From Aequorivita antarctica (GTDB lineage Bacteria; Bacteroidota; Bacteroidia; Flavobacteriales; Flavobacteriaceae): DNA of 64,000 nucleotides. Under the pieces are notes generated by a model. The model had not been told where the DNA came from, made no database searches, and saw nothing but the letters and a program-made list of their open reading frames with translations. The position numbers and the translations under genes are program-made. Where the stretch lies: positions 124,001 to 188,000 of the forward strand of contig NZ_VORT01000008.1 in the NCBI RefSeq assembly GCF_007997155.1. The letters are read 5' to 3'. The first letter of the stretch is position 1; each line of letters begins with the position of its first letter. Positions 1 through 64,000 of the stretch are shown piece by piece.

Positions 1-8
1 TTATTACG

Positions 9-2666
9 ATGAAAAAAATTATTCTTCTATTAATGGTGTGCGCTTTTGGATTGTGCATCGAAAGTGCTTCCGCACAATTTGTGGTAAAGCCTACTTTTTT
101 TGAAACCCAGGATGTTTCAAATGACGGTGTCGTTTCAGGATACGAAGCTCAAGCCGGACCATATTCATTATGGACTCCAGAGACCAATACTTTTGAAGAA
201 ATTGGCGGTACCGCACCTGGTTTAGGTGGAGGTGGGTCAGCAGAATTTTCTGATGACGGAAACCTACTTTCGGGAACAGATAATGTTACCACTACCGTTC
301 CAGTAGAATGGGAAAAGTTGAATGTTGGTTTCGATTATATCATCAGAGATATTACATTTCCCGGTGGTAGTGATATTATTGCCTATGCCGCAGGCGAATC
401 ATTGACCTATAATGGCGATGGAATTGTATTGAGAACTGATGATGGTGGCGATTCCTGGACCGAACTTTGGACAGGAGAAGACCAAGGCATTGAAGCCATG
501 AGCTTTCCTTCACAATGGACTGGCTACGTTGGTGGATGGAACCAATATTTTGCAAAAACAACTGATAGCGGTAATACTTGGACTATACAAACTCCGATTC
601 CTGATGCGTATATTTATACAGGCATAGAATTTAAGGATGAATCGAATGGCGTTGTTACGGCCCAGACAGATACCGGAATGGCAGTTTATACTACTAATGA
701 TGGTGGTGCTACTTGGGTAGCAGGTTCAGGACTGGAAGCAATTCCTTATAAATTAACGTATGTTGAAGGTGACACCTACTTCTTAGTTACTAATGCAGGT
801 CAGATTCAAAAATCTACCGACAATGGTGCAACTTGGACCACCGTATTCACTACTCCTGCAAATGATTTATTGGTTGGAATAGCTTTCAACGATTTAATGA
901 ACGGAATAGCTACAGCTGATAGTGATGTTTATAGAACTACTGATGGTGGTGTAACTTGGACAGGACAAGAAGTTATTGAAGGAGTAATCTGGCGCGATGC
1001 AGCTTGGTCTGACGCAGATAATGTAGTTCTTGTAGGAACTCCCGAAATTATCGCTGAATCTCAAGACGGCGGTGCAACATGGCCAATAAACAACCTAGGA
1101 ACTACCACTTTTAGCGAAGCACTGTATGACGTTGTTTATACACCAAACGGTACAGGCTATATTGTTGGCGCACATGGGGTAATGTTTCGTAAAGCGAGAG
1201 CAACAAATACATATACAGAACAATCAATGTATAACCTAACTAATGATGAATGGACCTCAATGGGAAGTTTTGGAATTAATGTGGACAGTAGCAGAAGCTC
1301 AGGCTATGATATTTCAGGAGATGGCTCTACCATTGTAGGACTTGCTTATGTAGAAAAAATACCAGGAATATCTGGAACTCCTGCTCATGCCACTGCTTGG
1401 ACAGCTGCAACTGGCCTGATAGATTTAGGAAGTCTTTATACAAGCATCAACCGAAGCACACGTGCAAATGCTGTTAACGGTGATGGAAGTGTTATTGTAG
1501 GCTGGCAAGATTTTAACGGCCCCTGGAAATCGGCTGTATGGAGAAAAGACGCCAATGGTGATTACCTACCAAACGAATATCTACTTTTAGATCCTAATGG
1601 CGATCCAAATGATGAATTTAACCAATTGGGTGAGTGCCAAGCAGTTTCTGCTGATGGTAACTGGATAGCTGGTAATGGAGACTTCGCCAACAACAACGAT
1701 CCTTGGAGATGGAGCGAAGCTACAGGATATGAATCATTAGGTACTTTATATCCTGGAGCTTCAGGAATTGTAACTGGAATGAGTGCTGACGGAAGTAGAA
1801 TAATTGGATTATTTATCATAGATCCTTGGACTCCAAATATTCCTTTCATCTGGACTGAATCAACTGGTATGGTTGAATTTAATTCTTTTGTTACAGATAC
1901 ATTAGGATATACAATGAGCGCTAGTCCAATATGGTCTGCAAATGGATTGTCCGCTAACGGAGAATATATTACAGGTTGGGGTTACGACCCTACTATTGGC
2001 CCTTGGGGAGATATATTTACCTATCGTGTTCAGCTTCCTAGCGTCCCTACAAATGACGACTGTGTTGAGTCAATCCCATTGGCTTGCGGTGATCTTGTTA
2101 CTAACTCAACCGTATTTGCAACAGATTCAGGCGGAAACGCTTCTCCAGATGTTTTCTATTCCTATACTGGTGCAGGTGATCCAGAAACTATTACTTTGAA
2201 TGCTTGTGGTCCTGCTACAAATTTTGCAACTACCGTTAGAGTTTATAGTGATTGTAACTTGACTAACCAAATCGCTTTCAACGACAGCTCATGTGTTAAT
2301 CAACCAGAGTTGACATTTGAATCTGACGGAACAAGTACTTATATTATAATGGTAGAAGGTTATGATGATACCAAAGCTGGTAACTTCCAATTGGAACTAA
2401 GCTGTGAGACTATTCTTGGCACGCAAGATAACCAGTTACAGCAACTAGCGTTATACCCAAATCCCGTAACTGATGTTTTGCAAATAACTGCAAAAACGGA
2501 AATCACTTCCGTAGTCATTTTTAATATCAACGGACAGCAATTGTTGCACAAAGATCTCAACAGTATGAACGGTGAAATAGATATGGCTGCACTTTCAACA
2601 GGTATTTATTTTGCAAGGGTAACCGCAAACAATGCAACAGAGACTTTCAAAATCGTAAAAAACTAA
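9..2666 (+). CDS. T9SS-secreted BNR/YCF48-like beta-propeller protein
   Basis: A secreted 885-residue protein with a signal peptide at about 1-22. Residues 140-360 carry at least five Asp-box (BNR) motifs of the form DGGxxW or DxGxTW, as in YCF48/sialidase-type propellers. Residues 420-690 have repeats of the GMSADGSRIIG kind, like HAF repeats. A Cys-containing beta-sandwich resembling a PPC domain follows at about 685-795, and a type A T9SS sorting domain (LYPNPVTDVLQI start, FKIVKN end) covers about 810-885. It should be exported by the Sec and type IX systems and attached to or released from the cell surface. Its ligand is unknown. The ATG lies 8 bases from the window edge, so its promoter is outside. 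A terminator hairpin follows. Confidence 0.85.
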   Translation: MKKIILLLMVCAFGLCIESASAQFVVKPTFFETQDVSNDGVVSGYEAQAGPYSLWTPETNTFEEIGGTAPGLGGGGSAEFSDDGNLLSGTDNVTTTVPVEWEKLNVGFDYIIRDITFPGGSDIIAYAAGESLTYNGDGIVLRTDDGGDSWTELWTGEDQGIEAMSFPSQWTGYVGGWNQYFAKTTDSGNTWTIQTPIPDAYIYTGIEFKDESNGVVTAQTDTGMAVYTTNDGGATWVAGSGLEAIPYKLTYVEGDTYFLVTNAGQIQKSTDNGATWTTVFTTPANDLLVGIAFNDLMNGIATADSDVYRTTDGGVTWTGQEVIEGVIWRDAAWSDADNVVLVGTPEIIAESQDGGATWPINNLGTTTFSEALYDVVYTPNGTGYIVGAHGVMFRKARATNTYTEQSMYNLTNDEWTSMGSFGINVDSSRSSGYDISGDGSTIVGLAYVEKIPGISGTPAHATAWTAATGLIDLGSLYTSINRSTRANAVNGDGSVIVGWQDFNGPWKSAVWRKDANGDYLPNEYLLLDPNGDPNDEFNQLGECQAVSADGNWIAGNGDFANNNDPWRWSEATGYESLGTLYPGASGIVTGMSADGSRIIGLFIIDPWTPNIPFIWTESTGMVEFNSFVTDTLGYTMSASPIWSANGLSANGEYITGWGYDPTIGPWGDIFTYRVQLPSVPTNDDCVESIPLACGDLVTNSTVFATDSGGNASPDVFYSYTGAGDPETITLNACGPATNFATTVRVYSDCNLTNQIAFNDSSCVNQPELTFESDGTSTYIIMVEGYDDTKAGNFQLELSCETILGTQDNQLQQLALYPNPVTDVLQITAKTEITSVVIFNINGQQLLHKDLNSMNGEIDMAALSTGIYFARVTANNATETFKIVKN

Positions 2667-2711
2667 TAGTTAATAGTAATTTTTTTCATAGTTGATTTTT
2701 GGATTTTGAAT

Positions 2712-2744
2712 AAACCGCCCTTTAACTAATAGGAGGGCGGTTTT
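2712..2744 (+). terminator. Rho-independent terminator
   Basis: A 10-bp perfect stem (AAACCGCCCT paired with AGGGCGGTTT) with a 12-base loop and a short T-run lies 45 bases after the stop of the upstream secreted protein. Confidence 0.75.
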
Positions 2745-2808
2745 CAAAACAAAATGGTTTTTTTAAGAACAATTTATAGTTAGACTCCCTTTTTCTATGC
2801 AATGTGCG

Positions 2809-2841
2809 AACCCCTTTTCATTTTTTGGAAAGGGGTTTTCT
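2809..2841. terminator. Second terminator hairpin between convergent genes
   Basis: AACCCCTTTTC pairs with GGAAAGGGGTT around an 8-base loop and is followed by TTTTC on the plus strand. It lies between convergent genes, so it may serve either the plus-strand protein or the reverse-strand operon ending at 2896. Confidence 0.55.
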
Positions 2842-2895
2842 TTTGAAGTTTTTTTAAGGAATTATTAAAGTAGTTTTCAATTCATACAGAAAATA

Positions 2896-4296
2896 TTATT
2901 GAAGTGAAACATTGCTGTAGTTAGAGCTAATAGTAATGGTTTTATTGGAACTGTTGCTTTGGTTAAACCCCTTCACCAAAACCCTGTCAGTGCTTTTAGA
3001 TTCTTTTAGTTGAAGTGATTTTGGATATTTTAAAGTAGATTTCTTTCCGTTAAAATAAAAAGAAAACGCTCCCGCCGGTACTTTTACTAGAGCATCGGTA
3101 TTTTCCAAACTGATATCTATAGTTTCGAAGCCATCGGAAACATTATCAATTCTTAAATCGCCAAAAGATCCTGAAAGGAAGGCTTGGTTAGTAATATTGC
3201 CAATACGCACGTCGCTGGAGTTGGCTTGCAAGTTTATGTTATGAGAAGTTTCAATAGTACAGTTGTCAACATACTTTAAGTTCAATGAACCTTGTTTCCA
3301 TGTTTTAATATTCACAGGCGCATATGAAGCACTGATGAGGGTCTGTCCCCCATCAATGCTGTTTGCCTTAAAAGACGTATAGTTTAAATTGGCCTTCAAG
3401 TTGTTGGCATCTGCCATTTTTAGATCTCCATGGCGGATGTTTACACTAGTTTTGGCGTTTTTAGGTAGCCGAATGATAATGGTTTTTTTAGAGTTCCCAC
3501 TACTTGCGTTACTACCCTGAATAATTACAGAAGTGCCGTGAGGGCTTTTGGTTACAGTCTTTGTGTAATTACCACCTTCTTTTTCATATGTTTTTTCCAT
3601 CTGATCTGCCCAAGCTTCCATTCGTTTTCCATAGGCCTCGCCCCAATCTTCCATACGTTTTCCAAAAGCTTCCATTCTCTTGCCATAAGCTTCGCCAATG
3701 CTGTCTGCTCTTTTATCGTCCCAAGAATTTTCAAAGCTTTCACCCCAAGCTTCCATCTTTTTTTGAAACTCCTTTCCGAATTTCTTGTCCATCTGTGCTT
3801 CAAACTTTTTCATATACCCCTCTTCATCTTTTTGGTAAGCCTCATAGTCAAATTGAATGTTACCAAGATTCTCTAATAAATCCTCGGGAAGTGGTGGCAC
3901 TTTTATATTTTGGATCATCGGCATAACCATATTTTCCATCAAGGGACCAATAAAATCCATTTCGGGCATATCGTTCATTGCAAAAACCTGACTTCCCGCA
4001 TTGGAAGTTATACTGACTTTTTTACTGTTTCCGGTAACCTTCAAATCCCAGTTTTTCATCAGGTCCTGCTTCTCTTTTTCGGTGAGTTTTTCGCCTTCAA
4101 TATAGGCTTCCACCTCCACTTTGTTTTTGTTCCAGGTTTCAAAAACGATGTTAGTATAGGAAGTATTCACTGAGACTTCCACATCATCGGCCACATTGAA
4201 GCTTTCCACATAATTTTTTTGTGAATAGCTTACTGTGCCAATTAACAGCAGCAAAAAAACTGCTATTTTAAGTTTGTATAGCTTTAAATTCTTCAT
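2896..4296 (-). CDS. Secreted DUF4097-like adhesin-type protein with a charged helical repeat
   Basis: A 466-residue protein with a signal peptide at 1-25. The N-terminal part (about 28-95) and C-terminal half (about 265-466) are beta-rich, with successive short strands and asparagine turns as in DUF4097/DUF2807 head-GIN-type adhesins. Between them (about 140-245) is a charged helical stretch with the near-repeat GKRMEAFGKRMEDWGEAYG. The start overlaps the end of the anti-sigma-like gene by 29 bases, and it is the last gene of the sigma-factor operon. It is inferred to be an exported envelope protein controlled by that sigma system. The exact role is unknown. Confidence 0.7.
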   Translation of the reverse strand: MKNLKLYKLKIAVFLLLLIGTVSYSQKNYVESFNVADDVEVSVNTSYTNIVFETWNKNKVEVEAYIEGEKLTEKEKQDLMKNWDLKVTGNSKKVSITSNAGSQVFAMNDMPEMDFIGPLMENMVMPMIQNIKVPPLPEDLLENLGNIQFDYEAYQKDEEGYMKKFEAQMDKKFGKEFQKKMEAWGESFENSWDDKRADSIGEAYGKRMEAFGKRMEDWGEAYGKRMEAWADQMEKTYEKEGGNYTKTVTKSPHGTSVIIQGSNASSGNSKKTIIIRLPKNAKTSVNIRHGDLKMADANNLKANLNYTSFKANSIDGGQTLISASYAPVNIKTWKQGSLNLKYVDNCTIETSHNINLQANSSDVRIGNITNQAFLSGSFGDLRIDNVSDGFETIDISLENTDALVKVPAGAFSFYFNGKKSTLKYPKSLQLKESKSTDRVLVKGFNQSNSSNKTITISSNYSNVSLQ

Positions 4297-4888
4297 TGTT
4301 TTGAGTTTTAAGTTCTTTTAATTTGTTTTTTAGTTTGAACAGCAAATCCAAACGCATTTTCAAATTATCAATCAAGGCGGTTACAGTAGTTTCAGAAGGC
4401 CCAACTTTGTTGAGCTCAATATTTAATGAGGTGTATTCTTTGTCTAACTCAGCCAGTCTTTGCATATAACCGTTTACCAAATCTCTGTTTTCCTCGTTTA
4501 TTTTTAAGGATGCCAACTGAACATTGATCCCTGTCATATAATATTCCTCCACTTTTTTAAGGTCTGGAGAAATATCGGCCAAGGTGAGCTTAGGCTTGTT
4601 GACGTTTTCCACATTCTCGGTATTGTTTTCAACTACGGAATTGTTTGGATCGCTATTAATTTTCGAATCCACTTTTGAAAGTTGTTGGTATCCAAAAAAG
4701 CTCACCGTAACCAGTACCAGAGCCACCGCTGCTATTTTCAGCCAAGGCATTGAAGTGTTTTTTTCTTCAGAAATAGATTCTGAAAAAGCCTTGTCCAATT
4801 TCGATGCAAACCGCGATTCGTGGCCCTTTGAAAGTTGTACCGGTTCTGGCGTATAATTCTCAAACATTTTTTTAATATCCTGTGCCAT
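4268..4888 (-). CDS. Membrane anti-sigma-like protein
   Basis: A 206-residue protein with a hydrophilic N-terminus of about 47 residues, a single membrane segment at about 48-68 and a helical, charged extracytoplasmic C-terminus with likely coiled coil (about 130-200). This topology and its position directly after an ECF sigma factor (17-base overlap) fit an anti-sigma factor, with the cytoplasmic part binding the sigma. No zinc-binding HxxxCxxC motif is visible, so the family assignment rests on context and topology. Confidence 0.6.
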   Translation of the reverse strand: MAQDIKKMFENYTPEPVQLSKGHESRFASKLDKAFSESISEEKNTSMPWLKIAAVALVLVTVSFFGYQQLSKVDSKINSDPNNSVVENNTENVENVNKPKLTLADISPDLKKVEEYYMTGINVQLASLKINEENRDLVNGYMQRLAELDKEYTSLNIELNKVGPSETTVTALIDNLKMRLDLLFKLKNKLKELKTQNNEEFKAIQT

Positions 4889-5417
4889 AACGCAAGTGTT
4901 TTAGTTTCTCCTTCAATTTTGTCTTTCCTCGGTGCAGGTAGGTTCTAGAGGCATTTTCAGAAATCTGCAGTATTTCTGAAATTTCCTGATGGTCATACCC
5001 TTCAATCAAAAATAATTTTACCGTTGTTCTATAATTGTCTGGCAGTTCTTCAATGGCAGCCATAACTTCTGAAACTGCAGTTTCATCGGGAATAGACCAA
5101 TCATCTTCTGCTTCAACAATTTTAAAAACCTCTTCATTTATTGATTCCGTTTCAAGTTTTCTTGCCTTAATTGTATCTAGGCAAGTGTTGACCACAATCC
5201 TTTTCAACCAAGCCCCAAAAGTGACGTCTCCTTTAAACTGGCCCAGTTTTTTAAAAGCCTTAATAAAGGCTTCCTGCATAGCATCTTCCGCAGCTGCGGT
5301 GTCCTTTAAATACCTAAGGGCTATGACAAACATGCCGTCACAATATTTTCCATAGAGCACCATTTGTGCTTTTTGGTTACACTGTTTGCATTGCTCGATA
5401 AGTAGTGAATCGGACAA
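4872..5417 (-). CDS. RNA polymerase sigma-70 factor, ECF subfamily
   Basis: A 181-residue protein of typical ECF length. Region 2 is at about 22-88 (AAEDAMQEAFIKAFKKL motif, then FGAWLKRIVVNTCLD), and region 4 at about 118-175 (LPDNYRTTVKLFLIEGYDHQ, then a helix-turn-helix with SENASRTYLHRGKTKLK). It directs RNA polymerase to a specific promoter set. It is first in a three-gene overlapping reverse-strand operon with a membrane anti-sigma-like protein and a secreted protein, which suggests a response to envelope conditions. Its targets cannot be read from the sequence. Confidence 0.92.
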   Translation of the reverse strand: MSDSLLIEQCKQCNQKAQMVLYGKYCDGMFVIALRYLKDTAAAEDAMQEAFIKAFKKLGQFKGDVTFGAWLKRIVVNTCLDTIKARKLETESINEEVFKIVEAEDDWSIPDETAVSEVMAAIEELPDNYRTTVKLFLIEGYDHQEISEILQISENASRTYLHRGKTKLKEKLKHLRYGTGY

Positions 5418-5798
5418 ACTTGAAAGTTTTTTGGTTGCTGTTCATCTAAAGGACGACAAAAGAAATAAGTTGTTGCAAATTTTTACATTTTTTATTAGAG
5501 ATTTTATAAAAACCTGCCCATTGAAGTTGTTCTGCTTAAAAAATTGCTTTTATCTTTTTATGTTTTTTTTAAAACCTTGAGTTTCAAATTTTCGTATATT
5601 AGTTGGATAAACTTTAAAGTCGGCTATATGAAAGTGTTCGGCTGTTTATCTCCCCCTATTGGTTTTGGCATAAAAAATGCATAACTTATTACAGTTAGTT
5701 TTAACCCTTGTTAATTTTATTAAAAAATGAAATTAAAAAATGAAATAAAAAAATTAAACAAGTTTATTTTTAACTAATTTTGGTGAAATCAAACAATT
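5418..5798. other. AT-rich divergent intergenic region
   Basis: This is 381 bases between the divergent sigma-factor operon and the DUF2383-like gene. It is very AT-rich, with tandem copies of an AAAAAATGAAAT motif near 5725-5750. An open frame at 5386-5580 has no recognisable protein content. No RNA gene is seen. It should contain the promoters of both flanking genes. Confidence 0.5.
5775..5782 (+). promoter_or_regulatory. Putative Bacteroidota -7 promoter box
   Basis: TAATTTTG matches the TAnnTTTG -7 consensus of Bacteroidota and lies 17 bases before the ATG at 5799. No clean TTTG -33 element is seen at the expected distance. Confidence 0.35.
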
Positions 5799-6332
5799 AT
5801 GAAAAAGAACTACGCAGATTTTGACAAATTAAACCGCTTACTTGTGGCTTGCTTTGAAGCAGAGAAGTTGTACTACAACGCTGCACAGGATGCCCAGACC
5901 ACAGATTTGAAAAGGTTTTTGAACTACATGGCCGTTGAGCGCAACCGGATGAGTCACGATATTTCCAACGAACTTCATTCGCGGGATATTGAACCTTTAA
6001 AGGAAGATGCGGAAAAGGGAAACACCTTCCGTTCTTGGCAAGAAATAAAGGAAGCTTTAGAGTATTTTGATGCTGAAGCCATCGTGAACTCATGTATAAG
6101 CCGCGACCGGAACAACATTAAAAGGTATGATGAGCTATTGGAACGCAAGGAATTGCCTGACAGTATCCTTGAAATTCTTGAAAAACAAAAATACCAACTA
6201 GAATGGTATATAAAACAAGCTGCCTTACAGCCTAAGAAAAGTGCTTTTGTAGAAGAAAAGAAAGAAGAAAAGAAAGAAGAACCAAGCAAACAGGACGAAC
6301 GAGGCAAAGTGATAAACTTGAAAGCAATGTAA
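5799..6332 (+). CDS. DUF2383 / PA2169-type four-helix-bundle protein
   Basis: A 177-residue soluble helical protein. Residues 5-145 match the PA2169/DUF2383 pattern: an early LNRLLVACFEAEKLY helix, then RNRMSHDISNELHSRD, and the later helices of a ferritin-like bundle. The C-terminal 30 residues are a Lys/Glu tail (EEKKEEKKEEPSK). Family members are often linked to stress but have no defined biochemical role. It is monocistronic, with a promoter-like box upstream and a strong terminator downstream. Confidence 0.75.
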   Translation: MKKNYADFDKLNRLLVACFEAEKLYYNAAQDAQTTDLKRFLNYMAVERNRMSHDISNELHSRDIEPLKEDAEKGNTFRSWQEIKEALEYFDAEAIVNSCISRDRNNIKRYDELLERKELPDSILEILEKQKYQLEWYIKQAALQPKKSAFVEEKKEEKKEEPSKQDERGKVINLKAM

Positions 6333-6340
6333 AATAAAAA

Positions 6341-6366
6341 AGCCCCGAGTTCGGGGCTTTTTTTAT
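6341..6366. terminator. Bidirectional terminator
   Basis: A perfect 8-bp stem AGCCCCGA/TCGGGGCT with a 2-base loop has A-tracts on one side and T-tracts on the other, so it can terminate both the plus-strand gene ending at 6332 and the reverse-strand ohr ending at 6385. Confidence 0.85.
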
Positions 6367-6384
6367 ACGTCCAATTGTTTTACT

Positions 6385-6813
6385 TTATTCATCCAAAAGT
6401 AAATTCAGCTCAACCGTAATATTATCGCGAGTAGCTCTGGAATATGGGCAAACCTCGTGGGCTTTGTTCACCAATTCTTCTCCAGTTTCTATATCAACTC
6501 CTGGCAAATAGCAGTCCAAGGTAGCGCGCAACTGCAAATCGCCATCTTTGGTTTTTCCTATTTCAATGTTAGCGGTAACACTCATATCATCACCAAGCTT
6601 TATTTTTTTCTTCTCGGCAACCAACTGTATCGCACTCCCAAAACAAGCCGCATAAGCACTTCCAAAAAGTTGTTCTGGATTTGTACCATTACCACCTTCG
6701 CCACCCAAACCTTTAGGAACTGAGAGTTCCAGTTCCAGTTTGCCATCGTTTGTAGAAACGTGACCTTTCCTTCCGCCAGATGCGGTAGATGAAGCTTCAT
6801 ATAAAGTTTTCAT
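6385..6813 (-). CDS. ohr: Organic hydroperoxide resistance protein, OsmC/Ohr family
   Basis: A 142-residue protein of full Ohr length. The peroxidatic Cys57 is in YAACFGSA and the resolving Cys122 in EVCPYSRAT. Arg15 and Glu47 match the conserved pair that orients the active site. It reduces organic and lipid hydroperoxides using lipoyl-protein electrons in the cytoplasm. An additional Cys101 is present. No OhrR-type regulator is adjacent. It is transcribed divergently from meaB. Confidence 0.93.
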   Translation of the reverse strand: MKTLYEASSTASGGRKGHVSTNDGKLELELSVPKGLGGEGGNGTNPEQLFGSAYAACFGSAIQLVAEKKKIKLGDDMSVTANIEIGKTKDGDLQLRATLDCYLPGVDIETGEELVNKAHEVCPYSRATRDNITVELNLLLDE

Positions 6814-6907
6814 TTTTTTCTAAATTTTTAAATTATTAAATTTCAATATACTGCGTAAAACCCATTTTAAAAAGAACATATTCATAAAATTGTCCTAAAT
6901 TCACACT

Positions 6908-7993
6908 GTGGCAGCAAAGAAAAAAAATACAAGTGCTTTAAATGAAAAACTGGGGGTTTCGCAACCAGAAACCTTAAACAAGGCGGTTGTGAATCAGTTA
7001 AAAACCGTTAAAAAGCAAGCCCCTACAATAGAAGGGTTAGTTTCTGGAATTTTAAATCAAAACCAAGCTGCACTTAGCCAAGCCATTACAATTATTGAGA
7101 GTACAGCTCAAAAACACCAATCACAAGCAAAGACAATCATTGAAAACTGTTTGCCACACGCCAATCGCTCCATCCGTATTGGAATTACGGGTGTACCGGG
7201 AGTGGGAAAAAGCACTTTTATTGAAAGCTTTGGAAGGCTGTTGATTTCTGAAGGAAAAAAAGTAGCAGTTTTAACTGTAGATCCAAGCAGTAGCATTAGC
7301 AAAGGGAGCATTTTGGGCGACAAAACCCGAATGGAAGAATTGGTTAAAGAAGAAAACGCTTTTATACGTCCTTCCGCTAGTGGCGATACTTTGGGAGGTG
7401 TGGCCCGAAAAACCCGTGAAACCATTATCCTTTGCGAAGCCGCAGGTTTTGATGTTATTTTGATTGAAACTGTGGGTGTGGGCCAAAGTGAAACTTCAGT
7501 GCACTCCATGACCGATTTCTTTCTATTACTGAAACTTGCTGGAGCCGGTGACGAACTTCAAGGAATAAAACGCGGCATTATGGAAATGGCTGATTCAATT
7601 GTGATAAACAAAGCCGACGGTGACAACCTGAAGGCCGCTAAGATGGCTAAAAATGAATTCAATCGTGCATTGCATCTATATCCGCCCAAGGAAAGCGAAT
7701 GGGCGCCAAAAACGCTTCTCTGCAGCGCCCTTAAAAACGAAGGTATTCCTGAAATTTGGGAAGTAGTTTCAAATTATTTTGAAACCGTAAAAAACAACGG
7801 CTATTTTCAGCATAAAAGAAAAGAGCAGAACAAATTTTGGTTAATGCAGACCGTCGAAAGTAGATTGAAAAGTGAATTTTATGCAAATCCTTCCATCAAA
7901 AAAGAACTTGAAAAACAGTTGAAAGCTATAGATGAAAATAGGACGACGCCTTTTGAAGCCGCTGAGAGATTGCTTTCAATGAAAAACGAATAG
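6908..7993 (+). CDS. meaB: Methylmalonyl-CoA mutase-associated GTPase MeaB
   Basis: A 361-residue G3E-family GTPase, started at GTG 6908. Walker A is at 95-103 (GVPGVGKST), followed by VDPSSS, LGDKTRM, the ETVGVGQSE switch and NKADGDN for guanine recognition. MeaB protects and reactivates adenosylcobalamin-dependent methylmalonyl-CoA mutase. No mutase subunit gene is adjacent. The fused IcmF at 58968-62393 has its own G domain, so this stand-alone MeaB implies a separate methylmalonyl-CoA mutase elsewhere in the genome. The N-terminal extension of about 35 residues is poorly conserved in character. Confidence 0.92.
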   Translation: MAAKKKNTSALNEKLGVSQPETLNKAVVNQLKTVKKQAPTIEGLVSGILNQNQAALSQAITIIESTAQKHQSQAKTIIENCLPHANRSIRIGITGVPGVGKSTFIESFGRLLISEGKKVAVLTVDPSSSISKGSILGDKTRMEELVKEENAFIRPSASGDTLGGVARKTRETIILCEAAGFDVILIETVGVGQSETSVHSMTDFFLLLKLAGAGDELQGIKRGIMEMADSIVINKADGDNLKAAKMAKNEFNRALHLYPPKESEWAPKTLLCSALKNEGIPEIWEVVSNYFETVKNNGYFQHKRKEQNKFWLMQTVESRLKSEFYANPSIKKELEKQLKAIDENRTTPFEAAERLLSMKNE

Positions 7994-7997
7994 GATA

Positions 7998-8699
7998 CTA
8001 TTCCTTTTTCAACTGTTTCATAATATCTTCCATCATTTCTACTTGCACTTGTTGGATATTAAGTAATTCTTGTTGCTGATGAATAATTAAATGATCTAAT
8101 TTTTCGTGCAGCATTCGTATTTCCAACTCAGATTTCAGGTTTATCATATAGTCTTGCTTTGAGCGCTCCCGATCTTTTTCTTCTTGTCTGTTTTGGCTCA
8201 TCATAATCACTGGAGCCTGCAGCGCCGCCAAACATGAAAGAATTAAATTTAGAAGAATAAAAGGATACGGATCAAAAGCTTTGCTTGCCAAAAAAATGAT
8301 ATTAATGCACATCCAAACAAATATGAATGCTCCAAAAATCATTATAAACTTCCAGCTTCCACCAAAACTTGCAATTTTATCAGCCAAACGCTGCCCATAA
8401 GTGAATTTAACAGAAGCTTCATCTATAATTATTTTAGAAGAAAGTGCTTCTTGGTTTTGGATGGTTTCCAAGACATCCTTTTCAAGTTCTCCCAATTCAC
8501 CAACCTCATCTAGCAAATATTCTGAAATGTATTTCTGTCGGTATTGATTTAATTCTGAAACAGAAATATAGCTGTTATGATTAAAAGAAGGATGCTCCTT
8601 TTTTATCAAATCGAAAATAGATTTGCGAATGGTCTTGGCGTGCATTTTTTCAGTATCGGGAAATTCCTTGCCGGATATACTGCTTACAAATGGCTTCAT
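7998..8699 (-). CDS. DUF1003 membrane protein
   Basis: A 233-residue protein with two membrane segments at about 117-138 and 146-165. The sequence between and around them (ADKIASFGGSWKFI, then FDPYPFILLNLILSCLAALQ) is the DUF1003 signature. A cytoplasmic C-terminal helix with a charged SQNRQEEKDRERS start and coiled-coil character runs to the end. The function of the family is unknown. It ends 4 bases from the convergent meaB. Confidence 0.85.
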   Translation of the reverse strand: MKPFVSSISGKEFPDTEKMHAKTIRKSIFDLIKKEHPSFNHNSYISVSELNQYRQKYISEYLLDEVGELGELEKDVLETIQNQEALSSKIIIDEASVKFTYGQRLADKIASFGGSWKFIMIFGAFIFVWMCINIIFLASKAFDPYPFILLNLILSCLAALQAPVIMMSQNRQEEKDRERSKQDYMINLKSELEIRMLHEKLDHLIIHQQQELLNIQQVQVEMMEDIMKQLKKE

Positions 8700-8729
8700 A
8701 ACTAAAAGATTTACTGTAAAAATAGACTA

Positions 8730-9617
8730 TTATAAAACACAGACATTCAAGTTCTTTGGATGGATAAGAATTTCGATTTCAGGATTCTTCGGAAAAAATA
8801 ACTCTCCATCTTTTTGCGCCTTTAAAATTGAACCATCCAAACTTTTAATTTCTAATGCAGTTACTTGTTTAAACCTAACTTCTTTTAACCAATGATGTTT
8901 TTTGAAAAAAAATAGTATCGCAAAAAGAAAGAGTTTGAAATTTGAAAGCTTTGGAACAACAACTACATCCAACAATCCGTCTTGCAAAGATGCCCTTGGG
9001 GTCAAACTCATTTTATAGCCCATTTCATTGGAATTTGAAATGAAAAGCAAAAAAGGTGAAATCAATTCTGTGGTTTCGTTGTATTTCAGTTCAACCAGAT
9101 TTTTATAGTGATAATTCTTAAGTGTTCGCAGTGTGGATTTTACATAACTGAATAGTTGCCGTGTAGTACTTTCCTCAAAATCTGCGATAACATGCGCATC
9201 AAACCCAACACCTGTATTGCTGAAAAATGGTTTATCGTTTATGGTTCCCGTATCAATTGCAATCACTTTTTGGGTTTTGATGATGGCGAGTGCCTTTTTT
9301 ACATTTTTGGGAATCTTCAGATTGGAGGCCAATCCGTTGCCTGAGCCCATTGGCAAAATGCCTAGTATTACAGCTGTATTTACCAAGCAGGAAGCTACTT
9401 CGTTTATGGTGCCATCGCCACCGCAGGCAACAATAATTTGTGCGCCTTCTTCTATGGAAGTTTTTGTGAGGGCTGAAGCGTGCTGCACAAATTTGGTTTT
9501 CTTTATTGAAACTGAAAACTCCGTTTTCGGAAAATAGGTTTCCAATAACGCTTCAGAAAGCTCATTTTTCCCTTTGCCCGCAATGGGGTTTACAATAAAA
9601 TGAATGTTAGTCCTCAA
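8730..9617 (-). CDS. Diacylglycerol kinase-family lipid kinase (YegS/BmrU type)
   Basis: A 295-residue protein with the lipid-kinase catalytic loop GGDGTINEV at 66-74, MGSGNGLASNL near 96-106 and a C-terminal beta-sandwich domain. It likely phosphorylates diacylglycerol or a related membrane lipid using ATP. It overlaps the upstream LtaS-type sulfatase gene by 11 bases, so the two are co-transcribed, which makes sense if the sulfatase releases diacylglycerol that the kinase recycles. The pairing is an inference from gene order and known LtaS chemistry. Confidence 0.87.
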   Translation of the reverse strand: MRTNIHFIVNPIAGKGKNELSEALLETYFPKTEFSVSIKKTKFVQHASALTKTSIEEGAQIIVACGGDGTINEVASCLVNTAVILGILPMGSGNGLASNLKIPKNVKKALAIIKTQKVIAIDTGTINDKPFFSNTGVGFDAHVIADFEESTTRQLFSYVKSTLRTLKNYHYKNLVELKYNETTELISPFLLFISNSNEMGYKMSLTPRASLQDGLLDVVVVPKLSNFKLFLFAILFFFKKHHWLKEVRFKQVTALEIKSLDGSILKAQKDGELFFPKNPEIEILIHPKNLNVCVL

Positions 9618-11604
9618 GTCCCAAACTGTTTAGTTTCAATCCACCGTTTGAAAATAAATAGTCCGCGGTCTGATAGTTTGAAATGATTTCTTTTAAGAAA
9701 GTTTCATCTTCTTTTAACGGCAACAACTCGTTGGTTTCCCGATTCCACTGATAACTATTTGAAACCTCTTGGTCGCCCAACACCATAACTTTATCATCCC
9801 CTTTTAGCAAGCCAAGTTTTCGATACGTACCCACAAAAGCTCGTTCTTCTTCGGGTTTCATTTTTAATACATCGGTACCGTACAAATTGGAGTTGTAGTT
9901 CCAATTGAGCAATGAAAAAAGCGTTGGAAAAATATCGATCTGCGAAGCCATTTTATCAACTTTTTGCGGAGGCGTATTTGGCAAGTTAAGCATCAACCCA
10001 GGAATGTGATAGTTTTTCACGTCCAGTTCCTGCCTTCCTGCGCTGGAAGCGCAATGGTCTGCCATAATAATGATTATGGTGTTTTTGTACCACGCTTTCT
10101 TCTGGGCTTTTCTTAGAAATTCACCAATAGCGTAATCAGTATATTTTACTGCACCGCTCCTACCGCTTCCAGAGGGAATATCAATCTTTCCTTCGGGATA
10201 GGTGTATGGGCGGTGATTGGAAGTAGTCATTACAAAATCGAAAAACGGTTTACCTGCACTGTGGGCTTCATCGGCAACCTTGATTACTTTGTTGTATATA
10301 TCTCCATCGGCAATGCCCCAAGCATTTTCAAAAGTTACTTCATCATCTTCTATATTGGTTCGGGTCGTGGTAATACTGGCATCCATTAAAAAGCCACGGC
10401 CGCGATCAACAATGTTGAAGCCGTTTCCACCAAAAAAACTGTTCATATTGTCAAAATAGCCATCGCCGCCATAAAAGAAATTACGCCCGTATCCTTTCTG
10501 CTTAAAAACTTCACCAATAGTGAAAAGATGCTGGTTGTTTTCACGCTTCACTATGCTTCGGCCCGGCGTGGGCGGAATGGACAGGGTAATAGCTTCCATA
10601 CCACGAACGGTTCGCGTTCCATTGGCGAAAAGATTGGTGAAAAATAAACTGTGATTTGCCAAGGAATCTAATGTTGGAGTAATGTTTTCTGTACTTCCAA
10701 AGCTTTCCAAAAATTTTGCACTTAAACTTTCAACACAAATAAAAATCACATTCGGTTTTAGTTCGGGCAATGAATCTGTATTGCCTATATTTCTGTAAAT
10801 CAAATTCTTTTCAGGAAAAAGCAAACTGTCGCCGCGTTTTCTGAACTCATTGTTTACTTCGGCAAAAACTTCGTTTACAGGAAGTGTTTTGTAGAAATCG
10901 GTAAACGAAAGTTCGTTGTTCTGAAATGCTGCAAAAAAGGAATAGATTCCAGTTTTTGCAATTTCGTTGTTATAACGGTTTTCAAATTGTTCAGCGTCTT
11001 TGTTTTTTACGAATAGCGCAAAGATTGCTGCAATGGTTATAAAAAATGCTGATGGCAGCAATTTCTGTCTAAAAGAGGTTTCGTTATTGAATGTTTTATG
11101 AAAAATGCCTTTCCTTTTCGTCATAAAAAGAAGAAACGCTGTTAAAAGTAGTATACCGCTTACCAATAAAGGGATTGGATAGGATTCGTTTATATTCTTT
11201 ACAACTTCATAAGTGTAAATTAAATAATCAACCGCAATGAAGTTAAACCGATTTTTAAATTCTTCCCAGAAAGTAATTTCCGCGAAAAAAGAAAAAAGAA
11301 AAATAACGAGTCCAAGCGTATAGGCAAACCAGGTTACAATCCTATCGAACAGCGAACCGTACCATTTTTTTGGAAAGACTAACAAATACAAGGCGTACGG
11401 AATAGCAAAGAAGGAAACGGTACCTACATCAAACAGAAAACCTATTAGTAATGTATTACCTATTTTGAAAAAAGAAGTATCAACTTCGCCAAGCATCCAA
11501 AAAATAAAAACGAGACGAATTATTGTTGAAAGAACAATATAAGTCCCTACAAAATACCATAAAAGCCGAAATCTTTTTGGAAAAAAACTTGAGAATAGTG
11601 CCAT
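9607..11604 (-). CDS. LTA synthase-family membrane sulfatase
   Basis: A 665-residue protein with five or so membrane helices in residues 14-200 and an extracytoplasmic sulfatase-fold domain at about 283-640. Metal-ligand features include ICVESLSA (Glu292), the nucleophile region NGTRTVRGMEAI (Thr330/Thr332) and MADHCAS. The family transfers phosphoglycerol or phosphoethanolamine head groups to envelope acceptors, and members occur widely in Bacteroidota, which lack lipoteichoic acid, so the acceptor here is unknown. It is first in an operon with a lipid kinase. Confidence 0.88.
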   Translation of the reverse strand: MALFSSFFPKRFRLLWYFVGTYIVLSTIIRLVFIFWMLGEVDTSFFKIGNTLLIGFLFDVGTVSFFAIPYALYLLVFPKKWYGSLFDRIVTWFAYTLGLVIFLFSFFAEITFWEEFKNRFNFIAVDYLIYTYEVVKNINESYPIPLLVSGILLLTAFLLFMTKRKGIFHKTFNNETSFRQKLLPSAFFITIAAIFALFVKNKDAEQFENRYNNEIAKTGIYSFFAAFQNNELSFTDFYKTLPVNEVFAEVNNEFRKRGDSLLFPEKNLIYRNIGNTDSLPELKPNVIFICVESLSAKFLESFGSTENITPTLDSLANHSLFFTNLFANGTRTVRGMEAITLSIPPTPGRSIVKRENNQHLFTIGEVFKQKGYGRNFFYGGDGYFDNMNSFFGGNGFNIVDRGRGFLMDASITTTRTNIEDDEVTFENAWGIADGDIYNKVIKVADEAHSAGKPFFDFVMTTSNHRPYTYPEGKIDIPSGSGRSGAVKYTDYAIGEFLRKAQKKAWYKNTIIIIMADHCASSAGRQELDVKNYHIPGLMLNLPNTPPQKVDKMASQIDIFPTLFSLLNWNYNSNLYGTDVLKMKPEEERAFVGTYRKLGLLKGDDKVMVLGDQEVSNSYQWNRETNELLPLKEDETFLKEIISNYQTADYLFSNGGLKLNSLGLED

Positions 11605-11662
11605 AATTAAAGTTGGTTAGCTGAGTTAAAAACGAATATTTAATTCGCTGATTATAAACTTT

Positions 11663-12601
11663 TTAAAAATTATTTTTAAACCATTCTGTTTGAGCAATCA
11701 ACCCCTCTTTCAAGGTAGTTTGTGGGTTGTAATTAAGCAGTTTTCTGGCTTTGTCAATATTTGCTTTGGTTCGTGACTGGTCGCCAGCGCGGGGTGGTTT
11801 GTTTTCTGTTACTATTTTTTTCTGAAGAATTTCTTCAACAGTTTTTATACCTTGGGTTGTAGTGCTTTCGGTTTCCGTTCCTAAGTTGAAAATCTCGCCG
11901 TCGCAAACAGTTTCATTTCCGATAGCGCTCACAATTCCGTCCACAATATCCTGCACATAGGTAAAGCTACGCAAATGTTTTTCACTTCCTTCAAACAATG
12001 GGAATGGTTTATTGTTCAAGCCACAATCTATCAGTCTGGTGTAGAGTTTATCTGGTCTTTCGCGCGGGCCGTAAACGGAGAACAGGCGAAATGAGGCTCC
12101 CTTCAATTTATTTTCACGGCTTTTTGCAAGCACCAATTGTTCTGCAGCGAGTTTGGTAACGCCATACCAAGAAGCAGGTTTTGGAGGAACACTCTCTGGG
12201 AAAGTAGCCTCCAATCCATAAATTGAAGAAGTAGCAATATTTACAAAAAACGGTTTCTTCGGCAGGTTTTCCGCAAACTCCACCAATCGCTGTGTTGCCA
12301 ATATATTATTGCTGAAATAATCCTCAAACGTAGACATATTTGAAATTCCTGGATGTGCCGCGAAGTGGAAAATATAATCCAAATCGTTTGGAAGCTTTTC
12401 AGTTAAATCATCGCTTCTTAAATCAACTTTTAGTATTTTAATATTCTTTTCAGAAAGAGCTTTGGCATTTAAATTTTTAAGAGCAATATCATAATAGGGC
12501 GAAAAGTTATCGACCCCAATAACCTCGTGGCCTATTTCCTTTAGCCTTTCCGAAGTATGTGAACCAATGAATCCGGCTGCGCCCGTAACTAGTATTTTCA
12601 T
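11663..12601 (-). CDS. NAD-dependent nucleotide-sugar epimerase/dehydratase
   Basis: A 312-residue extended short-chain dehydrogenase. The start is set at ATG 12601, where the Rossmann motif MKILVTGAAGFIGS begins. An upstream in-frame ATG at 12667 would add 22 unrelated residues. The active-site YGVTK is preceded by an ATSSIYG serine stretch, and the C-terminus has the RPDK/FNLGT pattern of UDP-glucuronate or UDP-glucose 4-epimerases. It would supply a nucleotide sugar for surface polysaccharide. It is divergent from the lipid-linked sugar transfer operon starting at 12796. The substrate is not fixed by the sequence. Confidence 0.85.
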   Translation of the reverse strand: MKILVTGAAGFIGSHTSERLKEIGHEVIGVDNFSPYYDIALKNLNAKALSEKNIKILKVDLRSDDLTEKLPNDLDYIFHFAAHPGISNMSTFEDYFSNNILATQRLVEFAENLPKKPFFVNIATSSIYGLEATFPESVPPKPASWYGVTKLAAEQLVLAKSRENKLKGASFRLFSVYGPRERPDKLYTRLIDCGLNNKPFPLFEGSEKHLRSFTYVQDIVDGIVSAIGNETVCDGEIFNLGTETESTTTQGIKTVEEILQKKIVTENKPPRAGDQSRTKANIDKARKLLNYNPQTTLKEGLIAQTEWFKNNF

Positions 12602-12764
12602 GCTTTTTATTTTGAAACAAGAATGAAGGGAATCAGAAATCAAGACAACACAGGAAAGAATATTCAAAATTCGTCCTGTTTCCCTTAAGTCCTGTTTCTT
12701 GTTTCCTTTTCAACTGCAAAATAACATCTTTTTTAACGTTCTGCTGTATTCTACAAAAAAGAAA

Positions 12765-12772
12765 TACTTTTG
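12765..12772 (+). promoter_or_regulatory. Putative -7 promoter box of the GT2 operon
   Basis: TACTTTTG fits TAnnTTTG and sits 23 bases before the ATG at 12796, followed by CAGAA as is common at flavobacterial start sites. The -33 element is not clear. Confidence 0.45.
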
Positions 12773-12795
12773 CAGAAACCTTTTCAAAAATTTAG

Positions 12796-13506
12796 ATGTA
12801 CGAGTTTACCATAATTGTACCTGTTTACAACGAAGAAGAAAACCTGCAACGCGTAGAAAAGGAACTACTTGCATATACCAAAATTGCAACAAAAACAACG
12901 GCAATCCTTTTTGTAAACGATGGCTCCAAGGACAATAGCCAAGCGCTGATTGAGGAAATCTGCAACCGTAGCGAAGCTTTTCATTTTATTTCATTTAAAG
13001 AAAATCGTGGCCTCAGCGCTGCCATAAAAGCTGGTTTTGACTATGTTGAAAGCCCTTTGGTTGGTTATATAGACAGCGATTTGCAAACAGATCCAAAAGA
13101 TTTCAATCTGCTGTTAGAACATATAGGTGAATACGATTTGGTGACGGGAGTTCGAGCCGATAGAAAAGACAAATTCGTAAAGAATATGTCTTCCAAAATC
13201 GCAAATGGCATCCGCCGCGCCTTTACCCACGATGGCATGGACGACACAGGCTGCCCGCTGAAAGTGATAAAAACCGACTACGCTAAAAGAATCCCGATGT
13301 TCAATGGACTTCATAGATTTTTGCCCGCAATGATTTTATTGCAAAACGGAAAAATAATACAGGTGCCTGTAAAACATTTTCCAAGAATGGCCGGAACCGC
13401 AAAATTTGGGCTTTGGAATAGGTTAATTGGCCCATTGATGGACTGTTTCGCCTACCTTTGGATGAAGAAAAAATACATCAACTACGAAATTAAAAACAAA
13501 GGATGA
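12796..13506 (+). CDS. Glycosyltransferase family 2, polyprenyl-phosphate sugar synthase type
   Basis: A 236-residue GT-A enzyme with the VPVYNEEENL start, NDGSKDNS at 41-48 and the DxD-type motif IDSDLQTDP (Asp93, Asp95). It has no C-terminal membrane helices, as in dolichol-phosphate mannosyltransferase and ArnC-like enzymes. It is expected to load a sugar onto polyprenyl phosphate at the inner membrane. The next gene starts 4 bases before its stop (ATGA overlap), and a GT39 transferase follows, so the three work as a charging, flipping or handling, and transfer unit. Confidence 0.88.
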   Translation: MYEFTIIVPVYNEEENLQRVEKELLAYTKIATKTTAILFVNDGSKDNSQALIEEICNRSEAFHFISFKENRGLSAAIKAGFDYVESPLVGYIDSDLQTDPKDFNLLLEHIGEYDLVTGVRADRKDKFVKNMSSKIANGIRRAFTHDGMDDTGCPLKVIKTDYAKRIPMFNGLHRFLPAMILLQNGKIIQVPVKHFPRMAGTAKFGLWNRLIGPLMDCFAYLWMKKKYINYEIKNKG

Positions 13507-14135
13507 GCAATTGGATTGTGTATGGCATTGGCTTTTTGGCACAAATCCTTTTCAGCGGAAGGCTTATTGTACAATGGATTCTCTCTGAAAAAAGCAAACG
13601 CATCATTACTCCTTCGGCTTTTTGGAAATTTAGCCTTTTCGCCTCTTTTCTACTATTTGTGTATGGTTATTTGCGTGATGATTTTGCAATTATGCTAGGC
13701 CAAGCGTTGACGTATTATATCTACATTCGAAATTTACAATTGCAGGGCGAATGGAAGAAATTACCAAAATGGTTGCATATTTTTCTATTTATCTTTCCAA
13801 TATTAGTGGTTATTTACGCCTATAACAATGGTAAATACGATATCCATAAATTGTTTCATAATGAAGACATCCCGCTGTGGTTGTTACTTTTGGGAATAGT
13901 TTCCCAGATAATCTTTACCCTGCGGTTTGTATATCAATGGATTGTTTCTGAAAAAACAAAGACCTCCCAACTGCCCGTTGGCTTTTGGCGAATGAGCGTT
14001 TTGGGTGCCTCCCTTATTTTAACCTACGGAATATTACGGCAAGATCCGGTGCTTTTAGTTGGCCACGGGGCGGGACTAATTATTTACGTCAGAAATATTT
14101 TTATTTGGAAAAAACAGCTGCGCTATGAAAATTGA
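13503..14135 (+). CDS. Membrane protein with two LAB_N (lipid-A-disaccharide synthase N-terminal) domains
   Basis: A 210-residue polytopic membrane protein made of two homologous halves. Residues about 5-80 and 118-200 each carry GxxxQxxFxxRxxxQWxxSEK, then PxxFWxxS and a late YxRN. Each half is a LAB_N domain (PF07578), a three-helix membrane unit found alone or fused to LpxB. It overlaps both neighbours (4 bases with GT2, 11 with GT39). An inferred role is handling the polyprenyl-phosphate sugar between the two transferases. No catalytic residues are known for the family. Confidence 0.82.
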   Translation: MSNWIVYGIGFLAQILFSGRLIVQWILSEKSKRIITPSAFWKFSLFASFLLFVYGYLRDDFAIMLGQALTYYIYIRNLQLQGEWKKLPKWLHIFLFIFPILVVIYAYNNGKYDIHKLFHNEDIPLWLLLLGIVSQIIFTLRFVYQWIVSEKTKTSQLPVGFWRMSVLGASLILTYGILRQDPVLLVGHGAGLIIYVRNIFIWKKQLRYEN

Positions 14136-15765
14136 TAAAAACTATTTATTGCTTCTCTTGCTTAGCTGCGCTGCCATTTTCTTCGTGAATTTGGACTCCC
14201 TTCCTGTAAACATCATGGAAGCGAGAAATTTCATCACCGCTCGCGAAATGCTACACGATGGTAACTGGCTGTTAACGACCATCAACGGCGAACCACGCTA
14301 CCAAAAACCACCACTTCCCACTTGGCTCACGGCTTTCTCGGCAGCTATTTTCGGAATAAAAACTGTTTGGGCGCTTCGGCTTCCAGCGGCAATAATGACG
14401 TTGGTTTTGGTTTTGTTCTCCTATAAATTTGCTAAAAAACTTACTTCTGAAAAATTATATGCCTTTATCAGTTCGCTGGTAATGGCAACCTCCTTTTATA
14501 TTGTTGCCTCCGCCCGGGATGGGCAATGGGATATTTACACCCATGGCTTTATGGTGGTCTGCATCTACTTGCTTTATCTATTATTTACTGAAGAAAGCCA
14601 TAAATATAGAAATGCACTTTTGGCCGGGCTTTTCTTTGGCTTTTCGTTTTTGAGCAAAGGACCCGTTTCGTTTTATGGCCTACTCCTACCCTTTTTAATA
14701 GCTTTCGGAATCGTTTACAAATACAGAAGCTTTAAGGCACGCTGGTTGCCATTGTTAGCTTTCTTGATAGTTGCCACAATAGTTTCTACTTGGTGGCATT
14801 GGTACACGCTTAAATTTGACCCAGCCGCCGCTGAAATCACTAAAAACGAAACAACCAACTGGATAAGCTACGAAACTAAACCGTTTTACTATTACTGGAG
14901 TTTCTTTACACAAAGCGGCGTTTGGACCATTCCCGCATTTATCGCTTTGTTGTATCCTTATTTAAAAAACAGGGTTTTTAATAAAAAAGCCTATTTCTTC
15001 ACTTTCCTGTGGACCATGCTTTCCGTGATTTTACTTTCGTTAATTCCCGAGAAAAAATCCCGCTATTTGTTACCAGTGCTTATTCCTATGGCTCTGAACA
15101 CTGGGTTTTATATTGAATATCTCTTCCGAAGATTTAAAGAGTTAAAAGATAAGAAAGAAACAATTCCAGTCTATTTCAATTTCGGATTGATTGCTTTTAT
15201 AGGAATTGTTTTCCCTATTGGTGGTTATTTCTTTCTAAAGGACGGCCTTTCCGGAAACTGGGTTTGGTTTGTACTGCTTTCGGTTGCGCTGTTGAGCATT
15301 GGTATTTTTATGTTTCGAAATCTCTTTCGAAGAAAAATCTCAACTGTTTTTTATTTAACGATTGCCTTTATCGTGATGGTTATTTGGTTCGGACTTCCGC
15401 TGAGTGCTGCAATTACGAATAACCCCGAGTACAAACCTTTTTCAGAGCTACATGCTTTCGCGAAAGAGAAGCATCTGAAAATCTATGAATTTTCAGATAT
15501 GACGCCCGAACTTATTTGGGATTACGGCGAAAAGATGGAAATTTTAAAAGCAGTCGAAAAGGTTACTATTCCTGAAGAAGAAAAATTTGGCGTGATGGTT
15601 TCTGAGAATAACCACGAAAATTTTGCCGAAGCCTTTTCAAATTTTAAAAGAGAACGAATGGCGCGCTACGATATGAATCCAAAAGGACCTGACAGTAGAA
15701 CACATAAAGACAGATTGTATAGAGACTTGTATATTGTGTCGATTTCAAACCTAACAGGTCTTTAA
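14125..15765 (+). CDS. Glycosyltransferase family 39 (ArnT-like) membrane transferase
   Basis: A 546-residue protein with about 11-12 membrane helices. The first periplasmic loop has NIMEARNFITAREML, the conserved acidic motif of ArnT/PMT-type transferases, then a GEPRYQKPPLPTW stretch. It transfers a sugar from polyprenyl phosphate to an acceptor, often lipid A or protein, on the periplasmic face. It is the third gene of the overlapping GT2/LAB_N/GT39 operon. The stop codon sits in the loop of a 16-bp hairpin that encodes the last residues. The acceptor is unknown. Confidence 0.87.
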   Translation: MKIDKNYLLLLLLSCAAIFFVNLDSLPVNIMEARNFITAREMLHDGNWLLTTINGEPRYQKPPLPTWLTAFSAAIFGIKTVWALRLPAAIMTLVLVLFSYKFAKKLTSEKLYAFISSLVMATSFYIVASARDGQWDIYTHGFMVVCIYLLYLLFTEESHKYRNALLAGLFFGFSFLSKGPVSFYGLLLPFLIAFGIVYKYRSFKARWLPLLAFLIVATIVSTWWHWYTLKFDPAAAEITKNETTNWISYETKPFYYYWSFFTQSGVWTIPAFIALLYPYLKNRVFNKKAYFFTFLWTMLSVILLSLIPEKKSRYLLPVLIPMALNTGFYIEYLFRRFKELKDKKETIPVYFNFGLIAFIGIVFPIGGYFFLKDGLSGNWVWFVLLSVALLSIGIFMFRNLFRRKISTVFYLTIAFIVMVIWFGLPLSAAITNNPEYKPFSELHAFAKEKHLKIYEFSDMTPELIWDYGEKMEILKAVEKVTIPEEEKFGVMVSENNHENFAEAFSNFKRERMARYDMNPKGPDSRTHKDRLYRDLYIVSISNLTGL

Positions 15766-15780
15766 GACCTGTTAGGTTTT
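15747..15780. terminator. Hairpin containing the stop codon of the GT39 gene
   Basis: A perfect 16-bp stem (arms 15747-15762 and 15764-15779, AAACCTAACAGGTCTT type) has a single-base loop. The TAA stop of the GT39 gene at 15763-15765 lies at the tip. It probably acts as a terminator toward both strands. From general familiarity, AACCTAACAGGT-type hairpins are common repeats in flavobacterial genomes. Confidence 0.7.
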
Positions 15781-15789
15781 CGAGAACTG

Positions 15790-16365
15790 TTAAGCTTTTT
15801 GCGTTTTAAATCGCTTCTGCCCCCACTTCTGAAGCAAATAAAATAACCAACCCGTCAACCCCCCAAAAGCCATTCCGCTAACCACATCCAGCGGATAGTG
15901 GACACCTAAATAGATACGGCTATACCCTGTAATTGCTGCCCAAACCAACAAAAGGAAAGGTAAATATTTATACCATCTTTGAAGACTTAATCCCAAAAAT
16001 ACCGCTGCAGCCATCGAGCTTGCTGCGTGTGCAGAAAAATATCCAAACCTTCCGCAACCATCAGCAACAAAACGCATGTGCTCTTTCAGTTCTTCCACTT
16101 GGCAAGGCCGCGGACGGCGAACGCCATATTTAAACAAACTGGCAATTTGATCGGTAGCAGTAATCATCAAAGCAACGCAAACAATAACTACAAGCGTTCC
16201 TTTCAGCCCATAATTTTTATAAATCAAATAGAGCAAAATGGCGTAGATGGGAATTGACGACCATTTTTCGGTTACAAATAGCCAAAATCCATCCCAAGAG
16301 GTGTTTCCTAAATTATTTAGGAACAGAAAAAATTCAGTATCGTATTTTAAAAGTTCGTCCAGCAT
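15790..16365 (-). CDS. PAP2-family phosphatase
   Basis: A 191-residue membrane protein with the three PAP2 phosphatase motifs: KYGVRRPRP, FSAHAASS (with Ser-Ala-His in place of the usual Ser-Gly-His) and SRIYLGVHYPLDVVSG. It would dephosphorylate a lipid phosphate such as undecaprenyl pyrophosphate or phosphatidic acid. It is convergent with the GT39 operon, whose carrier lipid such an enzyme could recycle. That link is inference. Confidence 0.88.
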   Translation of the reverse strand: MLDELLKYDTEFFLFLNNLGNTSWDGFWLFVTEKWSSIPIYAILLYLIYKNYGLKGTLVVIVCVALMITATDQIASLFKYGVRRPRPCQVEELKEHMRFVADGCGRFGYFSAHAASSMAAAVFLGLSLQRWYKYLPFLLLVWAAITGYSRIYLGVHYPLDVVSGMAFGGLTGWLFYLLQKWGQKRFKTQKA

Positions 16366-16391
16366 TATTTTTAATTCTCAAGCAAAACAAA

Positions 16392-16431
16392 TTCACCTAT
16401 TCACTTATTCACTTATTCACTTATTCACCTA
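16392..16431. repeat. 8-bp tandem array, five copies
   Basis: Five consecutive copies of TTCAC(C/T)TA lie between the PAP2 gene and the small acidic protein gene. No function is known. Confidence 0.85.
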
Positions 16432-16441
16432 TTCCAAAAAA

Positions 16442-16672
16442 TCAATCCTCATCATACAAAGCAATCTCCCGATCATAAAATTCTGTGGCGCCTTGAATCA
16501 AATTTTCAGCTTCAGCTTCCAATTCTTTTTGGTCTTCTGCATCAAAATCTTCCAACCATTCCACCTCATCGTTTTCAAGGTTGATAATGAAACGGGGAAA
16601 CTCTGTGTGTATTACGAAAATCGCCGTTGGATAATCGCTATTGTCGCCTAATAAATATTTTGGAAAGTCCAT
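16442..16672 (-). CDS. Small acidic protein, function unknown
   Basis: A 76-residue, strongly acidic soluble protein. The N-terminal half (DYPTAIFVIHTEFPRFIINLE) looks like beta strands, and the second half is a Glu/Asp-rich helix. The ATG start is the only one available. I do not recognise a family with confidence. It stands alone between two intergenic repeat arrays. Confidence 0.6.
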   Translation of the reverse strand: MDFPKYLLGDNSDYPTAIFVIHTEFPRFIINLENDEVEWLEDFDAEDQKELEAEAENLIQGATEFYDREIALYDED

Positions 16673-16699
16673 AATTAAATTTTTTTTTTAAAATCTATT

Positions 16700-16727
16700 C
16701 CCCCTTTAAAGGGGGCCAGGGGGATGT
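16700..16727. repeat. REP-like palindrome CCCCCTTTAAAGGGGG
   Basis: A perfect 16-bp palindrome (16700-16715) is followed by CCAGGGGGATG. Similar CCCCCTTTAAAGGGGG elements occur in many flavobacterial genomes. A partial copy (CCTTTAAAGGGGG) is visible near 42143-42157. Confidence 0.65.
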
Positions 16728-16739
16728 TTTTTAATCCCA

Positions 16740-16774
16740 ACTCAATACTAAATACTAACTACTCAATACTAACA
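16740..16774. repeat. 7-bp-period array overlapping the end of the MATE gene
   Basis: Five 7-bp units (ACTCAAT, ACTAAAT, ACTAACT, ACTCAAT, ACTAACA). The TAG stop and the last five codons (VVSIE) of the reverse-strand MATE gene are encoded inside the array. Confidence 0.8.
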
Positions 16775-18147
16775 ACTTCCTGCCTAATTAATTTCTTCGA
16801 AAGATAATTAAATCTGATGAATAACATGATTCCGCTTGCCGAAAGTCCTGCCAGTAAGCCGTACCAAATACCCTGGCTTGCCAGACTGGTGTGCATACTT
16901 AAGTAATATGAAATTGGAAAACCTATCAACCAATAAGCGATAAAGCAAATTAAAGTTGGAATTTTCACATCCTGCATACCACGTAATGCGCCCAATGCCA
17001 CAACTTGCAGAGCGTCGGTAAATTGAAAGATGGCTGCAATAATCAATAATTGCGCAGCAAGGGCTACCACTTCGTGGTTGTCCGCAAAATCGGTAACACT
17101 GTTGTAATCGAGGAATATTTTTGGAAGTTCGCCATTGAATAATATAAACCCAATTGCAAAAATCAAGGATAAAATAGTAGTCAGTAAAACAATGGAAATA
17201 GCCACCCGTCGCAAATCCCTAAAATTCTTCAGTCCTTTTTGATTGCCCACCCGTATCATAGCTGCCACACTAAAACCCATCGCTACCATGAATGTCATGG
17301 AAGCAAGATTCAGCGCAATTTGATTCGCAGCTTGTGGATTTTTACCAAGAATTCCCGAAAGCCATATTGCGGCAGTGAAAATAGCCACTTCAAAAAACAT
17401 CTGCATGGCCGAGGGGAAACCGAGATTCAACAGCTTTTTTAGCATGGCTTTGCTGAGGGTGAAAATTTTAATACTAGTAACAAAATACCGCGACTTCTCT
17501 TTTCGACTTAATAAATACCACAAATAGGCAACCATCACCACCCGCGACACCAAGGTTCCGATTGCCGCGCCAACTACGCCTAGCTCTGGCGCGCCAAATT
17601 TTCCGAAAATAAACATATAGTTCAATATCACATTCACCACATTCGCTACTATAGTAGCATACATTGGGAAACGCGTCATGGACATACCATCGCTAAACTG
17701 CTTAAACCCCTGAAAAATAATCAAAGGTACTAGCGAAGCCGCCACCAAGGTTAAATAAGGCATCGCCAGATCAACAACTTCAGGGGGTTGTTTCATCACG
17801 TACATTAAGGGTTTGGCAAACATAACTACAGCAAAAAGCGCTAAGCCAAGCACGATACACAAAAACAAGCCGTGCTTAAAGGAAGATTTCCCCTTTTCGC
17901 GATTGTTCTCACCATCAGCCTCGGCAACCAAAGGTGTTATAGCAGTAGAAAAACCAATTCCCAAAGACATTGCAATAAACATAAAGCTGTTCCCAAGCGA
18001 CACAGCGGCAAGCTCAGCAGTTCCCAATTGCCCCACCATAATATTATCGACCAGCGCCACCACCTGATGCCCCAGCATGCCCAAAATTACGGGGGTTGCC
18101 AGTTTGGTGTTATATTTGAATTCGCGAGTGTAATCGGAAAGTGCCAA
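16759..18147 (-). CDS. MATE-family multidrug/sodium antiporter (NorM type)
   Basis: A 462-residue protein of typical MATE length with 12 predicted membrane helices. The N-terminus contains PVILGMLGHQVVALVDNIMVG and LGNSFMFIAMSLGIGFSTAITPLVAEA, the NorM-branch signature. It exports cationic compounds using a sodium or proton gradient. The final codons fall in a 7-bp-period repeat array. It is divergent from the DinB-like gene. Confidence 0.9.
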   Translation of the reverse strand: MALSDYTREFKYNTKLATPVILGMLGHQVVALVDNIMVGQLGTAELAAVSLGNSFMFIAMSLGIGFSTAITPLVAEADGENNREKGKSSFKHGLFLCIVLGLALFAVVMFAKPLMYVMKQPPEVVDLAMPYLTLVAASLVPLIIFQGFKQFSDGMSMTRFPMYATIVANVVNVILNYMFIFGKFGAPELGVVGAAIGTLVSRVVMVAYLWYLLSRKEKSRYFVTSIKIFTLSKAMLKKLLNLGFPSAMQMFFEVAIFTAAIWLSGILGKNPQAANQIALNLASMTFMVAMGFSVAAMIRVGNQKGLKNFRDLRRVAISIVLLTTILSLIFAIGFILFNGELPKIFLDYNSVTDFADNHEVVALAAQLLIIAAIFQFTDALQVVALGALRGMQDVKIPTLICFIAYWLIGFPISYYLSMHTSLASQGIWYGLLAGLSASGIMLFIRFNYLSKKLIRQEVVSIE

Positions 18148-18239
18148 CTATTAAAATTTTTGCGCAAAGATAGCTGTTGCATTTTTTTAAAGGGCTATTT
18201 CTAAAAAAACTGTTACTTTAATCTGACAAAAAAAAAGCG

Positions 18240-18710
18240 ATGAAGAATAACCAACAATTGGCAAACCGATTTCGGGAAGTACTTCTCAACGGCACCTGGG
18301 TAGCCAATACCAATTACAAAGACCAATTAGAAAACCTGCCCCTACAAATAGCGCAAACAAAAATGGGGGATTTAAACACCATTGCCATTTTGGCGCAGCA
18401 CATTCATTATTATATAAAAGGGGTCTCAGTTGTTTTTAAAGGCGGTGCATTAGAAATTAAGGACGCATATAGCTTCAATTTTCAGCCGATGACTTCCGAA
18501 ACCGAATGGAAAGCCTTCTTAACCACCCTCTTTAAAGATGCCGAAGAATTTGCAACCCTCGTAGAGCAACTTCCAGAAAACAACTTAAACGATCCATTTA
18601 CCGATAAAAAATACGGAACTTTCCAACGGAATATTGAAGGAATGATTGAACACTGTTACTACCACCTTGGCCAGATTGTTGTAATTAAAAAGCTGATACA
18701 ACAACTCTAA
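18240..18710 (+). CDS. DinB-superfamily protein (DUF1572-like)
   Basis: A 156-residue helical protein with three spaced histidines in the DinB pattern: an AQHIHYY helix near 52-58 and EHCYYHLGQIV near 138-148. These usually bind a divalent metal in this superfamily. Its reaction is unknown, and bacillithiol- or mycothiol-transferase-type activities are seen in relatives. A 7-bp-period array and an ABC exporter gene follow. Confidence 0.75.
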   Translation: MKNNQQLANRFREVLLNGTWVANTNYKDQLENLPLQIAQTKMGDLNTIAILAQHIHYYIKGVSVVFKGGALEIKDAYSFNFQPMTSETEWKAFLTTLFKDAEEFATLVEQLPENNLNDPFTDKKYGTFQRNIEGMIEHCYYHLGQIVVIKKLIQQL

Positions 18711-18763
18711 TCCATAAAATAAAACCAACGACTCACACAAAAGAGAAAAGAGAAAAGACAAAA

Positions 18764-18833
18764 GACTCACTACTCATTACTCATTACTAATTACTCATTA
18801 CTAATTACTCATTACTAATTACTCACTACTCAA
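18764..18833. repeat. 7-bp-period array, ten units
   Basis: Ten consecutive 7-bp units, mostly TACTCAT alternating with TACTAAT, end 8 bases before the ATG of the ABC exporter at 18842. The plus strand contains TAA in the TACTAAT units, and because 7 is not a multiple of 3, these fall in different frames. Confidence 0.9.
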
Positions 18834-18841
18834 CAAAATAA

Positions 18842-20680
18842 ATGGCTCGTCCCCAACTAAAATCCATCTCCGAAAAAGAAAAGAAAACCAGCGTCAAGGA
18901 TTCTTTTAAAGCCCTAAAAACCATCCCACGTTTTTTTAGGGAAATATATCGCAGCAGTCCAAAACTGTTTTTGCTGAATACCTTTGCCAGGCTTATAAAC
19001 GCCTTCACCCCCGTAGTAATCCTTTGGGTGGGAAAAATGATTATTGACGAAATAATCCTGCAGGTTTCTTTACCGGACAAAGATTTCACCCAACTGTGGA
19101 ACTATGTCATCATTGAATTCTCCGTTGCCGTACTTTCAGATTTATTGGGAAGATTGATAAACCTAACCGATGGTCTATTGGGCGATTTATATTCCAATAT
19201 GTCTTCGGAAAAAATAATCCGCAAAACCGCCGAGCTCACCATTGCCCAACTGGAAGACCCAGAGTTTTACGACAAACTGGAACGCGCCCGAACCCAAACC
19301 AACAGTCGGGTAGATTTAATGACCAATGCGCTGGGACAGGCTGAAAGTCTGATTTCAATGGTTTCGCTGATTGCGGGGTTGGTTTATTTTGAACCTATTT
19401 TGATATTGATACTTATTCTCAGTATTATTCCATCGTTTATAAACGAAGCCAAGTTTAGCAGCACCCGCTATTCGTTGGCGCGAAGTTGGACCGCCGAACG
19501 CCGCGAACTGGATTACCTCCGTTTCATAGGCGCCAACAACCAAACCGCCAAGGAAATAAAACTCTTCGGCCTGACAGATTTTATCGCGGAGCGCTTTAAA
19601 GGCCTTTCAAATGACTATTACCTCATCAACAAAAAACTCTCGCTCAAGCAAAGTTTTTACGGTTCGCTCTTCAACATTTTGGGTGTACTAAGTTATTACG
19701 GCGCCTATGTGTATATTATTCTACGGGTGCTTACGGGCGTGATTACCATTGGGGAACTCACCTTCCTTTCCGGTTCCTTCAACCGTTTGCGCAACAACCT
19801 GCAAGGTTTCTTTTCGCGCTTTACCCGTATTTCCGAAAGTGCGCTGTATCTGCAGGATTATTTTGACTTTATCGATTTAACTGTGGAGCAAAATGCCGAA
19901 GCAAAAACGCCCATGCCCAAAACTATTAAAGAAGGTTTTCAAGTAAACAACCTTCACTTCGCCTACGCCGGCAGCGAAACCGAAGTGCTGAAAGGCGTAA
20001 CCTTCACGCTAAAGGCAGGTGAAAAAATGGCTTTCGTGGGCCAAAATGGTGCAGGAAAGACCACATTAATAAAACTCTTCCTCCGCTTTTACGAACCCAC
20101 CCAGGGCGAAATCCTTTTGGACGGCATCAACATCAATAAATTTGATGTGGACGCCTACCGAAAACGTTTTGGAGTAATCTTTCAGGACTTTTTTAAATAT
20201 GAATTCACCCTGCGCGAAAACATAGCCGTGGGCAACATAGACCAAGTACAAAACGATGAAGTAATAAACTACGCCGCCAGTAAAAGCCTTGCGGAACAAG
20301 TGGTGACCGAAATGGCAGATGGCCTGGAACAACGCCTAGGCAGACGTTTTTATAAAGGCACCGAATTAAGCGGCGGACAGTGGCAAAAAGTGGCGCTCGC
20401 CCGCGCCTATATGAAGGACGCCGATGTTATGGTGCTGGACGAACCCACCAGCGCACTGGATGCCCAAGCAGAGTTTGATGTTTTTGAACGCTTTATAGCC
20501 CTCACTAAAGGCAAGACCAGCATTATTATTAGCCACCGCTTTAGCACCGTGCGGATGGCAGACCGTATTTTGGTATTGCAACACGGCCAAGTGCTGGAGC
20601 TGGGCACCCACGAAGAGTTAATGGCACACCCAAAATTGTACTCGGAGTTGTTTAAGTTGCAGGCGGCGGGGTATCAGTAA
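18842..20680 (+). CDS. ABC exporter, fused permease and ATPase
   Basis: A 612-residue half-transporter. The membrane domain (about 35-340) has six helices. The ATPase domain has Walker A GQNGAGKTT near 400, the Q-loop FQDFFKYEFT, the signature LSGGQ near 509, Walker B VMVLDEPTSALD near 530 and a late ISHRFSTVRMADRI histidine switch. It should work as a homodimer exporting a lipid, peptide or drug. It stands alone, so the substrate cannot be deduced. Confidence 0.9.
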   Translation: MARPQLKSISEKEKKTSVKDSFKALKTIPRFFREIYRSSPKLFLLNTFARLINAFTPVVILWVGKMIIDEIILQVSLPDKDFTQLWNYVIIEFSVAVLSDLLGRLINLTDGLLGDLYSNMSSEKIIRKTAELTIAQLEDPEFYDKLERARTQTNSRVDLMTNALGQAESLISMVSLIAGLVYFEPILILILILSIIPSFINEAKFSSTRYSLARSWTAERRELDYLRFIGANNQTAKEIKLFGLTDFIAERFKGLSNDYYLINKKLSLKQSFYGSLFNILGVLSYYGAYVYIILRVLTGVITIGELTFLSGSFNRLRNNLQGFFSRFTRISESALYLQDYFDFIDLTVEQNAEAKTPMPKTIKEGFQVNNLHFAYAGSETEVLKGVTFTLKAGEKMAFVGQNGAGKTTLIKLFLRFYEPTQGEILLDGININKFDVDAYRKRFGVIFQDFFKYEFTLRENIAVGNIDQVQNDEVINYAASKSLAEQVVTEMADGLEQRLGRRFYKGTELSGGQWQKVALARAYMKDADVMVLDEPTSALDAQAEFDVFERFIALTKGKTSIIISHRFSTVRMADRILVLQHGQVLELGTHEELMAHPKLYSELFKLQAAGYQ

Positions 20681-20766
20681 TTAGTATGACTAAAAACTAC
20701 TATTTAAAATGAACTATTGTTTTGTTATATTTGATAGTACTAACCAAAAAAGAAGAATAGAATCTA

Positions 20767-21267
20767 ATGATTAGAACCAACAATGTATCGCCCTATCTTA
20801 AAAATAAGAATCGTCTTTCTGATGTCCTTGCTGCCATTCAGGTAATGGCTATCTATAGATTTTATAAATTAGATTTTAAAAGTTGGTCAATGAGAATCTC
20901 TGGCAATGAGGCAAACTACGATTATTGGAAAAAAATATTTGAAGATCATCCCGAATTTTTCAGATTTAATAATTTAGAAGGAAAAGTTTCATTAGTATGG
21001 AGAAGAAGCAAGCAAAGAAGATTTCATGTCGATTTAAATAAAGAAATAACTTTAGAAGAAATTAATAAGCTATCAGAAAAAGAAGCTAAGGAAAGAATTT
21101 CAAGATCTCCTCTCAATAGTTCAGAAATACAATCTCTAATAAGTATTGCCATTGATTTGCACGGTAGGGCTTTTGAAAGTAAGAAAGATAGAAGATGGTG
21201 GATTGTACCTTTGGTAGGTTCCGTTAGCACTTTAATTGGTGTTTTATTGGGTATTCTTATAAAATAA
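20767..21267 (+). CDS. Conserved hypothetical protein with C-terminal membrane anchor
   Basis: A 166-residue protein. Residues 15-80 (RLSDVLAAIQVMAIYRFYKLDFKSW start, then a WRRSKQRRFHVDL stretch) look like a compact, possibly winged-helix domain. A linker follows, then one membrane helix at about 145-165. Homologues with this layout are widespread in bacteria but have no proven function. It sits 103 bases before a DUF6602 gene on the same strand, at the start of an accessory stretch. A role with the nuclease-like neighbour is possible but unproven. Confidence 0.6.
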   Translation: MIRTNNVSPYLKNKNRLSDVLAAIQVMAIYRFYKLDFKSWSMRISGNEANYDYWKKIFEDHPEFFRFNNLEGKVSLVWRRSKQRRFHVDLNKEITLEEINKLSEKEAKERISRSPLNSSEIQSLISIAIDLHGRAFESKKDRRWWIVPLVGSVSTLIGVLLGILIK

Positions 21268-21370
21268 ATCATTACCAAAACAGGTGTAAATTAATATGGG
21301 TGACATTGTTTTCAAAGTCATTTCGCTCCTTCACGACTTAAACTGAAACTTTACTCAAGTCAATAAAGAT

Positions 21371-22228
21371 ATGTTGAAAGAATTAAAATTTGATCAAATA
21401 GTTGAAAATATCATTGGAGAAATCAATGAAGCAAAGAGAAAAGCTAAGTCTATTCACTCTGCGGGTAACATAAAATCTTCAGGAGAAGAAGTTGAAGATC
21501 TTGTTAGGGAAAAAATAAGTATTTTTTTACCCGAAAGATATTTGGTAAAACAAGGACATATTATAAACTCAAAAGGTAAAGTAAGTAATCAATTTGATAT
21601 CATAATATTTGACCGTTTAAGCACTCCTAAATTTTTTGAATCAAAGGATAACACCGTTTTTTATCCCATAGAATCAGTTTTAGCTGTGGGAGAAATAAAA
21701 AAGACACTTAGAAAAAATGATTTGATTGATTTTGGCAAAAAAATCAAGTTTTTGAAAAAAGATATGGAAAGAACCCTTGTTCCAAATACCGCGTTTGATG
21801 GAACAGTTACAGGGGATACACTTATTTCAGATATGATTAATATACCTAAACATCGGAAATACAATAACTCATTGTTTTCCTTCATTTTTGCAATAGACAT
21901 AGAAAAACCAGATGAGCTGAATATAGATGATGAGTATAAATTTATGCCAAATGACGTTTACATCCTGAATTTTGGAATGTATTTAGCTGGGAAAATTGAG
22001 AATAAACGAATTGTTTCTCAACTCGAGGATGAAGTAGACGAAATTGAAGGCCTAATAGTTGCAAAAAAGCCCGGAGTGGTTTGCATGGCTACTATGCTGA
22101 ATCAATTAATAGCACATTTAAATGAGAGTCATATAGATCCATTTAGTATTTCCAGATATATGACTGATAAAAATATTTTTGGAATTTTAGGTGCTGAAAT
22201 AAAAGTATACGATGTACGAAACAAATAA
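21371..22228 (+). CDS. DUF6602 protein with PD-(D/E)XK-like motif
   Basis: A 285-residue soluble protein. Residues 35-115 match the DUF6602 layout: GEEVEDLVREKI, LPERYLVKQGHI, then NQFDIIIFD and ESVLAVGEIK. Asp76, Glu108 and Lys110 are placed like the D...ExK core of PD-(D/E)XK nucleases (strand, Asp, about 31 residues, Glu-x-Lys). The rest is mixed alpha/beta with no recognised domain. DUF6602 proteins occur in accessory regions. A DNA-acting or defence role is plausible, but no partner methylase or helicase is adjacent. Confidence 0.65.
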   Translation: MLKELKFDQIVENIIGEINEAKRKAKSIHSAGNIKSSGEEVEDLVREKISIFLPERYLVKQGHIINSKGKVSNQFDIIIFDRLSTPKFFESKDNTVFYPIESVLAVGEIKKTLRKNDLIDFGKKIKFLKKDMERTLVPNTAFDGTVTGDTLISDMINIPKHRKYNNSLFSFIFAIDIEKPDELNIDDEYKFMPNDVYILNFGMYLAGKIENKRIVSQLEDEVDEIEGLIVAKKPGVVCMATMLNQLIAHLNESHIDPFSISRYMTDKNIFGILGAEIKVYDVRNK

Positions 22229-22229
22229 A

Positions 22230-22445
22230 TGCCCCGCTGCCGCGCGATTGCATCGCGTGTGCCCACAACAGTAAGAATATAATGATGCTACTAAACGCCA
22301 CCCTAACGATCCATTTATAGCCCAAGATTATTAAGCACTATTGATGTTCCATTTATCCTGCTTGCAATCGTTCTTCTTGTAATAATGTATTTTAAAATCC
22401 AAAAAGAAAAGCAGAAGACACGCTAGCCCGAGCGTCCCGTTAATG
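22230..22445 (+). repeat. Duplicated intergenic module, copy A
   Basis: A hairpin (CGCGAT/ATCGCG at 22243-22257), the conserved leader GTGCCCACAACAGTAAG, a degraded copy of a small membrane-peptide gene and a trailing CGCTAGCCCGAGCGTCCCG. It aligns along its length with copy B at 22841-23037. Confidence 0.8.
22282..22426 (+). pseudogene. Frameshifted copy of the 48-residue membrane-peptide gene
   Basis: It aligns base for base with the intact gene at 22889-23035 but lacks two single bases in its first third (145 against 147 bases). From the ATG it stops after 12 codons. The downstream frame still reads LSTIDVPFILLAIVLL, so the decay seems recent or only partly damaging. It starts at the base corresponding to the intact gene's ATG and ends at the matching TAG. 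Confidence 0.7.
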
Positions 22446-22504
22446 TCTTCTAGAAAATAATTTATGGCAGAAATTAAATCTTTGTTTGAAAATTAATATC
22501 ATTA

Positions 22505-22837
22505 ATGAGTGTAAATAAAAAATATTTTTTCCATATCATATTATTCTCAATTCTAGGAATTGCTATTCTTATAGGAATGATTCAGAAATATAATATTGAG
22601 AAAGATATAGGTGAAAATAGCTATACAGTTATAGCTAAAATTGAAGAAATAGTTAATAAAAGGAGCTTGAGGCGTGTTTATTATTCCTATGAATATAATG
22701 GTGTTAATTTTAAATCAACTGAATTAATTGATTCTGGAGTAAATATTCATATTGATGAATATTATGAAGCTAAAATTTCAACCCTGAATCCATCGAATTC
22801 AAAAATTAATTTAAATGAAAAATTAGTTGATAAATAA
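22505..22837 (+). CDS. Small membrane-anchored protein, DUF3592-like
   Basis: A 110-residue protein with one N-terminal membrane helix (about 8-26) and a beta-rich domain with RVYYSYEYNGVNFKS, as in DUF3592-type proteins. The function is unknown. It lies exactly between the two copies of the duplicated module, so it may be cargo of whatever duplicated them. Its bases are markedly AT-rich compared with the GC-rich hairpins on either side. Confidence 0.55.
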   Translation: MSVNKKYFFHIILFSILGIAILIGMIQKYNIEKDIGENSYTVIAKIEEIVNKRSLRRVYYSYEYNGVNFKSTELIDSGVNIHIDEYYEAKISTLNPSNSKINLNEKLVDK

Positions 22838-22840
22838 TTT

Positions 22841-23037
22841 CCCAGCTAGCGCGAGCGTCCCGCTCGTGCCCGCAACAGTAAGAAAATAATGATAATACTA
22901 AAATCCATACCCGACGGTCCATTTATAGACCCAAGATTTTTAAGCACTATTGATGTTCCATTTATCCTGCTTGCAATCGTTCTTCTTATTGTAATGTATT
23001 TTAAAGTTAAAAAAGCAAAGCAGAAGCCCCGCTAGCG
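22841..23037 (+). repeat. Duplicated intergenic module, copy B
   Basis: GCTAGCGCGAGCGTCCCGCT hairpin, GTGCCCGCAACAGTAAG leader, then an intact 48-codon gene ending in a further CGCTAGC. It is highly similar by eye to copy A over about 190 bases. Confidence 0.8.
22889..23035 (+). CDS. 48-residue single-pass membrane peptide
   Basis: ATG 22889 to TAG 23033-23035. The peptide has a short polar start (SIPDGPFIDPRFLST), one membrane helix (about 22-39, VPFILLAIVLLIVMYF) and a basic tail (KVKKAKQKPR). The tail predicts an N-out, C-in orientation. The identical layout in a degraded second copy 600 bases upstream, with mostly third-position or conservative differences in the helix, supports real coding. 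Family and function are not recognised. Similar short peptides act as toxins or membrane-complex subunits. Confidence 0.55.
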   Translation: MIILKSIPDGPFIDPRFLSTIDVPFILLAIVLLIVMYFKVKKAKQKPR

Positions 23038-23054
23038 TATATGTATATAAATCT

Positions 23055-23783
23055 ATGAGACTAATAACAATCATCTCCATTTTACTTTTACTATTCTCCT
23101 GCAGCCAGCGTCAAGAGAGAATACAAGTTGTTGAAAATAACAATCTAAATCAAAAACAAATAGACTCTGTGCTCGATAAATATAATTTTGAGTATGAAAG
23201 TTTAATTTTTATCGATAGCACGCAGCAAGCAATTCTTCCCATTACAACCCAAAAGCCACGTGGTGGAAGCAGATTGAGCTCTAAATCTTATGAAGCTGAG
23301 AGTTATCCACAATATTGGAATATTATATTTTATAATATTGAAACTGGGCATACCAATCTATTGACGAAATCAAAAATGCGAATCTCTAATTATCATGCGA
23401 ATCTTAGAAACTCTGGACCAATTATTTCGAAAAGTATAATTTATAAAATTTGTGATACTGATTACGATAATGATAACCAGCTGACTTATAAAGATCCAGA
23501 ACAACTTTTTATCTCTGTCATCGACGGTTCTAATTTAACAAGATTATCTCCTTTAGGTGAGCAAATAATGGATTTTCAAATAGTTCCTGATTCAGATAAG
23601 ATAATTTTTAGTACTCAAAGAGACACAAACGAAGATTTGGAATTTGACAAAAAAGATGAATTAATTTGGTACTTAATAGACCTCTCTAAAGAATCCAAGC
23701 CAATCGAAATCATAAATAAAACCGAAAGGAAAGAAATCGAGAATCTATATTTTAAACAATGGTTAGTAAAGAACAAAAAGTAA
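23055..23783 (+). CDS. Lipoprotein with two EF-hand-like loops, TolB-propeller-like
   Basis: A 242-residue protein with a lipobox at LLFSC16. Residues 85-235 have strand pairs such as LFISVIDGSNLTRLSP and VPDSDKIIFSTQRD, typical of TolB/WD40-like propeller blades. Two 12-residue loops fit the EF-hand spacing: 136-147 (DYDNDNQLTYKD) and 190-201 (DTNEDLEFDKKD), each with acids at positions 1, 5 and 12 and Asp or Asn at position 3. This suggests calcium binding at the outer membrane or periplasm. It lies within the accessory stretch. Confidence 0.6.
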   Translation: MRLITIISILLLLFSCSQRQERIQVVENNNLNQKQIDSVLDKYNFEYESLIFIDSTQQAILPITTQKPRGGSRLSSKSYEAESYPQYWNIIFYNIETGHTNLLTKSKMRISNYHANLRNSGPIISKSIIYKICDTDYDNDNQLTYKDPEQLFISVIDGSNLTRLSPLGEQIMDFQIVPDSDKIIFSTQRDTNEDLEFDKKDELIWYLIDLSKESKPIEIINKTERKEIENLYFKQWLVKNKK

Positions 23784-23891
23784 CAGTTTTAGCCATATCC
23801 CCAGCTAAAACAAATAAATAATTCTTTATCTATCAATAATTACCTCAAACCAATATATTTGTTTAGATGTATAAATTAGCATTTAAATAAA

Positions 23892-24611
23892 ATGAATCAC
23901 TTTCAGACTGTTGCGGTTTTTACCTATCCCACTGATTTATTTGTTGCAAAATCATTTCTGGAATCCCACGAAATTGAATGTTTCGTTAGGGATGAAATGA
24001 CAATACAAGTGCATAACTTTTATTCCAATGCAATTGGAGGTATTAAATTGGAGGTAAATACAGAAGATTATGAAAAGGCGAGATGCTTATTAATACAACA
24101 TGGGTTTATTGAGGAAGAAGAAATAGCAGCCGAAAGTGAAAATAATTGGATTTTTAAATTGGATAAGATAACTTCAACGGTTCCAGTTATTAAATCGCTT
24201 AGCTTTTCAACTAGGGCGATCATATTATTCATTTTAGTATTACTATTAATAACTATTCCCGCCTATTTTCTTTCACTTCCCACAACAAAAGAACTTTTAA
24301 CAAATGCTCCGTGGTGCTTAAGCCATGTAACCTATAACGGAAAAAATTATGTTCCCACTTCCTCCCATATCCGATTTATTTTAAATAGTCAATGTGAAGA
24401 GTCAATTAATTTTAAAGAAAATGGGCTTATAGAATTACCAGGTTTTCAGAGCCAACCCATAATGGGCCAATGGCAAATGGAAGAAGACAGCTTACGGATT
24501 TTTGGTAGTGATAATTTTGAATATATTTATAACGGAAATTATAAATTAGATTTTAATGGCAGGGAATTAACAATAACTTCAGGAAATACAATTTTATATT
24601 GCTATAGATAA
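23892..24611 (+). CDS. DUF2007 domain protein with membrane segment and lipocalin-like C-terminus
   Basis: A 239-residue protein. Residues 1-75 are a DUF2007 (putative signal-transducing) domain with TYPTDLFVAKSFLESHEIECFV. A membrane helix is at about 113-131. The C-terminal 100 residues (APWCLSHVTYNGKNYVP, then GLIELPGFQSQPIMGQWQM) resemble small lipocalin-like beta barrels. The function is unknown. It is followed after 7 bases by a small zinc-ribbon gene, probably in one transcript. Confidence 0.65.
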   Translation: MNHFQTVAVFTYPTDLFVAKSFLESHEIECFVRDEMTIQVHNFYSNAIGGIKLEVNTEDYEKARCLLIQHGFIEEEEIAAESENNWIFKLDKITSTVPVIKSLSFSTRAIILFILVLLLITIPAYFLSLPTTKELLTNAPWCLSHVTYNGKNYVPTSSHIRFILNSQCEESINFKENGLIELPGFQSQPIMGQWQMEEDSLRIFGSDNFEYIYNGNYKLDFNGRELTITSGNTILYCYR

Positions 24612-24618
24612 TTTATGG

Positions 24619-24810
24619 ATGAGAAAAGACTTTAAAATAGCTTGCCCACACTGCAAAAGCTCGGAAGTATCAAAACCGAAGTACTCAATGAAAAGCTTTG
24701 CAATCTCAGTATTGCTTCTTGGTTTTCCATTACTCTTTATAAAAAAAATGTATCACTGTTTCGATTGTTTATCCGACTTTACGAAATCCGACATACAGAA
24801 ATCCAGCTAA
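24619..24810 (+). CDS. Small zinc-ribbon membrane protein
   Basis: A 63-residue protein with CPHC near 9-12 and CFDC near 48-51, which would form a four-cysteine zinc site. A hydrophobic stretch (about 28-43, AISVLLLGFPLLFI) lies between the two knuckles. The membrane segment within a zinc ribbon is odd but is seen in some small TFIIB-like ribbons. It starts 7 bases after the DUF2007 gene. An alternative upstream ATG in another frame stops at once. Confidence 0.6.
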   Translation: MRKDFKIACPHCKSSEVSKPKYSMKSFAISVLLLGFPLLFIKKMYHCFDCLSDFTKSDIQKSS

Positions 24811-24814
24811 CACC

Positions 24815-24842
24815 CCGCTAGCCCAAGCGTCCCGCTCGTGCC
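24815..24842 (+). repeat. GC-rich hairpin repeat (third full copy)
   Basis: CCGCTAGCCCAAGCGTCCCG followed by CTCGTGCC matches the elements at 22421-22440 and 22844-22870. It lies directly after the zinc-ribbon gene. Confidence 0.75.
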
Positions 24843-24969
24843 AACACTATTCTGAGCGTTGCATTTAAGCTAAGAATAAACTTACTAAACCCACCGCATA
24901 GGTATCATCTATATTCTTTACTTTTAACCCTAATAAAACAACTAAAACCAAAAACCCTGCGCTAGCTTA

Positions 24970-25350
24970 ATGAAACTGTATAGCCTACCAAAAGTTACCT
25001 TCCTTTTTATTGCAATTAGTACCCTGTTATCGTGCAACAACGATGAAAAAAGCAACAATACAACCCCGGCCGCACAGCTTTTGGGCGTATGGCAAAGCAG
25101 CAACTTTAGCGAGATGTATGACTACAAGTTGTATTTTAATACTAAGGATGAAGGTTACAGTACCGAATACATAGCCCAGCCGGACGGCACCGCAATTTCA
25201 AACCTCAGACCCTTTAGCTGGAGCAGTAGCGAAACCACCTTGACCATAGATTATGAGGATGGCGCTAGCGATGCCACCCCCTTTGCCATAAACGCCGCCG
25301 GACAATTGCTGGCTTCGGGTTTAAGCAATTTACCCTTCAACAAGCTATAG
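24970..25350 (+). CDS. Small lipocalin-like lipoprotein
   Basis: A 126-residue protein with a lipobox at TLLSC22 and a Ser/Asn-rich linker. The LLGVWQSSNF motif followed by short antiparallel strands is typical of Bacteroidota lipocalin-like lipoproteins. It is expected in the outer membrane or periplasm. The ligand is unknown. It is the last gene of the accessory stretch. Confidence 0.6.
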   Translation: MKLYSLPKVTFLFIAISTLLSCNNDEKSNNTTPAAQLLGVWQSSNFSEMYDYKLYFNTKDEGYSTEYIAQPDGTAISNLRPFSWSSSETTLTIDYEDGASDATPFAINAAGQLLASGLSNLPFNKL

Positions 25351-25468
25351 TGTTTTCTGCTTTACTGGTTTATTGGTGTTAGCGCTGTTCCTCTGTTACA
25401 AAACTCTTAAATCATCTTCAAAAAAATCTAATTAATGTAACTTGCCGACCTATTAAAAAGTGAAGATT

Positions 25469-27307
25469 ATGCAAGACACAAAAATGCTAGATTACATAAA
25501 AGAAGTTTTAGAAAATATACCAGCTACATGGTTAAAGCTAACCACACATCGGCTGGATATTTATGATGAAAGCCAAGCAAAAACACAGTTTCTAGACCAG
25601 TTTGAAACCCTATTCCACGCCAACAACGCCGAACCGGCAGCCCTAAAAAAACTACCCACGGCTTATGACTATATTCGCTTGGGCCATCCACTATCCTGTA
25701 TATTGGAATGGGGAATTGCCAACTTAAATAATCTAGCAGCGGAGAATGTAATAACTTTTTCCTCAAAGACGGTTCCCATGCTGGCAATCCTTCGGAAGAA
25801 TTTATTGGCTAATAAAAAAACCCAAATTCTTTATACCGATGAATTACCTTCCTTTTTTGATGCTGAAATCGTAAGAAACATCTATGGCTACAATTTTGAA
25901 CTAAAGAAAGTAGAACAAGGTGCAGCCATTCCAGAATTTAATGGTAGCACGCTCTTCATTTCACAGAAAGAGAAAATTGGCGCTGTTGCCCTCACCCCAA
26001 CCATTGACTTTTTCCTAAGCCTTCAAGGCCACCTGGGAAGTACTTTAATAGTAAATGGCGAAAAGAACGAAGATTACATTTCAGAAATTCAACACGTACG
26101 GAGAAGGGAAACCATCGCCATGACGCCTGCCAATTGCCTAATTGCTTTAAAGTGGTTAGGGAAACAACCCTCTATTGAGCAAAATAATGAAGATGAAAAT
26201 AAACCAAGTGTATTAAATTCTATAAGGGAAATTACCGGTTCCCCAACAGAGGCACTCGTTGCTTCTAGTGGACTTTCCATTCAATACGCCATTATGATGG
26301 GGCTTATTCACGATGCGCTTGAAAACCACAAAGGAAAGGCTATCAAATTTATTGTTCCTCCAAATTGTTATGGCGGCACAAACGACCAAGCAAGACGCGT
26401 TGCTGCTTGCATTGATAATGTTGAAATTGTAGACTTGCTAGTAGATGGTGATAACGAGATGGTGCGTAGTATAGATAGCGTTTTAACTAAAATCGCTGAT
26501 GAAGATGCTATCCCTTACATCATAGCAGAAATACCAACAAATCCTAGAGTTGAAGTTCCAGATTTACAACAATTAAAAGCTGTATTAAGTAAAGAACGTA
26601 AAACCGCAGCAGGTGAAATTGCTATCGACCCTGTTTTTATTCTGGATCAAACATTTTGTCCGAATTATCACTTCTTGGGCGATGGGGAAATACTTTCAAC
26701 GGTTCGAGCCATTTCGTATGCTAGTGGATCAAAATTTCCGAGTGGCGGAAAATGCACGGCTGGTTACGTGGTAGGAAATACAAAAACGAAGGATTTGATG
26801 GAAAAAATAGAGCTGCATCTAACCCTTTGCGATAACGAGGCTACAGCCCTTCAATATGAAATCTTAGCAAAGCAATTGCCTTCCATGAACCAACGGATTA
26901 TTGATGCTTATGACAATACCCGTGAGTTTGTAAACTTCATCCACGAAACCTTACCAGGAGCGAAAATCAATTTTGTTTCAGAAGATTTGGCAGACCAAGG
27001 ATTTACCCCTTCTGTATTTTCATTAGATCTTCCCACTAAAGGGAATACGAATGAAGAAAGAGAAGCGTATAAAAGGGCACTAAATCTTAAATTAATCAAT
27101 TTAATGATTAAAGAAATCCCTACAGAAAGTAAGTTCTGTGTGAGCTACGGGCAGTTAAAAGGATGTTATTGGACGATACCTGCAACCTCAACTCAGGGAA
27201 CCACTAAAGAAGGCGATAAAGATTATATTGTACGCGTATCACTTTCACCTAATCTTGATCTTGATCTTCATAAAAAAGTGTTTTTAAAATTTGTGGAACA
27301 GATCTAG
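25469..27307 (+). CDS. Large PLP-dependent enzyme, Cys/Met-metabolism fold type I
   Basis: A 612-residue protein, started at ATG 25469. An in-frame GTG 9 bases upstream is possible. Residues 245-600 follow the fold type I aminotransferase pattern: SGLSIQYAIMMG, an EIPTNPRVEVPDL segment, DQTFCPNYHF, and the probable Schiff-base lysine Lys422 in SGSKFPSGGKCTAG. This resembles cystathionine gamma-synthase relatives, but about 180 residues at the N-terminus are extra and unassigned. The substrate is unknown. A DUF3095 gene follows after 53 bases and may be co-transcribed. Confidence 0.72.
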   Translation: MQDTKMLDYIKEVLENIPATWLKLTTHRLDIYDESQAKTQFLDQFETLFHANNAEPAALKKLPTAYDYIRLGHPLSCILEWGIANLNNLAAENVITFSSKTVPMLAILRKNLLANKKTQILYTDELPSFFDAEIVRNIYGYNFELKKVEQGAAIPEFNGSTLFISQKEKIGAVALTPTIDFFLSLQGHLGSTLIVNGEKNEDYISEIQHVRRRETIAMTPANCLIALKWLGKQPSIEQNNEDENKPSVLNSIREITGSPTEALVASSGLSIQYAIMMGLIHDALENHKGKAIKFIVPPNCYGGTNDQARRVAACIDNVEIVDLLVDGDNEMVRSIDSVLTKIADEDAIPYIIAEIPTNPRVEVPDLQQLKAVLSKERKTAAGEIAIDPVFILDQTFCPNYHFLGDGEILSTVRAISYASGSKFPSGGKCTAGYVVGNTKTKDLMEKIELHLTLCDNEATALQYEILAKQLPSMNQRIIDAYDNTREFVNFIHETLPGAKINFVSEDLADQGFTPSVFSLDLPTKGNTNEEREAYKRALNLKLINLMIKEIPTESKFCVSYGQLKGCYWTIPATSTQGTTKEGDKDYIVRVSLSPNLDLDLHKKVFLKFVEQI

Positions 27308-27360
27308 GTATCACTGAAGATTTATATAAAAATAGATTTCAGCAATCAGTATTCGCAATA

Positions 27361-28521
27361 ATGGAGGACCTAAAGTACTATGCCAAATTAAAAAGCTCCA
27401 ATAAAACGCTTGTAGATTTATTGGCTAGTGAATCCAGTTTTTCTGATGTTCCAAACACTTGGCAGGTGGTGGTGGTTGATATTCAAAATTCCAGTCAGGC
27501 TGTTGATGATGGAAAACACCATCAAATAAACTTAACGGCAACTGGTGCAATAATCTCAGTGTTAAACACCATCAGAAAAGAAAAATACAATATTGAAATA
27601 CCTTATTTTTTTGGGGGTGATGGTGCTACTTTCCTGCTTCCAACCCTGCTTTTAAATAAAATGATAGTGGTCCTAGAAAACTATAGTTTTCATATTAAAA
27701 GAAACACCAATTTAATACTTAGAGTGGGACATATTTCTGTTAAAGATTTAAACGTTCAAGAGGCTAGTATAAGAATAGTTAAACACCGACTTACGGAACA
27801 ACTTACGATTCCTATTGTATTGGGAAATGGTTTAAAAAAAGCTGAAGAAATCATTAAGAATACTTTTGTAGAAAACAACTTTACTAATTTTAAAGAAGAT
27901 CTTTTAAATTTAGAAGGGATGGAGTGTAGATGGAAACAAATTAACCCTTCACAGACTAAAAATAAAGTTATTTGTTTGTTGTTGGACGCTACAAATGAAA
28001 CTGATCAAGGAACTATTTATAGAGATGTGCTAACTAAAATGGATGCTATGTTTGGCACGTTTAAAAGCAGACAACCCATAAAATCGAACAAGCTAAACTT
28101 AAATTTAAGCATTTTTAATATATGGGAAGAAATGAAAATTACGCTCGTCAATAAAAATTGGATTTACTTATTTAAAAATTGGGTTGCCACACTTTTTGGA
28201 ACATTATATTTAAACCTATCTAGAAACGGAAAACAATATTTAAAACAAATTGGGCAACTATCGCATACTTTTATGCTTGACGGGATGATAAATACAATTT
28301 TCACAGCCGAGCAAAATAAAATAGACCTTTTTATAGCGTATCTAGATCAACTGGAAAAAGATAAAAAAATTATTTATGGCATTCATATTACACACGCTTC
28401 TGTAATGTCTTGTTATGTCTTGGACAGAAAAACGAAACATTCACACTTTGTAGATGGCACCGAAGGCGGGTATACTTCTGCTGCTAGAATGTTGAAAATA
28501 AAAATTGAAAACATTACGTAA
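27361..28521 (+). CDS. DUF3095 protein, nucleotide-cyclase-like motifs
   Basis: A 386-residue soluble protein matching DUF3095. Asp40 in VVDIQNSSQAV and the GGDGAT motif at 85-90 (Asp87) have the spacing and context of the metal-binding aspartates of class III cyclases and GGDEF-type palm domains. The C-terminal half contains HFVDGTEGGYTSAA. I know of no demonstrated activity for the family. It follows the PLP enzyme closely on the same strand. Product and partner are not known. Confidence 0.72.
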   Translation: MEDLKYYAKLKSSNKTLVDLLASESSFSDVPNTWQVVVVDIQNSSQAVDDGKHHQINLTATGAIISVLNTIRKEKYNIEIPYFFGGDGATFLLPTLLLNKMIVVLENYSFHIKRNTNLILRVGHISVKDLNVQEASIRIVKHRLTEQLTIPIVLGNGLKKAEEIIKNTFVENNFTNFKEDLLNLEGMECRWKQINPSQTKNKVICLLLDATNETDQGTIYRDVLTKMDAMFGTFKSRQPIKSNKLNLNLSIFNIWEEMKITLVNKNWIYLFKNWVATLFGTLYLNLSRNGKQYLKQIGQLSHTFMLDGMINTIFTAEQNKIDLFIAYLDQLEKDKKIIYGIHITHASVMSCYVLDRKTKHSHFVDGTEGGYTSAARMLKIKIENIT

Positions 28522-28647
28522 ATTTAATACACCAATAGGCTTTAAACACCTGACCCTTTGTGTTTTGGGTAATATTTTTTTCGTATATTCGAAAGTGTTA
28601 ACACTGCCATAAGTTTTCCCCCGCTTTGGCCATAAACATTTTGTATT

Positions 28648-31600
28648 ATGAAAAACTGGCTTCAAAAGGGGATTAATTACTGGATTATAGGTTGGGTGGT
28701 TCTTTCCCTACTTTTGATTATCATCAATGCTGCTTTTCGCATTAATAGTTATATTGAAATGCCGCAGCATGGGCATTTTGATAATTTTGAAACTGTAAAT
28801 GCGCTTATCTTCAGTCCCGAAAATTCCGATAAAATAATTTTCTACCATGCTTTCTTCATTCTTGATTTTATATGGGCTGCTCTGCTATTATTGATAATTT
28901 CCTATTTGATACGCGATTTGTTTGAGGATACCTTTTTCAGATGGAAGAAATACAAAATTTTGATCACTGTATGGCAGGCATTTTTCTTTTTTTCCTTATT
29001 AGCATTGCTCGCAGATGTTTTCGAGGGCTTTGGCTACGAATTTAAATGGGCCCGAGATTTTATCAACTTAAAATATATCAGTCCCGTAAAAGTTACCCTG
29101 TACGCAATTTGTTTTATGTTTTTGCTTTATTGGTTTCTCAAAACCATTTTTTTACCACAAATCAAAACCTTGATCCGGTTTATACAGACTGCTTTATTAA
29201 GCATTCTTTTTATCATTATTATTTATGTGATGGTAACGTTTATGGAACAGGGCGGCACACTCATAGTTGACCTTTTTTACCGGCCTTTAAATATTGTTAT
29301 CCTGTTCTTTTTGCTCAGTTTTTTGGCACTGGTTCTTTCACACTTTCCTGTTTACAATGATATTTGGCTTTACGGGAATAGAGATTGTGTGAGCCTTGAA
29401 ATGCCTAAAAATAAAAGAAGCTGGTTGGGTCTTAATATAATATATTTTGACACCAGTAAAGCAAAACCGGGCACCAGCATCACTTTTGATAATGAAGCCG
29501 TGAAAAATCTGCGCCGCAGCTTGGGGGTCCTCATTTACATTGCGATGTTCCAAATATTCCTAATGATGATTCCCCGTTACTTTGGTGTGTATTTTAATGC
29601 ATCCTATATTTCGGCTTTCTTGCTCCTCATTACCTTAATCGCATATAATTTTTGGGGAAAGCGTTATAACCAGTGGAAAAAAGATTTGAAAGAGGGAGAT
29701 GAAGCAACCAAAAAGGAAACTGTTGAATATATTATTAAATATGTGGGCAGGTTTCCACGCTATTACCTGGCTTGTGTAATCATGGTTTTTATAACTGCTA
29801 TTCTTGTGGCCATCTTTAAATGGGACCGCATCCCTTTTATTGCATTTCTTATCACCTTGGGTTGCCAAATGTACCTCTATATATATTTCAAAATATGCCG
29901 CACCTATTTTAAGTATGCGTTTTATACAAAAGAACTATACGATGAAAAAACAGAAATGTTTAAAAAGGAAACCCTGGAACTATTTGACAAATACGGCGAT
30001 ATTAAAAACCAAAAAATTCCCAAGTATTTAGAATATTTCGGAAAACTGAGCGATAACGTTTTCTATTTGAATTTTATGCGCTACAGCGGAATATTTTCCT
30101 TAGTATGCCTCTTGCTTGCAAATAGTTTTTTTGTCGTTGCCAGTTGGTTCAGCCCCTTAGTTATTATTTGTCTTTATATTATTGTTATTTATTCAATCCT
30201 CATCATTTTATTCAAGCATTTATTATACTATCATAGGCTTGAAGAACCAAAGGAAGAAAAGGATGCAGAAGAATTAAAACAAGAAAAGAAAAAAAACGGG
30301 CCAAAGAATTTTTATAAATATTGGTTACCATTGCTGATTATTTTTTTCTTTTCTGGTGCCATTTATATGACTTCTTTTGAAAATGACCTGCACGAACTCA
30401 CTGAAGTAAAAACCCATAAACCTTTGGATTTTGATGGATTTATGATAAGTGAAACCGCTAATTCCTATAAAAAAGATAATTATTTTTTTGTGGGCTCGTA
30501 TGGCGGCGGATTAAAAGCCAATCTTTGGAATTTATTGTTGTTTAACCAATTGGATTCTTTAAGTAAAGGTGAATTTTTCGACCGTAGCATAGTGCTGTCG
30601 GGTGTTTCTGGTGGTGCGGTGGGCATAGGCAATTATGCTTCGCTACGCAATTATAACGACCAGAAGAAAAGTTTAAATCATGAAATATTTAAAATAGGCA
30701 CTTCCAATGTACTATCCAATGAACTCACTTATCTATTGGGACGGGATTTGATTCGCGAATACCTCCCGTTCTTCAATTACCACGGCAAAGACCGTTCCTA
30801 TAAAAGCATGAAGTTGCATGCCATAAACACGGGAATGCCTTTGGACGACTTCCACAACATAAGCTATCTAGATGTATGGCGCAATCTTTATGAAAAACGA
30901 GGCCGTAAATTCCCCGCACTTATTATGAATTCCACATCAGTAGCTGGAAGGCAGGGCGTGGTTTCAACGGTTCGTTTTCCTGACAGTACTTTTGCAGGAG
31001 CAGATAATCTTTCCATTTTTGAAAATGGTCGCGATTCGGTAGCGCTTACTTATTATGGAGCGGTATCAACTACCAATCGTTTTCCATTGTTCAGTCCTAC
31101 GGCCAAAATCCGTCAAAAAGGTAATTATTTAGATGGTGGCTATTTTGAAAACAGTGGCATGCTTAGTGCAATGGAAGTGTATGACGCCATTGAACGCGAA
31201 GCGGAATTTAACCAAAAAGTGCAACCTATTTTTATTAATATTATCAATTCTGGTGATTTTTACATCAGACAAAAGCTGTTTCAGTGGAAATTTTCCTCAA
31301 AAACTGTCAAGGAGTCTGGAGAATTCGCCTCCATAATTGGAACCGTTGTTTCCATTGACAAGCTTCCGGGTTATATTTACGAAAAAATAAAAAATCGAGG
31401 ATTTGCTATTGTTCCAGTAATGATGCCACATAAAATGACCTATGAAAAAGTGCGTGAAATTCTAAAAGCCGAGGTGGATAACCCTTTGGCACTTATGGAC
31501 AGCATCCAAAAAAACAACGAAGCCATTGATAACGCACTTAGAGCATATAAACCCTATAAATTTGATAAGTGGGGTGTTGTGGAGCCTCCATTGGCACGCT

Positions 31601-31800
31601 TGCTAAGCGAGCCCGCAGTGCAATATCAAGAGGCTATGGTTCATAAACATCCCGAAGTGCAAGAAACCTTAATGCGCATTCTCGATTTCATAAAGACCGA
31701 TACCGTGGTTACCAATAAAAACCAATACAAACTACACAGACCTATTTCAAAATATAAGAATGAAAATAATAATACAATAGACTCCCTAAAGCTTGATTAA
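28648..31800 (+). CDS. Patatin-like phospholipase with large N-terminal membrane domain
   Basis: A 1050-residue protein. Residues 1-585 hold roughly 12 membrane helices. Residues 600-860 form a patatin domain with the oxyanion loop GSYGGGLKAN, nucleophile Ser654 in GVSGG and catalytic Asp829 in LDGGYFENSG. A hydrophilic tail of about 190 residues ends the protein. It would hydrolyse acyl esters of membrane lipids. Stand-alone patatins are much shorter, so the fused membrane part is unusual. It appears monocistronic. Confidence 0.8.
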   Translation: MKNWLQKGINYWIIGWVVLSLLLIIINAAFRINSYIEMPQHGHFDNFETVNALIFSPENSDKIIFYHAFFILDFIWAALLLLIISYLIRDLFEDTFFRWKKYKILITVWQAFFFFSLLALLADVFEGFGYEFKWARDFINLKYISPVKVTLYAICFMFLLYWFLKTIFLPQIKTLIRFIQTALLSILFIIIIYVMVTFMEQGGTLIVDLFYRPLNIVILFFLLSFLALVLSHFPVYNDIWLYGNRDCVSLEMPKNKRSWLGLNIIYFDTSKAKPGTSITFDNEAVKNLRRSLGVLIYIAMFQIFLMMIPRYFGVYFNASYISAFLLLITLIAYNFWGKRYNQWKKDLKEGDEATKKETVEYIIKYVGRFPRYYLACVIMVFITAILVAIFKWDRIPFIAFLITLGCQMYLYIYFKICRTYFKYAFYTKELYDEKTEMFKKETLELFDKYGDIKNQKIPKYLEYFGKLSDNVFYLNFMRYSGIFSLVCLLLANSFFVVASWFSPLVIICLYIIVIYSILIILFKHLLYYHRLEEPKEEKDAEELKQEKKKNGPKNFYKYWLPLLIIFFFSGAIYMTSFENDLHELTEVKTHKPLDFDGFMISETANSYKKDNYFFVGSYGGGLKANLWNLLLFNQLDSLSKGEFFDRSIVLSGVSGGAVGIGNYASLRNYNDQKKSLNHEIFKIGTSNVLSNELTYLLGRDLIREYLPFFNYHGKDRSYKSMKLHAINTGMPLDDFHNISYLDVWRNLYEKRGRKFPALIMNSTSVAGRQGVVSTVRFPDSTFAGADNLSIFENGRDSVALTYYGAVSTTNRFPLFSPTAKIRQKGNYLDGGYFENSGMLSAMEVYDAIEREAEFNQKVQPIFINIINSGDFYIRQKLFQWKFSSKTVKESGEFASIIGTVVSIDKLPGYIYEKIKNRGFAIVPVMMPHKMTYEKVREILKAEVDNPLALMDSIQKNNEAIDNALRAYKPYKFDKWGVVEPPLARLLSEPAVQYQEAMVHKHPEVQETLMRILDFIKTDTVVTNKNQYKLHRPISKYKNENNNTIDSLKLD

Positions 31801-31919
31801 ATTTTAAACAGCTAAAAATTCTAATTTTCTCACCTTATCGCTCACAACCTTAGCGGGCTTTTAAAAAGCGCACTAGAAAAGCTAGAAAAAATGTAAATTT
31901 ATACTCCTATTCAACTACA

Positions 31920-32270
31920 ATGAAAAATGAAAACCTCTACAAACTACCTTTCGCAAATGTATATCCATATTATATAGCCAAAGCAGAAAAAAAGGGCCGC
32001 ACCAAAGAAGAGCTAGACACAATTATCTGCTGGTTAACAGGCTATGACGAAAAAGGCTTACAACAACAACTAGACAGTAAAGCCAGCTTTGAAAACTTTT
32101 ACACAGAAGCACCCCAACTAAACCCCAATATCTCAAAAATAACCGGCCTAGTCTGCGGCATCCGTGTAGAAGAAATTGAAGACCCACTAATGCAAAAGAT
32201 TCGCTATTTAGATAAATTGGTAGACGAGTTGGCAAAGGGCAAGGCGATGGAAAAGATTTTAAAAAAATAG
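31920..32270 (+). CDS. DUF2200 protein
   Basis: A 116-residue soluble protein of full family length. The pattern [20 protein letters not shown], then [13 protein letters not shown] and a late [18 protein letters not shown] is the DUF2200 signature. Its biochemical role is unknown. It is followed after 4 bases by a KOW-like small protein gene, probably in one transcript. Confidence 0.85.
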
Positions 32271-32274
32271 TAGT

Positions 32275-32466
32275 ATGAAATCCAAAGACCCCTCTAATTT
32301 AAAAGACGGCTACAACTGCCAAGTCAATAACGGCACCCACAAAGGCAAATCTGGCACCGTGCGCGATATAAATACCAGTAAAACTGGACACATTACCATT
32401 ACTGTAGAGCAAGAAAATGGCGTGCGGTTCAAGACCTTAGGCAGAAATGTGATAGTAACAGGCTAA
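32275..32466 (+). CDS. Small KOW-motif-like protein
   Basis: A 63-residue protein. CQVNNGTHKGKSGTVRDINT resembles the KOW motif of ribosomal L24/L26 and NusG, which binds RNA or protein. The rest is short strands ending in VRFKTLGRNVIV. It is probably co-expressed with the DUF2200 gene 4 bases upstream. The role is unknown. Confidence 0.6.
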   Translation: MKSKDPSNLKDGYNCQVNNGTHKGKSGTVRDINTSKTGHITITVEQENGVRFKTLGRNVIVTG

Positions 32467-32575
32467 TATTCCTATTTGATTAGATAACCAAACAACTATC
32501 ACCTAAAATCCAACTCAACACAGTACTCAAAATAAAGTATCTTTAATGTTTAGTTTTTAAACATTCTTCCTCCCG

Positions 32576-33304
32576 ATGAAAAAAACGCTCCTTACATTAA
32601 TACAAAGGCTAAAGGCATTTTTAATTCGCAACTTTCACCAGTACAATAGCAAACTTCCCTATATAATTACAGTTGTCGTGGCTTTAATTATAGTTATTGG
32701 CGGCATCAATTTGTTCATTGAACTTACGGAAGAATTAAAGGATAACCTACTGCCACAATATGACCAAGCTATAACCGATTATATTATTTCCTTTCGGAAT
32801 CCCACGCTCACAAAATATTTTATATTCATAACCAATGTGGGCGATTTTTACGGCTACCTTATTGTTTTAGCTATTTCGAGTGTTATATCCTTTTTCGTTT
32901 TTAAAAAATGGAGAGGTGTAGTGCAAACCATACTGGTTTTATTATTGGCGTCTATATCCAATATGATGTTGAAACGTTTCATTGACCGGGCAAGACCTGG
33001 TATAGAACATTTGGTTTCGGTAGAGACCTTAAGTTATCCCAGCGGCCATGCCATGAGTGCTATGGCTTTTTATGGGTTTGTGATCTATCTTTTTTTTAGA
33101 TTTAAAATCAATAGGTTTTTAAAAGTAGCTATAATAATATTCATGGCTTTCATTATTTTAAGCATTGGCCTCAGCAGAATATATTTGGGCGTTCACTATC
33201 CGTCAGATATTGCCGGCGGTTATATTGCCGGGTTTATTTGGGTGGTTTTTTGCATCCTTATTTTTAATTTGGTTGAAGTATTTCGAAGAGACCCCAATAC
33301 ATAA
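32576..33304 (+). CDS. PAP2-family phosphatase (second copy)
   Basis: A 242-residue membrane protein with KRFIDRARPG, SYPSGHAMSAM and SRIYLGVHYPSDIAGG, the three PAP2 motifs in full. The longer N-terminus with a helix at about 27-50 and a periplasmic loop fits PgpB- or YodM-type enzymes acting on lipid phosphates such as undecaprenyl pyrophosphate. It is unrelated in position to the PAP2 gene at 15790-16365 and keeps the canonical SGH motif that the other lacks. Confidence 0.9.
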   Translation: MKKTLLTLIQRLKAFLIRNFHQYNSKLPYIITVVVALIIVIGGINLFIELTEELKDNLLPQYDQAITDYIISFRNPTLTKYFIFITNVGDFYGYLIVLAISSVISFFVFKKWRGVVQTILVLLLASISNMMLKRFIDRARPGIEHLVSVETLSYPSGHAMSAMAFYGFVIYLFFRFKINRFLKVAIIIFMAFIILSIGLSRIYLGVHYPSDIAGGYIAGFIWVVFCILIFNLVEVFRRDPNT

Positions 33305-33364
33305 AAGAATACATTATGGTTTGGTTAGTTAGCATTTGAGTAATTTTACTACTTATAACCTCTA

Positions 33365-33439
33365 ATGAAAAAAATATTCTATTTAATAACCATCCTTTTT
33401 ACATTAAGTTGTTCCCAAGAACCAACAGCTTATTTATAA
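33365..33439 (+). pseudogene. Truncated lipoprotein leader
   Basis: ATG 33365 encodes a 24-residue lipoprotein signal (KKIFYLITILFTLSCSQEPT) and then stops. Shifting by one base near 33430 continues a hydrophobic stretch (LIYNIVATSIGLIITISIAV) to a TGA near 33500. This looks like a decayed small lipoprotein gene, or a very short real peptide. Confidence 0.35.
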
Positions 33440-33539
33440 TATCGTAGCAACTAGTATTGGGTTAATTATTACAATTTCCATTGCTGTTATTCGTAATTGA
33501 CTCTCCTTTTATCACATTTATCTTCTAACAACTAACATC

Positions 33540-33574
33540 ATTCATTACTAATTATTCATTACATATTATTCAAG
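33540..33574. repeat. 7-bp-period array
   Basis: Five units (ATTCATT, ACTAATT, ATTCATT, ACATATT, ATTCAAG) of the same type as the arrays at 16740 and 18764, 28 bases upstream of the rlmF start. Confidence 0.65.
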
Positions 33575-33602
33575 TACCTTTACCAATCTAAAGAAAACCC
33601 CC

Positions 33603-34448
33603 GTGCATCCCAAAAACCCCTTCAATAAAGACTATAATTTCGAAAAACTTATAGCAGTGCACCCAGCATTAAAACCTTTTGTTTTTGAAAATGAACACGG
33701 CAACAAAACCGTGAAATTTGCAAACCACGAAGCCGTTAAAGCACTGAACACTGCCCTGCTGAAAACGCATTATGGTATAACCTATTGGAACATTCCCGAG
33801 GACAATCTTTGTCCGCCAATTCCCGGTAGGTTGGATTATTTGTTGCACATAGCAGAGCTTATTCCAAAAATAGAAATTCATTTGCTGGATATTGGCACTG
33901 GCGCCAACCTCATCTACCCTATTTTGGCGAGCCGCCATTTTAATTGGCAATGCACCGCAAGTGAAGTAAATCAAGATTCGTTGAGCAATGCACAGGAAAT
34001 AATTGATAAAAATCCTGATTTAAAAGATATTGAATTGCGGCACCAACAGTTTAAAAGCCATATTTTGGAACACATCATCCAACCAACCGACGTTTTTGAT
34101 GTGGTTGTCTGCAATCCGCCTTTCTTTAAAAACCGAACCGATGCCGAACAAAGCAACCGTCGTAAATTTAAAAACCTTGAATTAAGCGAAGAAAAAACCC
34201 AGAATTTCGGAGGCCTGAGCAATGAGTTATGGTACAAAGGTGGTGAAGCGGCATTCGTGCAAAAGATGGCTGAAGAAAGTCTTCAATTTAAAGATCAAGT
34301 GCAATGGTTTACGGCCGTTATTTCACAAAAAGAAAACCTGAAAAATATCAAAAGAGCCATAAATAAAACCAAGCCTTCCGAAGTAAAAATAGTAGAGATG
34401 GAACAAGGCAACAAACAAAGCCGTTTTATTGCTTGGACTTTTAAATAA
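33603..34448 (+). CDS. rlmF: 23S rRNA (adenine-1618-N6)-methyltransferase RlmF
   Basis: A 281-residue protein started at GTG 33603, giving the family-typical MHPKNPFNKDYNF start. The SAM site is at LDIGTGANLIYP and the catalytic motif is NPPFF near 172 in VVCNPPFFKNR. It methylates A1618 of 23S rRNA in the large ribosomal subunit. It is a stand-alone gene. Confidence 0.92.
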   Translation: MHPKNPFNKDYNFEKLIAVHPALKPFVFENEHGNKTVKFANHEAVKALNTALLKTHYGITYWNIPEDNLCPPIPGRLDYLLHIAELIPKIEIHLLDIGTGANLIYPILASRHFNWQCTASEVNQDSLSNAQEIIDKNPDLKDIELRHQQFKSHILEHIIQPTDVFDVVVCNPPFFKNRTDAEQSNRRKFKNLELSEEKTQNFGGLSNELWYKGGEAAFVQKMAEESLQFKDQVQWFTAVISQKENLKNIKRAINKTKPSEVKIVEMEQGNKQSRFIAWTFK

Positions 34449-34453
34449 AAACC

Positions 34454-34488
34454 ATTCAACACTCACTACTAACTACTCAATACTAACT
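34454..34488. repeat. 7-bp-period array at a gene end
   Basis: Five units (ATTCAAC, ACTCACT, ACTAACT, ACTCAAT, ACTAACT). The TAG stop of the reverse-strand gene at 34487 lies at the end of the array. Confidence 0.75.
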
Positions 34489-34819
34489 ACTTTCTCTTCC
34501 TGAAAATATAACTCATCCAAACAGGATCGTTATCATCAGAAACCACAGATTGGCGGTCCAAAAACTCCCAGTCATGGGCATTCATATAATTCAGCAAGCT
34601 TGAAGTTTCTTCAATATCCTCAATTTCATCAATAGAGATATTTTGTCCAATCAAAGAAGTCTGTTCCTCTACTTTTATGCGCTTCACCTTCCCGCGGTTA
34701 TTGGCTTTTTGTACCACAATTATTTCAAGAAAATTGTACTTGGTTATTTCTTGCGAATACCCTTCCGCAGCAAACAATAAGAAAAGGGCAACTACGGAAA
34801 ATGCTATATATTTTTTCAT
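34487..34819 (-). CDS. Small secreted protein, function unknown
   Basis: A 110-residue exported protein, started at the internal ATG 34819, where the signal peptide begins (MKKYIAFSVVALFLLFAAEG, cut before QE). The in-frame ATG 27 bases upstream adds only charged residues. The mature part is about 88 residues with a strand-rich middle and a C-terminal WMSYIFRKRK. I recognise no family. The stop codon is supplied by a 7-bp-period array. Confidence 0.6.
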   Translation of the reverse strand: MKKYIAFSVVALFLLFAAEGYSQEITKYNFLEIIVVQKANNRGKVKRIKVEEQTSLIGQNISIDEIEDIEETSSLLNYMNAHDWEFLDRQSVVSDDNDPVWMSYIFRKRK

Positions 34820-34987
34820 ATTTTTATATTTCTTAGAAAAGTACAATTATATTTTGGGTAACAAAAGCCTGATATAAATAATACTACTTCCCCTTTAGTT
34901 TTATAATAATGTTCATCAGGGTTTACCTAAGGGGAAGCATACTTCAACAAAAAACTTATAACTTTGAATTTTTAAACTTTTCAAAAA

Positions 34988-35443
34988 ATGCAATCCAGAG
35001 CCGAAACCCCAGACCAATACATAGCCGAACTTCCCGAAGATCGAAAGGAAGTAATGCAAGAATTACGAGAAACGGTGAAAAAAAACCTTCCCAAAGGTTT
35101 TGAGGAAACCATGCAGTATGGAATGATAAGCTACGTGGTGCCGCACAGCATTTATCCAGATGGTTACCATTGTAAACCCACGGATCCGCTTCCATTTTTA
35201 AGTATAGCCTCACAGAAAAACCATATAGCATTTTATCATATGGCTATTTACATTGACCCAAAACTACACGAATGGTTTACGGAGGAATATCCAAAACATG
35301 CCAAGGGAAAACTGGATATGGGCAAAAGCTGTATCCGCTTCAAAAACCCTAAAAACATTCCTTTTGAATTGCTTGGAGAACTCACTACAAAGGTTTCGGT
35401 TGACCAATGGATTTCGAAATATGAAACCGTATTAAAACGATAG
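34988..35443 (+). CDS. DUF1801 (YdhG-like) protein
   Basis: A 151-residue protein with the DUF1801 pattern: DQYIAELPEDRKEVMQELR, EETMQYGMISYVVP, then ASQKNHIAFYHM and CIRFKNPKNIP. The fold is small alpha/beta, and its biochemical role is unknown. The following DUF1853 frame begins right at its end, suggesting coupled translation. Confidence 0.85.
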   Translation: MQSRAETPDQYIAELPEDRKEVMQELRETVKKNLPKGFEETMQYGMISYVVPHSIYPDGYHCKPTDPLPFLSIASQKNHIAFYHMAIYIDPKLHEWFTEEYPKHAKGKLDMGKSCIRFKNPKNIPFELLGELTTKVSVDQWISKYETVLKR

Positions 35444-35592
35444 CCATCAAAAAAAACAGCATACTAGCGCATTTCATAAAAGCCCCTGATTTAAAAATAA
35501 ATTCGGAAAACTATCCCTTTGAAAACTTTGAATTTTCAGATGAAAATGTTGACGAAAGCGACTTCAATTTTCCCAAAGATTACATCCTCGGT

Positions 35593-36246
35593 ATGCAAGC
35601 CGAAGCCTGTTTTGAAGCATACTTTAAACGTTCAAAAAACTTCGGATTGTTGGTTGCAAATCTTCAAATTCACGGCGTGAAGGAAACTTTGGGCGAGTTG
35701 GATTATATAGTTGAAAATCTTAAAACCAAAAAGATTGTTCACATAGAATTGGCCTGCAAGTTTTATTTATATGATGAAAACGCAGGCGATTCAGAAGAAC
35801 AAAAATGGGTCGGTCCCAACCGAAAAGACAGCCTTTTTGACAAGTTGGAAAAAGTAAAGTTGAAACAGTTTCCCTTACTTCACACTGCCGAAACCATTCA
35901 AAAATTAACAGAACTCGGAATTGCTAAACCTTCTTCACAGGAGCTGTGTTTAAAAGCATTTTTATTTATTCCGAAGAAAATGGATGCTGAAATATTTCCG
36001 AAACCTTTTCAGAATTGCATAATAGGCCATTTCATAAAACCAACTGATTTAAAAGAAGATGAAACCGCTCTTTACGCTATTCCCAACAAAAAAGAATGGC
36101 TTCTACCAGCAAAAACACTGACCAATTGGCATAACTTTTCAGAAATTAAACAATTGATTGATTTACAAATTAAAAAAAACAAGTCGCCATTAATCTATAA
36201 AAAAACGCCTCATACAATGGAGCGTTTCTTTATAGTTTGGTGGTAA
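35593..36246 (+). CDS. DUF1853 protein, start codon uncertain
   Basis: The portion from ATG 35593 encodes 217 residues with the DUF1853 core: QIHGVKETLGELDYIV and HIELACKFYLY. The frame continues open upstream to 35425 and reads sensible protein (ILAHFIKAPDLKINSENYP and on), as expected for the family N-terminus. It has no ATG, GTG or TTG between 35425 and 35593. Translation may start at ATA 35440 or ATC 35446 overlapping the DUF1801 stop, by a frameshift, or the gene may have lost its start. Given here is the conventional minimal frame. Confidence 0.6.
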   Translation: MQAEACFEAYFKRSKNFGLLVANLQIHGVKETLGELDYIVENLKTKKIVHIELACKFYLYDENAGDSEEQKWVGPNRKDSLFDKLEKVKLKQFPLLHTAETIQKLTELGIAKPSSQELCLKAFLFIPKKMDAEIFPKPFQNCIIGHFIKPTDLKEDETALYAIPNKKEWLLPAKTLTNWHNFSEIKQLIDLQIKKNKSPLIYKKTPHTMERFFIVWW

Positions 36247-36249
36247 AAA

Positions 36250-37641
36250 TTATTTAGTTCCGTAGGTGTCAAAAAGATACACCAAGCTAGCCATTGTAGC
36301 GGCACCAAGTTCCAGCTCACGTTTGTTCACCGCATCAAAAGTATCATTGGCTGCATGGTGATAGTCAAAATACCGCTGGCTATCTGGTCGAAGCCCAGCT
36401 ATGACTTCAATATTTCCTTCCAACGGTCCAATATCGGAACCGCCATGGCCTTTCTCAAAAGAGTGGATTAAATAAGGTTTAAATAAAGACCCCCAAGACT
36501 GTGCTTTCTTAAGATTGGTATCATTCGTTTGGAATGAAAACCCACGGGGTGTGAATCCACCGGCATCGCTTTCTAAAGCAAATAAATGTTTTTCACCTTT
36601 ACGTTTTACTTCTTCGGCATATTTAGTTCCACCGCGTAGACCATTTTCTTCATTCATAAACAATACTACACGAATAGTATGCTTGGGTTTATAACCAACT
36701 TTCTTAAAAAGACGAAGCACCTCCATACTCTGCACACATCCGGCACCGTCATCGTGTGATCCATCAGCAAGGTCCCAACTGTCCAAATGGCCACCCACTA
36801 CAAAATACTCGTTAGGGTTGATGCTGCCCGTAATTTCACCAATTACATTATAGGATTGCACATCGTCAAAAGTTTTACAATTCTGTTTGAAATAAAACAA
36901 AAGGTTGGGTTGCAACTTCAGCAAACTGCTTAAATAATCGGCTCCGTTAGTGCTTATGGCCGCTGCAGGAATTCGTTGACTAACAGGTGTATCGCCATAA
37001 CTCATTGCGCCAGTATGTGGATAATCGTCTTGTTTGAGGTTCATAGAGCGAACAATAACGCCAAGTGCACCATATTTTGCAGCCTCTGCAGCACCAGCGT
37101 ATCGTTGGTCCACGCAGCCACCGTAAGCTTCAAAGGTTAGTATTAAATCTGCTTGCATCGGTCTGTTGTAGAAAACAATTTTTCCTGATAGTTTTTCCTT
37201 TCCCAAAGCAGCTAACTCATCTAGGCCATTTACTTCTACCACTTCCGCCTTAATTCCGAGACTTGGTGTAGCAACCGACCCCCCCAGTGCACAGATATCG
37301 GTTACGCTTTTTTCTCCAGTTGGCGATTCTATGTATGCATATTCCTTAAAGCCACGCGTCCATTTTGGAACCATTACGGGTTGCAGCCAAACTTTGTCCA
37401 AGCCAAGTTGATTCATTTCTTCTTCAGTGTATTTCACAGCATTTTCAGCTTCAAAGGACCCTGAAAGCCTACCTCCTATTTGGTTGGAAAGATAATCCAG
37501 CCAATCGTAAGCCTTTCCATCAGTCAACGCGGCTGTGTAAAGCTTTTTTAGCATAGTAGAATCTTGAACGGTGTTCTGTGAAATGCTTACTGAAGAAAAA
37601 AGTAAAGTAAAAAGTAGCGTAGGTAGCAAATAGATTTTCAT
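36250..37641 (-). CDS. Secreted M28-family metallopeptidase (carboxypeptidase Q type)
   Basis: A 463-residue protein with a signal peptide at about 1-21. A PA-type insert lies at about 130-260. The zinc-binding catalytic part includes GGHLDSWDLADGSHDDGAG, NEENGLRGG and a late YHHAANDTFD, the M28B ligand set. It is expected to act as an aminopeptidase or carboxypeptidase on small peptides in the periplasm or outside. It is encoded alone in the reverse-strand run. Confidence 0.9.
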   Translation of the reverse strand: MKIYLLPTLLFTLLFSSVSISQNTVQDSTMLKKLYTAALTDGKAYDWLDYLSNQIGGRLSGSFEAENAVKYTEEEMNQLGLDKVWLQPVMVPKWTRGFKEYAYIESPTGEKSVTDICALGGSVATPSLGIKAEVVEVNGLDELAALGKEKLSGKIVFYNRPMQADLILTFEAYGGCVDQRYAGAAEAAKYGALGVIVRSMNLKQDDYPHTGAMSYGDTPVSQRIPAAAISTNGADYLSSLLKLQPNLLFYFKQNCKTFDDVQSYNVIGEITGSINPNEYFVVGGHLDSWDLADGSHDDGAGCVQSMEVLRLFKKVGYKPKHTIRVVLFMNEENGLRGGTKYAEEVKRKGEKHLFALESDAGGFTPRGFSFQTNDTNLKKAQSWGSLFKPYLIHSFEKGHGGSDIGPLEGNIEVIAGLRPDSQRYFDYHHAANDTFDAVNKRELELGAATMASLVYLFDTYGTK

Positions 37642-37692
37642 CGATAAAATTTTATTGAAATTAATTTCAGATTAAACTGGAAGGTGGCTAAA

Positions 37693-38571
37693 TTAATCAT
37701 TTTTAAGACGTTCACGATATTCGGAAATCTTGGCTTTAATATCATCATCCAATTCCGGTTCCTTGATGTCTTTATATTTTTTGAGTTCTTGCAACATAAT
37801 TTCCGCAACAATCACACGAGCGGTTTCTTTATCGTCAGAAGGTATAATGTACCAAGGTGCATTTGGTTTTGAGGTTCTATTAATGGCATCTTCGTAATAC
37901 TTTCTGTAATCTTCCCATAAAGCTCTTTCATCCAAATCACCAGGAGAAAACTTCCAGTTTTTTTCAGGTTTGTCCAATCTGCGGAGTTGGCGCTCCTTTT
38001 GTTCGTCTTTGGAAAGGTTCAAAAAGAATTTAAAAATAATAGTCCCATTCTGTTGAATTGTCTTTTCGAATTCATTGATCTGCTGAAATCGTTTCTCCCA
38101 AAATTCGGTGTCAATATCTTCCAAACTATCTATACCTGGCAAGTTTTCGCCAAGAATATATTCTGGATGCACTCTTGTTACCAAAACATTTTCGTAATGT
38201 GTTCTATTGAAAACCCCAAACTTTCCCCGCTCGGGCAAAGCTATATAATGACGCCAAAGATAGTCGTGTCTTTTCTCAAGCTCAGTAGGTGTTTTGAAAC
38301 TGTGCACTACCACCCCACGCGCGTTAAAATCCTTAAAAACCTCTCGAATCAAGCTATCTTTTCCAGCCGTGTCCATTCCTTGAAGACAGACCAACACAGC
38401 ATATTTTCCGTGGGCGTATAATGTATCTTGAAGTTTACCCAGTTTTTTCCGGGTGTCTTCCAAATGATCCTCCAATTCGTCTTCTGACGCATCCAAGTCC
38501 CAATCGTTTCGTGAACCATCAAGTTTTACAGTCCCAGTTACTTTAAAATCTTCAATTTTTACTTCTTTCAT
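37693..38571 (-). CDS. Polyphosphate kinase 2 family (PPK2) phosphotransferase
   Basis: A 292-residue cytoplasmic kinase with the Walker A variant GMDTAGKDS (65-73, Lys71) and the lid/Walker B region near 130 (FNRTHYENVLVTRVHP). It uses polyphosphate to phosphorylate nucleotides. The GMDTAGKD form resembles PPK2 members acting on both AMP and ADP, but this cannot be settled by sequence. It is followed in the same direction by the M28 peptidase after a gap. Confidence 0.9.
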   Translation of the reverse strand: MKEVKIEDFKVTGTVKLDGSRNDWDLDASEDELEDHLEDTRKKLGKLQDTLYAHGKYAVLVCLQGMDTAGKDSLIREVFKDFNARGVVVHSFKTPTELEKRHDYLWRHYIALPERGKFGVFNRTHYENVLVTRVHPEYILGENLPGIDSLEDIDTEFWEKRFQQINEFEKTIQQNGTIIFKFFLNLSKDEQKERQLRRLDKPEKNWKFSPGDLDERALWEDYRKYYEDAINRTSKPNAPWYIIPSDDKETARVIVAEIMLQELKKYKDIKEPELDDDIKAKISEYRERLKND

Positions 38572-38633
38572 GGTTGCTATTGATTTTATTGAAAAATATA
38601 ACTTTGGTGCACTTCAAATTTTGGGTGTTTACA

Positions 38634-39797
38634 CTATTTACTTGCAAACAATTTTACATCCTCTTCACTGATTTCTTTTCCTCCAAGAATAATCAAACGT
38701 TCCACAACATTTCGAAGCTCCCTGATATTACCCGTCCAGTCATATTCCTGCAAAAGTTTAATAGCTTTGGTGGTGAATTTCTTTTTGGTAGTACCGTGTT
38801 CCGTTGATATTTTTTCTGAAAAATAATCTACCAATAATGGTATGTCATCTCTTCTATCATTCAAAGAAGGGACTTTTATAAGAATCACTGCCAATCTGTG
38901 GTACAAATCCTCGCGAAAACGACCTTCTTCTATTTCTTTCTTTAAATCTTTATTGGTGGCCGTGATAACACGCACATCAACCTTTATATCTCTATCGCTA
39001 CCCACTCTCTGCACCTTGTTTTCCTGCAATGCCCGAAGTACTTTTGCCTGTGCGGAAAGGCTCATATCACCTACTTCATCCAAGAAAATGGTTCCACCAT
39101 TGGCAGCTTCAAACTTACCTGCACGGTCTTTAATCGCGGAAGTAAAAGCACCTTTTACGTGGCCGAAAAGCTCACTTTCTATCAGTTCACTGGGTATTGC
39201 GGCACAGTTCACTTCTATCATTGGGCCGTTGCTGCGTTCACTTTTTTGATGGAGCCAATGTGCCACCAATTCTTTTCCAGTTCCATTGGGACCGGTAATC
39301 AGAACGCGGGCCTCTGTAGGTGCCACTTTTTCGATCATATCTTTTATCAGCCCAATTTCTTGCGACTCGCCAACCATTTCGTAGTTTTTGGAAACCTTCT
39401 TTTTGAGGCGTGTGTTTTCAACAACCAATTCCTTTCTGTCCAAAGCAATACGAACTGTGTTCAGCAATCGGTTTAAGTCTGGCGGTTTTGAAATATAGTC
39501 GAAAGCGCCCATTTTCATTGTATTTACCGCAGTTTCCAAATCGCCGTGACCAGAGATCATGACCATCGGTATTTCTGGTTTTATCTTTTTTACTGCTTCC
39601 AAAACCTCGACACCGTCCATTTTTGGCATTTTTATATCGCAAAGCACCAAATCAAAATCTTCTTTTTTGATGATTTCCATTCCCGCAAGACCATCTTCGG
39701 CTTCAAAAACTTCGTAACCTTGATTTTCTTCGGAAAGAATTTTCATCAAAACCCTTCTTATCGCTGCCTCGTCTTCTATTATAAGTATTCTGTACAT
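38634..39797 (-). CDS. Sigma-54-dependent response regulator without a DNA-binding domain
   Basis: A 387-residue protein. The receiver (1-120) has phosphoacceptor Asp54 in VLCDIKMPKMDG. The AAA+ domain (about 140-375) has the GPNGTGKE Walker A, GAFTSA sigma-54 contact motif, FLDEVGDM Walker B and NIRELRNVVER. The protein ends 20 residues after the last of these at DVKLFASK, so the C-terminal Fis-type helix-turn-helix is absent. It should activate sigma-54 holoenzyme without binding enhancer DNA itself, as FlgR-type proteins do. No histidine kinase is adjacent. Confidence 0.92.
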   Translation of the reverse strand: MYRILIIEDEAAIRRVLMKILSEENQGYEVFEAEDGLAGMEIIKKEDFDLVLCDIKMPKMDGVEVLEAVKKIKPEIPMVMISGHGDLETAVNTMKMGAFDYISKPPDLNRLLNTVRIALDRKELVVENTRLKKKVSKNYEMVGESQEIGLIKDMIEKVAPTEARVLITGPNGTGKELVAHWLHQKSERSNGPMIEVNCAAIPSELIESELFGHVKGAFTSAIKDRAGKFEAANGGTIFLDEVGDMSLSAQAKVLRALQENKVQRVGSDRDIKVDVRVITATNKDLKKEIEEGRFREDLYHRLAVILIKVPSLNDRRDDIPLLVDYFSEKISTEHGTTKKKFTTKAIKLLQEYDWTGNIRELRNVVERLIILGGKEISEEDVKLFASK

Positions 39798-39856
39798 TTA
39801 ATATTTTAATTTTATTCATGCCCTAAAATAAGGCAAATTTTCGGCAATACTATTTC

Positions 39857-41164
39857 TTAATATTTAAGCCATTTGAAAATCTCTTTATAGGTAGGTTTCT
39901 TTCCGTACATTAAAATCCCTACGCGATAAATCTTGGCCGCAAACCAAACCATACCAATAAAAGTACCGAATAGAATGACTACCGAAATAATCTGTTGCCA
40001 AATGGGAACACCAAACGGAATGCGCATTAGCATTACTACCGGCGAGGTAAATGGAATGTATGAAAACACTTGCGAAACGGTTCCATGTGGATTGTCCATT
40101 ACAGTAAAAAACCCAACGTATACTGCTAAAATAAGCGGCATTAAAATTGGCATCATAAATTGTTGAGTATCGGTTTCACTATCAACCGCAGCACCTACGG
40201 AAGCGTATAATGAAGCGTACAACAAATAACCGCCTACAAAGAAAAGGATAAACATCACAATTAAATTTGTAAGGGGCAAGTTATTAACCTCCAGCATTAT
40301 ATCGTGTAAAATTTGCTGCGTTCCACCGTCGACACTATTTTCTATAATCTGCTGTGAAGGAGAGCCTGCGGCGGGGTCAATTCCAAAAACGGAGGTTACA
40401 ACGGTCATCAAAACCAATATTAAGACCACCCAAATCAAAAACTGGGTAATACCCGCCAAAGTAGTTCCGAATATTTTCCCCAAAAGCAACACGCGTGGTT
40501 TTACAGATGAAATGATAACCTCAATTACTCTGCTGGTTTTTTCTTCTATTACACTGCGCATAATCATATTGCCATAAATGATGATAAACATAAAAAGAAG
40601 GTAACCTGCAGCTCCCCCAAAAGCCAATTTTAAGCCAGAACCTAGTTTTGAGGTTTCCTTCCCTTTAAAAGTTTCCTGATTAGCGCGAATGTCTATATGA
40701 AGATTTTTAATAGTTTCGGAATCAATTCCGGCTTCTTTCAACTTTAGCGTATTCACTTTCCTTTCCAGCATATCGTTTATGTCACTCATCATCGATAGCG
40801 ATGGTGAATCTTCGGAATAAAAAGTGATTTCTTTGGAAAGGTCTTCCAAATTTTCAGTTTTTGGAATGTACAGCAAGCCATTAATTTCTTCAGTTTCTGT
40901 TTCCTTTTTTGCTTCTTCCAAGGAAACTTTATGCAATATTTTATACTGTGTATGTGGCGAACTGTTAAATTCATTCGCAAACAATCCACTGTCGTCCAAA
41001 ATTGAAATTTTACGAACAGTATCACTGTTTAAACTAGATAAATAGGCCACCAAGGCAAAAATCCCTATGAAAATAAAGGGAGTCAAAAACGTCATGATTA
41101 TAAACGATTTATTGCGGACTTTAGTGAGGTATTCCCTTTTTATGATGAGTGGAAGATGGTTCAT
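39857..41164 (-). CDS. ABC transporter permease, NatB-like
   Basis: A 435-residue membrane protein with a first helix at about 22-45, a periplasmic domain at about 50-185 and five or more helices after about 190. It contains MRSVIEEKTSRVIEVIISSVKP, the coupling stretch of the ABC-2/NatB group. It pairs with the ATPase encoded 6 bases upstream. NatAB-type systems export sodium or other small solutes; the substrate here is not clear. Confidence 0.87.
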   Translation of the reverse strand: MNHLPLIIKREYLTKVRNKSFIIMTFLTPFIFIGIFALVAYLSSLNSDTVRKISILDDSGLFANEFNSSPHTQYKILHKVSLEEAKKETETEEINGLLYIPKTENLEDLSKEITFYSEDSPSLSMMSDINDMLERKVNTLKLKEAGIDSETIKNLHIDIRANQETFKGKETSKLGSGLKLAFGGAAGYLLFMFIIIYGNMIMRSVIEEKTSRVIEVIISSVKPRVLLLGKIFGTTLAGITQFLIWVVLILVLMTVVTSVFGIDPAAGSPSQQIIENSVDGGTQQILHDIMLEVNNLPLTNLIVMFILFFVGGYLLYASLYASVGAAVDSETDTQQFMMPILMPLILAVYVGFFTVMDNPHGTVSQVFSYIPFTSPVVMLMRIPFGVPIWQQIISVVILFGTFIGMVWFAAKIYRVGILMYGKKPTYKEIFKWLKY

Positions 41165-41170
41165 TGTATT

Positions 41171-42097
41171 TTAATTTTTTTGGATAGTTTCAATAAAAAT
41201 ATCGCTGGCGGAAGGAATTACTTCCACAAAATGGGTCAACTGTCCCTGTGAAGTCAAGTAATTCACAAAATCGTTCGTCGAAACAGAATCAGGCACCTTC
41301 ACTTTGTATTGCAGTTCGTCATTAATGCTTTTAAATGTTGCCGGGAATACTTCAAATTTTTCCTTCAAGGAAGCCGTTATGGCCGCGTGGTTGGTTGTTA
41401 TTAAACCAATTTCAAACATATTGCTTCGGTATTGACGTTTAATATCTATCAATTTTCCGTCCAGTATTTTATTGGATTTGTGAATTAATGCAATATGGTC
41501 GCACATTTCTTCAACAGATTCCATCCGGTGTGTCGAAAAAATAACGGTTGCGCCTTCATCGCGAAGTTTTAATATTTCATCTTTTATGAGATTAGCATTT
41601 ATAGGGTCAAAACCGCTGAAGGGTTCGTCAAAAATGAGTAATTTAGGTTTGTGAAGCACTGTTACAACAAACTGAATTTTCTGTGCCATCCCTTTGGAAA
41701 GCTCCTGTATTTTTTTGTCCCACCAATCGCCAATTTGCAAACGGTCAAACCAATATTTTAGGCGCTCTTTTGCTTCTTGTTTAGAAAGCCCTTTTAGTTG
41801 TGCCAAATATAAAGCCTGCTCCCCCACTTTCATTGTTTTGTAGAGTCCGCGTTCTTCGGGCAAGTAACCAATGTATTTTATATGATGCGGTTGAAGCGGT
41901 TCGCCATCCAAAATAACGGAACCCGTATCTGGCATTGTTATTTGGTTTATAATTCTGATTAGGGTTGTTTTTCCAGCACCATTTGGCCCCAATAGCCCAA
42001 AGATGCTACCTTTTTCTACTTCTATTGAAACGTTGTTAAGCGCTTTATAATCACCATAGACTTTGGAAACATTGTTGACCACTAAAAGTTTTTCCAT
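41171..42097 (-). CDS. ABC transporter ATPase, NatA-like
   Basis: A 308-residue ATPase started at ATG 42097 (MEKLLVVNNVSKVYG). An upstream in-frame ATG would add 21 unlikely residues. Walker A is GPNGAGKTT near 38, the signature region LSKGMAQK, and Walker B LLIFDEPFSGFD. The C-terminal 80 residues form the extra domain seen in NatA-type ATPases. It is first in the pair with the NatB-like permease. Confidence 0.9.
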   Translation of the reverse strand: MEKLLVVNNVSKVYGDYKALNNVSIEVEKGSIFGLLGPNGAGKTTLIRIINQITMPDTGSVILDGEPLQPHHIKYIGYLPEERGLYKTMKVGEQALYLAQLKGLSKQEAKERLKYWFDRLQIGDWWDKKIQELSKGMAQKIQFVVTVLHKPKLLIFDEPFSGFDPINANLIKDEILKLRDEGATVIFSTHRMESVEEMCDHIALIHKSNKILDGKLIDIKRQYRSNMFEIGLITTNHAAITASLKEKFEVFPATFKSINDELQYKVKVPDSVSTNDFVNYLTSQGQLTHFVEVIPSASDIFIETIQKN

Positions 42098-42401
42098 AAA
42101 TTTTATTTGAAGAATGTAAATATATTGATTTGATAAGCGTCCAACCTTTAAAGGGGGCAAGATTTATGATTTCTTTTGCAAAAAAAACAAAAGAAAAGAG
42201 ACGAAAGAAAAAAGACAGCGAAAAAAATACCTCGAAATTTTCCCCTTTAGCGACAGGGGTTTAATAACTCCCTAAAACAAAACCCACCCAAAAAAATAAA
42301 TTCTTGGGTGGGAAAAAAAATTGCTATGAAAAAGAAAAATTATCGCCTCTAAGACGAAGCGACATTTCAAATATATGTAAAAAAATTAATTTAACGTTTA
42401 A
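42098..42401. other. Intergenic region with repeats and a terminator
   Basis: This is 304 bases between the ABC pair and dnaJ. It holds a partial CCTTTAAAGGGGG repeat near 42145, a TTCTTTTG/CAAAAGAA hairpin at 42171-42195 and a terminator of the dnaJ transcript at 42283-42312. No gene is seen. Confidence 0.6.
42283..42312 (-). terminator. Terminator downstream of dnaJ
   Basis: An 8-bp stem CCCACCCA/TGGGTGGG. Read on the minus strand, the stem is followed by TTTTG and further T-rich sequence, matching the end of the grpE-dnaJ transcript. Confidence 0.6.
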
Positions 42402-43523
42402 TTAAGAGAACATATCTTTCACTTTTTCAAAAAATGATTTGTCTTCTTTCTCAGGTTTTGGCTGAAAATGCTCATCATCGCTCATTTTTTCGAAAAAATC
42501 CTTTTGTTCTTTTGAAAGGGATTTTGGAGTCCAAACATTTACGTGGACCAGTAAATCTCCTGTTCCGTAGCCATTGATACTTGGAATTCCTTTATTGCGA
42601 AGTCTTAATATTTTTCCACTTTGTGCGCCGCTATCAATTTTGATGCGAACTTTTCCAGTAACTGTTTCTATTTCTTTTGAAGTACCTAAGGCAGCTTCGG
42701 AAAAGCTTATGTATAAATCATAATGCAGGTTATCTCCTTCGCGTTGCAAGGTGTCGTGAGGTTTTTCTTCAATAGCCACCAAGAGGTCTCCGGGTATTCC
42801 ATTGCCCGGTGCATCATTTCCTTTTCCAGAAACTTTAAGTTGCATCCCGTCAACAACACCTGCAGGTATTTTGATAGATACCGTTTCTTCGCTAACCAAC
42901 ATTCCTTCGGCATCTGCGTTTGCCGGTTTTGAATCCACAATCTGACCTAAACCACCACAAGTACTACAAGTAGCAGAGGTTTGCATGCGACCCAAAATAG
43001 TATTTTGGATACGGGTTACTTGGCCGTGACCATTACAGGTTGAACAGGTTTTGTAAGTGGTACCCTGAGCAAGTTTTTTACGTTTAACTTTTATTTTTTT
43101 CTCAACACCGTTGGCTATTTCTTCCAAAGAAAGCTGCACGCGGATACGGAGGTTGCTTCCTTTCATGGTTCTGCCGCCACCGCCGAAGCCACCGCCGCCG
43201 CCAAAACCACCGCCGAAAGCACTTCCAAAAATATCTCCAAACTGGCTGAATATGTCATCCATATTCATGCCACCGCCACCGCCGCCAAAACCGCCACCAC
43301 CTTCAAAGGCACGGTGACCGAACTGGTCATATCGGGAACGTTTGTTAGGGTCGCTGAGCACTTCATATGCTTCCGCAGCCTTTTTGAACATCGCCTCAGC
43401 TTCGTGGTCACCCGGGTTTTTATCGGGATGATATTGCAACGCTTTTTTTCGATAAGCTTTTTTTATTTCAGCTGCCGTTGCGCTTTTTGAAATACCTAAA
43501 ATTTCGTAAAAATCTTCCTTCAT
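42402..43523 (-). CDS. dnaJ: Chaperone DnaJ with a reduced zinc-finger domain
   Basis: A 373-residue Hsp40. The J domain has HPD at 32-34, followed by a long Gly/Phe region (about 72-118), then a cysteine domain with only two CxxCxGxG repeats (CSTCNGHG and CSTCGGLG, about 30 residues apart) instead of four. The C-terminal substrate-binding domains follow. It delivers unfolded clients to DnaK and stimulates its ATPase. It lies 3 bases after grpE in one operon. Confidence 0.93.
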
Positions 43524-43526
43524 ATT

Positions 43527-44078
43527 TTATTGTCCTATAACCACTTTTGGATAGCGGATTATTTTGTCGCCCAAAGTATATCCTTTCTCAATCACATCAA
43601 TGATTTTACCTTTCAGCTTTGCATTGGGGGCGGGAATTTGGGTTATGGCTTCGTGTGAATCGGCATCAAAAGCATCACCGGGTTTTACTTCAATTAATTC
43701 CAAGCCTTTAGACCGCAAGGTTTCGCGTAATTTATTGTTTATGAGTTCCACACCTTTAAAGTGTTTAACATCTTCTGTTTTCTCAATTTCCTTCAACGCA
43801 CGCTCAAAGTCGTCCAATAATGGCAACATGGAAACAATCACATCTTCTCCAGCGGTTTTGAACATTTCGATACGTTCGCGGGAGGTGCGTTTTTTATAGT
43901 TTTCAAATTCGGCAAAAAGGCGAAGATAGCGGTCCTTTTCACGCTCAAACTCGTTTTGTAATTCGGAAAGGGCGTCAGTTACGTTCTCTTCAGCAATTTC
44001 CTGCTTGTTTATTTCTACATCGTCGAAACCTACCTCTTCTTCTCGGTCGTTTTCATTGAATTTATCGTTTTTGCTCAT
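43527..44078 (-). CDS. grpE: Nucleotide exchange factor GrpE
   Basis: A 183-residue protein started at ATG 44078 (MSKNDKFNEND). An upstream in-frame ATG at 44144 would add 22 residues without family support. The long helix (about 40-90, ELQNEFEREKDRYLRLFAEFEN) forms the dimer stalk, and the C-terminal beta domain contains ITQIPAPN and YTLGDKIIRYPKVVIG. It releases ADP from DnaK. It is first in the grpE-dnaJ operon; dnaK is not in the window. Confidence 0.93.
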   Translation of the reverse strand: MSKNDKFNENDREEEVGFDDVEINKQEIAEENVTDALSELQNEFEREKDRYLRLFAEFENYKKRTSRERIEMFKTAGEDVIVSMLPLLDDFERALKEIEKTEDVKHFKGVELINNKLRETLRSKGLELIEVKPGDAFDADSHEAITQIPAPNAKLKGKIIDVIEKGYTLGDKIIRYPKVVIGQ

Positions 44079-44199
44079 AATGGCGTTTTCTTTCAATTTT
44101 TTCAGAAGGGTGCAAAAGTACTGCCATTTGTTATAAAATGTCAAAATGTCACAGCATTTAATTTAATATTACTTTAAGAGAAAACCTCGGCATAAAGTA

Positions 44200-44207
44200 T
44201 ATTTTTG
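44200..44207 (+). promoter_or_regulatory. Putative -7 promoter box of yceI
   Basis: TATTTTTG fits TAnnTTTG, 26 bases before the yceI ATG. No clear TTTG -33 is seen. Confidence 0.4.
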
Positions 44208-44233
44208 CCACTTGAAACAAAAAACCAATAACT

Positions 44234-44887
44234 ATGAAATCAACATTTTTGAAAATTACTTTAATGGCTTTTATTACAGTAGGTGCATTTTCTTGCAAAA
44301 ACGCTGAAAAAGAAGCTGAAGCTATGACAGAAGTAGCTGCAGAAGCTACAGACATGGCAACTGAATATACAGTAGATACAGCCGCATCACAAATTATGTG
44401 GGAAGGTGCAAAACCAACTGGCAAGCACCATGGAACAATAAAACTTTCTTCAGGAACCATCCACCTTAACGAAGGAAAGGCAGAAGCTGGAAACTTTGTG
44501 ATCGATATGAACTCAATCAACGATGAGGATCTAGAAGGGGAAGACAAGGCTAACCTGGAAGCACACTTAAAAGGTACTGTTGAGGGTAAAGAAGGAGACT
44601 TTTTCAATGTAAAAGAATATCCAACAGCAAAATTTGAAATGACAGGTATTGAAAACAATGTGGTTAAAGGAAACTTGACCATTAAAGACAAAACAAATGC
44701 CATTGAATTTCCTGCAACCGTAACTATGGAAGGCGACAAAATGTTACTTAAAAGTGAAACTTTTGAAATTGACAGAACAAAGTGGGACGTTAACTACGGT
44801 TCAAAATCTATATTCCCAAGCTTAGGCGACAAGTTTATCAATGACACTATGAAAATTACAGTTTCTTTGGTTGCCACAAAAGCGTAA
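44234..44887 (+). CDS. YceI-family lipoprotein
   Basis: A 217-residue protein with a lipobox at GAFSC19 and an acidic Ala/Glu linker (about 20-45). The YceI domain at 46-215 has ASQIMWEGAKPTGKHHG, FVIDMNSIND and SIFPSLGDKFIND. YceI proteins are lipocalin-like and bind isoprenoid-type ligands in the periplasm. It is monocistronic between a promoter-like box and a bidirectional terminator. Confidence 0.9.
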   Translation: MKSTFLKITLMAFITVGAFSCKNAEKEAEAMTEVAAEATDMATEYTVDTAASQIMWEGAKPTGKHHGTIKLSSGTIHLNEGKAEAGNFVIDMNSINDEDLEGEDKANLEAHLKGTVEGKEGDFFNVKEYPTAKFEMTGIENNVVKGNLTIKDKTNAIEFPATVTMEGDKMLLKSETFEIDRTKWDVNYGSKSIFPSLGDKFINDTMKITVSLVATKA

Positions 44888-44922
44888 TTGAATTATCTTG
44901 GGACAGTAAAATCTCAAAAAAC

Positions 44923-44954
44923 AAAAAAGAGAGGCAAATTTGCCTCTCTTTTTT
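44923..44954. terminator. Bidirectional terminator, perfect 32-bp palindrome
   Basis: AAAAAAGAGAGGCAAA is followed directly by its exact reverse complement. It serves the convergent yceI and TIGR01777 genes. Confidence 0.9.
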
Positions 44955-44956
44955 AT

Positions 44957-45865
44957 TTATAGTAAATCCTGAAGCGCATTTTCAAGATTATAAAATTTAA
45001 ACTTGTAACCCAACTGCTCAATTTTTTGGGAACTGACCAATTGTCCTTCCAAGACTAAAACGGACATTTCACCTAACAAAAGTTTTAGTGCAAAATCCGG
45101 AATATTAGGCAGCCAAAGCGGACTGTCCAGTTTTGAGGCAATCATTTTTATCATTTTTTTATTTTGAACAGGGTTTGGAGCTACGGCATTGTATTTTCCT
45201 TCCAATTGGTTTTTAAGAAGAAACAGGTAAATTCCGGCAATATCTTGAATATGAATCCAAGATTGCCACTGCTCCCCGCTCCCCAATGGTGCGCCAACGC
45301 CAAGTTTAATGGGTTTTACTAACTTTGGAAAAGCACCTTCGTTTTTGTCTAGAACCACTCCAGTGCGCACTTTACTTACTTCCATACCCGAATTTTTGAA
45401 TTTTGCCGCCGCTGCTTCCCATGCGAGCACAACTTTGGCCAAAAATGTATCGTCCACTTCAGTATCTTCTTCGGTATATAATCTTGTTTTTGAATTTGGA
45501 TAGATGCTTACACCACTAGCAGTGATAAAATGCACAATGTTGTAATCAATTTTTTGAAGCGTTTCGTACAGTAAGTTTATGGTTTCAACCCTACTCTCCA
45601 AAATGATCTTTTTATAATGTTTAGTCCAGCGTTTTGAAATGCTTGCACCAACCAAGTTGATTATTGTTGTAACATCCTCAAAAGCTTTTATATCTATCTC
45701 AGCTTTTTTCGGATTCCAATAAAATCCTTTATAATTTTCGGTATTCTCAATTTTCTCTTTGCTGGTTGTGAGGTAATTAACAGCAATTCCATCTCGATGA
45801 CATTGCCGAACCAATTCACTCCCAATTAGACCTGTAGCCCCTGTTATCAACACTTTCTTCATCAT
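44957..45865 (-). CDS. TIGR01777-family SDR oxidoreductase
   Basis: A 302-residue protein with ITGATGLIGSELVRQ (Rossmann), NLVGASISKRWT near 72 and SGVSIYPNSKT, and the C-terminal DUF1731 part (ALKLLLGEMSVLVLEGQLV). This is the TIGR01777/YfcH epimerase-like family, whose reaction is unknown, with a possible link to cell division in some bacteria. The start is the first of two consecutive Met codons. Confidence 0.88.
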   Translation of the reverse strand: MMKKVLITGATGLIGSELVRQCHRDGIAVNYLTTSKEKIENTENYKGFYWNPKKAEIDIKAFEDVTTIINLVGASISKRWTKHYKKIILESRVETINLLYETLQKIDYNIVHFITASGVSIYPNSKTRLYTEEDTEVDDTFLAKVVLAWEAAAAKFKNSGMEVSKVRTGVVLDKNEGAFPKLVKPIKLGVGAPLGSGEQWQSWIHIQDIAGIYLFLLKNQLEGKYNAVAPNPVQNKKMIKMIASKLDSPLWLPNIPDFALKLLLGEMSVLVLEGQLVSSQKIEQLGYKFKFYNLENALQDLL

Positions 45866-46045
45866 AATATTAAATTTAGAAATTCAAAAGCGAATGGCAA
45901 AGGGTGTTAACGGAAGATTGTGAATTGGGCTTCGGTACAAATTTCTATATTGCTTCGCAAATAGAAATCCATTCAGTCATCGTTCATTCAGCATTAATTC
46001 ATCAATTTTGGATTTGTTATCCTTAGCTTGTAGAAGGATTAAAAA

Positions 46046-46714
46046 TTAAATTTTTGTGGCTCTCAACATTTCTTTTTTTCCAGGTGGGCCGGGAAGGCGT
46101 TCTACGAAAAACCCTACTGCTTGCATTGCACGACGAGCATTTCCGTTAGCAGCATAGGTTACCAAGACGCCGTTTGGTTTCAAGGAATTGTACATTCTTT
46201 GAAATATTTCTTCAGTCCAAAGTTCAGGTTGAACTCTAATTCCAAAGGCATCAAAATATATAAGATGAAAATTATTTTCAGAATTTATTTCTGAAAATAA
46301 TTTCTTTTGCTTTGTAAGTCTAAATTTTTCGGAAATATTTTTTTTTTCTTCCCAAGTAACATCGTGAAGCTGTAAAAAAATTTCTTTGGAAGCATTCAAA
46401 AGTGAAGTGTAATTAAGTTTTTCAATTTCACTCAAACTTAATGGATAAGCTTCCACTCCGGTATAATCAATTTTGAAATTGCTTTTTTCAGCTTCCAAAT
46501 AAGTAAGAAACGCGTTCAGACCAGTGCCAAAACCAATTTCCATAATGAAAATTTCAGTAGCAGTATTTTTGGCAGACCAATGATAAAGGCCTTCCTTTAT
46601 AAAAACGTGAAGTGCTTCCGTTATTGCACCGTGCTTGGAGTGGTATTGTTCGTCCCACTCCGCAATATGCAAGGTATATGAGCCGTCGCCCGTTTTTAAT
46701 AAAGTTCTTTTCAA
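46046..46714 (-). CDS. mnmD: tRNA (5-methylaminomethyl-2-thiouridine-34) methyltransferase MnmD
   Basis: A 222-residue SAM enzyme with EIGFGTGLNAFLT (SAM site), YFDAFGIRVQPELWTEE and VTYAANGNARRAMQAVGF, then LPGPPGKKEML at the end. It is the methyltransferase half of MnmC, found alone in Bacteroidota, and completes the wobble uridine modification mnm5s2U of Glu, Lys and Gln tRNAs. It is followed by a DUF4920 gene starting 522 bases upstream on the same strand, separated by 3 bases. Confidence 0.9.
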   Translation of the reverse strand: MKRTLLKTGDGSYTLHIAEWDEQYHSKHGAITEALHVFIKEGLYHWSAKNTATEIFIMEIGFGTGLNAFLTYLEAEKSNFKIDYTGVEAYPLSLSEIEKLNYTSLLNASKEIFLQLHDVTWEEKKNISEKFRLTKQKKLFSEINSENNFHLIYFDAFGIRVQPELWTEEIFQRMYNSLKPNGVLVTYAANGNARRAMQAVGFFVERLPGPPGKKEMLRATKI

Positions 46715-46717
46715 AAA

Positions 46718-47236
46718 TTATTGTTTTTCTACTTCGGGAATAAGTACACCGTCTGCTTCAAAAGCAAGCGTGCGTTTTGGTGCTGTGATAGCTGCAATTT
46801 CTTCAACAGATTTCCCTCCGTCTTCGGCATAGTGGCGTTGGTCTTCAACGCTCATTTCCTCAACGTATGCTTTTCCGTTTACGATTATTTCTTGTCCGGC
46901 AATGTCTTTCGGCATAAAGAAACCATAATCCTTAAACCTCACCATCGCTTCTTGTTCTCCCATTTCAAGGTTCATCCAACAGCCTTTTTTCTGGCAAACA
47001 TCTTTTACGGTTGCTGTAAATTTCACATTTACGGTATCGCCAGGTTTTAAACTTTTGTATTTATCCATCATTTCGGATTTCGACAAAACGTTCTCATCGG
47101 AAATTTTGTCGCCAAAAGTTTGATAGTTTATTGCAATTTCTTCGGCTTCAACCAAAGGTGTTTCTTCAGATTTTTCGTTTTTACAACCTAAAATAGCAAA
47201 TGATAATGCGAATAAGAACAGAATTTTTTTCATCAC
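46718..47236 (-). CDS. DUF4920 lipoprotein
   Basis: A 172-residue protein with a lipobox at FAILGC18. The DUF4920 domain (about 40-165) has VKFTATVKDVCQKKGCWM and GQEIIVNGKAYVEEMSVEDQRHYA. The CQKKGCW cysteine pair could form a disulfide or bind metal. It is exported. The role is unknown. Its stop lies 3 bases before the mnmD start, indicating one transcript. Confidence 0.85.
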   Translation of the reverse strand: MMKKILFLFALSFAILGCKNEKSEETPLVEAEEIAINYQTFGDKISDENVLSKSEMMDKYKSLKPGDTVNVKFTATVKDVCQKKGCWMNLEMGEQEAMVRFKDYGFFMPKDIAGQEIIVNGKAYVEEMSVEDQRHYAEDGGKSVEEIAAITAPKRTLAFEADGVLIPEVEKQ

Positions 47237-47345
47237 AAAAATGTTTAATAATTAATTGATTGATACAATGTTGCAATTTTAATGATTTTTTGAATTTTAT
47301 ATAGGGTAAATTTTGTCTATTTTTACGCAATAAACAATTCTTTTC

Positions 47346-48416
47346 ATGAATACATCAGCCACACAAAAAATTAATGTACAAAAAGTTGAATCTTCCCGAA
47401 TTGGACAGGTAGATTTTGACAATCTTACCTTTGGAAGCATTTTTAGCGATCACATGTTTGAATGTGATTATAAAGATGGTGCCTGGCAAAATCCAACCAT
47501 CAAGCCTTATGGGCCACTTACCATTTCGCCTGCGGCAAAGGTATTTCATTATGGACAGGCCGTTTTTGAAGGAATGAAGGCCTATAAAGATGAAAATGGC
47601 AAAGTCTGGCTTTTTAGACCTGAACAGAATTTTTTGCGAATCAACAAATCTTCTGTAAGAATGGCGATGCCAGAATTTCCGCGTGATATTTTCTTTGAAG
47701 CGTTGATTGAACTTGTAAAACTGGACAAAGATTGGGTTAAACCCGGTCTTGGCAATTCCTTATACATTCGCCCTTTTGTGATGGCAACTCAAGTTGGAGT
47801 AGGTGCATCACCATCAACCGAATATAAATTTATGATTTTGTTGTCGCCCGCTCAGGCTTATTACCTAGGCGATGTTAAAGTGGTAATTGCAGACCATTAC
47901 AGCCGTTCAGCAAACGGTGGCGTAGGTGCTGCAAAAGCTGCTGGAAATTATGGCGCACAATTTTTCCCTACAAATTTGGCACGTGAAAAAGGATTTCAAC
48001 AAGTAATCTGGACCGATGCTAGTAAGCACGAATATTTGGAAGAAGCAGGAACGATGAATGTGTTTTTTAGAGTAAATGATACTTTACTCACCGCCCCTAT
48101 TAGCGATAGAATATTGGATGGTGTTACACGTAAAAGTGTAATTGCTCTTGCAAAAAAAGATAACATTACGGTAGAAGAAAGACCTGTTTTGGTTTCAGAA
48201 ATTGTGGAGGCTGCCGAAAAAGGGAGCCTAAAGGAAATATTTGGGGCTGGTACCGCTGCGGTAATAAGTCCTGTGAGTGCTTTTAGCTATAAAGAAAAAA
48301 CATTCGAACTTGACAAGCAAGAGGATGGATTTGCCTCACGCTTTAAAAAAGAATTATTAGATATTCAGTATAATCGCAGTGAAGACCCGTTTGGGTGGAG
48401 ATACGAGGTTAAATAA
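47346..48416 (+). CDS. ilvE: Branched-chain amino acid aminotransferase
   Basis: A 356-residue fold type IV PLP enzyme. Lys197 in GGVGAAKAAGNYG is the expected Schiff-base residue. The start YGPLTISPAAKVFHYGQAVFEG and the late GAGTAAVISPV are the BCAT II signature. It interconverts Leu, Ile and Val with their keto acids in the cytoplasm. It is monocistronic, with a terminator downstream shared with the convergent MazG-like gene. Confidence 0.95.
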   Translation: MNTSATQKINVQKVESSRIGQVDFDNLTFGSIFSDHMFECDYKDGAWQNPTIKPYGPLTISPAAKVFHYGQAVFEGMKAYKDENGKVWLFRPEQNFLRINKSSVRMAMPEFPRDIFFEALIELVKLDKDWVKPGLGNSLYIRPFVMATQVGVGASPSTEYKFMILLSPAQAYYLGDVKVVIADHYSRSANGGVGAAKAAGNYGAQFFPTNLAREKGFQQVIWTDASKHEYLEEAGTMNVFFRVNDTLLTAPISDRILDGVTRKSVIALAKKDNITVEERPVLVSEIVEAAEKGSLKEIFGAGTAAVISPVSAFSYKEKTFELDKQEDGFASRFKKELLDIQYNRSEDPFGWRYEVK

Positions 48417-48432
48417 ATTCCAAATAAACAAT

Positions 48433-48480
48433 TAAATTCCAAATTCCAAAGGTTTTGACTTTTTGGAATTTGGAATTTTA
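48433..48480. terminator. Bidirectional terminator
   Basis: AAATTCCAAATTCCAAA pairs with TTTGGAATTTGGAATTT around a loop of about 11 bases, between convergent ilvE and the MazG-like gene. Confidence 0.75.
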
Positions 48481-48864
48481 TTTTTCCAGTATTGATTGAA
48501 TATTCGGCTTAAAATAATTTGGGCCTTTTAAAACTTTTCCGTCTTCACGGTAAATCGGTTTTCCGTCCTCGTCCAGTTTGCTCATGTTGCTTCGCTGGAT
48601 TTCGTTGAAAACTTCTTCAATTTTATGCTGCATACCGTGCTCGATTATGGTTCCGCAAAGAATGTAAAGCATGTCGCCAAGAGCGTCGGCAACCTCAACC
48701 AAATCATTATCATTGGCGGCTTCAAGGTATTCTTCGTTTTCTTCGCGCATCAATTCATAACGCAACAGGTTTTTCTTTATTCCCAGATTGGCGGTGGGAG
48801 TTTCCTTCATTCCAAGACCAAAAGCTTTGTGAAATTCGGAAACTGCGGCTATTTTATTCTTCAT
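48478..48864 (-). CDS. MazG-like all-alpha nucleoside triphosphate pyrophosphohydrolase
   Basis: A 128-residue helical protein with the metal-binding ELMREENEEYLE and EVADALGDMLYIL helices (E-x-x-E ... E-x-x-D), as in MazG-like and phosphoribosyl-ATP pyrophosphohydrolase-like enzymes. It hydrolyses a nucleoside triphosphate to the monophosphate, possibly as house-cleaning. The substrate is not clear. Confidence 0.85.
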   Translation of the reverse strand: MKNKIAAVSEFHKAFGLGMKETPTANLGIKKNLLRYELMREENEEYLEAANDNDLVEVADALGDMLYILCGTIIEHGMQHKIEEVFNEIQRSNMSKLDEDGKPIYREDGKVLKGPNYFKPNIQSILEK

Positions 48865-48910
48865 ATTATAAGTTTAAGGTTGTAAATTTGCTTCGTAAAA
48901 CTACAAATTT

Positions 48911-49099
48911 ATGTTTACTACTGGCCAATTGGTTTTTGCTATTTTATTTTTTATCGCTTTCATAATTATAATGATTTACAGCTATCGTGGCGATAAAAAA
49001 CTTCACAAAAAATATTATAAAGGGAGTCTTTGGGTTTTGGTGGGGTTTATTGTTTTCGTCTTTTTTTTAATAGCTATAAAAACATATTTCAAAGATTGA
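48911..49099 (+). CDS. Small two-helix membrane protein
   Basis: A 62-residue protein with two membrane helices (about 5-24 and 41-59) joined by a short basic loop (SYRGDKKLHKKYYKGS). It has no recognised family. It starts 46 bases from the divergent MazG-like gene, and no other start is available. Confidence 0.6.
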   Translation: MFTTGQLVFAILFFIAFIIIMIYSYRGDKKLHKKYYKGSLWVLVGFIVFVFFLIAIKTYFKD

Positions 49100-49333
49100 T
49101 TCTATAAATCTTTTATCAATTTTCTCCTAGATATTCAACATAGATTCATTTTAAAAAACAATCATCTTTTCTTCTTTAAGAAATACTCCTAAATGAGTAT
49201 TGCTAGGTTTACTTTATAATATTAGTATTGTTCCTCCTAAAATTATTATCAATAAAAGCAGGTAACACAATAACTTTTATAGACACCTAAGTCTATTTTT
49301 AAACCTATGTTAATCAACCAAAAAATTAGAATT

Positions 49334-50047
49334 ATGATCGTAAAATCAAAATTATTTCTTCCATTATTAGTTCTTATTGTATCAATCGCTGCCTCTTGTA
49401 CCAAAGAAGAGGATGACGAAGTTTCGGGTTGTACAGACCCTTTAAGCTATAACTATAATTCCAACGCCGTTTCAGACAATGGTAGCTGTGAATATTATTA
49501 CGGTGGCCGTGATATGGGCCAAATTGATGTTGGTTCCGTTATAGATTTGAACAATGAATACAACATATACATTGACAATACATATATTGGCAGATTGACA
49601 TACTTCTTTCCTAATGGTTTAAGCTGTGGAAATCCCAATGCAGTTGGACGTATTTTTAACTCAGGCTCACATTTAATTAGGGCTGAAGGAAATGGTGGAA
49701 CTGAAATAAGGGAAGGATATGTTGTTTTGGATCCACAAGAATGTTTGGTGGTTTTACTAGAAAACTTACCTATTGTAGCCAACCAGAAAGGAAATGTTAA
49801 ATTTTGGGTAAACCAAGATTATGGTTGCGGCCCTATAACTGTAAATATGAATGGTGTTGGTTCTAGCACAATTAGCGGTTATTATTTTAGTGGCAATCCA
49901 GATTGTATTATAGATGGCGTTGGGGGGAACTTTAATGATCTTACACCAGGAAATTATAATTATTCCGCAAGTTGCCAAGGATATAATTGGAACGGGTCAG
50001 TAACAATAACTCAAAATAGTTGCTTTAAACTCCAGTTAACACTTTAA
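49334..50047 (+). CDS. Lipoprotein with a GCTDPxxxNYN calcium-type repeat
   Basis: A 237-residue protein started at ATG 49334, giving a clean lipoprotein signal with Cys at SIAASC. A GCTDPLSYNYN ... DNGSCEY repeat follows at about residues 30-50, a motif common in secreted Bacteroidota proteins. The rest (about 55-237) is beta-rich with several cysteine-containing loops and looks like two similar domains. It is expected at the cell surface. The function is unknown. Confidence 0.65.
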   Translation: MIVKSKLFLPLLVLIVSIAASCTKEEDDEVSGCTDPLSYNYNSNAVSDNGSCEYYYGGRDMGQIDVGSVIDLNNEYNIYIDNTYIGRLTYFFPNGLSCGNPNAVGRIFNSGSHLIRAEGNGGTEIREGYVVLDPQECLVVLLENLPIVANQKGNVKFWVNQDYGCGPITVNMNGVGSSTISGYYFSGNPDCIIDGVGGNFNDLTPGNYNYSASCQGYNWNGSVTITQNSCFKLQLTL

Positions 50048-50072
50048 ATGTTTTTTAAATAGTTCTTTATAG

Positions 50073-50106
50073 AAAAAAGCTCTTTGGATATCCAAAGAGC
50101 TTTTTT
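50073..50106. terminator. Bidirectional terminator, perfect 34-bp palindrome
   Basis: AAAAAAGCTCTTTGGAT is followed by its exact reverse complement, between the convergent lipoprotein and DPP III genes. Confidence 0.92.
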
Positions 50107-50124
50107 ATTTGAATTAAATATATT

Positions 50125-52164
50125 TTAATTTGTTGCTGGTAAATTGCTGTAATTTTTAGAATAAAACATCATTTGTTCTGCGAACGTTTTTGGTTGTTCT
50201 ATTGTAAAACTTTCAATCTCATCATTGGCACCCATTTTAGGCACAAGCACTGGATTTACAAATCCACTGTAAGGCGCAGAAGTAAACTGCTTATTGCGCT
50301 CCAAAATTTCTTTGTGAAGATTTTGATCCACTTTTACTCCGTAGGTTTCCACTAATTTCTCAACTGCCGCGTAATCGCCTTCGCTTTTAATTCGTTGTGT
50401 TTCGCGAAGCAATTGACCGAAAAGCTCGTGCAATTTTTCATAATCGTTTATGTTGTAATAGGTTTTTCCATCGCGGGTAATTTTTTCAATTACATTATCT
50501 GCTTTTCCTTTTTCAAAAACCCATGCGGAAACCCATTGGCGGTTACGCATGTGTGCTTCTTCAACATTATCTCCAAGGTTTAGACGAATCAATTGCGTCA
50601 TCAAACCATTGCGGATATAACCATCATAAGCTGCCATTCCAACTTTTTTCCAATCATCAACCAAGCCAAGTTCCTGTAGTTTTGGGTTGTACAAATAGTA
50701 AAGACCCACCAAATCTGCACGACCTTCTTCCAAAGTAGAAGCATAAGTTTTAAGTGTTTCTTTGGTTTCGCCCACACCTGGATTTAATTGCCCTGAAGCG
50801 TGACCAATTACTTCGTGAAGTGCGGTGTGAAGTTTATCGGCAAGCTGGCCGTATTTTTCTTCCAATTCTAGTTCTGTAGAATCGTTTACAAATTCTTTCA
50901 ACCTTCCTGTACTTCCTGCGTTGTTGTATGCTTCAATAATGTTTCCGAGTGAAACAGATTTACTGCCCACTGCCGCACGTATCCAGTTTGCATTTGGAAG
51001 GTTTACTCCAATTGGCGTACTTGGAGAAGAATCGCCTGCTTCGCCTGCAACATTCACAACCTTATAGGTTACCCCTACTACACTGTCTTTTTTGTGTTCC
51101 TCCATCAAAGGTGAATTATCCTCAAACCATTGGGCGTTTTCAGTAAGGACCGCCATTTTCTCTGACATATCAAAATCATTTATTTGAATTACAGTTTCGT
51201 AAGAACCTCTGTAACCTAATGGGTCATTATAAACTTCAATAAAGCTGTTTATATAATCAATATTGCCTTCAGTTGCCCCAGTCCAAGCTACGTTATAGTC
51301 ATCCCAAGTTTGAAGATCTCCTGTTTTGTAATATTGAATCAAAAGACCAAGTGCATCTCCCTGTGCTTTGTTTTCGGCAACACCTTGTGCTTTTTCAAGC
51401 CACTCCACTATCTTGTCAATAGCTGAACCGTATAAACCACCCGATTTATATACAAGTTCCTTAAGCTGGCCGTTCTCTTTTACCAATTTTGAGTTTAAAC
51501 CGAATGAAAGTGGCTTTTTAGGGTCTGGAGATTTCTTTTTTGAATAGAAGTTTTCCACATCTTTATTTGTAACGTCAGGACCATAAAAGTTTACTGCGCT
51601 TTCCAAAACATTATCAACCCCTTTAGCTTGGTTTACTTTTTTAGAATCCTTATCGTTGAAAATTACATCAAAAGCTTCGCCTTCCAAAGTAGTATTGGTA
51701 TCGGTCAAAAGTTGTTTTAAATAGTCAGAAGAAAAATCCGGCTTCAACTTTTCATTAGAATAATGATGGTGAATACCGTTGCTGAACCAAACTCTTTTCA
51801 AGTAAGTTTCAAAATTTTTCCAATCGTCTGTAGTCTTATCACCTTTATAGTTGGTATAAACGTTTTCCAAAGCCTTTCTAATGGTAAGGTTGTAGCGGTA
51901 GTTTTGGTCCCACATAATATCTCTTCCAGCCAATCCAGCTTGAGTAAGGTAGTACACCAGTTTTTGTTCCTTTAGGGTAAGTTTTTCCCAACCTGGAATT
52001 TGATAACGCAAAACTTTTATGTCGCCAAACGACTCCAAATTATAATCAAAGTCTGCGGATTGTACTGTTTCCACTTGGGCTAAAGGCTTTTCATCTTTGT
52101 TTTCTTTGCAGGAAAAAAACAACAAACCGCACATTGCCATTGCAATAAAAAAGGTGTTCTTCAT
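50125..52164 (-). CDS. Dipeptidyl peptidase III-like M49 metallopeptidase, lipoprotein
   Basis: A 679-residue protein with a lipobox at LLFFSC19. The zinc motif is HEVIGH at 450-455 (His450, Glu451, His455), with the second-ligand motif EEGRADLVGLY about 30 residues later, as in DPP III (family M49). It removes dipeptides from peptide N-termini. Lipidation would place it in the periplasm or outer membrane. It stands alone between a strong terminator and a divergent SRPBCC gene. Confidence 0.92.
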   Translation of the reverse strand: MKNTFFIAMAMCGLLFFSCKENKDEKPLAQVETVQSADFDYNLESFGDIKVLRYQIPGWEKLTLKEQKLVYYLTQAGLAGRDIMWDQNYRYNLTIRKALENVYTNYKGDKTTDDWKNFETYLKRVWFSNGIHHHYSNEKLKPDFSSDYLKQLLTDTNTTLEGEAFDVIFNDKDSKKVNQAKGVDNVLESAVNFYGPDVTNKDVENFYSKKKSPDPKKPLSFGLNSKLVKENGQLKELVYKSGGLYGSAIDKIVEWLEKAQGVAENKAQGDALGLLIQYYKTGDLQTWDDYNVAWTGATEGNIDYINSFIEVYNDPLGYRGSYETVIQINDFDMSEKMAVLTENAQWFEDNSPLMEEHKKDSVVGVTYKVVNVAGEAGDSSPSTPIGVNLPNANWIRAAVGSKSVSLGNIIEAYNNAGSTGRLKEFVNDSTELELEEKYGQLADKLHTALHEVIGHASGQLNPGVGETKETLKTYASTLEEGRADLVGLYYLYNPKLQELGLVDDWKKVGMAAYDGYIRNGLMTQLIRLNLGDNVEEAHMRNRQWVSAWVFEKGKADNVIEKITRDGKTYYNINDYEKLHELFGQLLRETQRIKSEGDYAAVEKLVETYGVKVDQNLHKEILERNKQFTSAPYSGFVNPVLVPKMGANDEIESFTIEQPKTFAEQMMFYSKNYSNLPATN

Positions 52165-52315
52165 TTTAAAATAATTTTTGATTTCCGCAAATGTACTAAA
52201 ATATTATTCGCAATATTTAAATCACAAATGCTTGTGAATTCTGAAGAAATTGGTTTTAAGCACTGTCACTGAAATTTCAGTATCTTAGCAGCACCAATCA
52301 ACACCTCGCTAAAAA

Positions 52316-53371
52316 ATGAAAATAATAAAATACTTACTTTTCCTTATTCTTCTAATAATTATTGGCAGCGCCATTTATTTTGGGACGAAAGAAGGAACTT
52401 ATGACCTTCATGATTCCATGGTAATTAAAGCGCCGCCAGAAGTTGTTTTCAACAAAGTGAATGATTTTAAAAGCTGGGAAAATTGGGGGCCTTGGAAAAA
52501 AGAAGACTCCACAATGACTTTTACGTATGCCGAAAAAACTTCAGGCGAGGGTGCTTCCTATTCATGGGATGGCCAAATGAGTGGGTCCATGACTACGACA
52601 AAAGTAATTCCCAATAAAGAAATTGAGCAAGATTTAACGCTAAATACGCCTGCAGGAAAACGAAATCCAAAAGTATATTGGAATTTTGAAGAAGTGGACG
52701 GCGGAACCAAAGTAACTTGGGGAATGAAAGGTGAACACACCTTAATTGACAAAGCTTATTACTCATTTAGTGGTTTCGATTTTGATGCATCCATGCACAA
52801 AATGAACAAAGAAGGATTGGAAGGAATTGCTCTAGAAGTGGCAGAAGACATGAAACAGTATTCCATAAATGTGGATGGTATTACCCAATACGGCGGTGGA
52901 TATTATATGTACACCACTTCCGTTGCAAAACAAAGTGAGCTTGATGAAAAAACAGAACCGATGATGAACCTGGTTATGGAATTCATTACAAAGAACAATC
53001 TAAATATGGCAGGTAAGCCTTTTACAATTTACAATGAAATAGACAATGCAAACAATACAGTTATCTTTTCCACAGGGATTCCTGTGAAAGAAAAAGTGAT
53101 CACGCCTGAAGGAAGTCCCGTTGTTTGCGGATTTATGGAGCCTGTTTCTGCAGTGAAAGTTTCACTTAAAGGAAATTACAAACATCTATCCGAAGCATAT
53201 ACCAAGGGAAGACAATACATAGAAAAGAACAGCCTTCAAATAGATCCGGCAGGCAAAATGTTTGAAGTTTATATGACCAATCCTAAAGAAACTCCCAATC
53301 CGGCCAATTGGTTGACAGAGGTTTACATTCCAATAATTACCACCCCCGAACCTTTAGAAGAAGGATTATAA
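52316..53371 (+). CDS. SRPBCC/polyketide-cyclase plus GyrI-like effector-binding protein
   Basis: A 351-residue protein with an N-terminal membrane helix (about 3-22). Residues 28-185 are a START/SRPBCC domain (VIKAPPEVVFNKVNDFKSWENWGPW) and 190-345 a GyrI-like effector-binding domain (KGNYKHLSEAYTKG). Such two-domain proteins bind small hydrophobic ligands. The crcB start follows directly after its stop, so the two genes form one transcript; a functional link to fluoride is not evident. Confidence 0.85.
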   Translation: MKIIKYLLFLILLIIIGSAIYFGTKEGTYDLHDSMVIKAPPEVVFNKVNDFKSWENWGPWKKEDSTMTFTYAEKTSGEGASYSWDGQMSGSMTTTKVIPNKEIEQDLTLNTPAGKRNPKVYWNFEEVDGGTKVTWGMKGEHTLIDKAYYSFSGFDFDASMHKMNKEGLEGIALEVAEDMKQYSINVDGITQYGGGYYMYTTSVAKQSELDEKTEPMMNLVMEFITKNNLNMAGKPFTIYNEIDNANNTVIFSTGIPVKEKVITPEGSPVVCGFMEPVSAVKVSLKGNYKHLSEAYTKGRQYIEKNSLQIDPAGKMFEVYMTNPKETPNPANWLTEVYIPIITTPEPLEEGL

Positions 53372-53743
53372 ATGAAACAGTTGGCATTGGTTTTTATTGG
53401 CGGTGGTTTGGGAAGCACGTTGCGTTATGGACTTTCCAAATATTTGGACAGTTTTGAAACGGGAATACCCTACGGTACTTTTGCAGCCAACATTATAGGT
53501 AGTTTGTTAATTGGAATAATTCTAGGACTTGCTTTAAAAAACGAAACACTTTCCCAAAATACGGTCTTGTTTTTGGCCACGGGATTTTGTGGTGGGTTTA
53601 CTACTTTTTCCACCTTTGCTTATGAGAACCACGTCTTTCTGAAAAGTGGTGATTTCATGTCGTTCGCGCTTTATACCATTGCAAGTTTTGTAGTTGGTTT
53701 TGCAATGGTTTTTCTAGGAATGTGGTTAGTGAAGTTATTTTAA
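53372..53743 (+). CDS. crcB: Fluoride-specific channel CrcB/Fluc
   Basis: A 123-residue protein with four membrane helices. GGGLGSTLRYGLS, GTFAANIIGSLLIG and the GFCGGFTTFSTFAYE motif (with the pore Phe residues) identify Fluc. It forms a dual-topology dimer that lets fluoride leave the cell. It begins at the base after the SRPBCC gene stop. No fluoride riboswitch was seen upstream. Confidence 0.95.
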   Translation: MKQLALVFIGGGLGSTLRYGLSKYLDSFETGIPYGTFAANIIGSLLIGIILGLALKNETLSQNTVLFLATGFCGGFTTFSTFAYENHVFLKSGDFMSFALYTIASFVVGFAMVFLGMWLVKLF

Positions 53744-54345
53744 TGCTTTCCAAAAGCCTTTACCCCTGCTTCAATTCTAATTAAAAGGTCGTTTTCCTTT
53801 GGTGGAATAGGGCAAGAATACCTTGCACTATATGCACAGTATGGATTATAAGCTTTGTTAAAATCTATAACTATTGTATCTCCTTCTGGAATTCGTTGGT
53901 CCAAAAATCTTCCACCACCATAAGAGCCATCGCCACTGGTTAAATCTGTAAAAGGTAGAAAGAGATAATCTTCATAGCCTGGCTTATCGTAAGGTTGGGT
54001 GCTTTTAAAAATATTCAAGACAAAATCTTTTCCGTCTATTGAGAAATGTGCCTCACCATACTTTACATATTCTGGAGTGCGCGAAGTGGTTGTTGGCATC
54101 AAAAACGGTTTTTCATCTGGGGTGCGAACAAGCTTAGCATTAACAATAAATTTTTCATCGATTGGATAGAATTCCAAACCGTGAAAATTTTTAAAATCCT
54201 CTGGATCTAAAATAGTCGTTTCGGGGTTGCTGAACTCTTCATTCAGTTCTATTTGAGCTGCTTCGGTTTTAGAAATAATAGCTTCATCCTGTGCAGAAAT
54301 CACATTGCAGAGCATAAAAAAGGAAAGTAGTAATAAATACTTCAT
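53740..54345 (-). CDS. DUF1684 protein, secreted
   Basis: A 201-residue protein with a signal peptide (about 1-18, cut at SAQ). The DUF1684 core contains FYPIDEKFIVNAKL, LFLPFTDLTSGDGSYGGGRF and the NPYCAYSARYSCPIPP motif. The family resembles small beta proteins of unknown role. It overlaps crcB by 4 bases at the convergent ends. Confidence 0.87.
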   Translation of the reverse strand: MKYLLLLSFFMLCNVISAQDEAIISKTEAAQIELNEEFSNPETTILDPEDFKNFHGLEFYPIDEKFIVNAKLVRTPDEKPFLMPTTTSRTPEYVKYGEAHFSIDGKDFVLNIFKSTQPYDKPGYEDYLFLPFTDLTSGDGSYGGGRFLDQRIPEGDTIVIDFNKAYNPYCAYSARYSCPIPPKENDLLIRIEAGVKAFGKH

Positions 54346-54420
54346 ATAAAGTTTTCAGTAAAAATAGAAAAGAATTTCAAACTTCATATTTATTTCTATT
54401 TTTGGTTAAAATAAAATTCT

Positions 54421-55134
54421 ATGAAATTCAAATACCTACTATTGATTGTTTTTATTGCCTTAGGAACACAACTTCTATCTGCCCAGCATATTAAGTTGGA
54501 TAAAAAAGAAATGGCATTTTTAGCATCTCAGAAAAAAATAAATGTAGTTTTCACTTATGAAAGTGTTCTTTTTAATGCTGATAGTCTTACTGAAACAGGA
54601 TTTGTAAATTACATAAAAGGAAAAATAGAAAGCAAACTTAATGCGGAAGAAGCTTTGGATTGGGAAAAGAGGTATTTCAATGCCAAAGATTCCATTTATC
54701 CTAAAATTTTTGCCACAGCTTTAAATAACCGTATTAAAGATTATGATTATCCCATAGAATTTGTTGTAGATGACAATTCAACATATTACACGATGAAAGT
54801 ACAAACTGATTGGATGTATTTTGGCTATGACGTGGGAATAGCAAAACAACCTGCAAAAGCCAACTTAAAAGTTACATTTTATGAAACTTCAAACCCTGAA
54901 AATATTGTTTCTAAAATTGATATAGACAGAGCTGAAGGTTTCAATGTTATAGGAAACTTATCTTTTAACACAGAGGTCCCATTAGGAACTAGTGGTATAT
55001 CGTCAACAAATTGGCTTCAAGAATTTTTAAAAGCAAATGAAGATTATCCAAAACCAAGCCTTATTAGAATGGGAAATATGTATGACAAAGCAGCGGTTAG
55101 ATTTGGCATGACATTAAAAAGAGTTTTGGATTAG
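54421..55134 (+). CDS. Secreted protein, function unknown
   Basis: A 237-residue protein with a signal peptide (about 1-22, cut at LSAQ). The N-terminal half is helical and the C-terminal half beta-rich (KANLKVTFYETSNPEN). The GxxxxTNWLQEFLKANEDYP segment is near the end. I recognise no family. It is divergent from the DUF1684 gene and preceded by a TATTTTTG promoter-like box near 54397. Confidence 0.55.
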   Translation: MKFKYLLLIVFIALGTQLLSAQHIKLDKKEMAFLASQKKINVVFTYESVLFNADSLTETGFVNYIKGKIESKLNAEEALDWEKRYFNAKDSIYPKIFATALNNRIKDYDYPIEFVVDDNSTYYTMKVQTDWMYFGYDVGIAKQPAKANLKVTFYETSNPENIVSKIDIDRAEGFNVIGNLSFNTEVPLGTSGISSTNWLQEFLKANEDYPKPSLIRMGNMYDKAAVRFGMTLKRVLD

Positions 55135-55199
55135 TATTGAAAAAATAATTTAGGACAATAAATATTTTCACTACATTTGATTTTTAAAATAAACAAAAA

Positions 55200-55274
55200 A
55201 TGAAAAATAGAACATACAACTGTCAACCAACCCAGGTCATTTCTGGAAAGAAATGTCGGCGATGTATGTATTGA
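55200..55274 (+). CDS. Possible 24-residue cysteine-containing peptide
   Basis: ATG 55200 to TGA 55272-55274 encodes a basic 24-residue peptide with three cysteines (RTYNCQ, KKCRRCMY). It starts 66 bases after the upstream gene and is followed by a strong terminator at 55303. It could be a real small peptide, or the region may be a small RNA. The evidence is weak. Confidence 0.3.
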   Translation: MKNRTYNCQPTQVISGKKCRRCMY

Positions 55275-55302
55275 TTATATAGCAATAAGTTAATTCAATA
55301 AT

Positions 55303-55332
55303 AAAACGTCCCGGCATCAACCGGGACGTTTT
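55303..55332 (+). terminator. Strong terminator
   Basis: A 12-bp perfect stem AAAACGTCCCGG/CCGGGACGTTTT with a 6-base loop and flanking T-run lies before the MFS gene. Confidence 0.9.
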
Positions 55333-55354
55333 AATTTTATATCGCCAACCAATA

Positions 55355-56578
55355 ATGAAAAAAATATACACCAACTACTTAGCAAATTTTCGGGGACTTT
55401 CCCGAGAGATTTGGCTATTGTCCTTGGTGACCTTTATAAACCGGGCTGGGGCAATGGTAATTCCATTTTTATCATTATACCTTATAAATGTTGAAGGATT
55501 CACGTTGCCACAAGTAGGCTGGATAATGTCCTGTTTTGGTCTCGGCTCTTTGGTTGGAACATTTATTGGCGGAAAGTTGACTGATAGTATTGGCTTTTAT
55601 AAGGTTATACTTGCAAGTTTATTTTTGGGGGGAGTTGGTTTTATTTTGCTTCAGTTTATAGACTCCTTTTATGGTTTTTGCATTGGTATTTTTGTTTTAA
55701 CAATGATGGCAGACGCTGGTCGTCCTGCAATATTTGTTGCTGCAGACACTTACAGCCGACCTGGAAATACAACTCGAAGCATCACACTGATTCGGCTCGC
55801 CATTAATTTAGGTTTTTCAATAGGACCTTTAATTGGAGGGTTGATTATTGCGCATATAAATTACACTTCGCTTTTTTGGATTGATGGTTTAACCTGTATG
55901 CTTGCATCTTTAAGTGTTTTTATTCTTTTAAAACCGAAAAAACAAAGAGAAACTACTACTGAAAAAATCGTTGCTGTTAAAGAAGGAGTTCCGCCATACG
56001 TGAACAAACTTTTTATATTGTTTTTCATCATCATGGTAGCAAACAGTTTGGCTTTTGTTCAATACTTTTCAGTGATGCCCGTATATTATGAAAAAGCGCA
56101 TTTCCTTTCTGAAGATATTATTGGCTGGCTTTTATTTATAAATGGTGCTACCATAGTAATTTTTGAAATGCCATTGATAGCATGGTTGGACCGAAAGAAA
56201 ATTTCAAAGACTATGGCCACATTTTGGGGGATTTTCTTTTTGGGACTCAGCTTCTTGGTGTTGAATTTTACAAGTTGGAGTGGGGTTCTGGTTATTGGAA
56301 TGCTTTTAATGACTTTGGGAGAAATGATTGGCTTCCCTTTTTCAAACGCGCTTGCTCTAGAAATGGCTCCCAAGGGAAGAAAAGGAAGCTATATGGCATT
56401 ATATAGTATGAGTTTCAGCTTTGCCCATTTAATTGGGCACAACGGCGGTATGAATATGGTGAGCAGTTATGGCTACTTCAACACATGGATTGTTTACGCT
56501 ATATTTCTGCTTCTTATTGCTGCTTTGACTATTTGGCTATATTTCTTATTGAAAAAATCAGAAACCAAAAATATTTGA
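55355..56578 (+). CDS. MFS transporter
   Basis: A 407-residue protein with 12 predicted membrane helices. GTFIGGKLTDSIGFYK is the loop 2-3 motif (G-x-x-x-D-x-x-G) of the major facilitator superfamily. It is a likely drug or metabolite exporter. The gene is isolated, so the substrate is unknown. Confidence 0.9.
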   Translation: MKKIYTNYLANFRGLSREIWLLSLVTFINRAGAMVIPFLSLYLINVEGFTLPQVGWIMSCFGLGSLVGTFIGGKLTDSIGFYKVILASLFLGGVGFILLQFIDSFYGFCIGIFVLTMMADAGRPAIFVAADTYSRPGNTTRSITLIRLAINLGFSIGPLIGGLIIAHINYTSLFWIDGLTCMLASLSVFILLKPKKQRETTTEKIVAVKEGVPPYVNKLFILFFIIMVANSLAFVQYFSVMPVYYEKAHFLSEDIIGWLLFINGATIVIFEMPLIAWLDRKKISKTMATFWGIFFLGLSFLVLNFTSWSGVLVIGMLLMTLGEMIGFPFSNALALEMAPKGRKGSYMALYSMSFSFAHLIGHNGGMNMVSSYGYFNTWIVYAIFLLLIAALTIWLYFLLKKSETKNI

Positions 56579-56579
56579 T

Positions 56580-56783
56580 CTAACGCTTCAGTTCTGATTT
56601 TTTTTTGGCATTTCGTTGTTTGCGACTAATAATAACGGCATCTAAACATGAAATCATAAGTCCAATTCCTGCAAAAAGACAGATGAGCCTTACTACGGTT
56701 GCTCCGGGATATTCCAAGCCCGTAAAACCCAATAATGCTGAAAGAATCGTTACAATTAAAAAGTGGATTGTGTAATTTTTCAT
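56580..56783 (-). CDS. Small DUF1328-like membrane protein
   Basis: A 67-residue protein with two membrane helices (about 6-24 and 28-50) around SALLGFTGLEYPGATVV, similar to the DUF1328 pattern, and a basic C-terminal tail (RKQRNAKKKSELKR). The function is unknown. It lies 2 bases from the end of the convergent MFS gene. Confidence 0.6.
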   Translation of the reverse strand: MKNYTIHFLIVTILSALLGFTGLEYPGATVVRLICLFAGIGLMISCLDAVIISRKQRNAKKKSELKR

Positions 56784-56885
56784 GGCTGGTTAATTTTAGA
56801 TAAAATTTCTTTTTAAAAATACTTCTAAAGAACAATGGTTTATCTTAAAAAGAAACCAATTACCACATTTTTAACACTGATAAAG

Positions 56886-57329
56886 TTATGTCAAGGGTTT
56901 CAAAGTATTGTTTTTCACCACGTGTGAAAGAACAATCTGTGTTTTTGTTTCGCCATAAACAATAAGCTGGTCGATGAAGGCTTCCAAATGTTTCTGATTT
57001 TTTAACACCACTTCCATCACTATGTTTTCGTTGCCGGTAATACGGTAGCAGTTTAAGACCTCATCATACGTTTTTACAATTTCAAGAAAAGGTTTCAACT
57101 TGCCCATAAAAGCACGAAGTGTAATTATAGCCTTAAATTGATACCCAGCTTCAAAAGGCGAAACAACCGTAAAGTAACCGTTGATAACCCCAGAATCTTC
57201 CATTTTTTTTATCCGTTCCGAAACTGCAGGTGAGCTGATCCCCACTTGCCTCCCTATTTCTGTATTAGGCTGACGGGCATTTTTTTGAAGACAATTCAGA
57301 ATTTTCCAATTTAAGGAATCTATACTCAT
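56886..57329 (-). CDS. Lrp/AsnC-family transcriptional regulator
   Basis: A 147-residue protein. The N-terminal helix-turn-helix (about 5-60) has LNCLQKNARQPNTEIGRQVG and SSPAVSERIKKMEDSGVINGY. The RAM ligand-binding domain follows (about 65-140). It senses an amino acid and regulates genes not evident here. Its target could include its own divergent neighbour at 57429, but no site was identified. Confidence 0.93.
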   Translation of the reverse strand: MSIDSLNWKILNCLQKNARQPNTEIGRQVGISSPAVSERIKKMEDSGVINGYFTVVSPFEAGYQFKAIITLRAFMGKLKPFLEIVKTYDEVLNCYRITGNENIVMEVVLKNQKHLEAFIDQLIVYGETKTQIVLSHVVKNNTLKPLT

Positions 57330-57428
57330 ATTAAAGTTTTAATTAAAATTAAGGCATTATTTAAAGCAAATATATCAATTTACTTTAAAATCGATTGTGA
57401 AAAGCCATTGCTTCTGATTAAATTTGGT

Positions 57429-57842
57429 ATGCTAAAAAAAAGAAAAATGTCGTCCCATTCATTTGGAAAAAATCCACATTCCGCTATTTATATAAAATCC
57501 TTGGAAATATTCTCTTTGACCAGAAATATTGCAAGCTATCTGAGCCATGATCTTTCTTACCTTCAAAGAAATGGAAAGGAAGACCCAAATATTTATTTCA
57601 CTGGTGATATAGTGCAACAATCGGTTTCATTGGGTCCGCAAATACTCAAAGCAGAAAACCAGCTTTTTTCTGAGGAGAAGCATAAATATGTTGCTTCAGT
57701 AATGCGTCTTTCAAATTTGCTCTATAAAAATTGTGAACGTTTGGAAAGAGTCAATAGCAATGGGAAGGATTTTTTACCCTTGCTTCGCAAGGAGCTAAAA
57801 AAATTCAGAAAACTTCAGCATACATGGGGGCTGACTCTTTAA
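57429..57842 (+). CDS. Hypothetical helical protein
   Basis: A 137-residue soluble, basic and mainly helical protein, started at ATG 57429 (MLKKRKMSSH). An in-frame TTG at 57408 is possible, as is ATG 57447. No family is recognised. It is divergent from the Lrp regulator, separated by 99 bases. Confidence 0.5.
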   Translation: MLKKRKMSSHSFGKNPHSAIYIKSLEIFSLTRNIASYLSHDLSYLQRNGKEDPNIYFTGDIVQQSVSLGPQILKAENQLFSEEKHKYVASVMRLSNLLYKNCERLERVNSNGKDFLPLLRKELKKFRKLQHTWGLTL

Positions 57843-57941
57843 TTTTGAATCCATTATCTTCTTTTATAAAATTCAATTGCACATTTGTAAAGCAACATAG
57901 CAATAAAAATGCTCGAAGAAAACAATTATAGCTTTCAAAAA

Positions 57942-58400
57942 TTAGCGCAATAAACGCGGATCAAAATCCATTTTACCAATCTTAATAATTTTTAACTTCT
58001 CAAAGTCCATATGTGAAGGGTTTATTAAGATATTATTTTCTTGATACATTACGGCTGAAGGCACGCTCATTGCCAAACTGTCTTTCTTTTTAAGCCAATT
58101 AGAACCCAGCATTTGCAATTGGTTCACCGCTGCTTCAGTACTCCATTTAGGCTCAATAAAATCTATTGATTGAATTTTTTTAATGGTTGAATCGGGAATC
58201 TCAACTTCCAAAAAGGAATAATCTAAGGGAAGCGCTGCATAGTCCACATGCACGATAATTTCCAACAAACTTAGAGAAAGATTTTGCGAAAAATACAACA
58301 TACCATCACCAACTTTGTTCCACCTTCCGCCAAATAGCCTGGCTCCTTCACCAGACAAATCATTAATAAACTGTGTTTTTGTAATTCGGTAAATACGCAC
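57942..58400 (-). CDS. RES-domain toxin
   Basis: A 152-residue protein of full RES length. It carries the RES residues in order: RLFGGRWNKVGDGMLYFS and LSLSLLEIIVH, with the conserved Arg, Tyr, Ser and Glu. RES toxins degrade NAD+ and stop growth until neutralised. Its start is 2 bases after the antitoxin stop. It is the downstream gene of the pair. Confidence 0.92.
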   Translation of the reverse strand: MRIYRITKTQFINDLSGEGARLFGGRWNKVGDGMLYFSQNLSLSLLEIIVHVDYAALPLDYSFLEVEIPDSTIKKIQSIDFIEPKWSTEAAVNQLQMLGSNWLKKKDSLAMSVPSAVMYQENNILINPSHMDFEKLKIIKIGKMDFDPRLLR

Positions 58401-58402
58401 AA

Positions 58403-58909
58403 CTAAGAAGGGATTCCGTGAGCAATACGGCCAATTATATTTTTAACATACTGAATGCCAAATCTTGTGTCTAAAAAATCTAATGGCTTTTGACCATTAA
58501 AAATATACGGTGTAGAATGTAGCCAATTTCTAAAATTATCAAGCGTATCAAAAACCTCAATCCCTTTTGAAACGACATCTGCAATCTCAAAAATCTGCTC
58601 TGTGTTTGAAACTGTTAAAAGATCATCATCTGCCTTACGCTGTAATGTACGATGCGAAACATGTAAAAGATCACTCAATCTATCCATTGATATAGCCAAC
58701 ACTTCACAAATAGAATAAACTACACTTTTAGGCAAACCTCTTCTGGTTATAGTAATAAGGTCTATATCACTATTTACTACTTGACCAACTTGGCTTATAC
58801 CCCCAAGCACCCCAACAATTCTATCAAAAGGATTATCAATCAAATAAAAAACCTCTGGTTCTTTAGTTAAATTTACATCGGTATGGGTTTTATCTTTTTT
58901 CATGGTCAC
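58403..58909 (-). CDS. Xre/MbcA/ParS-type antitoxin (DUF2384)
   Basis: A 168-residue antitoxin. The central helix-turn-helix (about 75-110, LAISMDRLSDLLHVSHRTLQ) is followed by the toxin-binding DUF2384 domain (about 115-165, NTEQIFEIADVVSKGIEVFD, then WLHSTPYIFNGQKPLDFL). It binds and blocks the RES toxin and represses its own operon. It begins with two close Met codons, and the upstream one is used here. Operator-like repeats lie just upstream. Confidence 0.92.
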   Translation of the reverse strand: MTMKKDKTHTDVNLTKEPEVFYLIDNPFDRIVGVLGGISQVGQVVNSDIDLITITRRGLPKSVVYSICEVLAISMDRLSDLLHVSHRTLQRKADDDLLTVSNTEQIFEIADVVSKGIEVFDTLDNFRNWLHSTPYIFNGQKPLDFLDTRFGIQYVKNIIGRIAHGIPS

Positions 58910-58913
58910 GACA

Positions 58914-58945
58914 TTTGACGCAAATATATGTATTTTTGTCGCGTA
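58914..58945 (-). promoter_or_regulatory. Operator-like repeats and -7 box of the Xre-RES operon
   Basis: TTTGACGCAAA at 58914-58924 and TTTGTCGCGTA at 58935-58945 share TTTGnCGC and lie 21 bases apart, two helical turns. The first is a near palindrome (TTTG/CAAA arms). On the minus strand TATATTTG at 58928-58921 fits a -7 box, so repeats would overlap the promoter, as expected for autoregulation by the antitoxin. Confidence 0.5.
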
Positions 58946-58967
58946 AAAGATAATTTTAACGTTCTTT

Positions 58968-61900
58968 TTACATATTTCTTCTATATTGCCCCCCTACTTC
59001 AAATAGGGCCTCGGTTATCTGCCCTAAAGAGCAAACTTTAGTGACCTCCATAAGCTCCTCAAATAAGTTTTCATTATGAATGGCCGCGGCTTTTATTTTT
59101 TCAATTGAAGAAACTGCCCTATCACTAAACATCTTATGCAGATTTTGAAGCGTTTGGATCTGAACCTGCTTTTCTTCTTCAGTAGCACGAATTACTTCTG
59201 CGGGAAGAACTGTTGGCGACCCCTTGCTGCTTAAAAAAGTATTTACCCCAATAATTGGAAAATCCCCATTGTGTTTTAAGGTTTCATAATAAAGACTCTC
59301 TTCTTGTATTTTGCTGCGTTGATACATTGTTTCCATCGCTCCCAAAACTCCTCCGCGTTCCGTAATACTATCGAACTCCTTTAGAACCGCTTCTTCCACA
59401 AGATCAGTCAATTCCTCAATAATAAACGAACCTTGAATTGGATTTTCATTTTTCGCGAGTCCCAGCTCTTTATTTATAATTAATTGAATTGCCATCGCGC
59501 GGCGCACGCTTTCTTCCGTTGGAGTAGTAATTGCTTCATCGTAAGCATTGGTATGTAAAGAATTACAATTGTCATAAATAGCATACAATGCCTGAAGCGT
59601 AGTACGAATATCATTGAAATCAATCTCCTGTGCATGCAAGGAACGTCCAGAAGTTTGAATATGATATTTCAACATTTGCGCTCTAGGGTTGGCACCATAT
59701 TTTTCCTTCAAAGCCTTCGCCCAGATTTTTCTGGCCACACGACCAATAACAGCATATTCTGGATCTATACCATTGCTGAAGAAAAAAGAAAGATTGGGAC
59801 CAAACTCATTGATGTCCATTCCACGGCTCAAGTAATATTCCACATACGTGAAGCCGTTTGCAAGTGTAAACGCTAATTGGGTAATCGGGTTTGCCCCAGC
59901 CTCTGCAATGTGGTACCCGCTGATTGAAACCGAATAAAAGTTTCTAACTTTTTTTTCGATAAAATATTCCTGCACATCGCCCATCAATCGCAGAGCAAAT
60001 TCTGTTGAAAATATGCAAGTATTCTGCGCTTGGTCTTCTTTTAAGATATCTGCTTGAACCGTGCCGCGAACCTGCTGTAGTGTTTCGTATTTAATTTTAT
60101 TATAAACATCAGCACCCAAAACTTGATCGCCGGTAACCCCAAGCAGCATCAATCCCAATCCGTTGTTGCTCTCGGGCAATTCTCCGTGATATTTTGGGCG
60201 TTCAATTCCTTTTTCCTTGTAAATTTTGTTGATTTTCTTTTCAACCTCACTTCCAAGCCCGTTTTCGTTTATATATTTTTCGCAATTTTGGTCGATGGCC
60301 GCGTTCATAAAGAAACCTAGCAACATAGGCGCAGGACCATTGATTGTCATACTTACAGAGGTCATTGGATGGCTCAACTCAAAACCGGAATAAAGCTTTT
60401 TGGCATCGTCCAAACAACAAATGGAAACTCCTGCATTTCCAATTTTTCCATAAATATCGGGCCGAAGGTCTGGATCGTTTCCATACAATGTAACACTGTC
60501 AAAAGCAGTGGAAAGTCGTTTAGCGGGCAAGCCCATGCTCACATAATGAAAACGACGGTTGGTACGCTCAGGACCACCCTCGCCAGCAAACATACGGGCT
60601 GGATCTTCTCCGGTTCTTTTGAAAGGATAAAGACCAGAAGTATATGGAAATTCCCCTGGAACATTTTCCTGCAATATCCAATTCAAAATATCGCCCCAAG
60701 CTTGATATTTTGGCAATGAAACTTTTGGTATTTGGGTATGCGAAAGAGATTCAGTATGTGTATCAATATTTATTTCTTTCCCTCGAACTTTAAAACTATA
60801 TATTGGGTTTTTGTACTTATTCACTTTGGTATTCCAACTTGTAATTACTTCCCAGTTGTAAGGATCCAAGTTTAACTTTTCGCGATCAAATTCAGCAAGT
60901 AACAATTTCAATAAATCTTTGTTTTTTTCTATACCGACAATCGATTCTGAAACAATTCCAATTTTATCAATTTCAGGTTTTTTCCCTGAAATGGATTCCA
61001 TTGTTTTAAAAATTCCGTAAAGTTTTTGGGCAACCTCGGCCTGTTCGGAAGCTTTTTTATCATAAGCTCTATTGTTTTCCGAAATTTCTGAAAGATACCG
61101 TATGCGTGAAGGTGGAATTACAAAAACCTTTTCCTCCATTTCTTCGGGAAAGTGTAGGTCGCTCTTAAGATCTGCATTGGTTTTTTCAACAATTTTTTCT
61201 ATCACAGCTTTGTAGAGTGTATTCATTCCTGGATCGTTGAATTGAGAAGCAATAGTACCATACACAGGCAATTCGTCTTGCGGCGCGTCCCAAAGAAGGT
61301 GATTGCGCACATATTGTTTTTTCACATCGCGCAGTGCATCCAATGATCCGCGTTTATCAAATTTGTTGATTGCCACCAGATCGGCAAAATCAAGCATGTC
61401 AATTTTTTCAAGTTGGGTTGCAGCACCAAATTCAGGAGTCATTACGTAAAGCGAAACATCACTGTGCTCTATAATTTCGGTATCGCTTTGTCCAATACCA
61501 GAAGTTTCAAGAATAATTAAATCATATTCCGCAGCTTTCAAAACCTGAATTGCTTCCGACACATATTTAGAAAGTGCAAGATTGCTCTGGCGTGTTGCCA
61601 AACTGCGCATATAAACTCTTGGCGAATTGATAGCGTTCATTCTAATACGGTCGCCCAGCAAAGCCCCTCCCGTTTTTCTTTTGGAAGGATCAACGGAAAC
61701 AATACCAATAGTTTTATCTGGAAAATCAACTAAAAATCTACGAACCAATTCATCTACAAGTGAAGATTTTCCCGCCCCACCCGTTCCGGTAATTCCCAAA
61801 ACAGGCGTCGTATTTTTTTTATTTTTAATGTGAATTTTATCAAGGGTTTCCTTTGCAACCTCAGGGAAGTTTTCAGCGGAAGAAATAATTCGCGCAATAG

Positions 61901-62393
61901 CTCCAATTTCCTTTTTTGGAAGCTTTTCAAGTTCCCCATTTAATATATCGCCAATGGCAAAATCAGATTGTTCCACCAAATCGTTTATCATTCCTTGAAG
62001 TCCAAGCTCTCTTCCGTCATCTGGTGTATAAATACGTGTAATGCCATAATCCATCAAATCTTTTATTTCTGAAGGAAGAATTACGCCGCCGCCGCCGCCA
62101 AATATTTTAATGTGGCCAGCATTTTTTTCCTGCAACAAATCATACATATATTTAAAATACTCATTGTGTCCTCCTTGATAAGAAGTCATGGCAATAGCAT
62201 TAGCATCTTCTTGAATTGCGGTGTTTACAACTTCTTCCACACTGCGGTCGTGACCCAAGTGAATCACCTCAACCCCTGTGGATTGTATAATACGCCGCAT
62301 TATATTGATGGCCGCGTCATGACCATCAAAAAGTGAGGCAGCGGTAACAATGCGAACTTTATGTTTTGGTTTATAAGGATTTATCTGATGCAT
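58968..62393 (-). CDS. icmF: Fused isobutyryl-CoA mutase IcmF
   Basis: A 1141-residue adenosylcobalamin enzyme of full IcmF length. The B12 domain (about 12-145) has DGHDAA at 23-28 providing the lower-ligand histidine. The MeaB-like G domain (about 190-400) has GTGGAGKSS at 203-211, ETSGIGQSD and NKFD. The mutase domain (about 560-1141) has Phe602 in RMFAGE and Gln790 in AQNTCIF, where methylmalonyl-CoA mutases have Tyr and Arg, so isobutyryl-CoA type is indicated. It interconverts isobutyryl- and n-butyryl-CoA. It lies upstream of the Xre-RES pair, separated by 58 bases. Confidence 0.95.
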
Positions 62394-62421
62394 AGTTTGT
62401 TCTACTTATATTTATGAAATG

Positions 62422-62429
62422 CAAATTTA
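62422..62429 (-). promoter_or_regulatory. Putative -7 promoter box of icmF
   Basis: TAAATTTG on the minus strand fits TAnnTTTG and lies 28 bases before the icmF ATG. A -33 TTTG is not seen. Confidence 0.35.
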
Positions 62430-62507
62430 GTTAAAACGTAACGAACATAACGCTTTAGGCCAATAATGATATGATAAATATTTTTAAAAAGTGTTGTGGT
62501 AATTCAA

Positions 62508-62515
62508 TATTTTTG
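62508..62515 (+). promoter_or_regulatory. Putative -7 promoter box of the tandem secreted-protein genes
   Basis: TATTTTTG fits TAnnTTTG, 42 bases before the ATG at 62558. Confidence 0.35.
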
Positions 62516-62557
62516 TATCTTGCAGCATCAATATTAAACAATTAAAACTTTAACATT

Positions 62558-63493
62558 ATGAAAAAAATTTACATTTTAGCACTTCTTTTAGGTGCATTTA
62601 GTTTTTCATCTAACGCTCAACAAGAGCTATTTGATGATTTTGAGTCTTACAACTTGGGTCCTATTTCAGCACAAGCTGCACATTGGAGAAACTGGTCTGG
62701 TGTTGACGGTGGTTCTGATGATGCTAACGTTGTTGATGATGAGGCTTTTGGCGGTTTACAGTCTGTATATATACCAGACAATGAGCTTACAGATTTAATT
62801 CTTTTGGTGCCTTCCGCTCCTATTAGTGGAGTTTACACAATTCAATTTAACGCTTTAATTCCTGCGGGACAAAGCGGTTATTTTAACATGCAAGCCGCAC
62901 TTACTCCTGAAGGAACTGCTTGGGTTCAAGCTTTGATGGGTGGTAACGTTTACTTTAACTGCGATGGTGCCTCTGGAGGTATTGGTGGAGTTACTGGTGT
63001 AATTGACTGTTCAGTTTTTGACCAAACTTTCACTTATCCAGAAGACCAATGGTTTAAAGTTGATTGTGTTTATGACATCGACAACCAAGCTTGGGATATG
63101 TATATAGATGATGTACAATTTGTATTTGCTTATCCATTCGCATTTGGTCCACAGGTATTTATTGAATTGGCAGGTCTTGATTTCTATTCTGCTGCTCCAC
63201 ACAACCAAATGTTCCTTGATAATATCGTACTTTACAATGGTGTTATTGGAACTGAAGATTTCTCAGCAGATAAATTTTCTGTATATCCAAACCCAGTAAA
63301 AGATATGTTAAACATTAAGTCTAGTACTGCTGTTGACAATGTTACTGTATATGATCTTTTAGGAAAAGTAGTTCTTCAGGAAAATCCTGGGACAATTTCT
63401 CCAGCTATCAATATGAGTAATCTTGCTTCTGGATCTTACTTAGTTAAAGTAACTATTGGAAACTCTTCCAAAACAGTTAAGGTTCTTAAATAA
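62558..63493 (+). CDS. T9SS-secreted protein, first of a tandem pair
   Basis: A 311-residue protein with a signal peptide (about 1-20, cut at SNAQ). A beta-sandwich domain at 25-230 (DDFESYNLGPISAQ start, concanavalin-like appearance) is followed by a type A T9SS sorting domain (KFSVYPNPVKDMLNI to KTVKVLK). It should be exported by the type IX system to the surface. The ligand is unknown. A paralogue follows immediately at 63574, separated by a terminator hairpin. Confidence 0.85.
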   Translation: MKKIYILALLLGAFSFSSNAQQELFDDFESYNLGPISAQAAHWRNWSGVDGGSDDANVVDDEAFGGLQSVYIPDNELTDLILLVPSAPISGVYTIQFNALIPAGQSGYFNMQAALTPEGTAWVQALMGGNVYFNCDGASGGIGGVTGVIDCSVFDQTFTYPEDQWFKVDCVYDIDNQAWDMYIDDVQFVFAYPFAFGPQVFIELAGLDFYSAAPHNQMFLDNIVLYNGVIGTEDFSADKFSVYPNPVKDMLNIKSSTAVDNVTVYDLLGKVVLQENPGTISPAINMSNLASGSYLVKVTIGNSSKTVKVLK

Positions 63494-63517
63494 GACTTTT
63501 AAAAAGCTTTTTTACCC

Positions 63518-63547
63518 AAAAGGCTCTTCATAATGAAGAGCCTTTTA
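63518..63547 (+). terminator. Terminator between tandem paralogues
   Basis: A 14-bp stem AAAAGGCTCTTCAT/ATGAAGAGCCTTTT with a minimal loop lies 25 bases after the first gene's stop. Confidence 0.85.
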
Positions 63548-63573
63548 ATTTTAATCAATTAAAAAAATACATT

Positions 63574-64000
63574 ATGAAAAAAATTTACGTTTTAGCACTT
63601 GTTTTAGGTGCATTTAGTTTTTCAGCGAACGCTCAAGTAGAGCTAACTGATGATTTTGATTCTTACAACTTAGGTCCTATTTCAGCACAAGCTCCACAAT
63701 GGAGAACTTGGGGTGGTATTGATGGTGGTTCAGATGAGGCTAACGTTGTTGACGATGAGGCTCAATCTGGTTTACAATCTGTTTTTATTCCAGGCAATTT
63801 AGCTACAGACTTAATGCTTTTGGTGCCATCGGCTCCAACTAGCGGAGTTTACACCATTGAATTTTACGCGTTGATTCCAGCAGGAAAAGGTGGGTATTTT
63901 AATATGCAAGCTGCCTTAACACCAGAAGGAACTCCATGGGTACAAGCTTTAATGGGTGGAAATGTCTTTTTTAACTGTGACGGCGCTTCAGGTGGTATAG
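63574..64000 (+). CDS. T9SS-type secreted protein, second of a tandem pair (partial)
   Basis: The gene is cut by the window edge; 142 codons are visible from ATG 63574. They start with a signal peptide and the same DDFDSYNLGPISAQ region as the upstream gene. By eye about 80% of the residues in this stretch are identical, so it is a clear tandem duplicate. The T9SS sorting domain must lie beyond the edge. Confidence 0.85.
   Translation, partial: MKKIYVLALVLGAFSFSANAQVELTDDFDSYNLGPISAQAPQWRTWGGIDGGSDEANVVDDEAQSGLQSVFIPGNLATDLMLLVPSAPTSGVYTIEFYALIPAGKGGYFNMQAALTPEGTPWVQALMGGNVFFNCDGASGGI

What the first reader, a model, noticed from the sequence alone, without database searches (positions are those of the whole stretch)
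22230..23037. A 200-bp module duplicated around a small membrane-protein gene
Seen directly: copy A (22230-22445) and copy B (22841-23037) share the hairpin, the GTGCCC(A/G)CAACAGTAAG leader and the following small reading frame, with few differences. They flank the DUF3592-like gene at 22505-22837. The shared GC-rich ends on AT-rich cargo look like a cassette or mobile unit without a transposase. Inference: cargo capture or local duplication by a non-autonomous element.
Basis: partly seen in the sequence, partly recalled or inferred. Interest (0 to 1): 0.7.

Follow-up and report, generated by a model that had tools for sequence, protein, structure and literature searches.

The report
REP hairpins capping swapped defence genes
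The "duplicated module" is two different small DNA hairpins of a known repeat type, each in front of an old copy of a tiny gene, inside a spot of the chromosome where related marine bacteria hold different anti-virus genes, many of whose ends carry such hairpins.

Summary
The duplication is real: 22259-22427 and 22866-23036 agree at 150 of 168 aligned bases. The hairpins, however, differ: stem CGCGCGAT-TGC-ATCGCGTG in copy A, CGCGAGCG-TCC-CGCTCGTG in B, a third in Aequorivita aquimaris. They are REP-type repeats; in relatives the stem type goes with the clade of a flanking small Y1_Tnp transposase (RAYT/TnpAREP), which this genome lacks. Close copies of the small ORF (mp48) were found only here and in two relatives, always at this locus, and copy A groups with the A. 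aquimaris copy rather than with B (8 against 2 sites). So it is neither a recent local duplication nor a travelling cassette. The locus, between an ABC-transporter gene and a lipocalin/PLP-enzyme pair, is a turnover spot: Septu, a type II restriction enzyme, a NucC-like nuclease or a toxin-antitoxin pair lies there in different species. REPs tend to follow stop codons in the gene's orientation, and the same REP-plus-downstream sequence can meet unrelated upstream genes. I read this as REPs carried at the 3' ends of accessory modules exchanged by recombination. Active RAYT cassette movement is possible but unproven.

The parts
18842..20680 (+). ABC transporter gene, conserved left anchor of the variable locus
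   Evidence: Pfam ABC_tran 1e-34; syntenic in relatives
20767..21267 (+). 166-aa protein, first gene of the local accessory module
   Evidence: ORF, no Pfam match
21371..22228 (+). DUF6602 protein, PD-(D/E)xK/NucC-like nuclease; stop codon 3 nt before the hairpin's CCCC
   Evidence: Pfam DUF6602 3.9e-24; PADLOC PD_DExK 5.7e-28, NucC 3.8e-21
22232..22259 (+). REP hairpin, stem type II (copy A): CCCCGCTGC + CGCGCGAT-TGC-ATCGCGTG
   Evidence: exact core match; DNA fold -8.3 kcal/mol, 14 of 200 shuffles as good
22260..22275 (+). REP tail ('leader') of copy A
   Evidence: similar tail behind other REPs
22282..22427 (+). mp48 copy A, frame broken
   Evidence: alignment with copy B and A. aquimaris
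22418..22447 (+). decayed type I REP at the end of copy A
   Evidence: 73% to the reference copy
22505..22837 (+). 110-aa membrane-type protein (mp110) between the copies
   Evidence: ORF; no Pfam match at E<=10
22841..22868 (+). REP hairpin, stem type I (copy B): CCCAGCTAG + CGCGAGCG-TCC-CGCTCGTG
   Evidence: DNA fold -10.6 kcal/mol, 0 of 200 shuffles as good
22869..22884 (+). REP tail ('leader') of copy B
22889..23035 (+). mp48 copy B, intact 48-aa membrane-type protein
   Evidence: dN 0.13, dS 0.63 against A. aquimaris; its stop codon TAG lies in the next REP fragment
23027..23037 (+). left 11 nt of a REP (CCCCGCTAGCG) at the end of mp48 copy B
   Evidence: sequence
23055..23783 (+). 242-aa lipoprotein-like cargo, also at this locus in G013
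   Evidence: 83% DNA identity
23892..24611 (+). 239-aa DUF2007-like cargo
   Evidence: Pfam DUF2007 4.2e-05, below the curated cut-off
24619..24810 (+). 63-aa zinc-ribbon-like cargo
   Evidence: weak Pfam matches below cut-off
24813..24840 (+). third REP, type I with stem changes, in front of the lipocalin gene
   Evidence: folds poorly (-3.9 kcal/mol, 40 of 200 shuffles as good)
24970..25350 (+). lipocalin-like lipoprotein gene, conserved right anchor
   Evidence: Pfam Lipocalin_4 1.2e-04
25460..27307 (+). PLP-dependent enzyme gene, conserved right anchor
   Evidence: 24 of 28 genus genomes; Pfam Cys_Met_Meta_PP 2.8e-08

Best explanation
The hairpins are REP-type repeats that belong to Bacteroidota RAYT (TnpAREP) transposases, here left over without their enzyme. 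They lie at the 3' ends of accessory modules in a variable, defence-rich locus between an ABC-transporter gene and a lipocalin/PLP-enzyme pair. Shown: the stem type goes with the RAYT clade; REPs tend to follow stop codons in the same orientation; the same REP-plus-downstream sequence meets unrelated upstream genes in different species, joined within a few bases of the REP. Inferred: RAYTs once placed REPs behind these genes; modules with their 3' REP are then exchanged by ordinary recombination between conserved flanks and between REPs; and the two mp48 copies are old paralogues brought side by side by this turnover, with mp110 between them. A REP this close to a stop codon may also damp translation or protect the mRNA, as reported for E. 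coli REPs.
For: RAYT link: of 15 RAYT loci examined (of 55 Y1_Tnp rows), 14 have a REP within 300 bp, and all 14 include their own clade's stem type. Orientation: of 88 REPs of types I-III away from RAYTs, 71 have a same-strand upstream gene (null 45.9, sd 4.5) and 29 lie within 25 bp of its stop (null 8.2, sd 2.7); 1 lies within 25 bp of an opposite-strand gene (null 8.6, sd 2.7). Exchange: REP+mp48 has three unrelated abutting upstream ORFs (285, 110, 70 aa; 3 of 4 mp48 copies) and REP+lipocalin three (63, 119, 205 aa; 3 of the 4 genomes shown with a REP there), each stop 0-3 nt before the REP's C-rich foot. G009 and G016 share an identical 131-aa gene downstream, but upstream have Septu plus a type I REP, or a restriction-enzyme gene and a 287-aa gene plus a decayed type III REP. 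Cargo: of 23 REP-preceding genes scanned in both libraries (of 43 listed), 11 have a defence/TA/toxin domain; control 2 of 20 (Fisher p=0.009). mp48: 8 sites group A with A. aquimaris, 2 group A with B, 0 the third way.
Against: The loci were fetched because they hold REPs, so hot-spot and cargo figures are biased. Stem types and RAYT clades were in part defined on the same loci that I then tabulated. The 23 scanned genes were chosen by me; five more, scanned in one library only, gave no defence match. Homology often breaks in intergenic DNA anyway, and I had no matched set of REP-free junctions. Genes were called by a longest-ORF rule. At the lipocalin junction G027 has a decayed REP with no abutting ORF, at mp48 the A. 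capsosiphonis copy has only a decayed REP, and near a uvrB-like gene the pattern is unclean. Some exchanges cut inside genes (G013 zinc-ribbon fragment), so REPs are not the only boundary. Only copy B's hairpin folds clearly better than shuffles. Translation damping is taken from E. coli work, not tested here.
Confidence: 0.6

Rival explanations
1. RAYT-driven cassette system: the REP is the recombination end of a module, and TnpAREP in trans excises and inserts module+REP as single strands, much as an integron integrase uses attC hairpins.
For: A 683-bp block (REP, antitoxin, YoeB, REP and about 55 bp more) in this genome is absent from G020, whose flanks overlap by 2 bp. Stem type can change together with the upstream gene while downstream sequence stays (mp48 set; G009/G016). 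Clade 1 RAYT genes sit as REP-flanked units of similar size. TnpAREP cleaves and rejoins single strands beside REPs in vitro (PMC8266576, passages).
Against: In the fetched loci no non-RAYT cargo was found at two different loci at DNA level (the apparent mp48 and lipocalin cases proved to be one locus). No RAYT found in this genome. Only one clean presence/absence case, and its polarity (gain or loss) is inferred.
Confidence: 0.13
2. Recent local tandem duplication of a hairpin+ORF module in this lineage.
For: 89% identity of the two copies, about 600 bp apart, nowhere else in the genome.
Against: Different hairpin stems; copy A groups with the A. aquimaris copy at 8 sites, with B at 2; A-B identity (133/151) is like A-A. 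aquimaris identity (131/151).
Confidence: 0.12
3. REPs are selected 3'-end RNA elements only (translation damping or mRNA protection of costly or toxic genes); placement reflects selection, not exchange.
For: Strong orientation and distance bias; PMC12306157 passages report, citing earlier work, that REPs within 15 nt of a stop codon reduce translation in E. coli; 11 of 23 scanned neighbours have defence/TA/toxin domains.
Against: Does not explain different REP stem types and unrelated upstream genes joined to the same downstream sequence.
Confidence: 0.13
4. Integron gene cassettes with attC sites.
For: Array of small ORFs, several followed by a hairpin.
Against: The hairpins go with Y1_Tnp RAYTs; no integron core motifs recognised in them (by eye, from memory). 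An integrase gene was not searched for.
Confidence: 0.02

Closest known systems
REP / REPtron of TnpAREP subclass 2.6 (Bertels RAYT group 5), Bacteroidetes (PMC6006769, passages)
   Same: Small Y1_Tnp proteins flanked by hairpins without the GTAG foot, copies of which occur elsewhere in the genome.
   Different: Here four stem types go with four RAYT clades; the published residue motifs agree only in part; REPs persist in a genome with no RAYT found; many lie behind accessory defence/TA genes.
GTAG REPs of Proteobacteria (PMC3733652, passages)
   Same: Hairpin close to the 3' end of the upstream ORF; the REP can supply the TAG stop codon.
   Different: No GTAG foot; at most ten copies per genome in each pattern search; that paper says the abundant GTAG families of S. 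maltophilia and P. syringae are restricted to core genome regions, whereas the loci seen here are variable.
Integron gene cassettes (recalled)
   Same: In outline alike: small genes with a hairpin at the 3' end, differing between strains.
   Different: No integron hallmarks recognised by eye; the associated enzyme family is a Y1 transposase; no cargo found at a second locus in the fetched set.
Defence hot spots between conserved genes (for example in Pseudomonas aeruginosa, PMC10250203; search listing only)
   Same: Unrelated defence systems occupy one place between conserved genes.
   Different: Here short RAYT-type hairpins lie at the 3' ends of several of the modules.

Membership tests
REPs of RAYT/TnpAREP (broad sense) | Short imperfect palindrome, repeated, mostly intergenic | tested here: met
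   18 of 28 genus genomes hold the type I core at <=2 mismatches, 0 for the reversed pattern; 25 of 28 hold a type II-IV core at <=1 mismatch, 0 reversed
REPs of RAYT/TnpAREP (broad sense) | Same hairpin flanks a RAYT gene | tested here: met
   In relatives: 14 of 15 examined RAYT loci have a REP within 300 bp, all 14 with the clade's own type; the other 40 Y1_Tnp rows were not tabulated
REPs of RAYT/TnpAREP (broad sense) | Cognate RAYT in the same genome | tested here: not met
   0 matches in the window's genome with PF01797 and with the RAYT profile; met in relatives
Canonical GTAG REP | GTAG/GTGG tetranucleotide at the 5' foot | tested here: not met
   Foot reads GCTAG or a variant
TnpAREP subclass 2.6 | Motifs NH[LIV]H, WQ, YIH[QN]NP; about 179 aa (from PMC6006769) | tested here: inconclusive
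   Alignment A2 of 13 proteins: clades 1 and 3 have SH[IL]H, WQ, YIHNNP; clade 2 NHVH, WR, Y[VI]HNNP; clade 4 SHLH, WK, YIHYNP; 184-190 aa
TnpAREP subclass 2.6 | Flanked by atypical hairpins lacking GT[AG]G, copies elsewhere in the genome | tested here: met
Composite/cargo-carrying mobile element | Same cargo between the same ends at two or more loci | tested here: not met
   In the fetched loci, matches near REPs in non-syntenic pairs were RAYTs and REP-adjacent repeats, plus pairs that proved to be one locus; whole genomes were not compared
Composite/cargo-carrying mobile element | Excision or transposition observed | not testable with these tools
   Needs an experiment
Integron cassette array | IntI integrase and attC core sites | not tested
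   No integrase search was made

The most novel reading that the evidence does not exclude
In Aequorivita, RAYT hairpins act as attC-like ends: accessory defence and toxin-antitoxin modules carry a REP at the 3' end, and the single-strand transposase, acting in trans, joins a module plus REP to the next segment at the hairpin edge, building exchangeable defence arrays without an integron integrase.
Probability: 0.12. Interest if true: 0.9.

Novelty: new variant of a known kind. Interest (0 to 1): 0.5.

Why it matters
RAYTs are described as domesticated transposases (PMC8266576, abstract), and in two well-studied species their abundant REPs keep to core genome regions (PMC3733652, passages). 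REPs that instead sit behind exchanged defence modules would give a simple sequence tag for finding new defence genes in Bacteroidota, and a test case for whether these single-strand transposases, or REP-REP recombination, help shuffle immunity genes.

Tried and rejected
mp48 as a mobile cassette: one search placed a copy on another contig of G025, and I took it for a second locus until one search found the ABC gene beside it; it is the same locus, so the idea was dropped. Lipocalin gene moved in G018: rejected, the ABC gene is on the same contig. Terminator: no + strand terminator-like site at the hairpins; two of the - strand sites overlap REP pieces at 23014-23033 and 24805-24823. Plasmid or phage origin of the module: no match. 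'Leader' as a separate conserved element: it is mostly the REP tail. DUF3592: no Pfam match. Two results were not used as statistics: homology ends cluster near REPs, but intergenic DNA gives such ends anyway; downstream-only against upstream-only similarity around REPs (163 against 57 cross-genome pairs) is inflated by RAYT elements and REP doublets. One Y1_Tnp protein drawn (L115, 186 aa) looked unlike the others and was left out of the clade table. Own-genome REPs were counted by pattern only, so strongly decayed ones may be missed. In one search only 10 candidates per genome were scored, so weak copies may be missed there too. G165 (E 0.006) I set aside as chance.

Full report
What is there. 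The stretches 22259-22427 and 22866-23036 align with 150 of 168 bases identical; 2000 random pieces of the window reach at most 16 against a score of 104 for the pair. A whole-genome search with copy A finds only the two copies. The hairpins in front differ: CGCGCGAT-TGC-ATCGCGTG in A (22241-22259) and CGCGAGCG-TCC-CGCTCGTG in B (22850-22868). A. aquimaris (G017, named through) has CGCACGTT-TGC-AACGTGTG in the same place. Types II and III differ by two paired changes, so the stem is kept while the letters change. DNA folding gives -8.3, -10.6 and -5.8 kcal/mol for A, B and G017, but only B is clearly better than shuffles (0 of 200 as good; A 14, G017 53), and the REP at 24813 folds poorly (-3.9; 40 of 200).

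What the hairpins are. A structural search of the window finds the hairpins of A and B and nothing else at its stricter setting; 20 shuffled windows gave 0 or 1 each. A looser search gave 95 hits in the fetched loci against 2 in the reversed control; the loci were chosen for REPs, some overlap, and a few hits are plainly not REPs. The type I core occurs at up to 2 mismatches in 18 of 28 genus genomes, cores of types II-IV in 25 of 28 at up to 1 mismatch; the reversed patterns gave none. Small Y1_Tnp proteins lie between or beside such hairpins in relatives. One search lists 55 Y1_Tnp rows; I examined 15 RAYT-like ones. Of these, 14 have a REP within 300 bp, and in all 14 the type that goes with the protein clade is present (counting a variant, Ib, as type I); two of the 14 also have one hit of another type, and one locus (L079) has none at that distance. 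Types and clades were in part defined on these loci. One protein of each clade matches Pfam Y1_Tnp above its cut-off. The window's genome gave no RAYT by family search or by a profile of 13 RAYTs. The published subclass 2.6 of TnpAREP, found mostly in Bacteroidetes, is flanked by hairpins without GTAG (PMC6006769, passages); motif agreement is partial.

Placement. Among 88 REPs of types I-III (at most 3 mismatches, more than 1 kb from the examined RAYTs, upstream gene present), 71 follow a same-strand gene (random intergenic placement: 45.9, sd 4.5), 29 within 25 bp of its stop (8.2, sd 2.7), and 1 is within 25 bp of an opposite-strand gene (8.6, sd 2.7) (longest-ORF gene calls of at least 50 aa). 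A position next to 3' ends, and REPs that supply a TAG stop, are known for GTAG REPs (PMC3733652, passages); mp48 copy B ends in this way.

The locus. The interval from the ABC gene (18842-20680) to the lipocalin and PLP genes (24970-27307) is conserved at its ends and variable inside. Nine genomes have ABC and PLP on one fetched stretch; maps of 14 genomes are, some cut by contig ends. Contents include Septu PtuA/PtuB in G009 (1.8e-111, 1.2e-55), a type II restriction enzyme in G016 (1.1e-135) and the DUF6602/NucC-like protein here (5.7e-28 to PD_DExK), a Gp49-type toxin with a partner gene in G027 with relatives in G001 and G025, and RAYTs in G013, G004, G010 and G018.

Junctions. REP+mp48 is preceded by a 285-aa, a 110-aa and a 70-aa ORF in copy A, copy B and G017; the fourth copy, in A. 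capsosiphonis, has only a decayed REP. REP+lipocalin is preceded by 63-, 119- and 205-aa ORFs in G000, G018 and G012; in G027 the REP there is decayed and has no abutting ORF. None of the six ORFs match each other by blastp, and each stop ends 0-3 nt before the REP's C-rich foot. REP+ORF116 is preceded by 290 aa in G017 and by 322 aa in G016 and G024, with stops 15 and 11 nt before the GCT. A further set before a 665-aa gene (uvrB, name recalled from its sequence) is unclean: of six genomes, four have tiny or no upstream ORF. G009 and G016 share an identical 131-aa protein downstream, but have different defence genes upstream, one followed by a type I REP, the other (restriction enzyme, then a 287-aa gene) by a decayed type III REP. 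In this genome's contig C10 a 683-bp block (REP, antitoxin, YoeB, REP, about 55 bp more) is missing in G020, with flanks overlapping by 2 bp; tblastn finds no YoeB there. A distant YoeB (49% identity) lies 8 bp before a type II REP in G007.

Cargo. Forty-three genes end within 60 bp before a REP on the same strand (rows near RAYTs and REPs with more than 3 mismatches were dropped; G016 and G024 contribute the same two genes). I scanned 23 of the 43 with both Pfam and PADLOC; counting Pfam matches at 1e-4 and PADLOC matches at 1e-6, 11 carry defence, TA or toxin domains (DUF6602/PD-DExK, PtuB, NACHT, YoeB twice, RES, EndoU, RhuM, AbiEii, PDC-S45, PD-Lambda-5 methylase). Five others were scanned in one library only, without a defence match. 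Of 20 ORFs more than 2 kb from a REP in the same loci (drawn from 161), 2 matched, both general methyltransferases. Fisher p is 0.009, but the 23 were chosen by me with a leaning towards longer proteins, so this is a lead, not a measurement.

History of mp48. Informative sites: 8 join A with G017 against B with G025, 2 join A with B, 0 the third way. B against G017 gives dN 0.13, dS 0.63, so the intact copy seems to be kept as a protein. Longer frames with weaker similarity exist in G333 (116 aa, E 2e-7) and G205 (107 aa, E 6e-4) among 397 family genomes, so the 48-aa form may be a REP-truncated version; this is inference.

How it probably works. Shown: REP identity, RAYT correspondence in the loci examined, orientation, and different upstream genes at REP edges in several sets. 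Inferred: deposition by RAYT, then exchange by ordinary recombination. TnpAREP of E. coli and others cleaves and rejoins single-stranded DNA beside REPs, mainly at C|T (PMC8266576, passages), which makes an active role chemically plausible but does not show it. A damping effect on translation within 15 nt of the stop is reported for E. coli (PMC12306157, passages citing earlier work).

Literature. Six searches of the held library showed me 20, 15, 19, 15, 10 and 12 rows of 196, 96, 19, 253, 2726 and 2708 papers. None of the listed titles and abstract starts joins RAYT or REP sequences with exchange of defence modules, and none of the ten rows contains the word Aequorivita. The library lacks most subscription journals, so this is no proof of absence from print.

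Noticed in passing
G020, G022, G027, G025 (L138, L134, L131, L077), downstream of the ABC gene: The last 50-54 bp of the ABC gene, up to its stop codon, is repeated further downstream (behind cargo in three, after a short spacer in G020), in G022 and G027 with the other of two tail variants; this looks like insertion at the gene's 3' end with displacement of the old end.
   Followed up: partly
L068 6755-7439 (this genome, contig C10): REP-antitoxin-YoeB-REP block absent from G020 at the same place; nearby a NACHT-SNaCT5 protein also ends 13 bp before a REP.
   Followed up: partly
L093 and L094 (G007): Type II REPs share up to about 250 bp of adjoining sequence (82-91% identical) in several copies, so the type II element is longer than its hairpin.
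   Followed up: no
L150 (G333): A longer mp48 relative sits between repeats that look by eye like AACAACG...CGTTGTG inverted sites, reminiscent of integron cassettes.
   Followed up: no
window 23055-24810 against G013 (L099 1811-2711): Gene order differs: 242-aa then 63-aa gene here; in G013 a fragment of the 63-aa gene, joined to another gene's start, precedes the 242-aa gene.
   Followed up: partly
window 22806-22922 (- strand): The REP read on the other strand gives an ORF with 'HERDARAS'; such peptides in databases are probably REP artefacts (the database remark is recalled).
   Followed up: no
L175 3995-4013 (this genome, contig C64): Lone type IV core (1 mismatch), about 140 bp behind a 213-aa gene.
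   Followed up: no
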